From positions 1 through 53,743 of the forward strand of contig JAFMCM010000008.1 of NCBI GenBank assembly GCA_017857755.1: 53,743 bases of DNA. Reading direction: 5' to 3'. This document shows positions 1 to 53,743 of this stretch, in pieces. The number at the start of each line of letters is the position of its first letter. Positions within the stretch are counted from its first letter, which is position 1. The translations under genes and the position numbers were made by a program. This stretch comes from Methylophilaceae bacterium. Lineage in GTDB: Bacteria; Pseudomonadota; Gammaproteobacteria; Burkholderiales; Methylophilaceae. The notes below the pieces were generated by a model. That model had not been told where the DNA came from and did no database searches. It saw only the letters and a list, made by a program, of their open reading frames with translations.

Positions 1-317
1 CTGGCCAGCCAGTGAGTACTTTAGGCTTGGCCTATACTTGGGGCGGTAATAGCAGTGACAGAATTACCAGCCATGCCTTGCAAGTGAGATTACACAGCAC
101 CGCCAGCGAATTAGCCCAAGCAAAAGCGGAACGTGAACAAGCTAAAATTAAGGCTGAACGCATGCAGAACAGAACCGAACGGATGCAGGCCGAGTTATTA
201 GAAGCAAAAGCGAAAGCTGGCCGCGCAGAAGCAGAAGCCGCCCAAGCTAAAGCCATGCAGGCCGAATTACTCCGCCGCATCGAGGCAATAGAAAACAAGC
301 AGTTGTTAAAGGAATAA
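1..317 (+). CDS. C-terminal part of an unrecognised coiled-coil protein (5' end outside window)
   Basis: An open frame runs from the window edge to a TAA at 315-317. A GTG at position 12 could serve as a start, but the frame is open through the edge, so this is probably the end of a longer gene. The last two thirds (about residues 35-100) are rich in Ala, Glu, Lys, Arg and Gln with repeated AKAE/AERMQ units and should form a long charged coiled coil. Before it comes a short segment with TLGLAYTWGG, which resembles a beta strand. I do not recognise the family. An outer-membrane or Uma2-like protein with a coiled-coil tail are only guesses. Confidence 0.45.
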   Translation, partial: GQPVSTLGLAYTWGGNSSDRITSHALQVRLHSTASELAQAKAEREQAKIKAERMQNRTERMQAELLEAKAKAGRAEAEAAQAKAMQAELLRRIEAIENKQLLKE

Positions 318-538
318 GGCGATAACGCCATGCGTAGCGGATTTTTAGGGCGCCAACTAGCACTAAGACGATGAAGAAAGCTGGTTAACCATGGTTGGTA
401 GTAGCACTAAGTAAGGCACAAGCTAAATGTTGTTTTGACGCGTTGCGAGCCATTGTACAATGGGCATTTGGTGGCGTATTTGGGTTTATCTAGCTAAACT
501 TAAATTTTAATTGCTGTCACTCTAATTGCTTTTTGACC
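318..538. other. Intergenic region, no gene recognised
   Basis: About 220 bases between the coiled-coil gene and the phospholipase D gene. It contains a 10-base direct repeat, TAGCACTAAG, at 358-367 and 402-411, and two overlapping palindromes around 383-395 (GGTTAACC and AACCATGGTT). There is no clear terminator or promoter and no tRNA-like structure. Nothing here can be given a function. Confidence 0.3.
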
Positions 539-1696
539 ATGCTGATGATGCCGTTAATTAAAACAAATCATGTGACTTTGCTGTGTAATGGTGCAGATTA
601 TTTCCCTGCTTTATTAAGTGCTATTCGTGCTGCACAGGATGAGATTTATTTACAGACTTATATTTTTGAATTAGATGAAACTGGCTTGGCGGTTGGCTTG
701 GCTTTAATGCAGGCGGCTCAACGTGGCGTTTTTGTTTTTTTATTGCTTGATGGTTTTGGTTGTCGAAAGCTATCCAGCGCTTATATTAAAACACTGAGAG
801 CGGCTGGGGTTGAGGTGCTTTTGTTTAGACCGAAAATTTCACCATGGACGTTCAAACGTAGTCGTTTGCGGCGCTTGCATAGTAAGTTAACCGTGATTGA
901 TGGGCGTGTTGGGTTTGTTGGGGGTATTAATATTATTGATGATTTTAATACGCCATTGCATCAGGCACCACGTATTGATTATGCCGTAAAGATTGAGGGG
1001 CCTTTGTTGGCTGAGATGCGTCATCACGCGCAAATCCTTTGGTTGAGGACGTGTAGGCGGCAGTTGCTTAGGCCTCGTGAGCGTCGATTGCCCGTGATTG
1101 CTGTTGTTGAAGCAGGTCAAATGCAGGCTGCTTTTTTAATTCGGGATAATGTTAAGCATAGGCATGATATTGAGAATGCTTATTTAACGGCGATTAAGCA
1201 GGCGCAATCGGAGGTGGTGATTGCTAATGCTTATTTTTTACCGGGTTTGCGTTTTCGTCATGCGTTAATGGACGCGGCTGAACGCGGTGTTCGAGTTGTG
1301 TTGCTGTTGCAAAAAAGAACAGAGTTTCCCCTGCTTGATTTTGCAACACGAGCACTGTACGGTGCCTTATTGAATAAAGGTGTGTTGATTGTTGAGTATC
1401 ATCAGAGTGTTATGCATAGCAAGGTCGCGGTTATTGATGAAGCGGTCGCGCTAGTCGGCTCTTCTAATATTGACCCATTTAGTTTGATTTTGTCACTTGA
1501 AGCGAATGTTGCCGTCCACCACTCAGGGTTTGCACAGCAGCTTAGACAGCATTTGCAGATGTCGATAGAAGCGGGTACACCAGTAACATTAAACGATTGG
1601 CAGCAATATCGGGGCGTTAAACGTTTATTTTCATGGTTGGCTTATGGCTTGGTTAAAGTCTTGATTGCGCTGATTGGAAATGATGAACAATGGTAA
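539..1696 (+). CDS. clsB: Cardiolipin synthase B-like phospholipase D family protein
   Basis: This 385-residue protein has two HKD phospholipase D motifs: HSKLTVIDG starting near residue 114 and HSKVAVIDE near residue 293, each followed by a G-G/S-x-N element (VGGIN, VGSSN). That is the arrangement of bacterial cardiolipin synthases, which transfer a phosphatidyl group between phospholipids at the inner membrane. The lack of N-terminal membrane segments and the length fit the ClsB (YbhO) branch rather than ClsA. The start is taken at ATG 539; a TTG lies two codons upstream. It stands alone between an unrecognised gene and a cupin. The exact substrate is inferred from family only. Confidence 0.85.
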   Translation: MLMMPLIKTNHVTLLCNGADYFPALLSAIRAAQDEIYLQTYIFELDETGLAVGLALMQAAQRGVFVFLLLDGFGCRKLSSAYIKTLRAAGVEVLLFRPKISPWTFKRSRLRRLHSKLTVIDGRVGFVGGINIIDDFNTPLHQAPRIDYAVKIEGPLLAEMRHHAQILWLRTCRRQLLRPRERRLPVIAVVEAGQMQAAFLIRDNVKHRHDIENAYLTAIKQAQSEVVIANAYFLPGLRFRHALMDAAERGVRVVLLLQKRTEFPLLDFATRALYGALLNKGVLIVEYHQSVMHSKVAVIDEAVALVGSSNIDPFSLILSLEANVAVHHSGFAQQLRQHLQMSIEAGTPVTLNDWQQYRGVKRLFSWLAYGLVKVLIALIGNDEQW

Positions 1697-1826
1697 TCAG
1701 CCATTGCTTGTTGATGTGCGGGCAGGTTGTTTGGCTGGCGTGAATCAATGGGAATCAGGGGCGCATGGATGAGTTAATTTTCGTTAAATGGTGATGATAT
1801 CGGCTTTATCTTAAGGCAAGTTGTTG

Positions 1827-1832
1827 TATAAT
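1827..1832 (+). promoter_or_regulatory. Probable -10 element of the cupin gene promoter
   Basis: A perfect TATAAT lies 91 bases upstream of the cupin start. The -35 region about 17 bases upstream is poor (TTTAT-like), so an activator may be needed. The leader has a 5-bp hairpin, GTCGC-ACA-GCGAC, at 1873-1885. Confidence 0.4.
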
Positions 1833-1923
1833 TTGCCCGTTCAGATCCTATGGTCGTCGCATTTTTTTAGTTGTCGCACAGCGACTCTGTTTATTTAGCT
1901 TATTCATTTATTAAGGAATCACA

Positions 1924-2199
1924 ATGACTCAAATCGTTTTAGATCACAATCCGTCAGAAGAAAAATTAACAGCGCTAGGTGTTACTAGCTGGTCAATTTG
2001 GGATTGTCCGCCATCAAAATTTCCTCTTAACTTTGATATGACAGAAACGGCTTATGTGTTAGAGGGTGAGTTTCACGTTTATCCTGAAGGTGGTGAAAAA
2101 GTGGTTGTTAAAGCGGGTGATTTAGTTGTTTTTCCTAAAGGTTTGAAATCAAACTGGGAAGTCGTTAAGCAATTGAAAAAACACTATAAACATTCATAA
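1924..2199 (+). CDS. Small cupin-domain protein (cupin_3 / DUF861-like)
   Basis: A 91-residue single-domain cupin. The segment ETAYVLEGEFHVYPEGG (about residues 40-56) matches cupin motif 1, and AGDLVVFPKGLKSNWEV (about 64-80) matches motif 2 of the EutQ/cupin_3 group. Motif 1 lacks the usual pair of histidines, so metal binding is uncertain. An AAGGA ribosome binding site precedes the ATG. The gene is monocistronic, with its own probable promoter and a strong terminator directly after it. Such proteins may be small-molecule binding or enzymatic; the substrate cannot be told from the sequence. Confidence 0.8.
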   Translation: MTQIVLDHNPSEEKLTALGVTSWSIWDCPPSKFPLNFDMTETAYVLEGEFHVYPEGGEKVVVKAGDLVVFPKGLKSNWEVVKQLKKHYKHS

Positions 2200-2220
2200 G
2201 TTTTGATAGCTTGTTGCGCA

Positions 2221-2247
2221 AAGCCTAGCGGTTGCTAGGCTTTTTTA
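2221..2247 (+). terminator. Rho-independent terminator after the cupin gene
   Basis: The stem AAGCCTAGC / GCTAGGCTT with loop GGTT (2221-2242) is followed by a T run. It has a U-tract only in the plus direction, so it ends the cupin transcript rather than the convergent glnD transcript. Confidence 0.9.
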
Positions 2248-2313
2248 TTGGCTACTTTATATTGGCTACGATGCGTTACCATTGTATGGTTTAGCGATGC
2301 AATCGAATGGGGC

Positions 2314-4857
2314 TTATAGTGCGAGTAAAGCCGTTTTTAGTTGCTGCATTTTTTCGCTCGTTAAGGCTTGGTCTTGATAGTCTGAAATTAAAAAAGTGTC
2401 TTCAGCACGATTGCCTAGGGTGTTGATTTTTGCATTGTGTATTTTGATTTTATGTTCGATTAAAATAAATGCAATGTTTGCTAACAAGCCTGGTTGGTCG
2501 CAGGCAATGATATCCAGCATTTGATGCGTGCTTTCAGGGATGGCATCGAACATCACTTGCGTGGCAATCGGCATATGTTTTACTTGGCGATTGAGACGGC
2601 CTTTAATCGGCGCTTCAATTTGGGTTGTTATGATTTTATCCCGCAATTTTTCCTCAATATGTTTGAGCAAGCCTGTGTAGCTGATTTGTGTCGTGGATTC
2701 GTCTAATACGAGAAAGGTGTTAAGGGCATAATGATGTTTGGTGGTATAAATTTTGGCCTCACCGATGCTATAACTAATGCGGTCAAAAAAGTTGCATATG
2801 CGTGCAAATAGGTCTTGACTGCTCGGGGTGTAAATCATGACTTCTATACCATTGCCTTCGCGGCTTAGATGGGCGCGCACAATAGGGGTCTGAGTCAATA
2901 GGTGTGGAATCAGCAGTCTTGTTTGCCATGCAATTTCATTGGTATTGAATTTAGCAAAGTATCCTTCACCAGCATGTTCCCAAAAGGTGTCGTAAGCTTC
3001 TGGCGCCAATCCATATTTTTTAAGTTTGATTCTGGCTTTTGCTTGACGTGTAGCGATTGCATTTTTGACCGTAAATGATGGGTTGTTCAGTGCTTGGCGT
3101 GTTTCTAGAAATAAATGTTCAAGTAGCTTGGCTTTCCATTCATTCCAAACGGTTGGGCTGGTTGCCCTAACGTCAGCGACTGTTAACAAGTAGAGCGCGG
3201 TTAAGCGGGATTCCGTTTTCATTAGCTTAGCAAATAGCTCAATGACTGCTGGGTCAGACAAATCGGACTTTTGCGCGACTTTAGAGAGCTGTAAGTGTTT
3301 TTCAACTAACCAAACGACAAGTGCAGTATCTTTGGCTGGTAATTGATGTGCTTGGCAAAAACGCTTGGCGTCTTTTTTGCCAAGTTCTGAATGGTCGCCA
3401 CCACGACCTTTTGCAATATCATGGAAAATGGCAGCAATATAGAGTAAATAGGGCTTTTCGAAGTTTGCAAATAGTTGATTGCAAAGTGGAAATTCATGTT
3501 CTAACTCTGGCTTACTAAAGCGGCGTAAATTGGATAATAATTTAAGAGTGTGTTCATCAACCGTGTAAACATGAAATAAGTCATGCTGCATTTGGCCAAT
3601 AATTTTGCCAAAGGCAGGGATATATTTGCCTAGAACACCATATCGATTCATGCGTCTGATTGTTTGGTGCACGCCATATTTTTGTTTTAATATGGTCAAA
3701 AATAGGGCCTGATTTTCAGGGGATTGACGGAAGTCCTTGGTAATCAGTTTGGTGACATCTAGTAATTGCCGCAACAGAGAAGGGCTAAAGCCTTCGATGT
3801 CTGTGTGTTGTTGCAGTAATAGAAAACATTCTAAAATCGTGCTTGGGTGTTGTTTAAATAAATCTGGGCTTGCTGTTTCCAGCCATTTATTTTGCGCGAA
3901 AAAGTGTTGATTGATGATGGTCGTCTCGCTTGTAAGCGTTGAAATAGCAAACGACTTTAGTAGGATTTCATTTATAAGGTTGATATAACGTACGCTACGG
4001 TAGTAGCTTTGCATTAATTGCTCACTAGCACGCTTGCTTGAAGTGTTGACCAGCCCTAAGTTGGCAGCCAGTTCGTTTTGAAAGTCGAATAACAGTCTAT
4101 CTTCTCTACGTTTGGCCAAATAATGTAATCGAATGCGTAGGGTGTTTAAATTGCGCTCATGGCGTTTAATTTCGTTTAGTTCTGTCTGACTGATGACCCC
4201 GTTTCTAGCAAGCTCTAACCATGTATTGCCTAAGCCTTGGCTTTGCGCAATCCATAAAATAGTGTGAATGTCGCGTAGTCCACCTGGACTTTCTTTAATA
4301 TTGGGTTCTAGGCTGTAGCCCGTGTTGTTAAATTTTGCGTGTCGGGCATCTTGCTCTGCGATTTTTGCCGCTAAAAATTTTTCTACATCTAGCTGTTGTT
4401 TGATCTCGATAAAAAATTGTGTGTAAACTACTTTGCTTCCACACAGGAGGCGTGCCTCTAACAGGTTGGTTTGTATGGTTGCATCATCTTTTGCTTCATC
4501 GATACATTCTTGTAAGGTGCGCACACTATGGCCAATATCCAGACCTAAATCCCACAACACACCAATCAGGGTCTCTATCTCTTTATTTTGAGCGTCAGTG
4601 ATGTTGTCTGGCGCTAAGATTAATAAGTCGATATCAGAAAAAGGGAATAAAGCCTGCCTGCCATAGCCGCCCACCGCAATTAAGGTAATGTCGTTGTGAA
4701 GTTTGTTGTGAAGCCAAACGGACTTGAGTAAAGCGTCGATAAGGTCGGTGTGCTTTTTTAATAAGCTGGCAGGGTTTTTGTTTTTTAAAAAATCTTGCTC
4801 AAGAAGTGCTTGTGCTTGCTTTAAATCAGTACGCCAAGTTTTTATTTGATCCAACAT
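2314..4857 (-). CDS. glnD: Bifunctional [protein-PII] uridylyltransferase / uridylyl-removing enzyme
   Basis: GlnD senses glutamine and adds or removes UMP on PII proteins to control nitrogen assimilation. The nucleotidyltransferase motif GGYGRQALFPFSDIDLL is at about residues 63-79. An HD domain with HDIAKGRGGDHSELG begins near residue 479. The C-terminal 170 residues hold two ACT domains, the glutamine sensors. The length of 847 residues is normal. I chose the ATG at 4857, which is preceded by a G-rich ribosome binding site (GGGGGGG, eight bases in the plus-strand C run); an in-frame ATG at 4872 is the alternative. It lies 33 bases downstream of map on the same strand and is probably co-transcribed with it. 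Confidence 0.96.
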   Translation of the reverse strand: MLDQIKTWRTDLKQAQALLEQDFLKNKNPASLLKKHTDLIDALLKSVWLHNKLHNDITLIAVGGYGRQALFPFSDIDLLILAPDNITDAQNKEIETLIGVLWDLGLDIGHSVRTLQECIDEAKDDATIQTNLLEARLLCGSKVVYTQFFIEIKQQLDVEKFLAAKIAEQDARHAKFNNTGYSLEPNIKESPGGLRDIHTILWIAQSQGLGNTWLELARNGVISQTELNEIKRHERNLNTLRIRLHYLAKRREDRLLFDFQNELAANLGLVNTSSKRASEQLMQSYYRSVRYINLINEILLKSFAISTLTSETTIINQHFFAQNKWLETASPDLFKQHPSTILECFLLLQQHTDIEGFSPSLLRQLLDVTKLITKDFRQSPENQALFLTILKQKYGVHQTIRRMNRYGVLGKYIPAFGKIIGQMQHDLFHVYTVDEHTLKLLSNLRRFSKPELEHEFPLCNQLFANFEKPYLLYIAAIFHDIAKGRGGDHSELGKKDAKRFCQAHQLPAKDTALVVWLVEKHLQLSKVAQKSDLSDPAVIELFAKLMKTESRLTALYLLTVADVRATSPTVWNEWKAKLLEHLFLETRQALNNPSFTVKNAIATRQAKARIKLKKYGLAPEAYDTFWEHAGEGYFAKFNTNEIAWQTRLLIPHLLTQTPIVRAHLSREGNGIEVMIYTPSSQDLFARICNFFDRISYSIGEAKIYTTKHHYALNTFLVLDESTTQISYTGLLKHIEEKLRDKIITTQIEAPIKGRLNRQVKHMPIATQVMFDAIPESTHQMLDIIACDQPGLLANIAFILIEHKIKIHNAKINTLGNRAEDTFLISDYQDQALTSEKMQQLKTALLAL

Positions 4858-4890
4858 GGTTACCCCCCCCATTAGTGGTTAAACGCCTGT

Positions 4891-5688
4891 TCAAATGAAT
4901 GTAGGCGCTGCAGGTGTGCCTGCTGAAACGGTAAGGACTTCGAAACCGCTATTGGTGACTAAAATAGTGTGCTCCCATTGCGCCGATAAGCTACGGTCTT
5001 TTGTGACGACTGTCCAGCCATCGGGCATATGTTTGATCTCCCGTTTTCCTGCATTAATCATGGGTTCAATAGTGAAAATCATGCCTTCTTTTAATTTAAC
5101 GCCAGTATTGGGTTTTCCATAATGTAAGACTTGCGGGTCTTCATGAAATACTTTGCCAATGCCATGTCCGCAAAATTCTCGCACTACGCTATAACCTGCG
5201 TTCTCAGCAAAGGTTTGAATGGTATGACCAATGTCACCTAAAGTGGCGCCTGGTTTCACTTGCTGTATGCCTAGCCACATCGCTTGATAGGTGATTTCTG
5301 ATAAACGTTTGGCCTGAATAGAAACTTCGCCCACATGAAACATACGGGAGGTGTCGCCATGATAACCCTCTTTGATTACGGTAATATCAATATTGACTAC
5401 GTCGCCATTTTTGAGGATTTTTTCACCTGGTACACCGTGACAAATTTGATGGTTGACTGAAGTGCAAATAGATTTAGGGTAGGGCGTATGTCCATCAGGC
5501 GCATAATTTAAAGGTGCTGGAATGGCCTGTTGAACGTTTACAATATAATCATGGCATAGGCGGTCTAGCTGTTCGGTAGTGACGCCATGCACGACAAAAG
5601 GGGTAATATAATCAAGAACTTCTGAGGCAAGCTTGCCTGCAATACGCATTTTTGCAATATCTTCTGCATGATGAATGGAAATGGCCAT
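4891..5688 (-). CDS. map: Type I methionine aminopeptidase
   Basis: This 265-residue enzyme removes the initiator methionine from new proteins. The pita-bread fold metal ligands are visible: NIDITVIKEGYHGDTSRMF supplies the two aspartates, GHGIGKVFHEDP a histidine, and TIEPM and QWEHTILV the glutamates. The length is typical of the short bacterial form without an N-terminal extension. It is divergent from rpsB, the classic arrangement, and its promoter must lie in the shared 5689-5895 region. glnD follows on the same strand. Confidence 0.97.
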   Translation of the reverse strand: MAISIHHAEDIAKMRIAGKLASEVLDYITPFVVHGVTTEQLDRLCHDYIVNVQQAIPAPLNYAPDGHTPYPKSICTSVNHQICHGVPGEKILKNGDVVNIDITVIKEGYHGDTSRMFHVGEVSIQAKRLSEITYQAMWLGIQQVKPGATLGDIGHTIQTFAENAGYSVVREFCGHGIGKVFHEDPQVLHYGKPNTGVKLKEGMIFTIEPMINAGKREIKHMPDGWTVVTKDRSLSAQWEHTILVTNSGFEVLTVSAGTPAAPTFI

Positions 5689-5719
5689 AATGTGATCTAG
5701 GTGTTTCGATTGAATTAAG

Positions 5720-5748
5720 TTGATGTTAAAGACATAATTTGATACTAT
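5720..5748 (+). promoter_or_regulatory. Probable sigma-70 promoter of rpsB
   Basis: The -35 box TTGATG (5720-5725) and the -10 box TACTAT (5743-5748) are separated by exactly 17 bases. Transcription would start near 5755 and give a leader of about 140 bases before the rpsB ATG. Confidence 0.6.
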
Positions 5749-5754
5749 ACGCGC

Positions 5755-5895
5755 CGCTAGGCACTACTAAGTTTGCTATTCTAGCATTTTCATGAATGCT
5801 TAGCTAAATTACTGCACTGCCCCGTACAGGGTGTTCACCAAAACGTGAATCATATCGGGCAAGTGTCATTATTAACCCTTACATGGAGTATTATT
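5755..5895 (+). promoter_or_regulatory. Structured rpsB leader, possible S2 autoregulatory element
   Basis: The predicted untranslated leader contains a hairpin at 5781-5803 (CTAGCATT / AATGCTTAG, one bulge) and a second, weaker one around 5818-5835 (CCC/GGG). In Enterobacteria S2 represses its own mRNA through a leader structure. Whether this leader is homologous cannot be decided by eye. Confidence 0.35.
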
Positions 5896-6648
5896 ATGTC
5901 TGTAACTATGCGTCAGATGCTTGAGGCCGGTGTTCACTTTGGCCATCAAACTCGTTATTGGAACCCTAAAATGGCTGAGTACATTTTTGGTGACCGTAAC
6001 AAAATTCATATTGTTAACCTTGAAAAAACATTACCGCTTTTTGAAGATGCGCAAAAATATGTGCGTACATTAGCGGCTAATAAAGGTCGTATTTTATTCG
6101 TTGGTACTAAGCGCCAAGCCCGTGACATCATTAAAGAAGAAGCGCAACGCGCTGGTTGTTCTTATGTGAATCACCGTTGGTTAGGTGGCATGTTGACCAA
6201 CTACAAAACTGTTAAACAATCCATCAAACGTTTGAAAGACTATGAAGCGATGGTTGAAGATGGCAGCATGGAAAAATTTGCCAAAAAAGAAGCTTTAGGT
6301 TACAAGCGCGAGCTTGAAAAATTAGAGCGTTCTATCGGCGGTATTAAAGAAATGGGTGGCTTGCCTGATGCGATTTTCATCGTTGATGTAGGTCATGAAA
6401 GTGGTGCTGTTGTGGAAGCTAAGAAATTAGGTATTCCACTGATTGGTGTGGTTGATACCAATAACTCACCTGAAGGTGTTGCTTATGTGATTCCTGGTAA
6501 CGATGACTCAAGTCGTGCGATTCGTTTGTATGCGCGTGGCATGGCAGACGCTGTTTTAGAAGGCCGTGCGAATGCTTTAGCAGATCTTGCTAAATCGGCA
6601 AGCGAAACAGAAGAGTTTGTAGAGGTTGCTGAGACAGCAGCTGAGTAG
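5896..6648 (+). CDS. rpsB: 30S ribosomal protein S2
   Basis: The 250-residue protein starts [18 protein letters not shown] and contains [18 protein letters not shown] and [13 protein letters not shown], all hallmarks of bacterial S2, which sits at the head-body junction of the small subunit. The frame is open 51 bases further upstream, but the ATG at 5896 has a GGAG ribosome binding site at 5885-5888 and matches the family N-terminus. It is the first gene of the rpsB-tsf-pyrH-frr cluster and is followed by a terminator-like hairpin. Confidence 0.98.
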
Positions 6649-6661
6649 GTAAGTGTTAAAT

Positions 6662-6690
6662 AAAAGCTGGATTTATTCCAGCTTTTATTT
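6662..6690 (+). terminator. Terminator or attenuator between rpsB and tsf
   Basis: A perfect 10-bp stem, AAAAGCTGGA / TCCAGCTTTT (6662-6671 and 6677-6686), with a 5-base loop is followed by ATTTATTT. A partial terminator at this position would give more S2 than EF-Ts transcript, as is known in the E. coli rpsB-tsf operon. Confidence 0.75.
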
Positions 6691-6712
6691 ATTTAAATCA
6701 ATGAATTATTTT

Positions 6713-6729
6713 TATAACTTAAAGTTATA
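6713..6729. repeat. 17-base perfect palindrome upstream of tsf
   Basis: TATAACTT and AAGTTATA flank a single central A, ending 23 bases before the tsf start and just ahead of its AAGGAG ribosome binding site. It could be a protein binding site or a short RNA hairpin (7-bp stem, TAA loop). No function is known to me. Confidence 0.5.
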
Positions 6730-6752
6730 CATTAAATTTTAAGGAGCTCAAA

Positions 6753-7628
6753 ATGGCTAATATTACCGCGAGCATGGTAAAAGAATTGCGTGAGCGCACA
6801 GATGCGCCAATGATGGATTGTAAAAAGGCATTAACAGAGGCTGAAGGCGAAATGACACGTGCTGAAGAGATTTTGCGCGTTCGTTTTGGTAACAAAGCAA
6901 GCAAAGCAGCTGGTCGCGTTGCGGCAGAAGGCCTTATTGGTATTAGTTTAACTGCAGATAGCAAATCAGGTACTTTATTAGAGGTTAACTCTGAAACAGA
7001 TTTCTGTGCAAAAAATGAAGCTTTTATCGCTTTTGTTGATGATTTGGCTACTGTCATCAATGCGCACAACCCTAGCGATTTGACTGCGGCTTTGGCGTTG
7101 CCAATGCAAGTTGCGACTGTTGAAGAAACCCGTGCACAATTGGCTGGTAAAATTGGTGAAAACATTACACCGCGTCGTTTTGTGCGTATTGCAGCAGAGG
7201 GTAAGCTTTCTAGCTATGTGCACGGTGGCAAGATTGGCGTGTTGGTTGATGTGGTGGGTGGTGATGATGAGTTGGCTAAAGATATTGCCATGCACATTGC
7301 AGCAGCAAAACCAAAAGCACTAAACGCTGATGGCGTTGACGCTGCGTTGATTGAATCAGAGCGTCGCGTTGCGATTGAAAAAGCAACAGAGGCAGGTAAA
7401 CCAGCAGAGATGATTGAAAAAATTGCTGAAGGTACTGTCAATAAATTCCTGAAAGAAGTGACGCTGTTGAATCAAATGTTTGTGAAAAACGATAAAATGA
7501 GTATTGAGCAGTTATTGAAATCCAAAGATGCAACGATTGCTTCTTTTTCTATGTTTACCGTGGGTGAAGGTATTGAGAAGGCTGTCGTTGATTATGCGGC
7601 TGAAGTGGCTGCGGCAGCAAAAGTTTAA
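6753..7628 (+). CDS. tsf: Translation elongation factor Ts
   Basis: EF-Ts exchanges GDP for GTP on EF-Tu. The 291-residue sequence begins [27 protein letters not shown], the typical N-terminal UBA-like module. It carries the [10 protein letters not shown] core motif (about residues 80-90, normally TDFVARN), and the C-terminal dimerisation region ends in the usual MFTVGEG segment. An AAGGAG ribosome binding site is at 6741-6746. It lies between rpsB and pyrH in the conserved order and is followed by a strong terminator. Confidence 0.98.
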
Positions 7629-7650
7629 GTTTATTTAAACGGCAATGATG

Positions 7651-7684
7651 AAGTGGGACTGGCTATGCCGTCCCACTTTTTTTT
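7651..7684 (+). terminator. Rho-independent terminator after tsf
   Basis: The stem AAGTGGGAC (7651-7659) / GTCCCACTT (7670-7678), with an extra inner GGC/GCC pairing, is followed by a run of T residues to 7684. pyrH should therefore have its own promoter. Confidence 0.9.
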
Positions 7685-7764
7685 GGTCTTTATTGCGCAA
7701 GAGATTCTTTGGAGCTTGCGGCCATTTATGATTAAATGTGAACAGTTTAAAAATAAGGGAAAAA

Positions 7765-8481
7765 ATGTCTAATCCAGCTTATAAACGTATTTTGATTAAA
7801 CTCTCTGGTGAGGCTTTGATGGGCGAAGATCACTATGGTATTAATCGTGCAACGATTGATAACATTGTGGCCCAAATTAAATCCGTGGTTGATTTAGGTG
7901 TGGAAGTTGCGGTGGTTATTGGTGGCGGCAATATTTTCCGAGGTGTTGCCCCAGCTGCGGCTGGTATGGATAGAGCAACTGCTGATTATATGGGGATGCT
8001 GGCTACCGTCATGAACGCCATGGCTTTGCAAGATGCGATGCGTAATATTGGCCTTAATGCTAGGGTGCAATCAGCGTTGAATCTTGAGCAAGTGGCTGAG
8101 CCTTATATACGCGGTAAAGCGATTCGCTATTTGGAGGAGGGGCGAGTGGTGATTTTTGGTGCAGGAACTGGTAATCCATTTTTTACTACCGATACCGCAG
8201 CGGCATTGCGTGGGATGGAGATTGATGCTGAATTAGTCTTAAAAGCCACAAAAGTAGATGGTATTTATACTGCTGACCCCAAAACGAACCCAGATGCTAC
8301 CCGCTATGAAACCGTTTCTTTTGATGAAGCCATCAATAAAAATTTAAAAGTAATGGATGCGACTGCATTGACTTTGTGCCGTGATCAGAATTTACCCATT
8401 TGTGTGTTTAGTATTTTTAAACCAGGTGCTTTAATGCGTGTGGTGATGGGCGAAAATGAAGGCACACGTGTTATTAAATAA
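7765..8481 (+). CDS. pyrH: UMP kinase
   Basis: This 238-residue amino-acid-kinase-fold enzyme phosphorylates UMP to UDP. The nucleotide-binding segments [14 protein letters not shown] at the N-terminus and [11 protein letters not shown] (about residues 50-60) are clear, as are [13 protein letters not shown] and the [15 protein letters not shown] phosphate-binding stretch. I start at ATG 7765, after AAGGGA; an in-frame GTG at 7738 would add nine residues with no match to the family. It lies between a tsf terminator and frr. Confidence 0.97.
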
Positions 8482-8538
8482 ACATTAAATGGTCTTAATT
8501 GTCGCGTGAATTGTTAATTAATTGAGTTGGAGAGATGT

Positions 8539-9096
8539 ATGTTGGAGGATGTAAAAAAAACAGCTGAGCAGAAAATGCAAAAGTCGATTGAGGCTTTGCG
8601 AAATGACTTGCAAAAAGTGCGCACAGGCCGCGCACATACGGGTTTGTTAGACCACGTGATGGTTGATTATTATGGCTCTGCAGTTGCGGTTAATCAGGTC
8701 GCAAGTGTCAGTCTAGGCGATGCGCACACAATCAATGTTCAGCCTTTTGAGAAGGATATGGTTTCAAAAGTGGAGAAAGCGATTCGTGATGCTGATTTGG
8801 GACTAAACCCAGCTACCAATGGCCAATTAATTCGAGTACCTATGCCTATGCTTACTGAAGAGCGTAGAAGAGATTTGACTAAAATTGTGCGGACAGAAGG
8901 CGAAGGTGCGAAAGTTGCTGTGCGTAATGTTAGACGTGATGCTAACGATGCATTAAAAAAATTATTAAAGGATAAAGAAATCAGTGAGGATGACGAGCGT
9001 CGCGCTCAAGATGTGGTGCAGAAGCTAACTGACCAAGCGGTTGCAGATATTGACTTGTTACTGCAAGCCAAAGAAGCTGACTTAATGGCTGTTTAA
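8539..9096 (+). CDS. frr: Ribosome recycling factor
   Basis: RRF splits post-termination ribosomes together with EF-G. The 185-residue length is exactly the family norm. The core [22 protein letters not shown] and the C-terminal [35 protein letters not shown] helices are diagnostic. The ATG at 8539 is preceded by GGAGAG. It is 57 bases downstream of pyrH and 11 bases ahead of uppS, so all three are probably one transcript. Confidence 0.98.
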
Positions 9097-9107
9097 CTGG
9101 AATCATC

Positions 9108-9890
9108 TTGGTAGGTTCAATTAAGCGCCTTTTTTCTAAAGGTTTATTCTCCAGTTCTACTAAAACGGTTCCAGTTGTTGGGGCTTTGCCTCAACATATT
9201 GCCATTATCATGGACGGCAATGGCCGCTGGGCGCGTAATCGATTCTTGCCACGTGTGGCAGGCCATCAGCGCGGTGTGGAGGTGGTTAGAGATGTTGTTA
9301 AAAAATGTGTACAACAAGACATTCAGTATCTGACGCTTTTTGCATTTAGTAGTGAGAATTGGCGCAGACCAGCGGAAGAGGTTTCATTTTTAATGCGTCT
9401 TTTTATGCAAGCGCTCAAGCGTGAGGTGGTTAAACTGCATGAAAATAATATTCGCTTGGTCTTAATTGGAGATCGTTCGCGTTTTACCCCTGAGCTGATC
9501 CATGCAATAGAAGCGGCGGAAACGCTAATGGCCGATAATACAGGGCTGACTTTAACGATTGCAGCCAATTATGGCGGTCGTTGGGATGTTTTGCAGGCGA
9601 TGAATCAATTGATTAAAACCGAGCCCACCAACAATAAGGTGTTTGAAGAAGAGGATTTAATGCCATTTTTATCGATGCATTATGCGCCAGAGCCAGATTT
9701 GTTTATTCGTACTGGTGGTGAAAAACGAATCAGTAATTTTATTTTGTGGCAATTAGCTTACACTGAGCTTTATTTTACTGATACGCTGTGGCCAGACTTT
9801 GACGATGTGTCTTTTGATGAAGCGATCCGCTCTTACCAACAAAGGGAACGCAGGTTTGGACGCACAAGTGCCCAGATTGCCGAAATTTAA
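9108..9890 (+). CDS. uppS: Undecaprenyl diphosphate synthase (cis-prenyltransferase)
   Basis: The enzyme adds isopentenyl units to farnesyl diphosphate to build the C55 carrier lipid of peptidoglycan and O-antigen. All family motifs are present: IMDGNGRWARNR (about residues 34-45), LTLFAFSSENWRRP, and RTGGEKRISNFILWQLAYTELYF near the C-terminus. There is no ATG before the catalytic MDGNG motif, so a TTG start at 9108 after GGA is the best choice. At 260 residues it is of normal size. It is the first isoprenoid/lipid gene of the cluster. Confidence 0.96.
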   Translation: MVGSIKRLFSKGLFSSSTKTVPVVGALPQHIAIIMDGNGRWARNRFLPRVAGHQRGVEVVRDVVKKCVQQDIQYLTLFAFSSENWRRPAEEVSFLMRLFMQALKREVVKLHENNIRLVLIGDRSRFTPELIHAIEAAETLMADNTGLTLTIAANYGGRWDVLQAMNQLIKTEPTNNKVFEEEDLMPFLSMHYAPEPDLFIRTGGEKRISNFILWQLAYTELYFTDTLWPDFDDVSFDEAIRSYQQRERRFGRTSAQIAEI

Positions 9891-9903
9891 ATGAGTCCTT
9901 TAT

Positions 9904-10725
9904 ATGCTTAGAACCCGCGTTATTACTGCAGTGGTATTGATTGCTGCTTTATTGCCAGCTTTGTTTTTTGCTTCTAATATGCTGTGGGCGGCGATTATAT
10001 TAGCCGTTTCTGTAGCCGCTATTTTCGAGTGGGCTGAGCTGATTGATTTACAAAAATCAATGTCTGTGGCTGTTGCTGTCGGTAGCGCGTTATTAGGCGC
10101 GGTTTTATTGCGCTTGATGCAAAAGTACGGCTTCCATTGGTTGTCTTATCAGGCGCTGCCGATTTTTGTGGTTAGTTTTATGTTTTGGTTATTGTTGGCG
10201 CCTATTTTATTAGCGAAGCGCCTGGTAATTCAAAACAAATTATTGCTGATGGTGATTGGGTTTTTGGTTGTTGTCCCTTTATCGCTAGCGTTGATTGTTG
10301 TTAAAGGTGCAAACGCTTGGCTATTATTAACACTGATGGCTGCTATTTGGGTTGCTGATAGTGCCGCTTACTTTGCTGGAAAACAGTTTGGTCAACGTAA
10401 ATTAGCACCCAGCATTAGTCCAGGCAAAACTTGGGAAGGTGTTTTTGGTGCGTTAATTGGAGTCACGCTTTTGGCTGCTATCTTATATGGCAATGACTGG
10501 TTATCCAATGTGCCTGTCTTTCCATTGTTATGGCTTGTTGCTGTGCTGGGTGTGATTGGCGATTTATTTGAATCTTTAATTAAACGCCAATTTAATAAAA
10601 AAGACAGTGGTAATACCTTGCCAGGACATGGTGGTATTTTAGATCGCATTGATGGTTTATTACCAAGCCTACCGATTGCTGTATTAGTGATTTATCTTTT
10701 TAACTGTTATCAGGTGCCTAGTTAA
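9904..10725 (+). CDS. cdsA: Phosphatidate cytidylyltransferase (CDP-diacylglycerol synthase)
   Basis: This polytopic inner-membrane enzyme of 273 residues makes CDP-diacylglycerol from phosphatidate and CTP for phospholipid synthesis. Several hydrophobic segments fill the first 180 residues. The signature region SISPGKTWEGVFGALIG and the C-terminal PGHGGILDRIDGL, with the metal-binding aspartates, are clear. It starts 13 bases after uppS and its stop codon touches the dxr start. Confidence 0.96.
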   Translation: MLRTRVITAVVLIAALLPALFFASNMLWAAIILAVSVAAIFEWAELIDLQKSMSVAVAVGSALLGAVLLRLMQKYGFHWLSYQALPIFVVSFMFWLLLAPILLAKRLVIQNKLLLMVIGFLVVVPLSLALIVVKGANAWLLLTLMAAIWVADSAAYFAGKQFGQRKLAPSISPGKTWEGVFGALIGVTLLAAILYGNDWLSNVPVFPLLWLVAVLGVIGDLFESLIKRQFNKKDSGNTLPGHGGILDRIDGLLPSLPIAVLVIYLFNCYQVPS

Positions 10726-11937
10726 TTGCAAAACGTTACGATTCTTGGCAGCACAGGGACTATTGGCGAACAAACGCTTGATGTGATTGCACGTCATCCA
10801 GAGCGCTATCAGGTATTTGCGCTGACGGCTAATACTAATGTTAGTGTCATGTTGCATCAATGTTTGACTTTTAAGCCACAGTACGCGGTGATGCTAGATC
10901 CTGTAGCCGCTAGGATGTTGACCAGTGATTTAAAGCGGCAAAATAGTAAAACATTGGTCTTGTCGGGCATTGAAAATTTAGAACAGGTTTGCAGTGATCC
11001 AGACGTGGATTCGGTGATGGCGGCAATTGTTGGGGCCGCTGGTCTTAAACCAGCAATGGCTGCGGCCAAAGCGGGTAAGCGCATTTTGTTGGCCAATAAA
11101 GAAACATTGGTGATGGCGGGTAGTTTGTTTATGGAGGCTGTTAAAGAGGGTGGTGCTACTTTGCTGCCGATTGATAGCGAGCATAATGCTATTTTTCAGG
11201 TGATGCCACCACATCACCTGAGCGAGCTGCAAGAGGGTGGTGTGCGCAAAATTATCTTAACGGCCTCTGGTGGGCCATTTAGAACGCATACACAAGCCCA
11301 AATCGAACAGGCAACGCCCGCTAATGCGCTTAAACACCCGAATTGGGTAATGGGAGCCAAAATCACCATTGATTCAGCAACATTGATGAATAAAGGTTTG
11401 GAGGTTATCGAGGCGCATTGGCTTTTTAATGCCAAGCCTGAACAAATAGAGGTGGTTGTTCACCCGCAAAGTGTTATTCATTCAATGGTTGAATATATTG
11501 ATGGCAGTGTGCTTGCACAATTAGGTAACCCTGATATGCGCACACCGATTGCTTACGGGCTAGCTTATCCTAATCGTATTGATTCGGGGGTCAAATCCTT
11601 AGATTTTCTGAGCATTGCAAAACTCGCGTTTGAGGCTCCAGATACTAAACGCTTTCCTTGTTTGCAATTAGCTTATGATGCCCTTAATGCAGGCGGAACC
11701 GCATCGACGATTCTAAACGCAGCAAACGAAATCGCCGTTGCTGCCTTTTTGAAAGAACAGATTGGGTTTAAAGGTATTTCAGACTTAATTGCTGAAGCAT
11801 TAAATCATTTTTCTGTAGAAGCGGTGAGCTCTATCGAACATTTAGTCGAAGTGGATGCGATGGCAAGGCAATATGCGAGTAAGTGGATTGCTGCTTTTGA
11901 TGAGCAGACCTTCCCTGAAAAGGTGCGCACTTGTTAA
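10726..11937 (+). CDS. dxr: 1-deoxy-D-xylulose 5-phosphate reductoisomerase
   Basis: The enzyme catalyses the first committed step of the MEP isoprenoid pathway, using NADPH. The N-terminal Rossmann motif is ILGSTGTIGEQTLDV. The catalytic region has LLPIDSEHNAIFQ, and HPQSVIHSMVEY follows. At 403 residues it has the family length. The start is a TTG immediately after the cdsA stop (TAA then TTG) with AGGTG upstream; there is no better in-frame ATG. The end overlaps rseP by seven bases. Confidence 0.97.
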   Translation: MQNVTILGSTGTIGEQTLDVIARHPERYQVFALTANTNVSVMLHQCLTFKPQYAVMLDPVAARMLTSDLKRQNSKTLVLSGIENLEQVCSDPDVDSVMAAIVGAAGLKPAMAAAKAGKRILLANKETLVMAGSLFMEAVKEGGATLLPIDSEHNAIFQVMPPHHLSELQEGGVRKIILTASGGPFRTHTQAQIEQATPANALKHPNWVMGAKITIDSATLMNKGLEVIEAHWLFNAKPEQIEVVVHPQSVIHSMVEYIDGSVLAQLGNPDMRTPIAYGLAYPNRIDSGVKSLDFLSIAKLAFEAPDTKRFPCLQLAYDALNAGGTASTILNAANEIAVAAFLKEQIGFKGISDLIAEALNHFSVEAVSSIEHLVEVDAMARQYASKWIAAFDEQTFPEKVRTC

Positions 11938-13319
11938 CCTTCATTGCTTTTATTTTCACCATAGGCGTCATTGTTACGATTCATGAATACGGACATTTTC
12001 AAGTTGCTCGTTGGTGTGGGGTAAAAGTCATTCGGTTTTCGATTGGCTTTGGCAAGCCTTTATGGCGGAAAACGTTTGGAAAAGATCAAACGGAATTTGT
12101 GTTGGCGGCTTTACCGCTTGGCGGCTATGTCAAGATGCTTGACGAACGAGAGCTAAAAGCAGAGCGCGACAGGGGGGTGGCTTGTGATGGTGATTATACT
12201 GAATCAGATTTGGCTCGTGCTTTTAATCGTCAATCAGTTTACAAACGTATTGCTATTGTATTAGCAGGTCCTGTTGCCAATTTAGTATTGGCCGTTATGA
12301 TTTATTGGCTTTTATTCATGCAAGGTGTAACGGGCATGCGGCCAATCGTTGGGCATGTTGAACCAAATAGCATTGCCGCACAGGCAAACTTAATCACTGG
12401 CGAGGTGATTCAATCTCTTGATGGCAAGGCGGTGGATACTTGGTCTGAAGTCAACTGGATACTGCTTGAATCAGCGCTAGCACATCAAGTGGTTGAGGTG
12501 AAAGCCGTCAATACCACTAATGAGATTCACCTGCATCAGCTTGACTTTTCGAACTTCCAAGGTGCAGCTGAGGCGGATATTGTAAATGCAATTGGCATCC
12601 TTGTTTATCGTCCGGAAGTACTACCTATTCTTGATCAAATTTTACCTCGTAGCGCTGCTGAAACAGCAGGCTTACTTGCGGAAGATCGTATTCTTTCTAT
12701 TGATCATTTGCCAACCAACCAATGGCAGGATGTTGTGAATATTGTGCAAGCGAGTCCTGAAAAGCATTTAACGTTTAAAATATCACGCGGACAAGAAGTG
12801 CTGCTGAAGTCGGTAACGCCGCAAGCATTTAAAGAAGGCAATGTAACAGTCGGTAAAATCGGTGCAGCTGTTAAGGTGGATGCAGAACAGTTAGATGAGT
12901 TATTGATTAAACAGTATTATTCTAATACTGACAGTTTGGGTATGGCGATTGCCAAAACATGGAAAACTGCAACTTTTAGTTTAAAAATGATGTGGTATAT
13001 GGTAACAGGCAAGGCGTCATGGAAAGGGATTAGCGGACCAGTCACAATCGCAAGCTTTGCTGGGGAGAGTGCAGGCTTGGGCTGGAAGCCATTTTTAGGC
13101 TTTATTGCGCTTGTCAGTATCAGTATTGGTATACTGAACCTTTTGCCAATACCTGTTTTAGATGGCGGTCATTTAATGTATTATATAGCTGAAATTATCA
13201 AAGGTTCTGCGGTGTCTGAACAAGCCATGATGTTTGGACAAAGAGTTGGGTTTGCTTTACTAGGTTTGCTGATGGTTTTGGCAATTTTTAATGATATCAA
13301 TCGAATAGCTACAGGATAA
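11931..13319 (+). CDS. rseP: Site-2 intramembrane metalloprotease RseP
   Basis: RseP cleaves anti-sigma factors and signal-peptide remnants inside the inner membrane. The zinc motif HEYGH is at residues 18-22 in the first membrane segment and the second active-site motif PIPVLDGGH is near residue 410. Two PDZ domains lie in the periplasmic region between them. The 462-residue length fits. Only a TTG (11931) is available before the zinc motif, preceded by AGGTG. It overlaps dxr and is followed four bases later by bamA. Confidence 0.96.
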   Translation: MLTFIAFIFTIGVIVTIHEYGHFQVARWCGVKVIRFSIGFGKPLWRKTFGKDQTEFVLAALPLGGYVKMLDERELKAERDRGVACDGDYTESDLARAFNRQSVYKRIAIVLAGPVANLVLAVMIYWLLFMQGVTGMRPIVGHVEPNSIAAQANLITGEVIQSLDGKAVDTWSEVNWILLESALAHQVVEVKAVNTTNEIHLHQLDFSNFQGAAEADIVNAIGILVYRPEVLPILDQILPRSAAETAGLLAEDRILSIDHLPTNQWQDVVNIVQASPEKHLTFKISRGQEVLLKSVTPQAFKEGNVTVGKIGAAVKVDAEQLDELLIKQYYSNTDSLGMAIAKTWKTATFSLKMMWYMVTGKASWKGISGPVTIASFAGESAGLGWKPFLGFIALVSISIGILNLLPIPVLDGGHLMYYIAEIIKGSAVSEQAMMFGQRVGFALLGLLMVLAIFNDINRIATG

Positions 13320-13323
13320 TCAC

Positions 13324-15630
13324 TTGTTTAAAATCCGTATTATTTCTGCATTAGTTTTTGCATTTTTTCATCATTATGCATTGGCGTTAACACCATTTGT
13401 CATTAAAGATATTCGTGTTGAAGGTTTGCAACGCACTGAAGCTGGTACCATTTTTAACTATTTGCCCGTTGAAGTGGGTGATACGATGGATGAAGCCAAG
13501 GCAACCCGTGCGATTAAATCGCTTTATGGGACAGGTTTTTTTAAAGATGTTCGCATAGAAGCAGAAGGTGACATTTTATTAATTTCTGTACAAGAACGCT
13601 CTTCTATTGCTAGGTTGGAATTTAGTGGCAATCGCTCTTTTCCGTCTGACAAAATGGCAGAAGGCTTAAAGCAAATCGGTATTTCTGAAGGTTTGATTTT
13701 TGACAAATCTGAATTGGATAGGGCGGAGCAAGAAATTAAACGTCAGTATCTTTCAACAGGTAAATACGGCGCTACGGTGAAAACAGTTGTGAGTCCCTTA
13801 GAACGCAATCGTGTTGCCGTGCGTTTTGAAATTGTAGAAGGAAAAGTTGCTAAAATTCGTGATATCAATATTATCGGCAACGAAGACTTCACGCTAGATG
13901 AGCTTCGCACTGAGTTTTTGCTGACCACGCCTAACTGGATGAGTTGGTGGAATAAAGACGATCAGTATTCTAAGCAGAAACTCGCCGCTGATTTGGAAAC
14001 GTTAAAGTCATTCTATCTCAATCAAGGTTATTTAGAGTTTTCTGTCGACTCAACACAAGTGAGCATTTCTCCAGATAAGCAAGATATCTATATCACCGTT
14101 AATATCACAGAGGGTGAAAAATATACCATTAGCGATGTGAAATTAGCTGGCGATCTGAAACTGCCTGAAACAGAACTCGAACCTTTATTAAAGCTTAAAA
14201 AAGGAGATACTTTTAATCGCACATCCATTACACAAACCAGCCAAGCAATCAGTGACAGGTTAAGTAATGAAGGTTATGCTTTCGCCAATGTGAATGCCGT
14301 GCCAGAAATTAATAAAGAAGCATTAACGGCAGCATTCACTTTCTTTGTTGATCCTGGTAGACGTGTTTATGTTAGACGTATTAATCTTACTGGAAATGCT
14401 CGAACAAAAGATAAAGCATTACGTCGTGAAATGCGCCAATTAGAATCTTCTTGGTATGCTGGCGATAAAATTAAGCGTTCAAAAGAACGCTTAGACCGTA
14501 CACAGTTTTTTGAAAATGTAGAAATTGAAACGCCAGCTGTTCCTGGTAGTACCGATCAAGTCGATGTGAATATTAATGTGACTGAAAGATCAACAGGTAG
14601 CGTCCAGCTTGGTGCAGGCTTATCGAGTAATGACGGTGTTGTTCTGGGATTTAATGTCAGTCAACAAAACTTTTTAGGCACGGGTAACCGTGTGAATGCA
14701 CAAATCAATACCAGTAAAGTCAATACGATTTACTCATTATCTTACACAGACCCTTACTTTACACCTGACGGTATTAGTCGCGGTTTTGATGTTTACAGAA
14801 GAGATGTAGATACTGGTACGAGGCAAACAGCCCAAATTGGTACCTATAAAAGCTCATCATATGGCTTAGGTGTTCGTTTTGGCTTGCCTTTGACTGAGTT
14901 AAGTTTCTTTTCAATTGGTTTGACTGGAGACATTACACGTATTGATTTACAGAGCGATAGCCCTATTCAATACCTGAATTTTTGTGGAAACACTTCAGGT
15001 TGTGATGCAAACTCAATTCAACTTCAGACGGGCTGGACTTTTGACTCCCGCGATAATTTGTTATTTCCTAATCGAGGCGTATTACAACGGTTAACGGCTG
15101 AGGTATCAACGCCTGGTTTAGACCTTGAATACTATAAACTGGAATATCAACATGCTTGGTATAAAGATATTTTCAAGAACGTAACAGTGATGTTAAACGG
15201 GGATGTTGGTTATGCAGGTACTTACGGCAGTCAAAATTATCCTTTTTTCAAAAACTTTTTTGTTGGTGGCGTCAACTCAGTTCGTGGTTACCAGAATGGT
15301 TCAATTGGTCCAAGAGATCTTGACCCTGCCACAGGCAATAATTTTTCTGTTGGTGGAACAACAAAGGTAGTGGGTAATGCAGAGTTATTTATCCCTATTC
15401 CATTGATCAAAGATTCGTCTCAGTTCCGCTTGAGCGCATTTATGGATACGGGTAGAGCATTCGGTGATCGTGAATCAGTTAGCTTGAACGGATTAAGATA
15501 TAGTACTGGCCTTGGTCTTAGCTGGTTCTCACCATTTGGACCATTAAAATTAGTGTTTGCAAAACCCTTAAATGAAAAAGTTGGTGATAGTACAGAAACA
15601 ATACAATTTCAATTTGGACAACAGTTTTAG
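13324..15630 (+). CDS. bamA: Outer-membrane protein assembly factor BamA
   Basis: BamA is the beta-barrel core of the complex that folds outer-membrane proteins. A signal peptide ends near ALALTPFVIKD (cleavage around residue 21), five POTRA domains follow to about residue 430, and a C-terminal barrel includes the VRGY motif (VGGVNSVRGYQNG) and ends in phenylalanine (FQFGQQF). The start is a TTG at 13324 with GGA seven bases upstream. An in-frame TAG at 13306 and no ATG nearby leave no alternative. At 768 residues it is of normal size. Confidence 0.97.
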   Translation: MFKIRIISALVFAFFHHYALALTPFVIKDIRVEGLQRTEAGTIFNYLPVEVGDTMDEAKATRAIKSLYGTGFFKDVRIEAEGDILLISVQERSSIARLEFSGNRSFPSDKMAEGLKQIGISEGLIFDKSELDRAEQEIKRQYLSTGKYGATVKTVVSPLERNRVAVRFEIVEGKVAKIRDINIIGNEDFTLDELRTEFLLTTPNWMSWWNKDDQYSKQKLAADLETLKSFYLNQGYLEFSVDSTQVSISPDKQDIYITVNITEGEKYTISDVKLAGDLKLPETELEPLLKLKKGDTFNRTSITQTSQAISDRLSNEGYAFANVNAVPEINKEALTAAFTFFVDPGRRVYVRRINLTGNARTKDKALRREMRQLESSWYAGDKIKRSKERLDRTQFFENVEIETPAVPGSTDQVDVNINVTERSTGSVQLGAGLSSNDGVVLGFNVSQQNFLGTGNRVNAQINTSKVNTIYSLSYTDPYFTPDGISRGFDVYRRDVDTGTRQTAQIGTYKSSSYGLGVRFGLPLTELSFFSIGLTGDITRIDLQSDSPIQYLNFCGNTSGCDANSIQLQTGWTFDSRDNLLFPNRGVLQRLTAEVSTPGLDLEYYKLEYQHAWYKDIFKNVTVMLNGDVGYAGTYGSQNYPFFKNFFVGGVNSVRGYQNGSIGPRDLDPATGNNFSVGGTTKVVGNAELFIPIPLIKDSSQFRLSAFMDTGRAFGDRESVSLNGLRYSTGLGLSWFSPFGPLKLVFAKPLNEKVGDSTETIQFQFGQQF

Positions 15631-15706
15631 TCGTGTGTCAATATGTTGTTATTGCGTGTAAAATGTGAAAGTAATCGGGTGTTATGATTCCAATTTGGAG
15701 ATTCAG

Positions 15707-16210
15707 TTGAGTAAATTATTTAAAAACTTTTTTCTAGTATGTGTAGCCTTCACTTCATTGAGTCTATTTGCTGCTGAGCTTAAAATTGGATACGTTCAGG
15801 TTGATAAGCTATTAAAGGAAGCCCCACAAACTGCTGAAAGCGGAAAGAAATTGGAGCGTGAATTTGGTCCACGTTCATTAGAGCTAGACAAAATGAAAAA
15901 CCAAATTTCAGGCATTGAGTCGGTATTAGAAGATGAAACTAGTGCTTTAAGTAACGCTGAAAGACGTAGTAAACAAAGACAAGTCACCAATCTTAAGATT
16001 GAGTTTCAACGTAAACAACGTGAGTTACGCGAAGATATTAATATCCGTAAAAATGAAGAGCTGGCTGTATTGCAAGATCGCATTAACAACGCAGTTAAAA
16101 AAGCCTCAGAGTCAGAAGGTTATGATTTGGTGATGTACAGCGGTGTAGCATATGCCAGCACAAAAATTGATATTACTGAGAAAGTGCTAAAGCTATTAAG
16201 TGGAAAGTAG
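15707..16210 (+). CDS. skp: Periplasmic chaperone Skp (OmpH family)
   Basis: Skp holds unfolded outer-membrane proteins on the way to BamA. A signal peptide ([20 protein letters not shown], cleaved near residue 23) is followed by [12 protein letters not shown], the typical mature N-terminus, and a long charged coiled-coil region (about residues 45-120). I start at TTG 15707, six bases after GGAG; a GTG at 15665 in frame would add 14 residues ahead of the signal peptide. The mature size and position directly after bamA are typical. Confidence 0.93.
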
Positions 16211-16226
16211 CAAATGCTTAATTTCT

Positions 16227-17285
16227 ATGCACAACATTCTTACTCTTCAGCAAATTGTCGACAAATTAGGTGGTAGCCTATCCGATGAGCAAGGCAACGC
16301 CATCCGCATTGCCCGCGTCGGGTCTCTAGCCTTTGCAGAATCTGGTGCGATTGGGTTTTTTAACAATACAAAATATACGCAACAGTTAAATGAAACCAAA
16401 GCAAGTGCGGTAATATTAAAACCCGAGCATGCAGCATTGACTTCATTGCCAGCCATACTAACTGAACATCCGTACGCATATTTTGCAAAAGTTTCACAAT
16501 TATTCCAGGTTGAGAACGAAGCGATAAAAGGTGTTCATCCAACCGCATCGATTGATTCATCGGTCACTATTCCTAGCACGTGTAGCATTGGCGCGCATGT
16601 TTCGATTAGTCGGAATGTGCGGTTGGGTAATCACGTGATTATTGGCGCAGGCTGTGTGCTTGAGCAGGGTGTTGTGGTCGGCAATCATTCCATACTAGAG
16701 GCGAATGTGACGATTAAGCATGGGACACAGATTGGACAGCATTGTCATTTCTTTTCAGGTTCTGTTATAGGAAATGATGGTTTTGGTTATGCAGAGGAGG
16801 TCAGTTCGAATGGCGACCAATCATGGGTTAAAATTCCCCAAGTCGGTCGCGTCATTATTCATGATGACGTTGATGTCGGGTCGAACACAACGGTCGACCG
16901 CGGCGCAATTGATGACACCGTGATTGAACAGGGAGTCAAGATCGATAATCTTGTTCAAATTGCTCATAATTGTCGTATTGGCGCACATACAGTGATTGCT
17001 GGATGTGTTGGTATTGCAGGTAGCGCTGTCATTGGTCGGTATTGTAAAATAGGCGGTGCAGCAATGGTGCTGGGCCATCTTAAAGTGGCCGACCATGTAA
17101 CAATTTCTCCTGGTAGTATGATTACCAGAAGCATCAAACAAGCTGGGACTTATACGGCGCTGATGCCATTTCAAAAGCATGATGGGTGGCTTAAAACCGC
17201 AGCAAATATTCGCCATTTGGGCCAATTAACGACTAGAATTAAAGCATTAGAAAATGCGCTCTCTGCGTTAGAGAGCAAAAAATAA
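16227..17285 (+). CDS. lpxD: UDP-3-O-acylglucosamine N-acyltransferase
   Basis: LpxD adds the N-linked hydroxyacyl chain in lipid A synthesis. After an N-terminal uridine-binding domain (about residues 1-100) the rest is a left-handed beta helix of hexapeptide repeats, with the conserved [18 protein letters not shown] around the catalytic histidine. A short C-terminal helix follows. I take ATG 16227 (MHNILTLQQ matches the family start); a GTG at 16200 in the same frame would overlap skp. The 352-residue length is normal. Confidence 0.96.
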
Positions 17286-17312
17286 CAATTGAAATAATAT
17301 AGAAAGCGCCAT

Positions 17313-17771
17313 ATGACTGACACCGCTGATAGCAGCATGAATATTCATGAGATTTTAGATCATTTACCACATCGTTATCCCTTTGTACTTATTGACAGAG
17401 TGGTTTCAATGGAACTTGGTAAAGAAATTACCGCATTAAAAAATGTGACGATTAATGAGCCTTTTTTCCCTGGTCATTTTCCTTATCACCCTGTGATGCC
17501 TGGCGTTTTGATTGTAGAAGCCATGGCCCAAGCGGCTGCGGTCTTGTCTTTTAAAACAATGAATCTCAAGCCTAATGAAGAATCTGTCTATTATTTTGCA
17601 GGAATTGATAGTGCGCGTTTTAAAAAGCCTGTTTCCCCTGGTGATCAAATTGTACTGAATGTCAAAATTGATCGGGTCTTAAAAGGTATTTGGAAATATA
17701 TAGGCGTCGCTAAGGTTGATGGTGTAGTCGTAGCTGAGGCCAGTATGATGTGTATTCTAAAAAACATATAA
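17313..17771 (+). CDS. fabZ: 3-hydroxyacyl-ACP dehydratase FabZ
   Basis: FabZ removes water from 3-hydroxyacyl-ACP in fatty acid elongation and competes with LpxA and LpxD for 3-hydroxymyristoyl-ACP. The hot-dog fold motifs [11 protein letters not shown] and [22 protein letters not shown] contain the catalytic His and Glu (about residues 57 and 71). The length is 152 residues from ATG 17313. An ATG eight codons later is a possible alternative start. It lies between lpxD and lpxA as in most proteobacteria. Confidence 0.97.
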
Positions 17772-17810
17772 ATCGTTCACATCGTTTTATTAAAATAGTA
17801 AAAGTGATTT

Positions 17811-18590
17811 ATGCAAAATAAAATTCATGCAACTGCCATTATTGATCCCAAAGCAGAGTTAGATAGTAGCGTTGAAGTTGGTGCCTACTCAATTATTGAA
17901 GCGGGTGTCAAAATAGATGCAAATACCAGAATTGGTAGTCATGCGATTATTAAAGGGCCAACCACAATCGGCAAAAATAACCATATTTTTCAATATGTTT
18001 CACTTGGTGAGCAGCCACAAGACAAAAAATATAAAGATGAGCCGACGACTTTAGAGATCGGTGACAATAATACTATTCGTGAGTTTTGTACCTTCAATCG
18101 AGGCACGATTCAAGACAAAGGTGTCACTAAGATCGGCAATGATAATTGGATTATGGCCTATGTTCATATTGCGCATGATTGCCATGTGGGAAACCATACG
18201 ATTTTAGCGAATAATGCATCCCTAGCAGGGCATGTTGACATACATGATTTTGCTATTTTAGGCGGATTTACTTTGATTCATCAGTTTTGCCAAGTGGGTG
18301 CACACGTTATTACTGCAGTGGGTTCTGTTGTGTTTAAAGATATTCCCACTTATGTAACAGCTGCTGGTTATGATGCAAAGCCGCATGGCATTAATTCAGA
18401 AGGTTTAAAAAGACGTGGTTTTACCTCAGATGAAATCACTTATATTAAACGCGCATACAAAACGCTATATCGTAAAGGTTTTAGCTTAGAAGAAGCTAAA
18501 AAAGAGTTATTAACGATGCATGAAGCCTGTAACAAAATTCAATTACTCTCAGACTTTCTGAACCAATCAACACGCGGTATTGTTCGCTAA
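17811..18590 (+). CDS. lpxA: UDP-N-acetylglucosamine O-acyltransferase
   Basis: LpxA performs the first step of lipid A synthesis. The 259 residues begin with hexapeptide repeats and contain the catalytic-histidine stretch [21 protein letters not shown] and [11 protein letters not shown], then the C-terminal helical domain. An AAAAGTGA sequence precedes the ATG. lpxB follows after 11 bases. Confidence 0.97.
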
Positions 18591-18601
18591 AAGGGCAAGT
18601 A

Positions 18602-19738
18602 ATGCCAAAAATTGCAATTGTCGCTGGTGAAGCTTCAGGTGATCTGCTTGGAGCACATTTAATACAAGCACTAAAGAAAGAGCGTAAAGACTTAAGTTTT
18701 ATTGGTATTGCTGGCCCAAAGATGATGAGTGAAGGTGTGCAAAGCTTATATCCAATGGAGAGATTGTCAGTCCGCGGCTATCTTGAAGTGGTTAAGCATC
18801 TGTGGGGATTGTTGAAACTGCGCCGCAGTTTGTTACAGCAAATCTTAGCCGAGAAGCCTGATGTCTTTATTGGGATAGATGCACCAGATTTTAATTTTTG
18901 GCTTGAGCGTAAACTCAAAAAACAAGGTATTCCAACGATTCATTATGTGAGTCCTTCGATATGGGCTTGGCGTGGTGGACGTATTCATAAGATCAAACGT
19001 GCGGTCACTCATCTGTTGGCCTTGTTTCCGTTTGAGCCAGCCTTATACGATCAAGTCGATTTGCCAGTGACCTATGTTGGTCACCCGCTTGCTGATGCGT
19101 TACCATTAAAACCTAATCAGAAAGCTGCGCGTGATTTATTAAAATTACGACAAGATGCATTGGTGATTGCAATGTTGCCAGGCAGTCGCCAATCTGAAGT
19201 ACAACAACATGCCGATTTTTTTGTAAAAACAGCGGAGCTAATGAATCAGCATCATCCGATGGCAAGGTTTATCGTGCCTCTCATTACGCGTGAGACCAGA
19301 GATCTGTTTGAGAAAGCATTAGCCAAAAGTACTGACGATACACTTAAAATGAAGTTGTTGTTTAGTCATGCCCATGATGCAATGGAAGCTGCCGATTTTG
19401 TTGTTGTTGCTTCTGGTACAGCCACATTAGAAGCGGCTTTGTTAAAAAAACCAATGATTATTACTTATCGGATGCCTACACTAAGTTGGTGGTTATTAAA
19501 GCCCATGCACTATTTACCTTTTGTCGGTTTGCCAAACGTGTTAGCAAACCGCTTTGTTGTACCAGAATTATTGCAGAAAGAAGCGACACCAGAAAAATTG
19601 AATAGCGCAATGAGCGATATGCTAGCAGATGTGGCGCATCTGAAAGCAATAAAGCAGGTGTTCACCGACATGCATCGCACGCTAAAACAAAACTCAGCTA
19701 AAAAAGCAGCCGAGATTGTGATTTCATATCTGCCATGA
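18602..19738 (+). CDS. lpxB: Lipid-A-disaccharide synthase
   Basis: A glycosyltransferase of family GT19 that joins UDP-2,3-diacylglucosamine and lipid X. The N-terminus [37 protein letters not shown] in the middle, and [20 protein letters not shown] in the C-terminal UDP-binding half are all diagnostic. The length of 378 residues is typical. The stop overlaps the rnhB start by four bases (ATGA). Confidence 0.97.
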
Positions 19739-20325
19739 GTATTGCGCTTATCTGCGGGGTCGATGAGGCAGGGCGCGGCCCGTTAGCTGGCGCGGTGTAC
19801 GCTGCTGCTGTTATTTTGCATCCTAAGAAGCCGATTGTTGGGCTTGCCGACTCTAAAAAGCTGGCTGAAAAAAAGCGTGATGCATTAGCCGTTGAAATCA
19901 AACAACATGCCCTTGCTTGGGCGATTGCCAGTAGTAGCGTTGAGGAGATTGATGAGATTAATATATTGCAGGCCAGTCTACTTGCCATGAAACGTGCCAT
20001 CGAATCCCTGCAGCTGACATTCAATACAGCGTTACACAGCCATACTATCCATGTGCAAGTAGATGGTAACCGTTGTCCTGATGTTAACGTTTCTTGTGAG
20101 GCGATTATAAAAGGAGACAGTAAAGTGCAAGCGATTTCTGCGGCATCTATTCTTGCAAAAACGGCGCGTGATGCCAACTTGTATGAGTTAGATAGGCTGT
20201 ACCCTATGTACGGTTTTGCGCAGCATAAAGGATATCCAACTGCTGCACATCTGGCGCTCTTGAAGCAATATGGCGTTTCACCAGTCCATAGACGTAGTTA
20301 TGGACCTGTTCGTGAGCTCCTTTAA
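19735..20325 (+). CDS. rnhB: Ribonuclease HII
   Basis: RNase HII nicks DNA 5' of embedded ribonucleotides. The motif [15 protein letters not shown] near the N-terminus holds the first two acidic catalytic residues. VQVDGN and [12 protein letters not shown] are also present. The length of 196 residues is normal. It is translationally coupled to lpxB (ATGA overlap). Its stop codon is one base from the stop of the convergent methyltransferase gene, and no terminator is visible. Confidence 0.97.
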
Positions 20326-20326
20326 A

Positions 20327-21058
20327 TTACGCCAATATTAAAAAAACGGTTGGTTGTTTGTGTAAATCAGGTAATGCAGTCTGTTTCCATGCTCGAATGC
20401 GTTTCGTCACAATAAACTCTTTTTCTAAGCTAATATTGCATGCAATGCATAATGTGGTTTCACTATCACAGTGGGCTAAAATAGCTTCAAGCATATGTTG
20501 ATTGCGAAAAGGAGTTTCAATAAATATTTGTGTTTCATTATATGTTTTGGCTCGGTGTTCCAATGCTTTTAACTGCTGAACGCGAGCTGCTCGTTCAGCT
20601 GGTAGATAGCCGAGAAAACTAAAACGCTGACCATTTAAACCAGATGCCATTAAGCTTAATAAAATCGAGCTGGGACCAACTAATGGAGCGACTCGAATCC
20701 CTTTTTTATGTGCCAATGCTGCTAATCGAGCGCCTGGATCTGCAATGCCAGGACAGCCAGCCTCAGACATTAATCCCACATCATTTCCTTCAAGAAGTGT
20801 GCTTAACAAATCAGGTAAGACTTTGTCTTCTGTACGCTTATCTAGGGTTTTTAATTGAATTTCTCTGATGGGCATGGGGTGTTGAATCGTAGTCAAGAAG
20901 TGGCGTGCAGTCTTTTCATTCTCAACGATAAATTCGTTCAAGGACTGCGTAATTTTAATCACATCTGGCGGCAATACTCGATTGGTATTATCCGAACCCA
21001 TCGTCACAGGAATAAAATAAAGGATGCCGTATTGGGTATTTTTTTGAGAGTCTGTCAT
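20327..21058 (-). CDS. SAM-dependent methyltransferase of the tetrapyrrole methylase / RsmI family
   Basis: The segment GNDVGLMSEAGCPGIADPGARLAALAHKKGIRVAPLVGPSSILLSLMASG (residues about 90-140) is the core of the RsmI-type tetrapyrrole methylase fold. The protein is 243 residues, shorter than RsmI (about 280), and its N-terminus differs (YGILYFIPVTMGSDN). It is probably the RsmI paralogue often found next to maf in beta- and gammaproteobacteria rather than RsmI itself. The substrate is unknown. It lies 242 bases downstream of maf on the same strand and meets rnhB tail to tail. Confidence 0.85.
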   Translation of the reverse strand: MTDSQKNTQYGILYFIPVTMGSDNTNRVLPPDVIKITQSLNEFIVENEKTARHFLTTIQHPMPIREIQLKTLDKRTEDKVLPDLLSTLLEGNDVGLMSEAGCPGIADPGARLAALAHKKGIRVAPLVGPSSILLSLMASGLNGQRFSFLGYLPAERAARVQQLKALEHRAKTYNETQIFIETPFRNQHMLEAILAHCDSETTLCIACNISLEKEFIVTKRIRAWKQTALPDLHKQPTVFLILA

Positions 21059-21300
21059 GAAGATTGAATGATTGTTCGGTGGGGTTAATTTACGGTGAGG
21101 TCAGCGCGACCAAAGTGTTGACATTTTGTACTTTGAGCGCTGTTAAACGTTCTATTGATCAACATTCTGTTCGCATTCCTTTCGGCTCAGAATCTGTTAT
21201 TGTGGTTAAGGCACTATTACAAGTTAGATGTTACACCTCTTTGATTATTCATGTTTAATCATTCATGATAGCGAGTGAATGTAATGCTTCACAGTCTGGC
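21059..21300. other. 242-base gap between maf and the methyltransferase, nothing recognised
   Basis: Both flanking genes are on the minus strand. The stretch has stop codons in every minus frame, a short inverted repeat ATTCTG / CAGAAT (21164-21193, 18-base loop) and a GGTC/GACC hairpin near 21098-21111. A 64-codon plus-strand frame exists but has no family resemblance. It has none of the RNase P RNA or tRNA landmarks I know. Confidence 0.3.
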
Positions 21301-21882
21301 TTAAATAATGTTAACACCTTCATTTTGTAGCATAGTGATGAGACTAATCAACGGCAATCCGATGAGGGCGTTAGGATCTTCTCCAGTCATACGCTCAATC
21401 AATGCAATGCCTAGGCCTTCTGACTTAGCACTTCCTGCGCATTGATAAGGCTGCTCCTTACTTAAATAATTTTCTATTTGTTCGTCAGTGTAGTTTCTAA
21501 ATTGTACTAAATACGGTACAACTGCTACCTGCATATTGCCTGTTTCTGCATTAAACAAACAGAGTGCGCTATGAAATGTCACTGATTGCCCACGCATCAT
21601 ACGCAGTTGTTTTGTGGCGTTGTTATGGTTCAAGGGCTTTCCTAATTGCACCCCATCCAGTGTGGCAACTTGATCACAGCCAATAATTAGCGAGTGTGGG
21701 TATTCAAAACCTACTTTTTTTGCTTTTTCTTGTGACAGGCGAAGGGCTGTTTCATGTGGTGCTTCGCCGTCTATGACGGACTCATCAAGATGTGGAGAGA
21801 CTGTACTAAAGTTAATTTGTAAACGCTGTAATAACTCGCGGCGATAAATAGAAGATGAAGCTAAAATAAGGGTTTGTTTCAT
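21301..21882 (-). CDS. yceF: Maf family nucleotide pyrophosphatase, YceF type (7-methyl-GTP pyrophosphatase)
   Basis: Maf proteins hydrolyse modified nucleoside triphosphates. The family motif [17 protein letters not shown] is at the N-terminus, the catalytic [12 protein letters not shown] (about residue 66-77) follows, then [31 protein letters not shown]. These match the YceF branch, which prefers 7-methyl-GTP, better than YhdE. The length of 193 residues is normal. In many relatives yceF neighbours yceD-rpmF; here the pyc pair lies between them. Confidence 0.93.
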
Positions 21883-21901
21883 TAAAAGAATCTCATTAAA
21901 T

Positions 21902-21930
21902 AAAAAAACCGACAGGGCTAACTGCCGGTT
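21902..21930 (-). terminator. Rho-independent terminator after pycB
   Basis: Read on the minus strand, AACCGGCAG pairs with CTGTCGGTT (one mismatch) around a 6-base loop and is followed by seven T residues (plus strand 21902-21908). It separates pycB from yceF, so yceF probably has its own promoter or depends on readthrough. Confidence 0.85.
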
Positions 21931-21948
21931 GTAATCAATGAATTGGGC

Positions 21949-23793
21949 TTAATCTGGTTGAATTTCAAGTAAAGATTCATCAGGTGTTACATTGTCACCT
22001 TTTTCCACATTGATAGAGACTACCGTACCTGTCGTTGACGCTTCAATTTCATTTTCCATTTTCATCGCCTCAATCACTAGCACTGAATCACCTGCCTTCA
22101 CTTTGTCGCCTATCGCGACTTTAATTGCCACAATCGTGCCTGGCATAGCAGTCGTTACACAGCCTTTATGATGTGGACGAGGGCGCCCGCTTGAGGATGA
22201 TGTTTTCTTTTTAACATTGGCGCCAGTGCTTTGTCCTGTCCCAGCCACCTCAATTTCGCTCAGTGTTTCCACCATAACTTCTTCAGCAATACCATCAACA
22301 GTGACGTAGATCGGGCGAAGCTCTTCACCTTCATGGCCTGTTCCAGTTAGTTTGATATGAAAAGTTTCTCCATGAAGTGTCACATTAAATTCATTCGGGG
22401 CATAACGAGGTCCGCTGGCATGGACTTCTTCTTTAGATAATAATTGCTCTGGCACTAAAGAATTGGCGTTTCGTTCCTGCAAGAAAGTTTCACCAATATC
22501 TGGGAACATGGCATAGGTTAAAACATCCTCCTCGCTTCTTGCTAGACGTTCAACATCGTTCGCTAGCTTTTTCATCTCAGGCTTCAGCAAGTCGGCTGGG
22601 CGGCATTCAATAGCAACAGCATCTCCAATTGCCAATTTCTTAACCTCTTCGTTAACAGCGCTGATAGGCTTGCCGTATTGACCTAAGAAGTAATTTTTGA
22701 CTTCATTGGTGATAGTAAAATAACGTTTGTCTGTCAACACGTTTAAAACAGCTTGTGTTCCAACGATTTGTGAAGTGGGTGTTACTAACGGCGGGTAACC
22801 TAAGTCTTCGCGCACACGTGGAATTTCTGCTAATACAGCATTCATCTTATCTAAAGAGCCTTGCTCTTTCAGTTGATTGCTTAAGTTAGAAATCATGCCG
22901 CCTGGCACTTGGTTGACTAGGACACGGGTATCAACACCAGTGTATGCACTTTCAAATTGCCAGTATTTTTTTCGCACTTCACGGAAGTACTCGCTAACTT
23001 CTTGTACGGCCGCAATATCCAAACCAGTGTCATATTCTGTACCTTGTAAGGCAGCAATAATACTCTCAGTTGTGGGGTGACTTGCCCCTTCACTAAAGGC
23101 AGAGTTACAGGTATCTATCATTGTTGCTCCATTCTCTACACCTCGCATTAAGTTAATGCTGGCCAAACCAGATGTTGCATGGCTGTGTAAATGAATAGGG
23201 ATGCTAATGGCGCTATTTAATGCTTTCACTAGCTCAGCCGTCGTTTGCGGCGTCAGTAAGCTTGCCATGTCTTTAATCGCAAGCGTATCACAACCCATTT
23301 CTTCTAATTCTTTTGCTAATGCAACAAAATGCGCCACATCATGCTTAGGGCTAGTTGTATAACTAATCGTACCTTCCGCTATTTTTTTAGCTTTTTTAAC
23401 TGCTTCGATAGAAGTTTTAAGGTTACGCATATCGTTCATGGCATCAAAAATACGGAAGACATCCACGCCGTTATCAGCGGATTTTTGTACGAAAGCCTGT
23501 ACAACATCATCAGAATAGTGACGATAGCCAAGTAAGTTTTGGCCACGCAATAGCATTTGAATTCTGCTATTTGGCAAGGCCTTACGTAGTTTGCTCAATC
23601 GTTCCCATGGGTCTTCTTTTAAGAATCGGACGCAAGCATCGAAGGTTGCGCCTCCCCAAGCTTCTAAGGACCAGAAGCCAATAGCGTCCAATTTAGAACA
23701 AATAGGTAACATGTCAGCTGTGCGCAATCGTGTTGCAATCATGCACTGATGACCATCGCGTAATACTAGTTCGGTAATATTTACTTTTTTCAT
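21949..23793 (-). CDS. pycB: Pyruvate carboxylase subunit B (carboxyltransferase plus biotin carrier)
   Basis: This 614-residue protein has an N-terminal carboxyltransferase domain (LRDGHQCMIATRLR, SLEAWGGATFD, LLRGQNLLGYR, IKDMASLL with the conserved lysine, IHLHSHATSG with zinc histidines) and a C-terminal biotinyl domain with EAMKMENE, after a Ser-rich linker near residues 525-545. The same architecture is OadA of oxaloacetate decarboxylase, but no membrane subunits (oadB, oadG) are present and a biotin carboxylase gene lies 19 bases upstream. Anaplerotic pyruvate carboxylase is therefore the better call. RDGHQ replaces the usual RDAHQ. Confidence 0.9.
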   Translation of the reverse strand: MKKVNITELVLRDGHQCMIATRLRTADMLPICSKLDAIGFWSLEAWGGATFDACVRFLKEDPWERLSKLRKALPNSRIQMLLRGQNLLGYRHYSDDVVQAFVQKSADNGVDVFRIFDAMNDMRNLKTSIEAVKKAKKIAEGTISYTTSPKHDVAHFVALAKELEEMGCDTLAIKDMASLLTPQTTAELVKALNSAISIPIHLHSHATSGLASINLMRGVENGATMIDTCNSAFSEGASHPTTESIIAALQGTEYDTGLDIAAVQEVSEYFREVRKKYWQFESAYTGVDTRVLVNQVPGGMISNLSNQLKEQGSLDKMNAVLAEIPRVREDLGYPPLVTPTSQIVGTQAVLNVLTDKRYFTITNEVKNYFLGQYGKPISAVNEEVKKLAIGDAVAIECRPADLLKPEMKKLANDVERLARSEEDVLTYAMFPDIGETFLQERNANSLVPEQLLSKEEVHASGPRYAPNEFNVTLHGETFHIKLTGTGHEGEELRPIYVTVDGIAEEVMVETLSEIEVAGTGQSTGANVKKKTSSSSGRPRPHHKGCVTTAMPGTIVAIKVAIGDKVKAGDSVLVIEAMKMENEIEASTTGTVVSINVEKGDNVTPDESLLEIQPD

Positions 23794-23812
23794 AATTAGA
23801 AATCTTTAATAA

Positions 23813-25231
23813 TTAAATGCCATGATGTGCTGCAATTGCAGCTGAAATAGCGGCCGCAATCAATTCAGGAGGGAGTTCAACCGCATAATTTGTTAATTCA
23901 GGATGCGATTCAACAAAGCTTGTATCAAAAGTGCCTGCCCTAAATTCAGGATGATTCATGATCTCTTGATAATAAGGAATTGTTGTTTTAATGCCATATA
24001 CTTCAATGTCATTTAATGCGCGTTTGCCACGCTCAATAACGCGTTCCCAATCTAAGGCCCATACGGTTAATTTTGCGCACATTGAATCGTAATAGGGTGG
24101 AATGACATAACCTGTATAAATGGCGGCATCCATACGTACGCCAGGCCCACCAGGTGAGTAATAACGTGTAATTTTACCAAAGCTAGGCAAGAAGTCATTC
24201 TTCGGATCTTCAGCATTAATCCTAAATTCCATTGCAAAACCACGATAGCTAATTTCGCTTTGTTTATATCTTAGCGGCAGACCAGAAGCAATGCGAATTT
24301 GCTCTTGCACAATATCAACGCCAGTAATTGATTCGGTGATGGTATGCTCAACCTGTAAACGTGTATTCATTTCCATAAAGTAAAAGCGATTGTCTGCATC
24401 TAACAAAAACTCAACCGTACCAGCATTACGATAACCAACAGCTTTAGCCGCCTTCACGGCTAAGTTTCCAATATATTCACGTTGTGTTGTTGAGAGCTGA
24501 GGGGAGGGCGCAATTTCAATTAACTTCTGATTACGTCGTTGAATGGAACAATCTCGCTCAAACAAGTGAATGGCATCGCCTTGGCTATCTGCTAAGATTT
24601 GCACTTCGATATGGCGTGGTTTGACGATACATTTTTCTAGAAACACTTCTGGCTTGCCAAACGCCTTACTCGCTTCAGAAATAACGCGTTCATAATTATT
24701 CAACAGATCATTTTCTGAATCACAACGACGGATTCCTCTGCCACCACCACCGTTGGTTGCTTTTAACATCACTGGATAACCAATTTTTTTTGCTAGGGCT
24801 ATTGCCTCATCTAAACTCTCGAGATTGCCATCACTACCTGGCGTACAAGGGATGCCTGCTTCCGTCATGGCGATACGTGCTTGAATTTTGTCACCCATTT
24901 TACGAATAACTGCACCACTAGGCCCAATAAAAGCAATGCCACGTTTTGCACAGATTTCGGCTAATTCAGGATTTTCAGATAGAAAACCATAGCCTGGATG
25001 TAAAGCATCACAGCCAGCGGCTGTTGCAATGTTCACAATATGATGTGCATTTAAATAGCCAGCAACTGGGTCGGAGCCCAAACTGTATGCCTCATCGGCT
25101 TTTTTAACATGTAGCGCGCGACGGTCTGCATCAGTATAAATGGCAACTGATTTAATGCCCATTTCTGAACAGGCGCGCACAATACGTACCGCAATTTCCC
25201 CACGGTTTGCTACTAGGATTTTTTTGAACAC
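23813..25231 (-). CDS. pycA: Pyruvate carboxylase subunit A (biotin carboxylase)
   Basis: An ATP-grasp enzyme that carboxylates biotin on the partner subunit. FKKILVANRGEIAVRIVRAC opens the N domain. The glycine-rich ATP loop MLKATNGGGGRGIRRC is near residue 160, and FMEMNTRLQVEHTITE near residue 280. I start at GTG 25231, which gives the family N-terminus; an ATG 14 codons upstream is in frame. The YTDADRRALHVKKADEAY stretch is more like PycA than acetyl-CoA carboxylase AccC. It pairs with pycB and is divergent from yceD. Confidence 0.92.
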   Translation of the reverse strand: MFKKILVANRGEIAVRIVRACSEMGIKSVAIYTDADRRALHVKKADEAYSLGSDPVAGYLNAHHIVNIATAAGCDALHPGYGFLSENPELAEICAKRGIAFIGPSGAVIRKMGDKIQARIAMTEAGIPCTPGSDGNLESLDEAIALAKKIGYPVMLKATNGGGGRGIRRCDSENDLLNNYERVISEASKAFGKPEVFLEKCIVKPRHIEVQILADSQGDAIHLFERDCSIQRRNQKLIEIAPSPQLSTTQREYIGNLAVKAAKAVGYRNAGTVEFLLDADNRFYFMEMNTRLQVEHTITESITGVDIVQEQIRIASGLPLRYKQSEISYRGFAMEFRINAEDPKNDFLPSFGKITRYYSPGGPGVRMDAAIYTGYVIPPYYDSMCAKLTVWALDWERVIERGKRALNDIEVYGIKTTIPYYQEIMNHPEFRAGTFDTSFVESHPELTNYAVELPPELIAAAISAAIAAHHGI

Positions 25232-25346
25232 ACTTGAGCTTTCTTTGAACTTCAAACTAGTTGATTGTATCATGTGGTTGGTTGCGGCAAAATACCAATT
25301 AATTAAAAATGTTGTATCCCCCTACATTATCAAGAGTCATAACACA

Positions 25347-25829
25347 ATGAAACCAACATTAATCAACAACCTAGAATTCGCCAAAAATACAGACGCCATT
25401 AGCCATGACATTAAAGTGGATAGTTGCTTACGTTTAAGTGAATTCATCACACACGATGCATCCCAAGCAAGTAGCATTCACTACACACTAAAGGGTAGTG
25501 AATCACAGTTTCATCTGCCCAGCTTGGCTTTGTCGATTAAAGCAAAGCTATCTGTCTTATGTCAACGCTGTCTGAAGCCGATGTGGCTCGACATTGATTT
25601 GGCTTTTCAATATGTTGTCGCGGATAAAGAGCCATTACCGTTTGAAGGTGATGAGGAGGTTGACTGGGTAGAAAGTGCACGCGAAATGAATGTAAATAAT
25701 TTGGTAGAGGACGAACTACTCATTGCAATGCCATTGGGCCCATTACATACACATGCTTGCACCCCACTAGTCAAAGAATCACTTCAAAAACCGAACCCCT
25801 TTGCGGTGCTGAAGGGCTTAATTAAATAA
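25347..25829 (+). CDS. yceD: DUF177 family protein YceD (23S rRNA accumulation protein)
   Basis: The 160-residue protein has the DUF177 centre LCQRCLKPM (about residues 71-79) and the typical C-terminus CTPLVKESLQKPNPFAVLKGLIK. YceD is linked to 23S rRNA accumulation, and the gene is nearly always joined to rpmF, as here (194 bases apart). The ATG at 25347 gives the family N-terminus; the frame is open further upstream into the divergent pycA region, but that extension does not resemble the family. Confidence 0.9.
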   Translation: MKPTLINNLEFAKNTDAISHDIKVDSCLRLSEFITHDASQASSIHYTLKGSESQFHLPSLALSIKAKLSVLCQRCLKPMWLDIDLAFQYVVADKEPLPFEGDEEVDWVESAREMNVNNLVEDELLIAMPLGPLHTHACTPLVKESLQKPNPFAVLKGLIK

Positions 25830-25900
25830 CCTTAATTTCGTTATGAGGTCTGATTCAGGCTGTTTTTAATGTAATACCTACAATATTGTGTGTTTACTTG

Positions 25901-25930
25901 TTTACATCAACACAATAAATAGATTATCAT
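25901..25930 (+). promoter_or_regulatory. Probable promoter of rpmF
   Basis: TTTACA (25901-25906) and TATCAT (25925-25930) are separated by 18 bases, each matching the sigma-70 consensus at five of six positions. Transcription would start near 25937, about 87 bases before rpmF. Confidence 0.5.
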
Positions 25931-26023
25931 TACGGATTAGCTGTTTAAAACGCAAATTAGATTTAAGATTTAGATTTTAGTGTTGCATTTTAGCAGAATT
26001 CATTTTTAGTTTGGAGTATTGAA

Positions 26024-26203
26024 ATGGCAGTTCAACAAAACAAAAAGTCACCATCAAAGCGTGGTATGCACCGTTCACATGATTTTTTAGTGAACCCACC
26101 TTTAGCTGTTGAGCCGACAACAGGCGAAACGCATTTACGTCATCACGTCAGTCCTAGCGGCTTTTATCGCGGTCGTAAAGTAATGTCGACTAAAGGCGAT
26201 TAA
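26024..26203 (+). CDS. rpmF: 50S ribosomal protein L32
   Basis: This 59-residue gene begins [20 protein letters not shown] and continues [22 protein letters not shown], then the basic end [13 protein letters not shown]. It is the zinc-free form of L32 (no cysteine pairs). A GGAG ribosome binding site lies at 26012-26015. Its place between yceD and plsX is strongly conserved and links ribosome synthesis to fatty acid synthesis. Confidence 0.97.
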
Positions 26204-26234
26204 TTCATTTCAAGCAATTCAATTGCTTATTTTG

Positions 26235-26262
26235 CGCCGCGTATATTCTGTATCACGCGGCG
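26235..26262 (+). terminator. GC-rich hairpin after rpmF (partial terminator or processing site)
   Basis: A perfect 8-bp stem, CGCCGCGT (26235-26242) / ACGCGGCG (26255-26262), with a 12-base loop. The tail is TTAGTTTAT, not a pure T run, so termination may be incomplete. Confidence 0.55.
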
Positions 26263-26292
26263 TTAGTTTATATAATGCAATCAATGCTAAAA

Positions 26293-26321
26293 TTGACATT
26301 TATCTCAGCATCACTTCTAAT
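26293..26321 (+). promoter_or_regulatory. Strong sigma-70 promoter of plsX and the fab operon
   Basis: A perfect TTGACA (26293-26298), a 17-base spacer and TCTAAT (26316-26321, five of six matches) form one of the best promoters in the window. Transcription would begin near 26328, leaving a leader of about 58 bases. Confidence 0.65.
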
Positions 26322-26385
26322 GCATGTCAAAAATTATATTAATAAAAACATCATATAAAGACATTCACGTCTAGCAAGAGGTCTC

Positions 26386-27435
26386 ATGGATATAACAATC
26401 GCAATTGACGCAATGGGTGGAGATCACGGCCCGCATGTCACTGTGCCAGCAGCGTTACGCGCGCTCAAAGAAGATAGTCAACTAACTATTATTTTGGTTG
26501 GCTTGGAAGATGCGATACAAGCGGAGCTAATAGCCAATAAAGCATCAACAGGACCCAACTTACGCATTTATCAAGCTAGTGAAATTGTGTTAATGGACGA
26601 AACACCTCAAAGTGCGATGAAGAATAAAAAAGATTCTTCTATGCGAGTTGCGATTAATTTGACTAAAACCGGGGAAGCAAATGCGTGCGTAAGTGCGGGG
26701 AATACTGGCGCATTGATGGCTACCGCTCGATTCGTATTAAAAACTTTACCTGGCATTGAGCGTCCTGCGATTGCATCTGCGCTACCCTCTGAAAAAGGCA
26801 GCACTTATATGTTGGACCTTGGTGCAAATGCAGACTGTACTGCCGAACAATTGTTACAGTTTGCGGTGATGGGTGCAATGTTGGTTAGCTGCGTTGAACA
26901 CAAAGAGAATCCTTCCGTTGGATTGTTAAACATTGGCTCCGAGGATATTAAAGGGAATGAAGTGGTTAAAAAAACCAGTGAGTTGTTGCGGAATAGCCAC
27001 TTAAACTTCTACGGCAATATTGAGGGAGATGATATATTTAAAGGGACCACGGATTTGGTCGTTTGCGACGGTTTTGTTGGTAATGTATCGCTCAAAACAA
27101 CTGAAGGTTTGGCGCACATGATGGGTAAATTCTTAACCCAAGAGTTCAAAAAAAGCTGGCTTACAAAACTCATGGCTCTGTGCGCAATGCCTGTTCTAAA
27201 AGCGTTTAAAAAACGATTGGATCCACGTCGTTACAATGGCGCTAGCTTTTTGGGCTTGCGTGGTATCGTCGTTAAAAGTCATGGTGGTGCTGATGATTTT
27301 GCTTTTTATCACGCCATCCATGTGGCAATAGAAGAAGCGAGAAATGGTGTTTTAGATCGCATCACTGAGCAATTGGAGATTGAGCATATCAAGAATGATG
27401 TGCTAATCTCGTCAGCAATCGACGAAAGTAATTAA
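26386..27435 (+). CDS. plsX: Phosphate acyltransferase PlsX
   Basis: PlsX converts acyl-ACP to acyl-phosphate, the substrate of PlsY in phospholipid synthesis. The N-terminus [22 protein letters not shown] is diagnostic, and [23 protein letters not shown] and [13 protein letters not shown] follow. The length of 349 residues is normal. An AAGAGG site precedes the ATG. It heads the fabH-fabD-fabG-acpP-fabF run. Confidence 0.97.
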
Positions 27436-27441
27436 CTAACC

Positions 27442-28392
27442 ATGATGAATTACTCAAGAATCATGAGCACTGGTAGCTACCTGCCAGAAAAAATACTCAC
27501 AAATAAAACTTTAGAATCCATGGTTGACACAACCGATGAGTGGATTTTTTCGCGCACAGGCATACGTGAGCGTCATATTGCCGATTCAGATGAATTCACC
27601 AGTGATTTGGCCACCGCTGCGGCCAAAAAAGCGATTGAAAACGCTGGTATTGATATTGCCAAGATAGACTTAATTGTTGTAGCAACCACGACGCCAGATA
27701 AAATATTTCCAAGCGTAGCTACGATAGTTCAACGCAAATTGGGAATAAGCTCTAATTGTCCTGCTTTTGATGTACAGGCGGTGTGTAGTGGCTTTGTTTA
27801 CGCCTTGAGCACTGCCGATAATTTTATTAAAGCAGGTGCAAGTAAATGCGCATTAGTGATAGGCGCTGATAAAATTTCAAGTATCACTGATTATACAGAT
27901 CGTGGAAACTGTATCTTATGGGGCGACGGGGCAGGTGCTGTCATCTTGCAACAATCAGATGAAGTGGGCATTATTTCTACCCATCTGCATGCGAACGGAA
28001 ATTATGAAGAAATGTTGCATGTGCCAAGAGCTGGTCATGGTCATGATACGATTGCGATGGAAGGAAACGCTGTCTTTAAAATGGCAGTTAATACTTTAGA
28101 TCAAATTGTCGATGAGACCTTAGAAGCGAACGGTTTGCAAAAGACGGATATTGATTGGTTGGTGCCGCATCAGGCGAATATCAGAATATTACAAGCTACT
28201 GCAAAAAAGTTAAACATGAGTATGGATAAAGTGGTCACAACAGTGGAATATCATGGCAACACTTCGGCAGCTTCTATTCCATTAGCCTTAGATGTTGCCG
28301 TACAAGATGGACGCATAAAACGCGGAGAAATCATTTTAATGGAGGCTTTTGGTGGTGGGTTTACCTGGGGCTCTGCATTGATAAAATACTAA
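27442..28392 (+). CDS. fabH: 3-oxoacyl-ACP synthase III
   Basis: FabH starts fatty acid chains by joining acetyl-CoA to malonyl-ACP. The Cys-His-Asn triad is visible in [13 protein letters not shown] (about residue 114), [11 protein letters not shown] (about 244) and [12 protein letters not shown] (about 274). The protein is 316 residues. Two consecutive ATG codons (27442, 27445) could each be the start. It follows plsX by six bases. Confidence 0.97.
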
Positions 28393-28430
28393 ACTAATCA
28401 ATATATTAGAAATATTATTTAAAGTTAATT

Positions 28431-29369
28431 ATGAATAAATCAGCATTGTTTTTTCCAGGTCAAGGTTCACAGTCCATCGGTATGATGAAAGGTTTTGATG
28501 GTGTTGCAATCATTAAAGAAACCTTTAATGAAGCTTCTGATTTGTTGGGTGTTGATTTCTGGCAAATGGTGACAGAAGAAAACGATTTGCTTAATCAGAC
28601 TCAACATACACAGCCACTGATGTTGGCTGCAGGCGTTGCTACATGGCGCGTTTACCAGTTGATGAAAGGCGAGCAACCTGTCTTTTTAGCTGGACATAGT
28701 TTAGGTGAGTACACGGCTTTAGTTGCTGCGGACGCAATCAGTTATGCTGATGCGTTACCATTAGTTAAGTTTCGTGCTGAAGCCATGCAAAGTGCAGTAC
28801 CAGCAGGCGTTGGTGCGATGGCCGCTATTTTAGGGCTAGATGATGATGTTGTGAATGCTGTTTGCACCGAGAGTGCTATGGGTGAAGTCGTTACAGCTGT
28901 GAATTTGAACTCACCAGGTCAAGTGGTGATTGCTGGCAATAAAGCGGCTGTTGAAAGAGCGATGATTTTAGCTAAGGAAAAAGGTGCCAAACGGGCTTTA
29001 CAGTTACCTGTAAGCGTTCCTTCTCATTGTTCATTGATGTTGCCTGCTGCAAATCAACTTGCGGCGTATTTGAAGAATGTAAAAGTTAATTCTCCAGTTG
29101 TGCCAGTCATCCATAATGCTGATGTGTTGTCCCATAGTGACCCAGATAAAATTAAAGATGCATTAGTGCGTCAGTTACATTCGCCAGTGCGTTGGGTGGA
29201 AACTGTTCAATTGTTACATCGTTTGCAAATTAACAAAGCAGCTGAATGTGGGCCTGGTAAAGTTTTGGCAGGCTTAACGAAACGCATTGTGGCTGATTTG
29301 CCATGTGCAGCACTTGTTTCGATTGATGCTTTAGCTGAATATCAATCATCATCTGATTTTAAACATTAA
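28431..29369 (+). CDS. fabD: Malonyl-CoA:ACP transacylase
   Basis: FabD loads malonyl groups on acyl carrier protein. The N-terminal FFPGQGSQSIGM, the nucleophile elbow AGHSLGEYTALVAA (Ser near residue 90) and SVPSHCSLM with the catalytic histidine are all in place. At 312 residues it is of normal length. It sits in the standard order between fabH and fabG. Confidence 0.97.
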   Translation: MNKSALFFPGQGSQSIGMMKGFDGVAIIKETFNEASDLLGVDFWQMVTEENDLLNQTQHTQPLMLAAGVATWRVYQLMKGEQPVFLAGHSLGEYTALVAADAISYADALPLVKFRAEAMQSAVPAGVGAMAAILGLDDDVVNAVCTESAMGEVVTAVNLNSPGQVVIAGNKAAVERAMILAKEKGAKRALQLPVSVPSHCSLMLPAANQLAAYLKNVKVNSPVVPVIHNADVLSHSDPDKIKDALVRQLHSPVRWVETVQLLHRLQINKAAECGPGKVLAGLTKRIVADLPCAALVSIDALAEYQSSSDFKH

Positions 29370-29381
29370 AAGGTTTTTGCC

Positions 29382-30125
29382 ATGACATTAGAAAATCAAA
29401 TTGCCTTAGTCACGGGCGCCAGTCGAGGAATTGGTGCAGCGATTGCGCAAACGCTAGGGCAGCAAGGGGCAACCGTTATTGGTACGGCAACGTCACCATC
29501 GGGCGCTGAAGCTATCACCAGTGCGCTTAAAAAAGCAGGTATTAAAGGCATGGGCGTTGCTCTGGACGTCAACAGTGCAGAACAAATTGAAACGGTATTA
29601 ACGCAAATTACCACATCGTTTGGTGCAGTTAGTATTTTAGTGAACAATGCTGGAATTACTAAAGATACTCTGATGATGCGTATGTCTGATGAGGATTGGG
29701 ATGCGGTTATTTCAACGAATCTGAGTTCAATTTATCGCATGAGCAAAGCGGTATTACGTCCGATGATGAAAGCGAGAACAGGTCGTATTATTAGCATATC
29801 AAGTGTCGTTGGTCATATGGGTAATGCTGGACAAGCGAATTATGCTGCAGCAAAAGCTGGTATGACTGGCTTTTCTAAATCATTAGCAACAGAAGTTGGT
29901 AGTAGAGGGATTACGGTCAATTGTGTGGCGCCAGGCTTTATTGAAACAGACATGACGGCTGAGTTACCTGAAGACATTAAAACCCAAATGTTGGCGCGCA
30001 TTCCATTAAACCGGTTAGGTCACGTAGAAGAAATTGCGGCCACAGTGGCATTTTTAGCTTCACCAAATGCAGCTTATATCTCAGGTGAAACCATTCATGT
30101 TAATGGCGGCATGTACATGGCCTAG
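29382..30125 (+). CDS. fabG: 3-oxoacyl-ACP reductase
   Basis: This short-chain dehydrogenase reduces 3-oxoacyl-ACP with NADPH. TGASRGIGAAIA forms the cofactor loop, NNAGIT follows, and the catalytic Ser-Tyr-Lys is in ISISSVVGHMGN ... NYAAAKAG (about residues 138-156). The length of 247 residues is typical. It starts 12 bases after fabD. Confidence 0.97.
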   Translation: MTLENQIALVTGASRGIGAAIAQTLGQQGATVIGTATSPSGAEAITSALKKAGIKGMGVALDVNSAEQIETVLTQITTSFGAVSILVNNAGITKDTLMMRMSDEDWDAVISTNLSSIYRMSKAVLRPMMKARTGRIISISSVVGHMGNAGQANYAAAKAGMTGFSKSLATEVGSRGITVNCVAPGFIETDMTAELPEDIKTQMLARIPLNRLGHVEEIAATVAFLASPNAAYISGETIHVNGGMYMA

Positions 30126-30143
30126 ACCGACAAAAATAATTTT

Positions 30144-30171
30144 TTGTATTCTGGTAGAGTTTTGCTAGAAT
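30144..30171 (+). promoter_or_regulatory. Possible extended -10 promoter of acpP
   Basis: TAGAAT (30166-30171) is preceded by TGC, making an extended -10 (TGnTAGAAT). A weak -35 TTGTAT (30144-30149) lies 16 bases upstream. acpP often has its own promoter because ACP is needed in large amount. Confidence 0.5.
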
Positions 30172-30217
30172 ACGCACTTAGCTGAATAAGCTAATTTTTA
30201 ATCAAAGGGGTAAACGG

Positions 30218-30454
30218 ATGTCTGACATCGAGCAACGCGTAAAAAAAATTGTTTGTGAACAGTTAGGTTCAAATGAAGCTGACGTAAAAAGCGAATCATC
30301 ATTTGTTGATGATTTAGGAGCTGATTCACTCGACACAGTTGAGTTAGTAATGGCATTGGAAGAGGAGTTTGATACTGAGATTCCAGATGAAGAAGCTGAA
30401 AAAATCACGACAGTTCAACTTGCAGTTGATTATATCAACGCAAACCTCAAATAA
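30218..30454 (+). CDS. acpP: Acyl carrier protein
   Basis: The 78-residue acidic protein carries acyl chains on a phosphopantetheine arm. The attachment serine is in [21 protein letters not shown] (Ser near residue 37). AAAGGGG is a strong ribosome binding site. It lies between fabG and fabF. Confidence 0.98.
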
Positions 30455-30463
30455 ATTCAAAAC

Positions 30464-30489
30464 AATCAGCTCTTGTAAGAGGGCTGATT
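30464..30489 (+). promoter_or_regulatory. Hairpin between acpP and fabF
   Basis: AATCAGC (30464-30470) pairs with GCTGATT (30483-30489), with CTT/AAG pairing inside. It ends nine bases before the fabF ATG and contains the purine stretch AAGAGGG that could act in ribosome binding, so it may lower fabF expression relative to acpP or stabilise acpP mRNA. Confidence 0.45.
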
Positions 30490-30498
30490 TCTAAAATT

Positions 30499-31731
30499 AT
30501 GTCTAAACGTAGAGTCGTTATTACTGGCTTAGGCGTGGTTTCTCCTATCGGCATAGGCGTTAACACAGCTTGGCAAAACCTAATCGCAGGCAAGTCTGGC
30601 ATTACTCGCATCTCAAAATTTGATCCAAGTAATTTTGCTTGCCAAATTGCTGGTGAAGTGAAGGACTTTAACGTCGAAGATTTTATGCCGGCAAAAGATG
30701 CGCGCCGCATGGATACTTTTATCCAGTACGGATTAGCAGCTGGTATTGAAGCGTTTAACGATAGTGGGTTAGTCGTAACTGAAGAAAATGCAGAGCGTAT
30801 AGGGGTTGAAATTGGCTCTGGTATTGGCGGTCTTGCAACGATTGAAGCGACTAATGACAACTTTGATGCTGGTGGTCCACGCAAAATTTCACCTTTTTTT
30901 ATTCCTGGCACCATCATTAATATGATTTCAGGCAACTTAAGTATTATGTTTGGCTTAAAAGGTCCAAATGTTGCCGTTGTTACCGCCTGTACCACAGGCA
31001 CACATTGTATTGGTGATGCTGCCCGCATGGTGGAATATGGTGATGCAGATGTTATGATTGCAGGTGGTGCTGAAGCAGCAATTACAGAATTGGCTATTGG
31101 CGGATTCTCTTCTGCAAAAGCACTTTCTACACGCAACGATGATCCAGCAACAGCTAGCCGCCCTTGGGATACGGGGCGTGATGGGTTTGTTATGGGTGAG
31201 GGCGCTGGTGTGATGGTGTTGGAAGAATATGAGCATGCAAAAGCACGTGGTGCAAAAATCTATGCTGAACTCGCTGGGTATGGGATGAGTGCAGATGCTT
31301 ATCATATGACTGCTCCCAATATGGATGGACCACGTCGCTCAATGCTCAATGCACTTAAAAATGCAGGTGCAAACCCCAGTGATGTCTGTTTTATGAACGC
31401 ACACGGCACATCAACTCCATTAGGTGATGTTAATGAGTCAAATGCGATTAAAGCCACATTTGGTGAGCACGCACATCAGCTAGTGATCAACTCTACTAAA
31501 TCAATGACAGGTCACTTGCTAGGTGGCGCTGGTGGTTTAGAATCTGTTTTTACCGTTTTATCCCTTTATAATCAAATATCACCGCCAACAATCAATATTT
31601 TTGAGCAAGATCCAGAATGTGATTTAGATTATTGTGCCAATACAGCGCGTGACCTGAAAATTGAATATGCCTTGAAAAACAACTTTGGTTTTGGTGGCAC
31701 AAACGGATCTTTAGTTTTCAAAAAAGTATAA
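30499..31731 (+). CDS. fabF: 3-oxoacyl-ACP synthase II
   Basis: FabF elongates acyl-ACP with malonyl-ACP. The catalytic cysteine is in VVTACTTGTHCIGDAA (about residue 163), and the histidines are in NAHGTSTPLGD and KSMTGHLLGGAGG. The C-terminus NNFGFGGTNGSLVFKK is standard. The protein has 410 residues. A terminator directly follows. Confidence 0.97.
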   Translation: MSKRRVVITGLGVVSPIGIGVNTAWQNLIAGKSGITRISKFDPSNFACQIAGEVKDFNVEDFMPAKDARRMDTFIQYGLAAGIEAFNDSGLVVTEENAERIGVEIGSGIGGLATIEATNDNFDAGGPRKISPFFIPGTIINMISGNLSIMFGLKGPNVAVVTACTTGTHCIGDAARMVEYGDADVMIAGGAEAAITELAIGGFSSAKALSTRNDDPATASRPWDTGRDGFVMGEGAGVMVLEEYEHAKARGAKIYAELAGYGMSADAYHMTAPNMDGPRRSMLNALKNAGANPSDVCFMNAHGTSTPLGDVNESNAIKATFGEHAHQLVINSTKSMTGHLLGGAGGLESVFTVLSLYNQISPPTINIFEQDPECDLDYCANTARDLKIEYALKNNFGFGGTNGSLVFKKV

Positions 31732-31746
31732 GTTGATTGATGTTGT

Positions 31747-31782
31747 AAAAAAGCCTGCACAATTGTTGTGACAGGCTTTTTT
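31747..31782 (+). terminator. Rho-independent terminator after fabF
   Basis: GCCTG-CACAA / TTGTG-A-CAGGC with a 3-base loop, flanked by AAAAAA and TTTTTT, forms a very stable hairpin (31747-31782) that could work in both directions. It lies 30 bases before pabC, which must have another source of transcription or rely on readthrough. Confidence 0.9.
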
Positions 31783-31812
31783 GTTGTCTCTCGCTATGGT
31801 TTAATGTGGGCT

Positions 31813-32634
31813 ATGCAAATCAATCAATCAACCCTTATCAATGGCAGTTTTAATGGTGTTATTTCAGCGCTTGATAGAGGTTTTTCTTATGGTGATGGTG
31901 TGTTCAGGACAATTAAAGTCGTTCAAGGCTTACCTGAACATTGGCCTGTACACTACCAAACCTTAGTAAAGGACTGTAGTGCGATTGGCATTGTTTGTCC
32001 AAGCGCGGATGACTTGATTAATGATTTTAAGCAACTGTTCTCGATTGATGAGTCAGTTGCAGTCGCTAAAATTATTGTCACGCGCGGGGAAGGGGAACGT
32101 GGTTATAATCCACCAGCAGTGACTCACCCGATGCGCGTGATGATTAAATCGAAACTACCTAACTACCCACAGGCTAACTTTGATGATGGTGTTGCGTTAC
32201 ATCTTTGCGAAACTCGTATCGCTCATCAACCAAGGCTTGCTGGTGTTAAGCACCTAAATCGATTAGAAAACGTGCTTGCACGCATGGAATGGCAAGATCC
32301 TTTAGTCGCTGATGGCGTTATGTTGGATGTTGTTGGCAATGTGATTGAATGTACAGCAGCTAATATTTTTGCACGTTATGGTAACTTGCTGATTACACCT
32401 AAACTCGATCAATGTGGTGTTGCAGGGATTACTCGACATCAAATTTTAAATCGAGCCATGCATCTAAAATTGCAAACAGCTGTAGAAACTTTTGATTTAA
32501 ACAAACTATTGGCAGCTGATGAAATCATCATTTGTAATAGCTTATTTGGTGCATGGCAAGTCCGACAATTCAATCATCAGCATTGGAAAAAACAAACCCT
32601 AGCCAGTCATTTACGTGAAGCATTGCACTCATGA
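31813..32634 (+). CDS. pabC: Aminodeoxychorismate lyase
   Basis: A fold-type IV PLP enzyme that makes 4-aminobenzoate for folate. LDRGFSYGDGVFRTIKV near the N-terminus, GVKHLNRLENVLARMEW with the PLP lysine (about residue 142), and the C-terminal DEIIICNSLFGAWQVRQF are typical of PabC. I start at ATG 31813, giving 273 residues; the frame is open upstream into the fabF terminator. The stop overlaps mltG by four bases (ATGA). Confidence 0.92.
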   Translation: MQINQSTLINGSFNGVISALDRGFSYGDGVFRTIKVVQGLPEHWPVHYQTLVKDCSAIGIVCPSADDLINDFKQLFSIDESVAVAKIIVTRGEGERGYNPPAVTHPMRVMIKSKLPNYPQANFDDGVALHLCETRIAHQPRLAGVKHLNRLENVLARMEWQDPLVADGVMLDVVGNVIECTAANIFARYGNLLITPKLDQCGVAGITRHQILNRAMHLKLQTAVETFDLNKLLAADEIIICNSLFGAWQVRQFNHQHWKKQTLASHLREALHS

Positions 32635-33626
32635 AAAGATTGCTTATTACTGCGGTTGCCGCCACTGTATTAGGTTTACTGATTTTTTTAATCTATTTAG
32701 ACCATTATGCAAAATCACCCTTACTCTTAGCAGATGCTACGCAAACTTTTTCAATTAAGCCTAAAAGCGGATTGACCAGTGTCGCCAATCAATTAGTTAA
32801 TCAAGGTGTAATTGAGAGTGCACTACCGTTTGTTTTACTCGCGCGCAGTCTTAATAAAGCGTCATCCTTGCAAGCTGGCGACTATACTTTAGAGCAAGGT
32901 ATCACGCCGCTAGCGTTGTTAACTGCTTTGAGTAAGGGAAAAAGAATGCAAGCTAAAATCACCTTTATTGAGGGTAAAACCTTTAAAGATATGCGTACAA
33001 AATTAACAAGTCATTCTGCAATTCATCATACGATAGCAAAAGCATCCGAGGCAGAAATCATGGCTCTAATTGGGGTAAAACAAAATCACCTTGAAGGCTT
33101 GTTTTTCCCTGATACTTATTATTTTGATCAAGGAACTGATGACATTGTCATTTTAAAACGAGCTTATCAAACCATGCTGGAAAAGCTTGAAACTGCTTGG
33201 CAACATAAAGCACCAGACTTGCCTTATCAAAATAGACATGAGGCTTTGATTATGGCTTCTATTATTGAAAAAGAAACAGGTAAAGCATCAGAACGGCCAA
33301 TGATTGCAGGTGTTTTTATTAACCGATTAAGAATAGGGATGCGTTTACAAACTGATCCAACAGTTATTTACGGCATGGGTGAACAGTTTAAAGGTAACAT
33401 CCGTCGTAAAGACTTGCTAACAGATACGCCTTATAACACCTATACTCGGGATGGCTTGCCGCCAACACCTATTGCCATGCCAAGCTTAGCGGCAATTAAT
33501 GCGGCGCTACACCCAGCTGCAACGAATGCACTTTATTTTGTCGGAAAAGGTGATGGTAGTCACGCATTCTCTCATTCGCTAAGTGAGCATAATCGAGCTG
33601 TAGCAAAGTATCAGCTTAAACATTAA
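32631..33626 (+). CDS. mltG: Endolytic murein transglycosylase MltG (YceG)
   Basis: MltG cuts nascent glycan strands in the periplasm. A single N-terminal membrane anchor (residues 5-23), then a LysM-like subdomain, then the catalytic domain with HEALIMASIIEKETG (catalytic Glu near residue 211), RLQTDPTVIYG and YNTYTRDGLPPTPI. The length of 331 residues is normal. It is coupled to pabC and followed by tmk, the conserved yceG-tmk-holB order. Confidence 0.96.
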   Translation: MKRLLITAVAATVLGLLIFLIYLDHYAKSPLLLADATQTFSIKPKSGLTSVANQLVNQGVIESALPFVLLARSLNKASSLQAGDYTLEQGITPLALLTALSKGKRMQAKITFIEGKTFKDMRTKLTSHSAIHHTIAKASEAEIMALIGVKQNHLEGLFFPDTYYFDQGTDDIVILKRAYQTMLEKLETAWQHKAPDLPYQNRHEALIMASIIEKETGKASERPMIAGVFINRLRIGMRLQTDPTVIYGMGEQFKGNIRRKDLLTDTPYNTYTRDGLPPTPIAMPSLAAINAALHPAATNALYFVGKGDGSHAFSHSLSEHNRAVAKYQLKH

Positions 33627-33645
33627 CCAAATAAGCAAATAAGCA

Positions 33646-34269
33646 ATGACTAAAATAGGTAAATTTATCACGTTAGAGGGAATGGATGGAGCAGGCAAAA
33701 GCACGCACATCCCCGATATCGTGCGCCTTATTGAGGCAAAAGGACAAACCGTTGTTTGTACACGTGAGCCAGGTGGAACGCCTTTGGCAGAAGAATTACG
33801 TGAAATATTATTACATCAGTCCATGCATGCGGAAACAGAAACATTGTTAATGTTTGCCGCTCGTAGAGAGCATATTGAACAGGTGATTTCACCAGCTATT
33901 GCGCGTGGCGATTGTGTACTATCTGATCGATTTACTGATGCAACATACGCTTATCAGTCTGGTGCAAAAGCGGTCTGTGTAGAGAAAATTCATGTGTTAG
34001 AAAATTGGGTGCAAGGTGAGTTGCAGCCTGACATGACCTTACTTTTTGATGTGCCAGTTGAAGTGAGTATTGCGCGTTTAGCTTCGGCGAGGGTACCTGA
34101 TAAGTTTGAGCGAGAGGGTGCTGATTTTTTTGCAAAACTGCGCAATGCTTATCTCAATCGCGCTAGAGAGAATCCAACTCGCTTTCGAATTATTGATGCC
34201 AATCAAGCACTGGATGTTGTGAAACAAGATGTGAAAGTAATAGTTGAAGAATTCTTATCAACTATATGA
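33646..34269 (+). CDS. tmk: Thymidylate kinase
   Basis: The enzyme phosphorylates dTMP to dTDP. The P-loop is [10 protein letters not shown] (about residues 11-20), the DR motif is [15 protein letters not shown], and the lid region is near [24 protein letters not shown]. The length is 207 residues. It lies between mltG and holB. Confidence 0.97.
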
Positions 34270-34276
34270 TATTAAA

Positions 34277-35257
34277 ATGATTTATTCTTGGCAGAAATCA
34301 CAGTGGCACCATCTTATGCAGCGTAAGGCTATGTTGCCGCATGCTATTTTATTACGCGGTGGCGCAGGAATTGGTAAGGATGATTTTGCTTTGCATTTAG
34401 CACAGGCGCTATTGTGTCATCAAGCTGGCGAGGAATCTGCCTGTGGCACCTGTTCAAGTTGCCTATGGTTTCAAGAAGATGCCCATCCTGATTTTAAATG
34501 CATCACGCCAACAGACGATTCTGAAGATACGGCGAGTAAGAAAAAAACCAAAAAAACACAAATTTCAGTGGCTCAAATTAGACAACTTTATGCGTTTTTG
34601 AGCCTATCAACACATCAAGTGCAAGGTAAGCGGATTATTTTAATTTCTCCTGCAGAAGCATTAAATCTCAATGCTGCCAATGCATTGCTAAAAATGCTCG
34701 AAGAGCCACCAGCAAACACTTTATTTTTACTGGTTGCTAGTCAACCACAGCGTTTATTAGCAACTATCATCAGTCGTTGCCAAGTACTTAATTTTTCTAT
34801 ACCACCAAAACATGATGCGATTGAATGGTTACGTAGCCAGCAGGTGAGCAATCCTCAAACGCTATTGACCTATGCTGGCGGTGCGCCATTAGCGGCACTT
34901 AGAATAGAGGGACAGCTAGCGGTTAATCAGCAATTGATTCAACAGCTTTCTAAAGGTAGAAAGCTTGACCCTTTTTCTACTGCTCCCCTGTTTTTAGCCA
35001 GCGGAATGGAGCGTGCGGTTGATGTGATTCAAAAATGGATATTTGATTTACTTCATTTTAGACTAACCAATACGGTCCATTATCATGCTCAACAGTTACA
35101 GGCTTTGCAAGTTTTGGCTAAAAGCGTAAACTTAGGTGGTTTATTGCAATTTGAACGCAGTCTGCTTGAAGCGAAAAAATCTGCTAACCATCCCTTAAGT
35201 AATGAAATGCAGTTAGAACAATTACTATTGCAATACGTCCATGTATTCAATATCTAA
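34277..35257 (+). CDS. holB: DNA polymerase III subunit delta prime
   Basis: A clamp-loader subunit of the AAA+ class. The modified P-loop is LLRGGAGIGKDDFA, and a zinc-binding module follows with CHQ ... CGTCSSC (about residues 46-63). ANALLKMLEEPPANTLFLL and ISRCQVL are standard. A Lys-rich insertion (KKKTKKT) lies near residue 90. I use ATG 34277 (326 residues); the TTG at 34244 would overlap tmk. Only weak ribosome binding is visible. Confidence 0.93.
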   Translation: MIYSWQKSQWHHLMQRKAMLPHAILLRGGAGIGKDDFALHLAQALLCHQAGEESACGTCSSCLWFQEDAHPDFKCITPTDDSEDTASKKKTKKTQISVAQIRQLYAFLSLSTHQVQGKRIILISPAEALNLNAANALLKMLEEPPANTLFLLVASQPQRLLATIISRCQVLNFSIPPKHDAIEWLRSQQVSNPQTLLTYAGGAPLAALRIEGQLAVNQQLIQQLSKGRKLDPFSTAPLFLASGMERAVDVIQKWIFDLLHFRLTNTVHYHAQQLQALQVLAKSVNLGGLLQFERSLLEAKKSANHPLSNEMQLEQLLLQYVHVFNI

Positions 35258-35362
35258 TGTTAAAAAAAAATGAGAAGAGTGTTTAATTGAATTTAGATTT
35301 TGGAATCAAACCCTTAATAGAAAAATCTGCTGTGCTGTCGGTAGCCAGCAGTGGAAATGATG

Positions 35363-36139
35363 ATGTTTGTTGACTCACACTGCCACCTTAACTTCCCAGA
35401 GTTATCCCAAAATATACTATCAGTTAGACAGTTAATGCATGACGAAAAAATTGGTCACGCTCTATGTGTCTGTGTTACGTTAGATAAATTTCCTGAAGTG
35501 CTGAGCCTTGCTGAGCAGTTTGAGAATTTTTATGCTTCCGTAGGCGTGCACCCTGATTATGAAAATATACAAGAGCCAACAGTACATCAACTGGTTGAGC
35601 TAGCCGAGCATTCAAAGGTGGTAGCCATCGGTGAAACAGGCTTGGATTATTTTCGATTAACTGGCGATTTGGAATGGCAACGTGAGCGCTTTCGAACCCA
35701 TATCCGTGCAGCAATTATTGCACAAAAACCATTGATTATTCATACTCGAAAAGCAGTTGATGATACGCTTAATATTATGCGAGAAGAGGGCGCCGAACGG
35801 ATTGGTGGTGTGTTGCATTGCTTTACTGAAAGTTTAGAAATGGCGCTAGCAGCAATAGAAATGGGCTTTTATATTTCTTTTTCAGGTATTGTTACTTTTA
35901 AAAATGCATTAGAAATCAAAGAGGTAGCAAAAATGATACCCCTTAATCGAATGCTTATTGAGACAGATTCGCCTTACTTAGCCCCAACACCATTTCGTGG
36001 CCAAACCAATCAACCTGCTTATGTGAAATATGTAGCGCAAGAGATTGCACAGTTACGCGGAATCAGCTTGGAAGCAGTTGCGGAGGCCACAACAGCTAAT
36101 TTTTTCACCTTGTTTAAACAAGCACGTAGCATTGCTTAA
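35363..36139 (+). CDS. TatD family metal-dependent hydrolase (DNase)
   Basis: The metal ligands are in FVDSHCHLNF at the start, VAIGETGLDYF (about residue 90), PLIIHTRKAVDD, GVLHCFTES and LIETDSPYLAP. TatD proteins are 3'-5' exonucleases. By neighbourhood (tmk-holB-tatD) this is the YcfH-type member rather than TatD proper. ATG codons at 35357, 35360 and 35363 and a GTG at 35351 compete; GGAA at 35353-35356 best fits 35363. Length is about 258 residues. Confidence 0.93.
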   Translation: MFVDSHCHLNFPELSQNILSVRQLMHDEKIGHALCVCVTLDKFPEVLSLAEQFENFYASVGVHPDYENIQEPTVHQLVELAEHSKVVAIGETGLDYFRLTGDLEWQRERFRTHIRAAIIAQKPLIIHTRKAVDDTLNIMREEGAERIGGVLHCFTESLEMALAAIEMGFYISFSGIVTFKNALEIKEVAKMIPLNRMLIETDSPYLAPTPFRGQTNQPAYVKYVAQEIAQLRGISLEAVAEATTANFFTLFKQARSIA

Positions 36140-36906
36140 TGATGCAATTAACGATATTAGGTGCAGGTTCTAGCGCGGGTACACCTGCAATTGGGTGCGA
36201 GTGTGTAACATGTAGGTCAATAAATCCGCGCAATAAAAGAACGCGTTGTTCCAGCATCATTACATTAGCCTCAGGTGAAAATATTCTCATTGATACAGGT
36301 CCTGATTTACGCCTACAGGCCTTAAGAGAAGATATTTGCAGAGTTGATGCCGTCCTTTATACCCATACCCATGCAGATCATTTGCATGGGATTGATGATT
36401 TGCGCGGCTTTTGTCAAATCAATCGTAAACAAATCCCGCTATATGCTTATAAGGAAGCGGTAGCGCATATCAAAGAAAAATTTGGTTACACATTACGTGA
36501 ACCTTGTGATTATTGGGATTTGCCTGTGTTGAGCTTGCATGAAGTTGAAGCGCCTTTTGAATTGTTCGGCACTCTGATAACGCCGATTCCTATTATGCAC
36601 GGCCGTATGCAAATCAATGCCTATCGTATTGGAAACATCGCTTATATGACGGACGTGTCATCCATTCCAGCATCTTCAATGCCGCTGCTAGCCGATTTAG
36701 ACTTACTTTTAATCGATTGTTTACGCATAAAACCACATCCAACTCATATTAATATTGAACAAAGTTTAGACTACATAGGTCAGATTAACGCGAAACAAAA
36801 TATTTTGATTCATATGACACATGAATTAGAATATGAAGCTTTAAGCAAAAAGCTGCCTAGTCACGTTTCAGTTGGCTATGATGGAATGAAAGTTCAAATT
36901 AACTAA
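36139..36906 (+). CDS. Metallo-beta-lactamase fold hydrolase, PhnP-like
   Basis: The protein of 255 residues has the HTHADHLHGID motif (about residues 76-86) and a second set of ligands in PIMHGR and IDCLR ... HMTHE. The N-terminal GCECVTCRSINPRNKRTRC resembles the extra cysteine zinc site of PhnP phosphodiesterases. No phosphonate genes are nearby, so a phosphodiesterase activity on an unknown substrate is as far as one can go. The start shares one base with the tatD stop (TAATG). Confidence 0.85.
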   Translation: MMQLTILGAGSSAGTPAIGCECVTCRSINPRNKRTRCSSIITLASGENILIDTGPDLRLQALREDICRVDAVLYTHTHADHLHGIDDLRGFCQINRKQIPLYAYKEAVAHIKEKFGYTLREPCDYWDLPVLSLHEVEAPFELFGTLITPIPIMHGRMQINAYRIGNIAYMTDVSSIPASSMPLLADLDLLLIDCLRIKPHPTHINIEQSLDYIGQINAKQNILIHMTHELEYEALSKKLPSHVSVGYDGMKVQIN

Positions 36907-36963
36907 TCATCTCAACGAAATAGCAGTCAAATCGTTTATCCGCAAACTATTTAGGGAAATACA

Positions 36964-37338
36964 ATGAATTTTAATGCATTTAAAAAATTAAGCTTTAGCA
37001 TAGCTTTTACTACAATTGCTTTTGTAGGGCTAGCCAGCGCTGCAGGTAATACTTACACAGAGAACGAATTCTTGAATAACTTTAGTGGTAAAACAAAAAA
37101 AGTTGTCATGAATAAATTAGGCAAACCATTAAAAAAACAAATGGCTGTTAAGCCAACAAACGCAGAAAAAGTAACTGGGAAAACATTCAAAACGGATAAA
37201 AATTCTAAGCCAGTCAAAGTTGAGATGTGGTACTACAGTGGGATTGTGAAATATGATCCAACGCATGCTTACAAAGAGATTGAAATTACTTTTGTTAATG
37301 ATAATGTTGCCAATATTGCTTTTTTCAACAATCGATAA
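36964..37338 (+). CDS. Secreted protein of unknown function, SmpA/BamE-like fold possible
   Basis: The 124-residue protein has a clear signal peptide (basic start, hydrophobic residues 10-24, cleavage after LASA near residue 26). The mature part is rich in Lys and Asn. VVMNKLGKPLKK, then MWYYSG, then EIEITFVNDNVANIAFF follows the pattern of SmpA/OmlA-like domains (helix with LGxP, strand with W-Y-Y, strand ending in F-x-N-x-x-V). That fold is inferred; there is no lipobox. A GGGAAA sequence precedes the ATG and a terminator follows, so it is a single gene. It sits about 100 bases left of the dif site. Confidence 0.7.
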   Translation: MNFNAFKKLSFSIAFTTIAFVGLASAAGNTYTENEFLNNFSGKTKKVVMNKLGKPLKKQMAVKPTNAEKVTGKTFKTDKNSKPVKVEMWYYSGIVKYDPTHAYKEIEITFVNDNVANIAFFNNR

Positions 37339-37356
37339 TTGAATTCATCTTAAGTT

Positions 37357-37383
37357 AAAAGCCGTCAAACGACGGCTTTTTTA
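37357..37383 (+). terminator. Rho-independent terminator after the secreted protein gene
   Basis: A perfect 10-bp stem, AAAAGCCGTC / GACGGCTTTT, with loop AAAC (37357-37380) followed by further T residues. It ends 52 bases before the dif site. Confidence 0.93.
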
Positions 37384-37434
37384 TCATCTACGTGATAGAA
37401 GTGTGAGAGTTTCTGCTTTCAATCTCAATATATA

Positions 37435-37462
37435 ACTTCGCATAATGTATATTATGTTAAAT
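37435..37462. other. dif: Chromosomal dif site (XerC/XerD recombination, replication terminus)
   Basis: Recalled E. coli dif matches 25 of 28 bases. The left (XerC) arm ACTTCGCATAA matches at 8 of 11. The centre TGTATA and the right (XerD) arm TTATGTTAAAT match at every position. The two arms form the expected imperfect inverted repeat (GCATAA / TTATGT) around the 6-base centre. XerC and XerD resolve chromosome dimers here with FtsK. It lies in a 224-base gap between a terminator and the next gene. I see no second copy, which argues for the chromosomal site rather than an integrated element. Family knowledge plus near-identity make this confident; function is inferred. Confidence 0.93.
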
Positions 37463-37562
37463 AGTAGATAAATGATCGTTCATACTTGAATAATTGAACC
37501 CTCTAATGAAAGCATAATCTATTACAATGTTGATATTTAAAAATAAGTGATTAAAGATAAAC

Positions 37563-37913
37563 ATGGAAGAAAACTTGGTTAAAACAAATACGGAAAATGC
37601 AGCACATTTATTAGAAATCTTTTCATGGGTGCTGATGTTTGTGATTGGAACAGTCATTGTTTCTGTAATAGTCGTCGATATTATGGGTGATGAATTTGAG
37701 AAACCAAATTCAGATTTTTGGCCGATTATGGTGCTCTGTGTTGCAATTATTACCGTTATTTTGCTCACCGCTAGAGGGTTAAAAAAACATCAACAATGGG
37801 CTAGGTATGTAGGCGGCTTAATCGGCACTATCGCATTAGCCGCTTTCCCTGTTGGAACTGTGTTGGGTTTATTTATTTTAAGTAATCTCAAAAAAGGATG
37901 GCATGAACGCTAA
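37563..37913 (+). CDS. Unrecognised small inner-membrane protein
   Basis: The 116-residue protein has three hydrophobic segments, at about residues 17-40, 54-70 and 82-106. The first two are separated by an acidic loop (DIMGDEFEKPNSD) and the second is followed by a basic stretch (ARGLKKHQQWARY). The end is LSNLKKGWHER. I do not recognise the family. The gene starts 100 bases right of the dif site, has only a weak ribosome binding site (TTAAAGATAAAC), and precedes the ccm operon by 87 bases. The high content of coherent membrane segments supports it being real. Confidence 0.65.
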   Translation: MEENLVKTNTENAAHLLEIFSWVLMFVIGTVIVSVIVVDIMGDEFEKPNSDFWPIMVLCVAIITVILLTARGLKKHQQWARYVGGLIGTIALAAFPVGTVLGLFILSNLKKGWHER

Positions 37914-38000
37914 TATAATCAAATTGATTCATGTCGCTTGCATCGGTATTGTGGCTTAAAATCGATTAAAATAACCGCATATTCCTTATACAAGATTCGC

Positions 38001-38657
38001 ATGGCACCAACGGCATTAAACAATCATCTCACCGTCCGCAATTTAGCTTGCGTTCGTGGTGAGCGCGTCTTGTTTAAACATCTTTCATTTGAGTTGAATA
38101 GTGGAAAATTACTTTTTGTACAAGGTGAAAACGGCAGTGGCAAAACATCCTTATTACGGACTTTGGCTGGCTTATCTTTGCCGACAATAGGTGATATTGA
38201 CTGGAATACGCAAACAATAAAAATTCTTGCTGAGGATTATTATGGGCAGGTTCTTTATATTGGTCATTTAGCTAGCATTAAAGATGAGTTAAGCCCTGTT
38301 GAAAACATACAATTCGCCCTTTCCCTTTCTGGATATAGGGTTGACCGTTCGCAAGTAGTTGGTGCGCTTGATACATTAGGTGTAGGGCGTTGTGCCGATT
38401 TGCCGTCGCGCGTGTTATCACAGGGGCAAAAAAGACGGATTGCACTTGCCCAACTATGGTTGCAAGACGATCCAGCATTAATTCCATTATGGGTGTTAGA
38501 TGAGCCGTTTACAGCCCTTGATATCAGTATGGTTGAAAAACTGACACAACATATTGAAAAGTATGTCACTAGCGGTGGAATGGTGGTTTTTACATCTCAT
38601 CAAATACCAAGCTTCGATGTGAGTTTAATACAAGATTTGCAGTTAGGTCAGGTATGA
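38001..38657 (+). CDS. ccmA: Heme exporter ATP-binding protein CcmA
   Basis: The ATPase of the CcmABCD module, which frees heme-loaded CcmE for cytochrome c maturation. Walker A is GENGSGKTSLL (about residues 42-52), the signature is LSQGQKRR, and Walker B is LWVLDEPFTALD. I start at ATG 38001 (218 residues); the frame is open further upstream without family similarity. It overlaps ccmB by four bases and heads the ccmABCDEFGH operon. Confidence 0.95.
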   Translation: MAPTALNNHLTVRNLACVRGERVLFKHLSFELNSGKLLFVQGENGSGKTSLLRTLAGLSLPTIGDIDWNTQTIKILAEDYYGQVLYIGHLASIKDELSPVENIQFALSLSGYRVDRSQVVGALDTLGVGRCADLPSRVLSQGQKRRIALAQLWLQDDPALIPLWVLDEPFTALDISMVEKLTQHIEKYVTSGGMVVFTSHQIPSFDVSLIQDLQLGQV

Positions 38658-39343
38658 ATAAACGTAAAATAAGCACACCTTCTTTGTTATGGCGTGTTTT
38701 TAAACGTGACATCACAGTTGCATGGAGAAGGCGCTCGGATATCACCAGTGTATTTTTTTTCTTCATGATAGCGACCAGTCTCTTTCCACTAGGTTTGGGA
38801 GCTGACACACATTTATTACATGCCATTGCACCAAGTGTGCTATGGGTCTGTGCCCTACTCTCTTGTATGTTGTCGTTGCCGCGCATGTTTGCCACCGATT
38901 ATATGGATGGAACACTAGAACAGCTTATAATATCGAATCAGCCACTTTTGCTGATTGCTTTGATGAAGATATTGGCGCATTGGGTAATATCTGGTTTGCC
39001 ATTAGTATTGATTGCACCATTGATTGGTTTGCAATTTAATTTATCAAACAATGAGCTACAAATGTTGGCATTTTCTTTGTTGCTTGGCACACCAAGTTTG
39101 AGTTTGATTGGTGGAATTGGTGCGGCGCTAACATTAGGCTTGCGTGGTGGCGGTGTGCTGGTTGCTCTATTAGTCTTGCCGCTTTACATACCCGTATTAG
39201 TCTTCGGTGCAGGCGCAGTCAATGCTGTCTCAATTGGGATGAATGCAACTGGTGGTCTGTCCTTGTTAGGTGCCGTATTAGCACTCGCTTTAATTTTTGC
39301 TCCATTAACCGCTAGTTACGCATTAAAAGTGGCTGTGGAATAA
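38654..39343 (+). CDS. ccmB: Heme exporter membrane subunit CcmB
   Basis: This 229-residue membrane protein has six hydrophobic segments. The N-terminal LLWRVFKRDITVAWRRRSD and the FATDYMDGTLEQLI stretch are typical of CcmB. It partners CcmA in the ABC complex with CcmC and CcmD. The start is coupled to ccmA (ATGA). Confidence 0.95.
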   Translation: MNKRKISTPSLLWRVFKRDITVAWRRRSDITSVFFFFMIATSLFPLGLGADTHLLHAIAPSVLWVCALLSCMLSLPRMFATDYMDGTLEQLIISNQPLLLIALMKILAHWVISGLPLVLIAPLIGLQFNLSNNELQMLAFSLLLGTPSLSLIGGIGAALTLGLRGGGVLVALLVLPLYIPVLVFGAGAVNAVSIGMNATGGLSLLGAVLALALIFAPLTASYALKVAVE

Positions 39344-39404
39344 CCCGTTAGGACTTTTATATCAAAGCTAGTCATCTTGTTTGTTTTGGAAACGTTATTA
39401 TCGT

Positions 39405-40127
39405 ATGAATTTATTTAAGTACGCATCACCTCAAACTTTTTACCCGTTAGCGGGACGGCTGATTCCATTTTTTGCAATTGGTGCTGGCTTGTTCATTATT
39501 TATGGTTTGTATATCGGCATGCTGGTCGCACCAACCGATTTCCAACAAGGTGATGCTTATCGCATCATTTATGTACACGTGCCCGCGGCTTGGTTTTCTA
39601 TGTTTTTGTATGTGGTAATGGCGGTATATGCTATTTTGGGTTTGAGCCTAAACGCCAAACTTTCTTTTATGATGGCAAAAAGTATTGCACCAACTGGTGC
39701 CATGTTTACCTTTGTCGCACTCATCACGGGGGCTTTTTGGGGTAGGCCAACTTGGGGTGCTTGGTGGGTTTGGGACGCCAGACTAACTTCTGAACTTATC
39801 CTCTTATTTTTGTACATAGGATATATGTCCTTACAAGCAGGCATTGATGACACAAGACGTTCTGACCGCGCGAGTGCGATATTAGCTATTGTTGGCGTAA
39901 TTAATGTTCCTATTATTTATTTTTCAGTCAAATGGTGGAATACCTTGCATCAAGGTTCATCTATTAACACTTCTGGCTCAAGCATGGCTGCGGTTATGCT
40001 GCAAGCCATGTTAATCATGGCGCTGGGTTTTTGGCTTTATAGTGCCGCGGTGATTTTAACGCGTGTGCGAAGAGAAATCGAAGATAGAGCACGTGCCACG
40101 GCTTGGTTAAACGAGTTTAAGGATTAA
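39405..40127 (+). CDS. ccmC: Heme handling protein CcmC
   Basis: CcmC attaches heme to CcmE. The tryptophan-rich periplasmic WWD domain is visible as RPTWGAWWVWDARLTSELILLFLY (about residues 115-138), flanked by conserved histidines (YVHVPAAW; WNTLHQGSS). Six membrane segments are expected over 240 residues. The ATG at 39405 matches the family start; a TTG at 39381 is less likely. ccmD follows after two bases. Confidence 0.95.
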   Translation: MNLFKYASPQTFYPLAGRLIPFFAIGAGLFIIYGLYIGMLVAPTDFQQGDAYRIIYVHVPAAWFSMFLYVVMAVYAILGLSLNAKLSFMMAKSIAPTGAMFTFVALITGAFWGRPTWGAWWVWDARLTSELILLFLYIGYMSLQAGIDDTRRSDRASAILAIVGVINVPIIYFSVKWWNTLHQGSSINTSGSSMAAVMLQAMLIMALGFWLYSAAVILTRVRREIEDRARATAWLNEFKD

Positions 40128-40129
40128 AG

Positions 40130-40285
40130 ATGTATTGGAAAAGCATGAATGATTTTTTACATATGGGCGGTTATGGCCTTTATGTTTGGGTGTCTTTTGG
40201 AATTACCTTTGTAAGTATGGCGATTGAAATATTGCTACTACGTGCAAGAAAATTAAGTAATGAAAAAATAAAGGATTTGCTGTAA
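40130..40285 (+). CDS. ccmD: Heme exporter small subunit CcmD
   Basis: This 51-codon gene starts MYWKSMNDFLHMGGYGLYVW, the classic CcmD pattern with a DFxxMGGYxxYVW segment, one membrane helix (about residues 17-38) and a basic tail (LLRARKLSNEK). CcmD holds the CcmABC complex together for release of holo-CcmE. It sits between ccmC and ccmE, and its stop codon touches the ccmE ATG. Confidence 0.95.
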   Translation: MYWKSMNDFLHMGGYGLYVWVSFGITFVSMAIEILLLRARKLSNEKIKDLL

Positions 40286-40738
40286 ATGAAATCACGTCAT
40301 AAACGGATTGCCATTATTGTGGCAGGTATTGCTTTACTTGCCATTGCCGCAACCTTGTTGTTGCAATCATTTCAAAGTAATTTAGTCTTCTTTTTCTCGC
40401 CAACAGAAGTAATTCAAGGCAAATCACCAAATCAAGGTAATTTTCGTGTTGGTGGCTTGGTCGTTGAAGGAAGTGTCAAACGCGATGGCACAAAAGTCGC
40501 CTTCCAAATTACCGATACCGCTAATAGCATGAATGTTATATTCACAGGCATCCTTCCTGATTTATTCAAAGAGGGTAAAGGCGTTGTCGCACAAGGTACG
40601 CAAGGAGCTGACGGTGTGTTTGTGGCCGATCAAGTGTTAGCTAAACATGATGAGAACTATATGCCACCTGAAGCAGCTGACGCCCTAGAAAAGGCACAAC
40701 AATACAATGCAAACAAAGCAGCAGGAGAGGATAAATGA
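40286..40738 (+). CDS. ccmE: Heme chaperone CcmE
   Basis: CcmE carries heme to CcmF through a covalent bond to a histidine. An N-terminal anchor (residues 8-27), an OB-fold domain and the heme-binding motif LAKHDENYMPPE (His near residue 126) are clear. The length of 150 residues is normal. It overlaps ccmF by four bases. Confidence 0.96.
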   Translation: MKSRHKRIAIIVAGIALLAIAATLLLQSFQSNLVFFFSPTEVIQGKSPNQGNFRVGGLVVEGSVKRDGTKVAFQITDTANSMNVIFTGILPDLFKEGKGVVAQGTQGADGVFVADQVLAKHDENYMPPEAADALEKAQQYNANKAAGEDK

Positions 40739-42687
40739 TTCCAGATATTGGACATTACGCACTGATGATTGCGTTAATCGTTGCAACATTGCAGGCAGTC
40801 TTACCGCTAGCAGGCTTATCAAGCAACAATAAAAAGCTATTTGCTTTTGCAACCCCCATGGCACGCTTACAATCTTTGCTGATTATCATTGCTTTCATTA
40901 TTTTAGATTACTCTTTTTATATCAATGATTTCTCTATCCTTTATGTCGCCAACACCTCAAACTCCAATTTGCCAATCATCTTTAGATTAGCCGCTATTTG
41001 GGGGGGGCATGAAGGGTCTATCCTTTTTTGGGTCACGATCTTAGCTGTATGGACATTAGCTGTTACCTTCTTTGCCAAAGAGCTACCGCTGCGTTTCAGA
41101 AGTACGTTAATCGCTGTGATGGGCTTAATTACGGTTGGCTTTTTGCTTTTCATCTTGATGACTTCTAACCCATTTGAGCGCTTGGCGTTCATACCCATTG
41201 ATGGGCGTGATTTAAATCCATTATTACAAGACCCTGGCATGGTGTTTCATCCGCCACTTTTGTATATGGGCTATGTTGGTTTTTCAGTGGCATTTGCTTT
41301 TGCTATTGCGGCCTTACTTGATGGTCGCTTAGATGTGACATGGGCGCGCTGGACACGTCCATGGACAACAGCTGCCTGGGTATTCTTAACTTTGGGTATT
41401 GCGCTAGGTAGCCGTTGGGCATATTACGAACTTGGCTGGGGCGGCTGGTGGTTTTGGGATGCAGTTGAAAATGCTTCCTTTATGCCATGGTTAATTGGTA
41501 CGGCCCTTATCCATTCACTTGCCGTGACAGAAAAACGCGATGCGTTTAAATCTTGGACCGTGTTACTCTCCATTTGTGCTTTTTCACTAAGTTTATTAGG
41601 TACTTTTATCGTGCGTTCTGGTGTGCTTACTTCAGTCCACGCTTTTGCAACAGATCCGAGTCGCGGCTTGTTTATCTTAGTATTCTTAGCTTTGGTCATT
41701 GGCGGCGCCCTACTGTTATTCGCATTGCGTGCGCCTACAATTGGCTTAGGTGAAAAGTTTGATTTGCTATCGCGTGAATCTTTACTGTTAAGCAACAATG
41801 TAGTGCTATTTACCGCCACTGGTGCGGTTTTATTAGGCACGCTCTATCCGTTAGTCATTGATGCGATGGGCTTAGGCAAAATTTCCGTTGGGCCACCTTA
41901 TTTTGACGTGGTCTTTGTTGCTATTATGGTGCCTGGTATTTTTCTCATGGGTGTAGGTCCAATCGCAAGATGGAAAAAAGCCACTGTTCCTGAGCTGGCT
42001 GGAAAGCTGAAATGGGCATTGGCCATCAGCATCGTCAGCGCCCTGTTAGTACCAAGTGTGATGGGAAAATTGTCTCTTATGATCTTTGTTGGTTTATTAA
42101 TGGCGTTTTGGGTGATGAGCTCAGTTTGGGTTTCAGTTAATACTCGCTTACAAGCCATTCCGACTGGAACATTAAGGGAAAAGATTAGCTCATTTGGCCC
42201 TGCTTTTAACGGTATGTTGCTTGCTCACTTTGGTTTGGCTGTGTTTATTGTTGGGGTCACCATGGTCAAGGGCTATGAACAGGAATCTGATCTTGTGATG
42301 AAAAAAGGGGAAACCAAATTAATTAATGGCTATGCGTTCCGATTTGAAGGCATTAAACCGTTAAGAGGTGCAAATTATGTCGCTAAGCAAGGGCAGTTCT
42401 ATGTATCTAAAGATGGTCAACCCGTGACGCTATTAACGCCTGAAAAACGCTTATACTTGGCGCAACGCGCTGTCATGACGGAAGCCTCTATTTCAGTCAA
42501 TCCAGTACGCGATATTTATGTGTCTTTAGGTGAAGAGTTAGAAGGCGAACAAAAAGACACTTGGAGTGTGCGCGTCTACTTTAAGCCATTTGTGCAATGG
42601 ATATGGTTAGGTTGCTTATTAATGGGTTTTGGCGGCATCTTAACTATGGTAGATAAACGTTATCGTTTAACAAAAGTGGTGAAATAA
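40735..42687 (+). CDS. ccmF: Cytochrome c heme lyase subunit CcmF
   Basis: CcmF joins heme to apocytochrome c. The WWD domain GGWWFWDAVENASFMPWL (about residues 231-248), the preceding AIWGGHEGSILFW and PGMVFHPPLLYMGYVG with heme-ligand histidines, and about 15 membrane segments are typical. The length is 650 residues. It is coupled to ccmE by an ATGA overlap. Confidence 0.96.
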   Translation: MIPDIGHYALMIALIVATLQAVLPLAGLSSNNKKLFAFATPMARLQSLLIIIAFIILDYSFYINDFSILYVANTSNSNLPIIFRLAAIWGGHEGSILFWVTILAVWTLAVTFFAKELPLRFRSTLIAVMGLITVGFLLFILMTSNPFERLAFIPIDGRDLNPLLQDPGMVFHPPLLYMGYVGFSVAFAFAIAALLDGRLDVTWARWTRPWTTAAWVFLTLGIALGSRWAYYELGWGGWWFWDAVENASFMPWLIGTALIHSLAVTEKRDAFKSWTVLLSICAFSLSLLGTFIVRSGVLTSVHAFATDPSRGLFILVFLALVIGGALLLFALRAPTIGLGEKFDLLSRESLLLSNNVVLFTATGAVLLGTLYPLVIDAMGLGKISVGPPYFDVVFVAIMVPGIFLMGVGPIARWKKATVPELAGKLKWALAISIVSALLVPSVMGKLSLMIFVGLLMAFWVMSSVWVSVNTRLQAIPTGTLREKISSFGPAFNGMLLAHFGLAVFIVGVTMVKGYEQESDLVMKKGETKLINGYAFRFEGIKPLRGANYVAKQGQFYVSKDGQPVTLLTPEKRLYLAQRAVMTEASISVNPVRDIYVSLGEELEGEQKDTWSVRVYFKPFVQWIWLGCLLMGFGGILTMVDKRYRLTKVVK

Positions 42688-42691
42688 AAAC

Positions 42692-43216
42692 ATGAGATTA
42701 AAAGCGCTCATTCCTTTTGTACTGTTTATCATATTGATTGCCTTTTTGGGTAAAGGTTTGTTCTTAAATCCGAGAGAAGTCCCTTCCCCACTCGTGGGAA
42801 AACCAGCACCTAACTTCACAGCCCCTATTCTTGGAGATGCAACTAAGACCTTCTCAAATGCTGATATGAAGGGAAAAGTATGGATGCTGAATATATGGGC
42901 TTCATGGTGCGCAGCTTGTCGTGATGAACATTCTCTTTTACTAGAAATGCGCAAATATGACCTTCCACTTTATGGTATGGCTTATAAGGACGTTGAACAA
43001 GATGCCATTGATGTGTTAGCTAAAATGGGTAATCCCTACATCGTCACGGCAACGGACCAAGATGGTCGGATTGGTATTGATTATGGTGTTTATGGCGTAC
43101 CTGAAACATATCTCATTGATCAATCAGGCATTATTCGTTATAAACAAATCGGCCCAATAACTCCAATGGATTTGCGTGAGAAAATCCTGCCATTATTAAA
43201 GGAGCTCAATTCATGA
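42692..43216 (+). CDS. ccmG: Periplasmic thioredoxin CcmG (DsbE)
   Basis: An N-terminal anchor is followed by a thioredoxin fold with the active site WASWCAACRDE (about residues 69-79) and the cis-proline region YGVYGVPETYLID. CcmG keeps apocytochrome cysteines reduced. The CAAC site differs from the more common CPTC or CVPC; active-site variation of this kind is known in the family. The length is 174 residues, and the end overlaps ccmH by four bases. Confidence 0.94.
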   Translation: MRLKALIPFVLFIILIAFLGKGLFLNPREVPSPLVGKPAPNFTAPILGDATKTFSNADMKGKVWMLNIWASWCAACRDEHSLLLEMRKYDLPLYGMAYKDVEQDAIDVLAKMGNPYIVTATDQDGRIGIDYGVYGVPETYLIDQSGIIRYKQIGPITPMDLREKILPLLKELNS

Positions 43217-43617
43217 TGAAACTGCGCTATGTGCTATTGACATTAGTGGTCACTTTTTCCAGCCTAAGTGTTGCTACCGACAAGCCAAGCACTGCGGCAA
43301 CAGAAGTTAGATTAAAAAGATTATCAACCGAGCTACGTTGCCTTGTTTGTCAAAATAGTACATTAGCTGATTCAGATGCAGAATTAGCCCAAGATTTACG
43401 TAATGAAATTCGTACATTGATTGATGGTGGAAAAACAGATGAAGAAGTCGTTGCCTTTTTAGTTGCCCGCTATGGGGATTTTGTTACCTTTCGCCCACCA
43501 GTGAACGCCAATACCGCCCTACTTTGGTTTGGACCATTTATTATGTTGTTTATTGGGGCGCTGGTATTAATTTTAATGCTAAAAAAACGCTCAGCAGTCC
43601 TTGGCGCAGAGCCGTAA
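43213..43617 (+). CDS. ccmH: Cytochrome c biogenesis protein CcmH (CycL)
   Basis: The 134-residue protein has a signal peptide, the LRCLVCQNSTLADSDA motif (redox cysteines about residues 42 and 45) with the three-helix DLRNEIRTLIDGGKTDEEVVAFLVARYGDFV domain, and a C-terminal membrane anchor (residues 99-121). It is the short CcmH form without a TPR domain. Such forms normally work with CcmI, which is not present downstream. Confidence 0.95.
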   Translation: MMKLRYVLLTLVVTFSSLSVATDKPSTAATEVRLKRLSTELRCLVCQNSTLADSDAELAQDLRNEIRTLIDGGKTDEEVVAFLVARYGDFVTFRPPVNANTALLWFGPFIMLFIGALVLILMLKKRSAVLGAEP

Positions 43618-43729
43618 CAACCTGACCCCTACTCAGTTTCGTCTCGTCACACATTTAAGGACTGGACTTGATTAAAAACACAGGTGTCCGATTGATGAAA
43701 GAAGTGAACTAGTCAAACCAACACGAGTA

Positions 43730-43748
43730 CGCAGCTAATGCTGCGCGT
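43730..43748. terminator. Weak hairpin between ccmH and the doxX gene
   Basis: CGCAGC / GCTGCG around TAAT (43730-43745), followed by CGTTT. The poor T run makes termination uncertain. It is the only hairpin of note between the convergent ccmH and doxX genes. Confidence 0.35.
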
Positions 43749-43761
43749 TTCCCATTTCGTC

Positions 43762-44262
43762 TTAACGTTTGCAACGCTTATTCAACCAGTCATCAACACT
43801 TAAGCGCCCAGCACCATTAAAAAATAGAGGCAGTAACATAATCAGTAATAACAAAGGCAATTTATAGTTGCCAAAACCTTTGTTCGTAATGGCATATCCT
43901 TGCCATAGCTCTCCCAAAGGATTCCAACTTTCTGGCCAGTGTACAGTAGCTATAGCTACAATTGTCAATACAATTAGAGAAGCTGAAAAAAAACGTGTTG
44001 CAAGGCCTAATATCAAGGCGATCGCACCAAATAGTTCAAAATAAGCAGAAAGTGCCCAACTAAAATCAGGAGAGACTAAGTTGAAAGGAAATGGGAAAGT
44101 GAGCGTGGCAAACCAATTTTCACCGTTCAATTTTGCAAGGCCAGCTTCACCAAACTCCCAAGCTAAAATGAATCTTAGCATTAAGTACGGAAACCAACTA
44201 CCAATCGACTCCAGAATGGAAATTACCCATTGATAGCTTTTGCAAATGTGCTGATACCGCAT
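43762..44262 (-). CDS. DoxX family membrane protein
   Basis: The 166-residue protein has four hydrophobic segments and the DoxX pattern: an N-terminal RFILAWEFGEAGLAKL stretch, then FSWALSAYFELFGAIALILGLATRF, then PLLLLIMLLPLFFNGAGRLSVDDWL. DoxX proteins are linked to quinone or thiol oxidation, but the role of this one is unknown. It lies 46 bases downstream of msrQ on the same strand, so it may be co-transcribed with the methionine sulfoxide repair pair. Confidence 0.85.
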   Translation of the reverse strand: MRYQHICKSYQWVISILESIGSWFPYLMLRFILAWEFGEAGLAKLNGENWFATLTFPFPFNLVSPDFSWALSAYFELFGAIALILGLATRFFSASLIVLTIVAIATVHWPESWNPLGELWQGYAITNKGFGNYKLPLLLLIMLLPLFFNGAGRLSVDDWLNKRCKR

Positions 44263-44308
44263 TGTTTTCTCCTCAGCTTATTGATTATTCTTTAGTAAAG
44301 TATTCAAG

Positions 44309-44920
44309 TTACTTTTGTGCTTTATTCATGACCATTTTCTTTTTTAGCTTAAACAAAACGCGTATGCCAAAAAGTAGTAGCAGTACAGCCGCATAATAAA
44401 AGGGTTCAGTAAGGTCTTTTTTAACTAGTAGTAAAAAATGAACGACAACAAAAATAGCAATTAAGTAAACCAGTTGATGTAATGTTTTCCATTTTGACTT
44501 TAGTTGTCTCATCATATATTGATTGGACGTCGCAGCTAGTGGAATAGTGAGTATAAAAGCGGTAAATCCGACTAAAATGCGAGGATGCTCAAAAACATCA
44601 TTCACCATTTCATCAAACAGAAAGTTAAAGTCCAACCAAACATAAGCCAATATATGCAAGCTTGCATAAAAAAACATCCATAAGCCTAACAAACGTCTGA
44701 CTTGAATTTGCCACACTTGACCTGTGATTAAGCGAATCGGTGTCATCGTTAGACTAATTAGCAAAAAAACTAGCGCCCAAATACCCGTCGAATGTTCAAC
44801 AAATTCGACGGGATTCGCACCCAAATTATGGTTAAATCCTAACCAAAATAATCGGCTAACTGGAACTAAAGCCAGCAGCCATATGATGATTTTAATCACA
44901 ACAATTGTTTGTTTGCGCAT
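44309..44920 (-). CDS. msrQ: Heme b membrane protein MsrQ (YedZ)
   Basis: MsrQ passes electrons from the quinone pool to MsrP. The ferric-reductase-like transmembrane core is visible: STGIWALVFLLISLTMTPIR, the RRLLGLWMFFYASLHILAYVW stretch with heme histidine, and WKTLHQLVYLIAIFVVVHFLLLV. The length is 203 residues. It follows msrP by 17 bases, the standard arrangement. Confidence 0.95.
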   Translation of the reverse strand: MRKQTIVVIKIIIWLLALVPVSRLFWLGFNHNLGANPVEFVEHSTGIWALVFLLISLTMTPIRLITGQVWQIQVRRLLGLWMFFYASLHILAYVWLDFNFLFDEMVNDVFEHPRILVGFTAFILTIPLAATSNQYMMRQLKSKWKTLHQLVYLIAIFVVVHFLLLVKKDLTEPFYYAAVLLLLFGIRVLFKLKKKMVMNKAQK

Positions 44921-44937
44921 ATGATTTGGTGATGATA

Positions 44938-46011
44938 TTAGAAATATTTTCTTAAATCCATACCAGCATACAGTTGCCCTACTTCTGACTCATAACCATT
45001 AAACATTTTGGTTTTAATGCGTCCACCAAACAAGCCGCCACCGATTGGGCGTTCTGTTGATTGTGACCAACGTGGATGGGATACTTTGGGGTTTACATTC
45101 GCAAAAAAACCATACTCAGTCGGTCCTGCTTGCATCCATGTCGTCTGTGGCATTTTTTCTACAAAACGGATTTTTACAATGGATTTACCACCCTTAAAGC
45201 CATATTTCCACGGTACGACTAATCGCGCTGGTGCGCCATTCTGATTTGGCAATAGTTCGCCATATAAACCTACTGCAATTAAGGTTAAAGGATGCATCGC
45301 TTCGTCTATGCGCAACCCTTCGGTGTATGGCCAATCCAAAATAGGCGCATTCACGCCAGGCATGCTGTCAGGGTCATTTGCGGTTACAAACTCCACATAT
45401 TTGGCATTGCCTGTTGGCTCAGCCCATTTAATCAAACTGGCTAGGGGAAGTCCTACCCAAGGAATCACCATTGACCAACCTTCTACGCAACGCATACGAT
45501 AAATTCGCTCTTCTAGTGTGGTAAGTTTCATGAGCGCTTCTATACTCATCGTCTTAGGTTTTTTAACTTCACCTTCTATGCTAATCGTCCATGGATTGGG
45601 CTGAAATGTTCTTGCTTGTACAACAGGGTTAGATTTATCAGTCCCAAACTCATAATAATTATTATAAGTAGTGATATTGTCATAGGTGTCTATTTTTAAG
45701 TCGCGACCATACCCACTCTTGATGACACCTTCAAGTTTTTGACGTGGATTGTATATTGCATCTTTTTTAAGACTTTTGGTTGATTGTGGCGTATTGGTGC
45801 GTGCGCTTAAAGTTGTTCTGCTAGTTGATCCGCTACCAGCGATATTTGCCGCCTTGGCTTTTAAGCTTAATAAAGCTGCACTCGTGATAAGACCTGAGCT
45901 TGCGGCTAATTTAATGAAGTGGCGCCGATTGCTATAAACGGATTGTGAAGTAATTTCTGATGGTTGAATTTCACTCGGATTCTGCTTTGATTGATCAACA
46001 ATAATCATCAT
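44938..46011 (-). CDS. msrP: Periplasmic methionine sulfoxide reductase MsrP (YedY), molybdoenzyme
   Basis: MsrP repairs oxidised methionine in periplasmic proteins. A twin-arginine signal [14 protein letters not shown] starts near residue 27. The molybdenum cofactor cysteine is in [14 protein letters not shown], followed by GLPLASLI and [17 protein letters not shown]. The length of 357 residues includes a slightly long N-terminus; a later start is possible. It is paired with msrQ. Confidence 0.96.
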
Positions 46012-46079
46012 ATGGCCTTAAAAGTATTTTTATTCATATCGCTTAGTCGCTTCAAAGCAGAAACCCTTACAACAATCTA

Positions 46080-47003
46080 CTAGCTATTTAGCGCCTTATG
46101 TTTTGCATCAATTATGGCGGCTAACTGCTTAGCACCAATCTTGGTCGCCAGCTTGCTGGCCTCAACGAATAAACGATTGGCACGCTCTTTATCGCCATTA
46201 GCAAACGTTGCCTCTGCTAATCCATAATTAGCTGCCGCTTCATAATAGGCGCCGCCATTATCTTTAGCAAATTTCGCCAGTTTTTTATAGTGTCTTTCAG
46301 CGTGGGAGTATTCTTTTCCGTCAATAAAATATTGTCCCAGTAGTAAGCTAGAGTCGGCATAGGCCGTTAATGACCCTGCTTGCTTTTGCATGACGGTTGC
46401 TTTGAGTTGAAATTCAATGGCTTTATCATGATTACCGATAGCATTGTAGACTTTTGCTAAACGCTCAAAACTTTCAGCCCGTTCATTGTCATTAAATGCA
46501 AGACGCGTACTGGTGGTATAGCTGTCCAAGGCTGCATTTAAGTTTTTTGCTTCAAAATAAGCGTCGCCGATAAAATTGTGATTCATGCGAGTATAGGTTT
46601 TGTTATCATTGTTGGCGCACATGGCGATACTTTTTTGATAACTTTCAACGGCTTCTTCTGTTTTGTTATTTGCGCGGTGCAAGTTGCCAATGAGAATATA
46701 AGAAACTGTTTTTGCAAACACATCTTCGGTTGACTGTACTGCCAACTCCATTGCCGCCAGCGCTTCAGGGTAGTTGCCTTGTAAATCTAATGCTCTGCCT
46801 TTGCACAATAAACCTTCATAATCTGTATTGTTTCTTTGCAAAATCGCCGTAGACTGCTCGATTGCGGCAGTCGCATCACCCTTGTTGACAGCATCATTAC
46901 AAGCGCTTATTTCTGCTGAAACTGCTGCAGCATTCGCATTAGAAATCATTAAAAACAATGTGGTAAAAATAATAGTTAACGTGCTTTCAAATTGCATTTT
47001 CAT
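46080..47003 (-). CDS. Exported TPR-repeat protein of unknown function
   Basis: After a signal peptide (MKMQFESTLTIIFTTLFLMI, cleaved near ANA, residue 26) the 307-residue protein is a series of tetratricopeptide repeats, for example AAIEQSTAILQRNNTDYEGL, GNLHRANNKTEEAVESYQKS and NAIGNHDKAIEFQLKATVMQ. Such proteins are protein-protein scaffolds in the periplasm; the partner is unknown. I use ATG 47003, just past the ligA stop, rather than longer starts that would overlap ligA. It may be read through from ligA. Confidence 0.8.
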   Translation of the reverse strand: MKMQFESTLTIIFTTLFLMISNANAAAVSAEISACNDAVNKGDATAAIEQSTAILQRNNTDYEGLLCKGRALDLQGNYPEALAAMELAVQSTEDVFAKTVSYILIGNLHRANNKTEEAVESYQKSIAMCANNDNKTYTRMNHNFIGDAYFEAKNLNAALDSYTTSTRLAFNDNERAESFERLAKVYNAIGNHDKAIEFQLKATVMQKQAGSLTAYADSSLLLGQYFIDGKEYSHAERHYKKLAKFAKDNGGAYYEAAANYGLAEATFANGDKERANRLFVEASKLATKIGAKQLAAIIDAKHKALNS

Positions 47004-47004
47004 C

Positions 47005-50387
<3,383 letters not shown>

Positions 50388-50469
50388 AATTTTACTTTGA
50401 GTTAATGTTAAAAATGATGGTTCTAATCGACCTGTGTTAGTTTAAACGTTCAATAATATGATTCATATA

Positions 50470-53400
50470 CTAAATAAGCTGCATTTGTAATGCAGCATCT
50501 ATATCAACCTCAACAACCCGAGAAACACCCGACTCCTGCATGGTAACACCAATCAATTGCTGAGCAATTTCCATCGTGATTTTATTATGACTAACGAATA
50601 AAAACTGGGTTTTTTCAGACATTTTACGTACCATTGCACAAAAGCGCTCGGTATTACTGTCATCAAGAGGCGCATCAACTTCATCCATTAAACAAAATGG
50701 TGCGGGATTTAATCTAAAAAAAGCAAACACCAATGCTAAAGCAGTCAATGCCTTTTCACCGCCAGATAATAATTGAATAGTAGTATTTTTCTTGCCAGGC
50801 GGCTGGGCAAACACTTGTAAGCCAGTATCGAGAATTTCTTCTCCAAGCAATTCCAACTTTGCTTGACCACCACCAAACAGTGTCGAAAACAATTCACCAA
50901 AGTGACGATTTGCCTCATTAAATGTGATTAACAGCTTCTCACGTGTCTCACGGTCTATCTTATTAATAGCGCTTTCTAAAGTCTCACTGGCTGCAATCAA
51001 GTCTTGCATTTGGCTATCCAAATAGCTTTTTCTGTCCGCTTCAGTTTGCAACTCCTGAATTGCAGCCAAATTAACAGGACCCAAACGCTCAATCTCATTT
51101 TGCAAACGGCTGATTTTTTCAGCATAAGTGCTTGCTTTTGCTTGAGATTGCAAACCTTCTTGTAATTGATCTTCATTCATGCCATTTTCTTGCAAACCGA
51201 CTTGACATTGCTCAAAATACAATCGTGCTTCTTGCTCCGCTAAGCGGCCATGTTCTAGTTGATCACGCATTGGATTAAGTGCCTGTTCATTTTGCATGCG
51301 CACGCGCTCTAGCGCTTTTAACTCTGCTTCTTGACTTTCTAATTGATTTCTAGCCTCAGAAAGCGTCGCCTCTTTAGATAGTTTTAGCGCAACAGCTTGC
51401 TGTAAGTTGGCTTTCAATGTTTCCATTGGGGTCATCATCAATGCTTGCTCTGCTTCATTTTTACGTAAGTTAAATGACCGCTCTTCTTCATCAAGATTAT
51501 TTATTTTGTTTCTCAACTCATTGATATTATTGTTAATAATTTTAATCTCAAAATGAGATTCTTGTTGTTTCTTTTCTGTTTCAGATATCGCATCGCGCAA
51601 TTGATTAAAGGCAAGTTCAGCTTGCTGCGCGATGGATTCATCCTTCGTTTTAAGCGCTTCTAACTGCTCAATACCTAACATAAGTTGTTGCAAAGCTGTT
51701 TCTTTTTCTTTGATGTGATTAACTTGTTGGGCATGTTTAACTTTGGCCGCCTCAATATCAGCTTTTAAACTTTTTTCACGCGCCATACAGGTTTCACGCA
51801 ATTGCGCTAACTTGGCAGTTTCTAGCTCATATTGATGCAGCGTTTGCATCGTAAGCTTCAATTGTTCAGCCTTTTGTTGTTGCAAAACTCTGGTTTGGGC
51901 CAATTCAGACTCGGCTGTCTGTAATGCGCTGGCTATTTTTGCAACAGCATCTTGTAAATCAGGTAGCGATTGCTGCAAATCCAATAAACGTTGTTGACGC
52001 TCAATCACTCCATGCAAATGGGTATTTTGACCATGATAAACTACACCACCAGGACTAAAAATATCACCCTGCTGATTCACCATTTTTTCACCCAATCGCA
52101 ATTGCGCACTCGCGCTAACGCCATCTTCGCCTTCAGGTAATAAATAAGTGCCAGCTAGCCAATCTTGCAATATGCTTGTTAAGGCGGGTGGGCAATCTTT
52201 AATCAAACTGAACAAAGGCGTAAACGACGTATTTTGGTCGATTACTGTTGAATGACTTCTAGACAGGGCTATGACTAATGCGCCAGGCGGCCGACCGCTT
52301 AAGGGCGCATCCGTCAATAAAGCATTAAGTCTTTCACCCAGCAAAGCCTCAAGTGCAACACCCCATTGTTCGTCAATAGTGATTTTTTCCCATAGCCGCG
52401 CCTGGTGGTTTAACCCTAGACGATTTAACCAATCGGACAACTGCCCTTCAGCATTTAGTGATTGCTGTATCTTCTTTAATGATTGTATTTCCGCCTCGAC
52501 TTGACCTAAAGCACGTTGCGCGTCCTGCAGTTGCTCGCGAAATTGCTGTACACTCGCTTCCAGCACTTCTTCATTTGTGCGTAGTTTCTGTATCGCTTGC
52601 TCAATCTCTGCAATAGCTGCATGCGCATCTGTCAGTCCTTTTTGCGCCAGTGCAATAGCGGCTTGGTCGGGCAGCACTAACTGAATTAAAGCCTCTTCTA
52701 GGCGCTGAACTTGGTTTACGCTCTCTTGGATGATCTGATGAATATGTTGCACATTATTGCGGTCAATTTGAATTCGCTGATGCGCTGTTTGTAAGGACTG
52801 AGTACTCGCCTGCATCGCCCCAACGGCCTCACGATACGCCGCCTGCACTTGTGGCAGTTTGAGCGTTAATTCAGCTGATGCGGCTTCTATTTGATCCTTT
52901 TTTTCATTCGCCAAGCTTAACTCAGCATGCAATTGCACTAACTGGTCAGTGGTCCCTACCTTCGTCTTAGCATTGCGCGCCAAGGACTCATCCAGTTGTT
53001 GTAATTGCAGCGTCATGCGATTGCGTGCCTCTGCGTTTTGTTTAACTTGGTTTTCCAAATGAGCAACTTCTGCATTCGCTTCATAATAAGCTGCCTGGGC
53101 CTGATTAATCGCCTCACCTGCGTTATAAAACGCTTGCCGACTGACTTCTAAGCCCGCTTCGCTTTTTCTTAGCTCAGCCGTCTGTGCTTCTAATTGAATC
53201 ACTAATTGCTCAACTGTTGCTTTTGCGTTTTCCCAAGCTTGGCTTGCATCACGTTTTTTTAATAGCCAATATTGACCTTCAGCTAATCTAAGTGATGCCT
53301 GCATCTCATGATATTGTTGCGTGACAACCGCTTGTGACGCTAGCTTGGTAATTTGTTTTTGCAACTCAAGACAAATATCCTCAACACGTGTTAAGTTTTC

Positions 53401-53743
53401 ACGAGTATCACGTAAACGCAACTCCGTTTCACGTCTTCTATCTTTGTACTTGCTAATACCAGCAGCTTCTTCAAGAAAAATACGTAGCTCTTCAGGTTTT
53501 GCTTCTACAATCCGTGAAATCGTATTTTGACCAATAATGGCATAAGCGCGACCACCAAGCCCAGTACCTAGAAATAAATCAGCGACATCACGGCGACGAA
53601 CGGCGGTGTTATTAATATAATAAGTAGAACCCTTTTGTCGCTCAATTACCCTTTTTACCGAAATCTCGGCGTATTGACGCCATTCACCGCTGGCGCTACC
53701 AAGGCTATTGTCAAAAATAAGTTCAACACTCGCGCGAGAAATA
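50470..53743 (-). CDS. smc: Chromosome segregation ATPase SMC (5' end beyond window)
   Basis: SMC forms condensin rings that compact and segregate chromosomes. The frame is open through the window edge, past the TTG at 53421: the upstream codons read ISRASVELIFDN and FLGTGLGGRAYAIIGQNTISRI, then EEAAGISKYKDRRRE, all SMC N-terminal signatures. Long coiled coils (about 52.4-53.4 and 51.0-51.9 kb) surround the hinge (about 52.0-52.45 kb). The C-terminal head has QLLSGGEKALTALAL and PFCLMDEVDAPLDDSN (signature and Walker B). The Walker A motif is outside the window. zipA follows 82 bases later. Confidence 0.96.
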   Translation of the reverse strand, partial: ISRASVELIFDNSLGSASGEWRQYAEISVKRVIERQKGSTYYINNTAVRRRDVADLFLGTGLGGRAYAIIGQNTISRIVEAKPEELRIFLEEAAGISKYKDRRRETELRLRDTRENLTRVEDICLELQKQITKLASQAVVTQQYHEMQASLRLAEGQYWLLKKRDASQAWENAKATVEQLVIQLEAQTAELRKSEAGLEVSRQAFYNAGEAINQAQAAYYEANAEVAHLENQVKQNAEARNRMTLQLQQLDESLARNAKTKVGTTDQLVQLHAELSLANEKKDQIEAASAELTLKLPQVQAAYREAVGAMQASTQSLQTAHQRIQIDRNNVQHIHQIIQESVNQVQRLEEALIQLVLPDQAAIALAQKGLTDAHAAIAEIEQAIQKLRTNEEVLEASVQQFREQLQDAQRALGQVEAEIQSLKKIQQSLNAEGQLSDWLNRLGLNHQARLWEKITIDEQWGVALEALLGERLNALLTDAPLSGRPPGALVIALSRSHSTVIDQNTSFTPLFSLIKDCPPALTSILQDWLAGTYLLPEGEDGVSASAQLRLGEKMVNQQGDIFSPGGVVYHGQNTHLHGVIERQQRLLDLQQSLPDLQDAVAKIASALQTAESELAQTRVLQQQKAEQLKLTMQTLHQYELETAKLAQLRETCMAREKSLKADIEAAKVKHAQQVNHIKEKETALQQLMLGIEQLEALKTKDESIAQQAELAFNQLRDAISETEKKQQESHFEIKIINNNINELRNKINNLDEEERSFNLRKNEAEQALMMTPMETLKANLQQAVALKLSKEATLSEARNQLESQEAELKALERVRMQNEQALNPMRDQLEHGRLAEQEARLYFEQCQVGLQENGMNEDQLQEGLQSQAKASTYAEKISRLQNEIERLGPVNLAAIQELQTEADRKSYLDSQMQDLIAASETLESAINKIDRETREKLLITFNEANRHFGELFSTLFGGGQAKLELLGEEILDTGLQVFAQPPGKKNTTIQLLSGGEKALTALALVFAFFRLNPAPFCLMDEVDAPLDDSNTERFCAMVRKMSEKTQFLFVSHNKITMEIAQQLIGVTMQESGVSRVVEVDIDAALQMQLI

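Follow-up and report, generated by a model that had tools for sequence, protein, structure and literature searches.

The closest described counterparts of the site reported here are dif sequences printed in Table 1 of PMC2731167 (Carnoy and Roten), which is also the source of the E. coli dif that we used as reference. The table holds a dif of Thiobacillus denitrificans, a species listed there under a different order, Hydrogenophilales, and a dif of Methylobacillus flagellatus KT, most likely a member of the same family as our genome. A literature search on dif sites in Methylophilaceae turned up a single paper, on Methylocystis.

We analysed a 53.7 kb contig (C31; "the window", meaning this whole stretch of DNA) from a Methylophilaceae genome of 1,598,151 bases in 67 contigs that is 99.4% complete. 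On its forward strand it carries the 28-mer ACTTCGCATAATGTATATTATGTTAAAT at 37435-37462, which in sequence fits the architecture of proteobacterial dif/XerCD sites, namely a conserved XerD arm, a 6-bp centre and a XerC arm. The site and its immediate neighbours are as follows.

37435..37462, + strand: dif site, 28 bp, from its sequence match to E. coli dif and to the published dif table
37435-37445, + strand: XerC arm of dif, whose outermost bases are the variable part
37446-37451, + strand: central hexamer of dif, TGTATA, identical to E. coli
37452-37462, + strand: XerD arm of dif, TTATGTTAAAT, identical to E. coli
36964..37338, + strand: 124-aa small ORF flanking the XerC arm, without matches to NCBIfam, Pfam or PHROGs
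37563..37913, + strand: 116-aa small ORF flanking the XerD arm, whose only match, to MerC, is below the Pfam cut-off

A preliminary description of this DNA had claimed identity with E. coli dif at 25 of 28 bases, with the whole TGTATA centre and the whole XerD arm conserved and all differences in the outer XerC arm. The E. coli sequence that it used agrees with the one printed in PMC2731167, and the comparison with that table bears out each part of the claim: only positions 1, 2 and 4 of the window site differ from the E. coli sequence. The alignment to known betaproteobacterial sites that the same description proposed gives a closer likeness still, with all 28 bases shared with the tabulated T. 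denitrificans dif and 27 of 28 with that of M. flagellatus KT, which has A where the window has T at position 24, in the XerD arm. The likeness to T. denitrificans is one of the site itself, flanks aside; according to PMC2731167 its dif is intergenic, like ours, and lies 9,321 bp from its own skew peak. None of 100 dinucleotide-preserving shuffles of the window yielded a match at up to three mismatches, and from base composition alone 7e-7 chance matches are expected per window and 2e-5 per genome. With a GC content of 0.214 and complementarity at 8 of 11 arm pairs, the 28-mer is low in G+C and partly palindromic.

At up to three mismatches, the final 24 bases of the site were located at a single place among the 67 contigs of its own genome (reversed control, 0 places). 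The window search also found one site, as had been reported earlier, and the several genomic copies that had been named as grounds for doubting a dif were not seen. Its intergenic location likewise stands: the preceding forward ORF ends at 37338, 96 bp short of the site, and the next forward ORF opens 100 bp beyond it, at 37563; a mechanically called minus-strand ORF (37457-37768), mostly opposite the latter, covers the last 6 bases of dif. Scanning 36900-38100 for promoters and terminators returned nothing bearing on dif, and the window held no tRNAs and no RNA families at gathering score. Profile searches of the genome recovered the proteins that such a site would need, with XerD on C38 (390.9 bits) and XerC on C65 (354.4 bits), both above cut-off; the two models recover the same pair of genes, the one on C38 scoring best as XerD and the one on C65 as XerC. 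A single FtsK-gamma domain (97.8 bits) was found on C42, in an open frame of 780 residues.

Several lines of evidence, namely the sequence, its single copy, its position half-way from dnaA in relatives, a skew switch nearby, the convergence of KOPS and the genes for XerC, XerD and FtsK-gamma, together indicate that this is almost certainly the single chromosomal dif of a small-genome betaproteobacterium, of the canonical XerCD/FtsK type. The likeness to the E. coli system thus extends beyond the 28-mer, since XerC, XerD and FtsK-gamma are encoded and GGGNAGGG octamers are directed at dif in loci of the family. The general picture is unchanged, the site being an ordinary example of a well-known kind. 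It confirms that raw sequence is enough to recognise a canonical dif, and it gives a small, fragmented genome a dependable anchor for its terminus.

The site is widespread in the family. We obtained a dif match in 108 of 120 family genomes (our own included; the 120 were drawn from a larger group) and in 91 of the 93 with a completeness of 90% or more and a contamination of 5% or less. Four of six genus members match, and the two that lack a match are 76% and 48% complete. Twelve of the 120 had no match at up to three mismatches; a looser pattern hit 7 places in these twelve, against 5 for the reversed control, and no hit had a dif centre. Two genomes of at least 90% completeness (G028 and G059) are among those without a match at up to three mismatches and also lack a dif by the looser pattern. 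The first four bases read ACTT, ATTT or TATT in 47 of 51 loci (two of the 51 being the same site in the genus mate G002), ACTT being the commonest variant; the XerC arm of the window is therefore of the usual family type.

Chromosomal position was measured in relatives, our own genome being fragmented. dnaA was sought in 40 of the 120, most of them picked because their contigs are long, and in all 26 single-contig relatives among these the distance from dif to the start of dnaA was close to half of the circle (mean 0.507, sd 0.017, range 0.471-0.538). The value was 0.503 in the genus mate and 0.527 in the single-contig G062; a further single-contig relative, G079, gave 0.488 by hand computation, and the two genomes checked alongside it (G085 and G117) are each in several contigs. 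In these relatives dif lies opposite the replication origin. It is read on the same strand as dnaA in 20 of the 26 and on the opposite strand in 6; this orientation was considered as evidence and rejected as uninformative, and skew falls across any terminus, whichever the reading direction.

GC skew places its switch close by. Within the 53.7 kb of the window the cumulative skew peaks at 43483, 6,035 bp beyond dif, and over a 160 kb local stretch of the genus mate the local peak is at +6,163 bp. The preliminary description would have been undermined by a skew terminus far from the site; a distance of 6.0 kb in the skew of the window is of the usual size, given the median of 7,277 bp that PMC2731167 reports for proteobacteria. 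The keto skew of the window peaks at 43574. In 20 kb samples of the genus mate, with the one straddling dif left out, skew was negative in 9 of 10 from dif to dnaA and positive in 8 of 9 on the other arm. The skew of the window also follows gene strand: over 20001-26000, a stretch with its main ORFs in reverse, the value drops to -0.030. When the 10 kb to the left and to the right of dif were compared, the expected fall was seen in 15 of 20 relatives and the left side was not the higher in 5, so that skew over 10 kb flanks is a weak marker of dif.

Further evidence comes from the polarity of KOPS. These features of the window bear on it.

5477..5484, + strand: KOPS-like octamer GGGTAGGG, pointing towards dif
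24501..24508, + strand: KOPS-like octamer GGGGAGGG, pointing towards dif
32087..32094, + strand: KOPS-like octamer GGGAAGGG, pointing towards dif
42781..42788, - strand: KOPS-like octamer GGGAAGGG, pointing back towards dif, in a stretch where skew is still positive
43483, no strand: GC-skew peak; shortly after it, at 43617-43762, the main ORFs turn from the forward to the reverse strand

All four octamers of the window, three forward before the site and one reverse after it, are directed at dif; four were reached in 11 of 100 shuffles of the window, and their number is thus no excess and too small to decide alone. We therefore counted the octamer GGGNAGGG over 44 dif-centred loci from the 108 matching genomes: the window, the 160 kb stretch of the genus mate, 40 pieces of roughly 10 to 20 kb, G003 and G004. 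It was directed at dif in 128 of 130 cases, with 57 on the plus and 0 on the minus strand before dif, and 2 on the plus and 71 on the minus strand after it; the 130 are not all independent, since the loci share descent. When possible switch points were scanned in 1 kb steps over the range -8 to +8 kb, the fewest violators, two, were at dif itself, compared with 4 at -1 kb and 3 at +1 kb. Among 56 motifs made by shifting A and N inside the octamer, the KOPS order had the top polarity (0.985; the next, with 26 cases, reached 0.923, and the other 55 pooled 0.735), and it is about three times as frequent as the mean of the control motifs. G-rich control motifs lean in the same direction, less strongly. 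Our counts show that the FtsK guidance motif known from E. coli also fits this betaproteobacterial family. A polarity switch of KOPS at dif is known in other replicons according to PMC13342612.

If the E. coli model holds here, recombination between sister chromosomes would produce a dimer. FtsK would load on KOPS octamers, translocate towards dif and bring both dif copies together at the septum, where FtsK-gamma would activate the XerD bound at the XerD arm. Strand exchange across the 6-bp centre, by XerD first and XerC second, would then convert the dimer into two monomers. The earlier reading of the site as marking the replication terminus is supported by the skew peak, the single copy, the 26 relatives and the KOPS flip, with one refinement: dif is where dimers are resolved and FtsK converges, not strictly the point at which forks meet. 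That distinction is drawn in PMC3025954 and PMC13342612. Some observations weigh against the dif reading: the GC-skew switch and main gene-strand switch of the window are 6 kb off dif, five of 20 relatives lack the expected fall of skew, twelve family genomes gave no match, and the window by itself has no excess of KOPS.

The genes around the site were compared with those of relatives. Before dif, at 31768-37338, lies a block encoding a class IV aminotransferase, a YceG-like protein, thymidylate kinase, holB, TatD, an MBL hydrolase and the small ORF; ccmA and ccmB come after the ORF at 37563..37913. We looked near dif for 11 proteins of the window, using 63 loci from 61 relatives; 43 of these relatives offered long loci, of roughly 10 to 20 kb, and the other 18 covered at most about 3 kb. 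The block, or parts of it, was found on the XerC-arm side with its orientation kept in 15 of the 61, from seven genera; in one of these, G018, the members are 8-10 kb off dif. It was missing from that side in 31 of the 43 long-locus relatives, so that its place beside dif is not a general rule, and none of the 11 proteins lay within 10 kb of dif in G062. The ccm genes of the XerD-arm side were found in three of the 61, all genus mates; one further CcmA match (L092, 26% identity) is probably a different ABC ATPase. Taking these results together, we lean towards the view that the E. coli-type KOPS flip is a sharper mark of dif than GC skew or gene strand and so defines the segregation terminus, and that the shared block beside dif in these 15 relatives looks as if the terminus locus were itself an inherited position, since lost in other lineages.

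The 6.0 kb between dif and the cumulative skew peak at 43483, where gene strand also switches, could be read as the mark of a decayed, inactive dif, its sequence kept while the terminus of replication and segregation had shifted to the skew peak. We regard this as highly unlikely. The site has kept an intact centre and XerD arm, an offset of this size is nothing unusual (the published median cited above is larger), and the sole minus-strand KOPS of the window, at 42781, falls between dif and the skew peak. Over the 44 loci a KOPS flip at dif leaves 2 violators of 130 whereas one at +6 kb leaves 46, a comparison in which most of the loci have their own skew peaks elsewhere.

Xer-exploiting elements carry dif-like sites, and a site of this kind might instead be the attachment remnant of such an element (a phage, an IMEX or a plasmid) and not the host dif. 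One relative, G025, carries a further site whose XerC arm is degenerate, at a distance of 113 kb from its first and beside ORFs that by eye resemble ParA and ParB, as an integrated element might leave. For the window site the probability of such an origin seems to us close to negligible, given that the site has one genomic place, that its flanks include thymidylate kinase, holB, TatD, ccmA and ccmB, and that the region is collinear with that of the genus mate (eight aligned pieces at 70-80% identity, with a ninth of 157 bp out of line). A phage origin in particular was considered and rejected, the 2.5 kb around dif having no match among phage records. Two of five flanking proteins do have PHROGs matches, the MBL hydrolase in one metal-dependent hydrolase family and CcmA in six (ABC transporter, SbcC-like or unnamed).

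Two dif places were found in 6 of the 108 matching genomes, and these second copies in no case bear on the window site. In G060 both places are one site, on overlapping contig ends. The second site of G025 (L076, G025:C4:433743-453742, near 10001) has an intact XerD arm and lies 54 bp before the ParA-like ORF, with the ParB-like ORF nearby and a transposase-like ORF further on, all judged by eye; it is possibly an element integrated at dif. G082 has two distinct dif sites (L081 and L082) with different flanks, each less than 1 kb from a contig end, which may stem from an element integrated at dif, from a second replicon or from a mixed assembly. The second site of G010 is close to one end of a contig of 11.7 kb, and that of G083 falls within an ORF of 267 residues, the second site of G106 consisting of the same letters.
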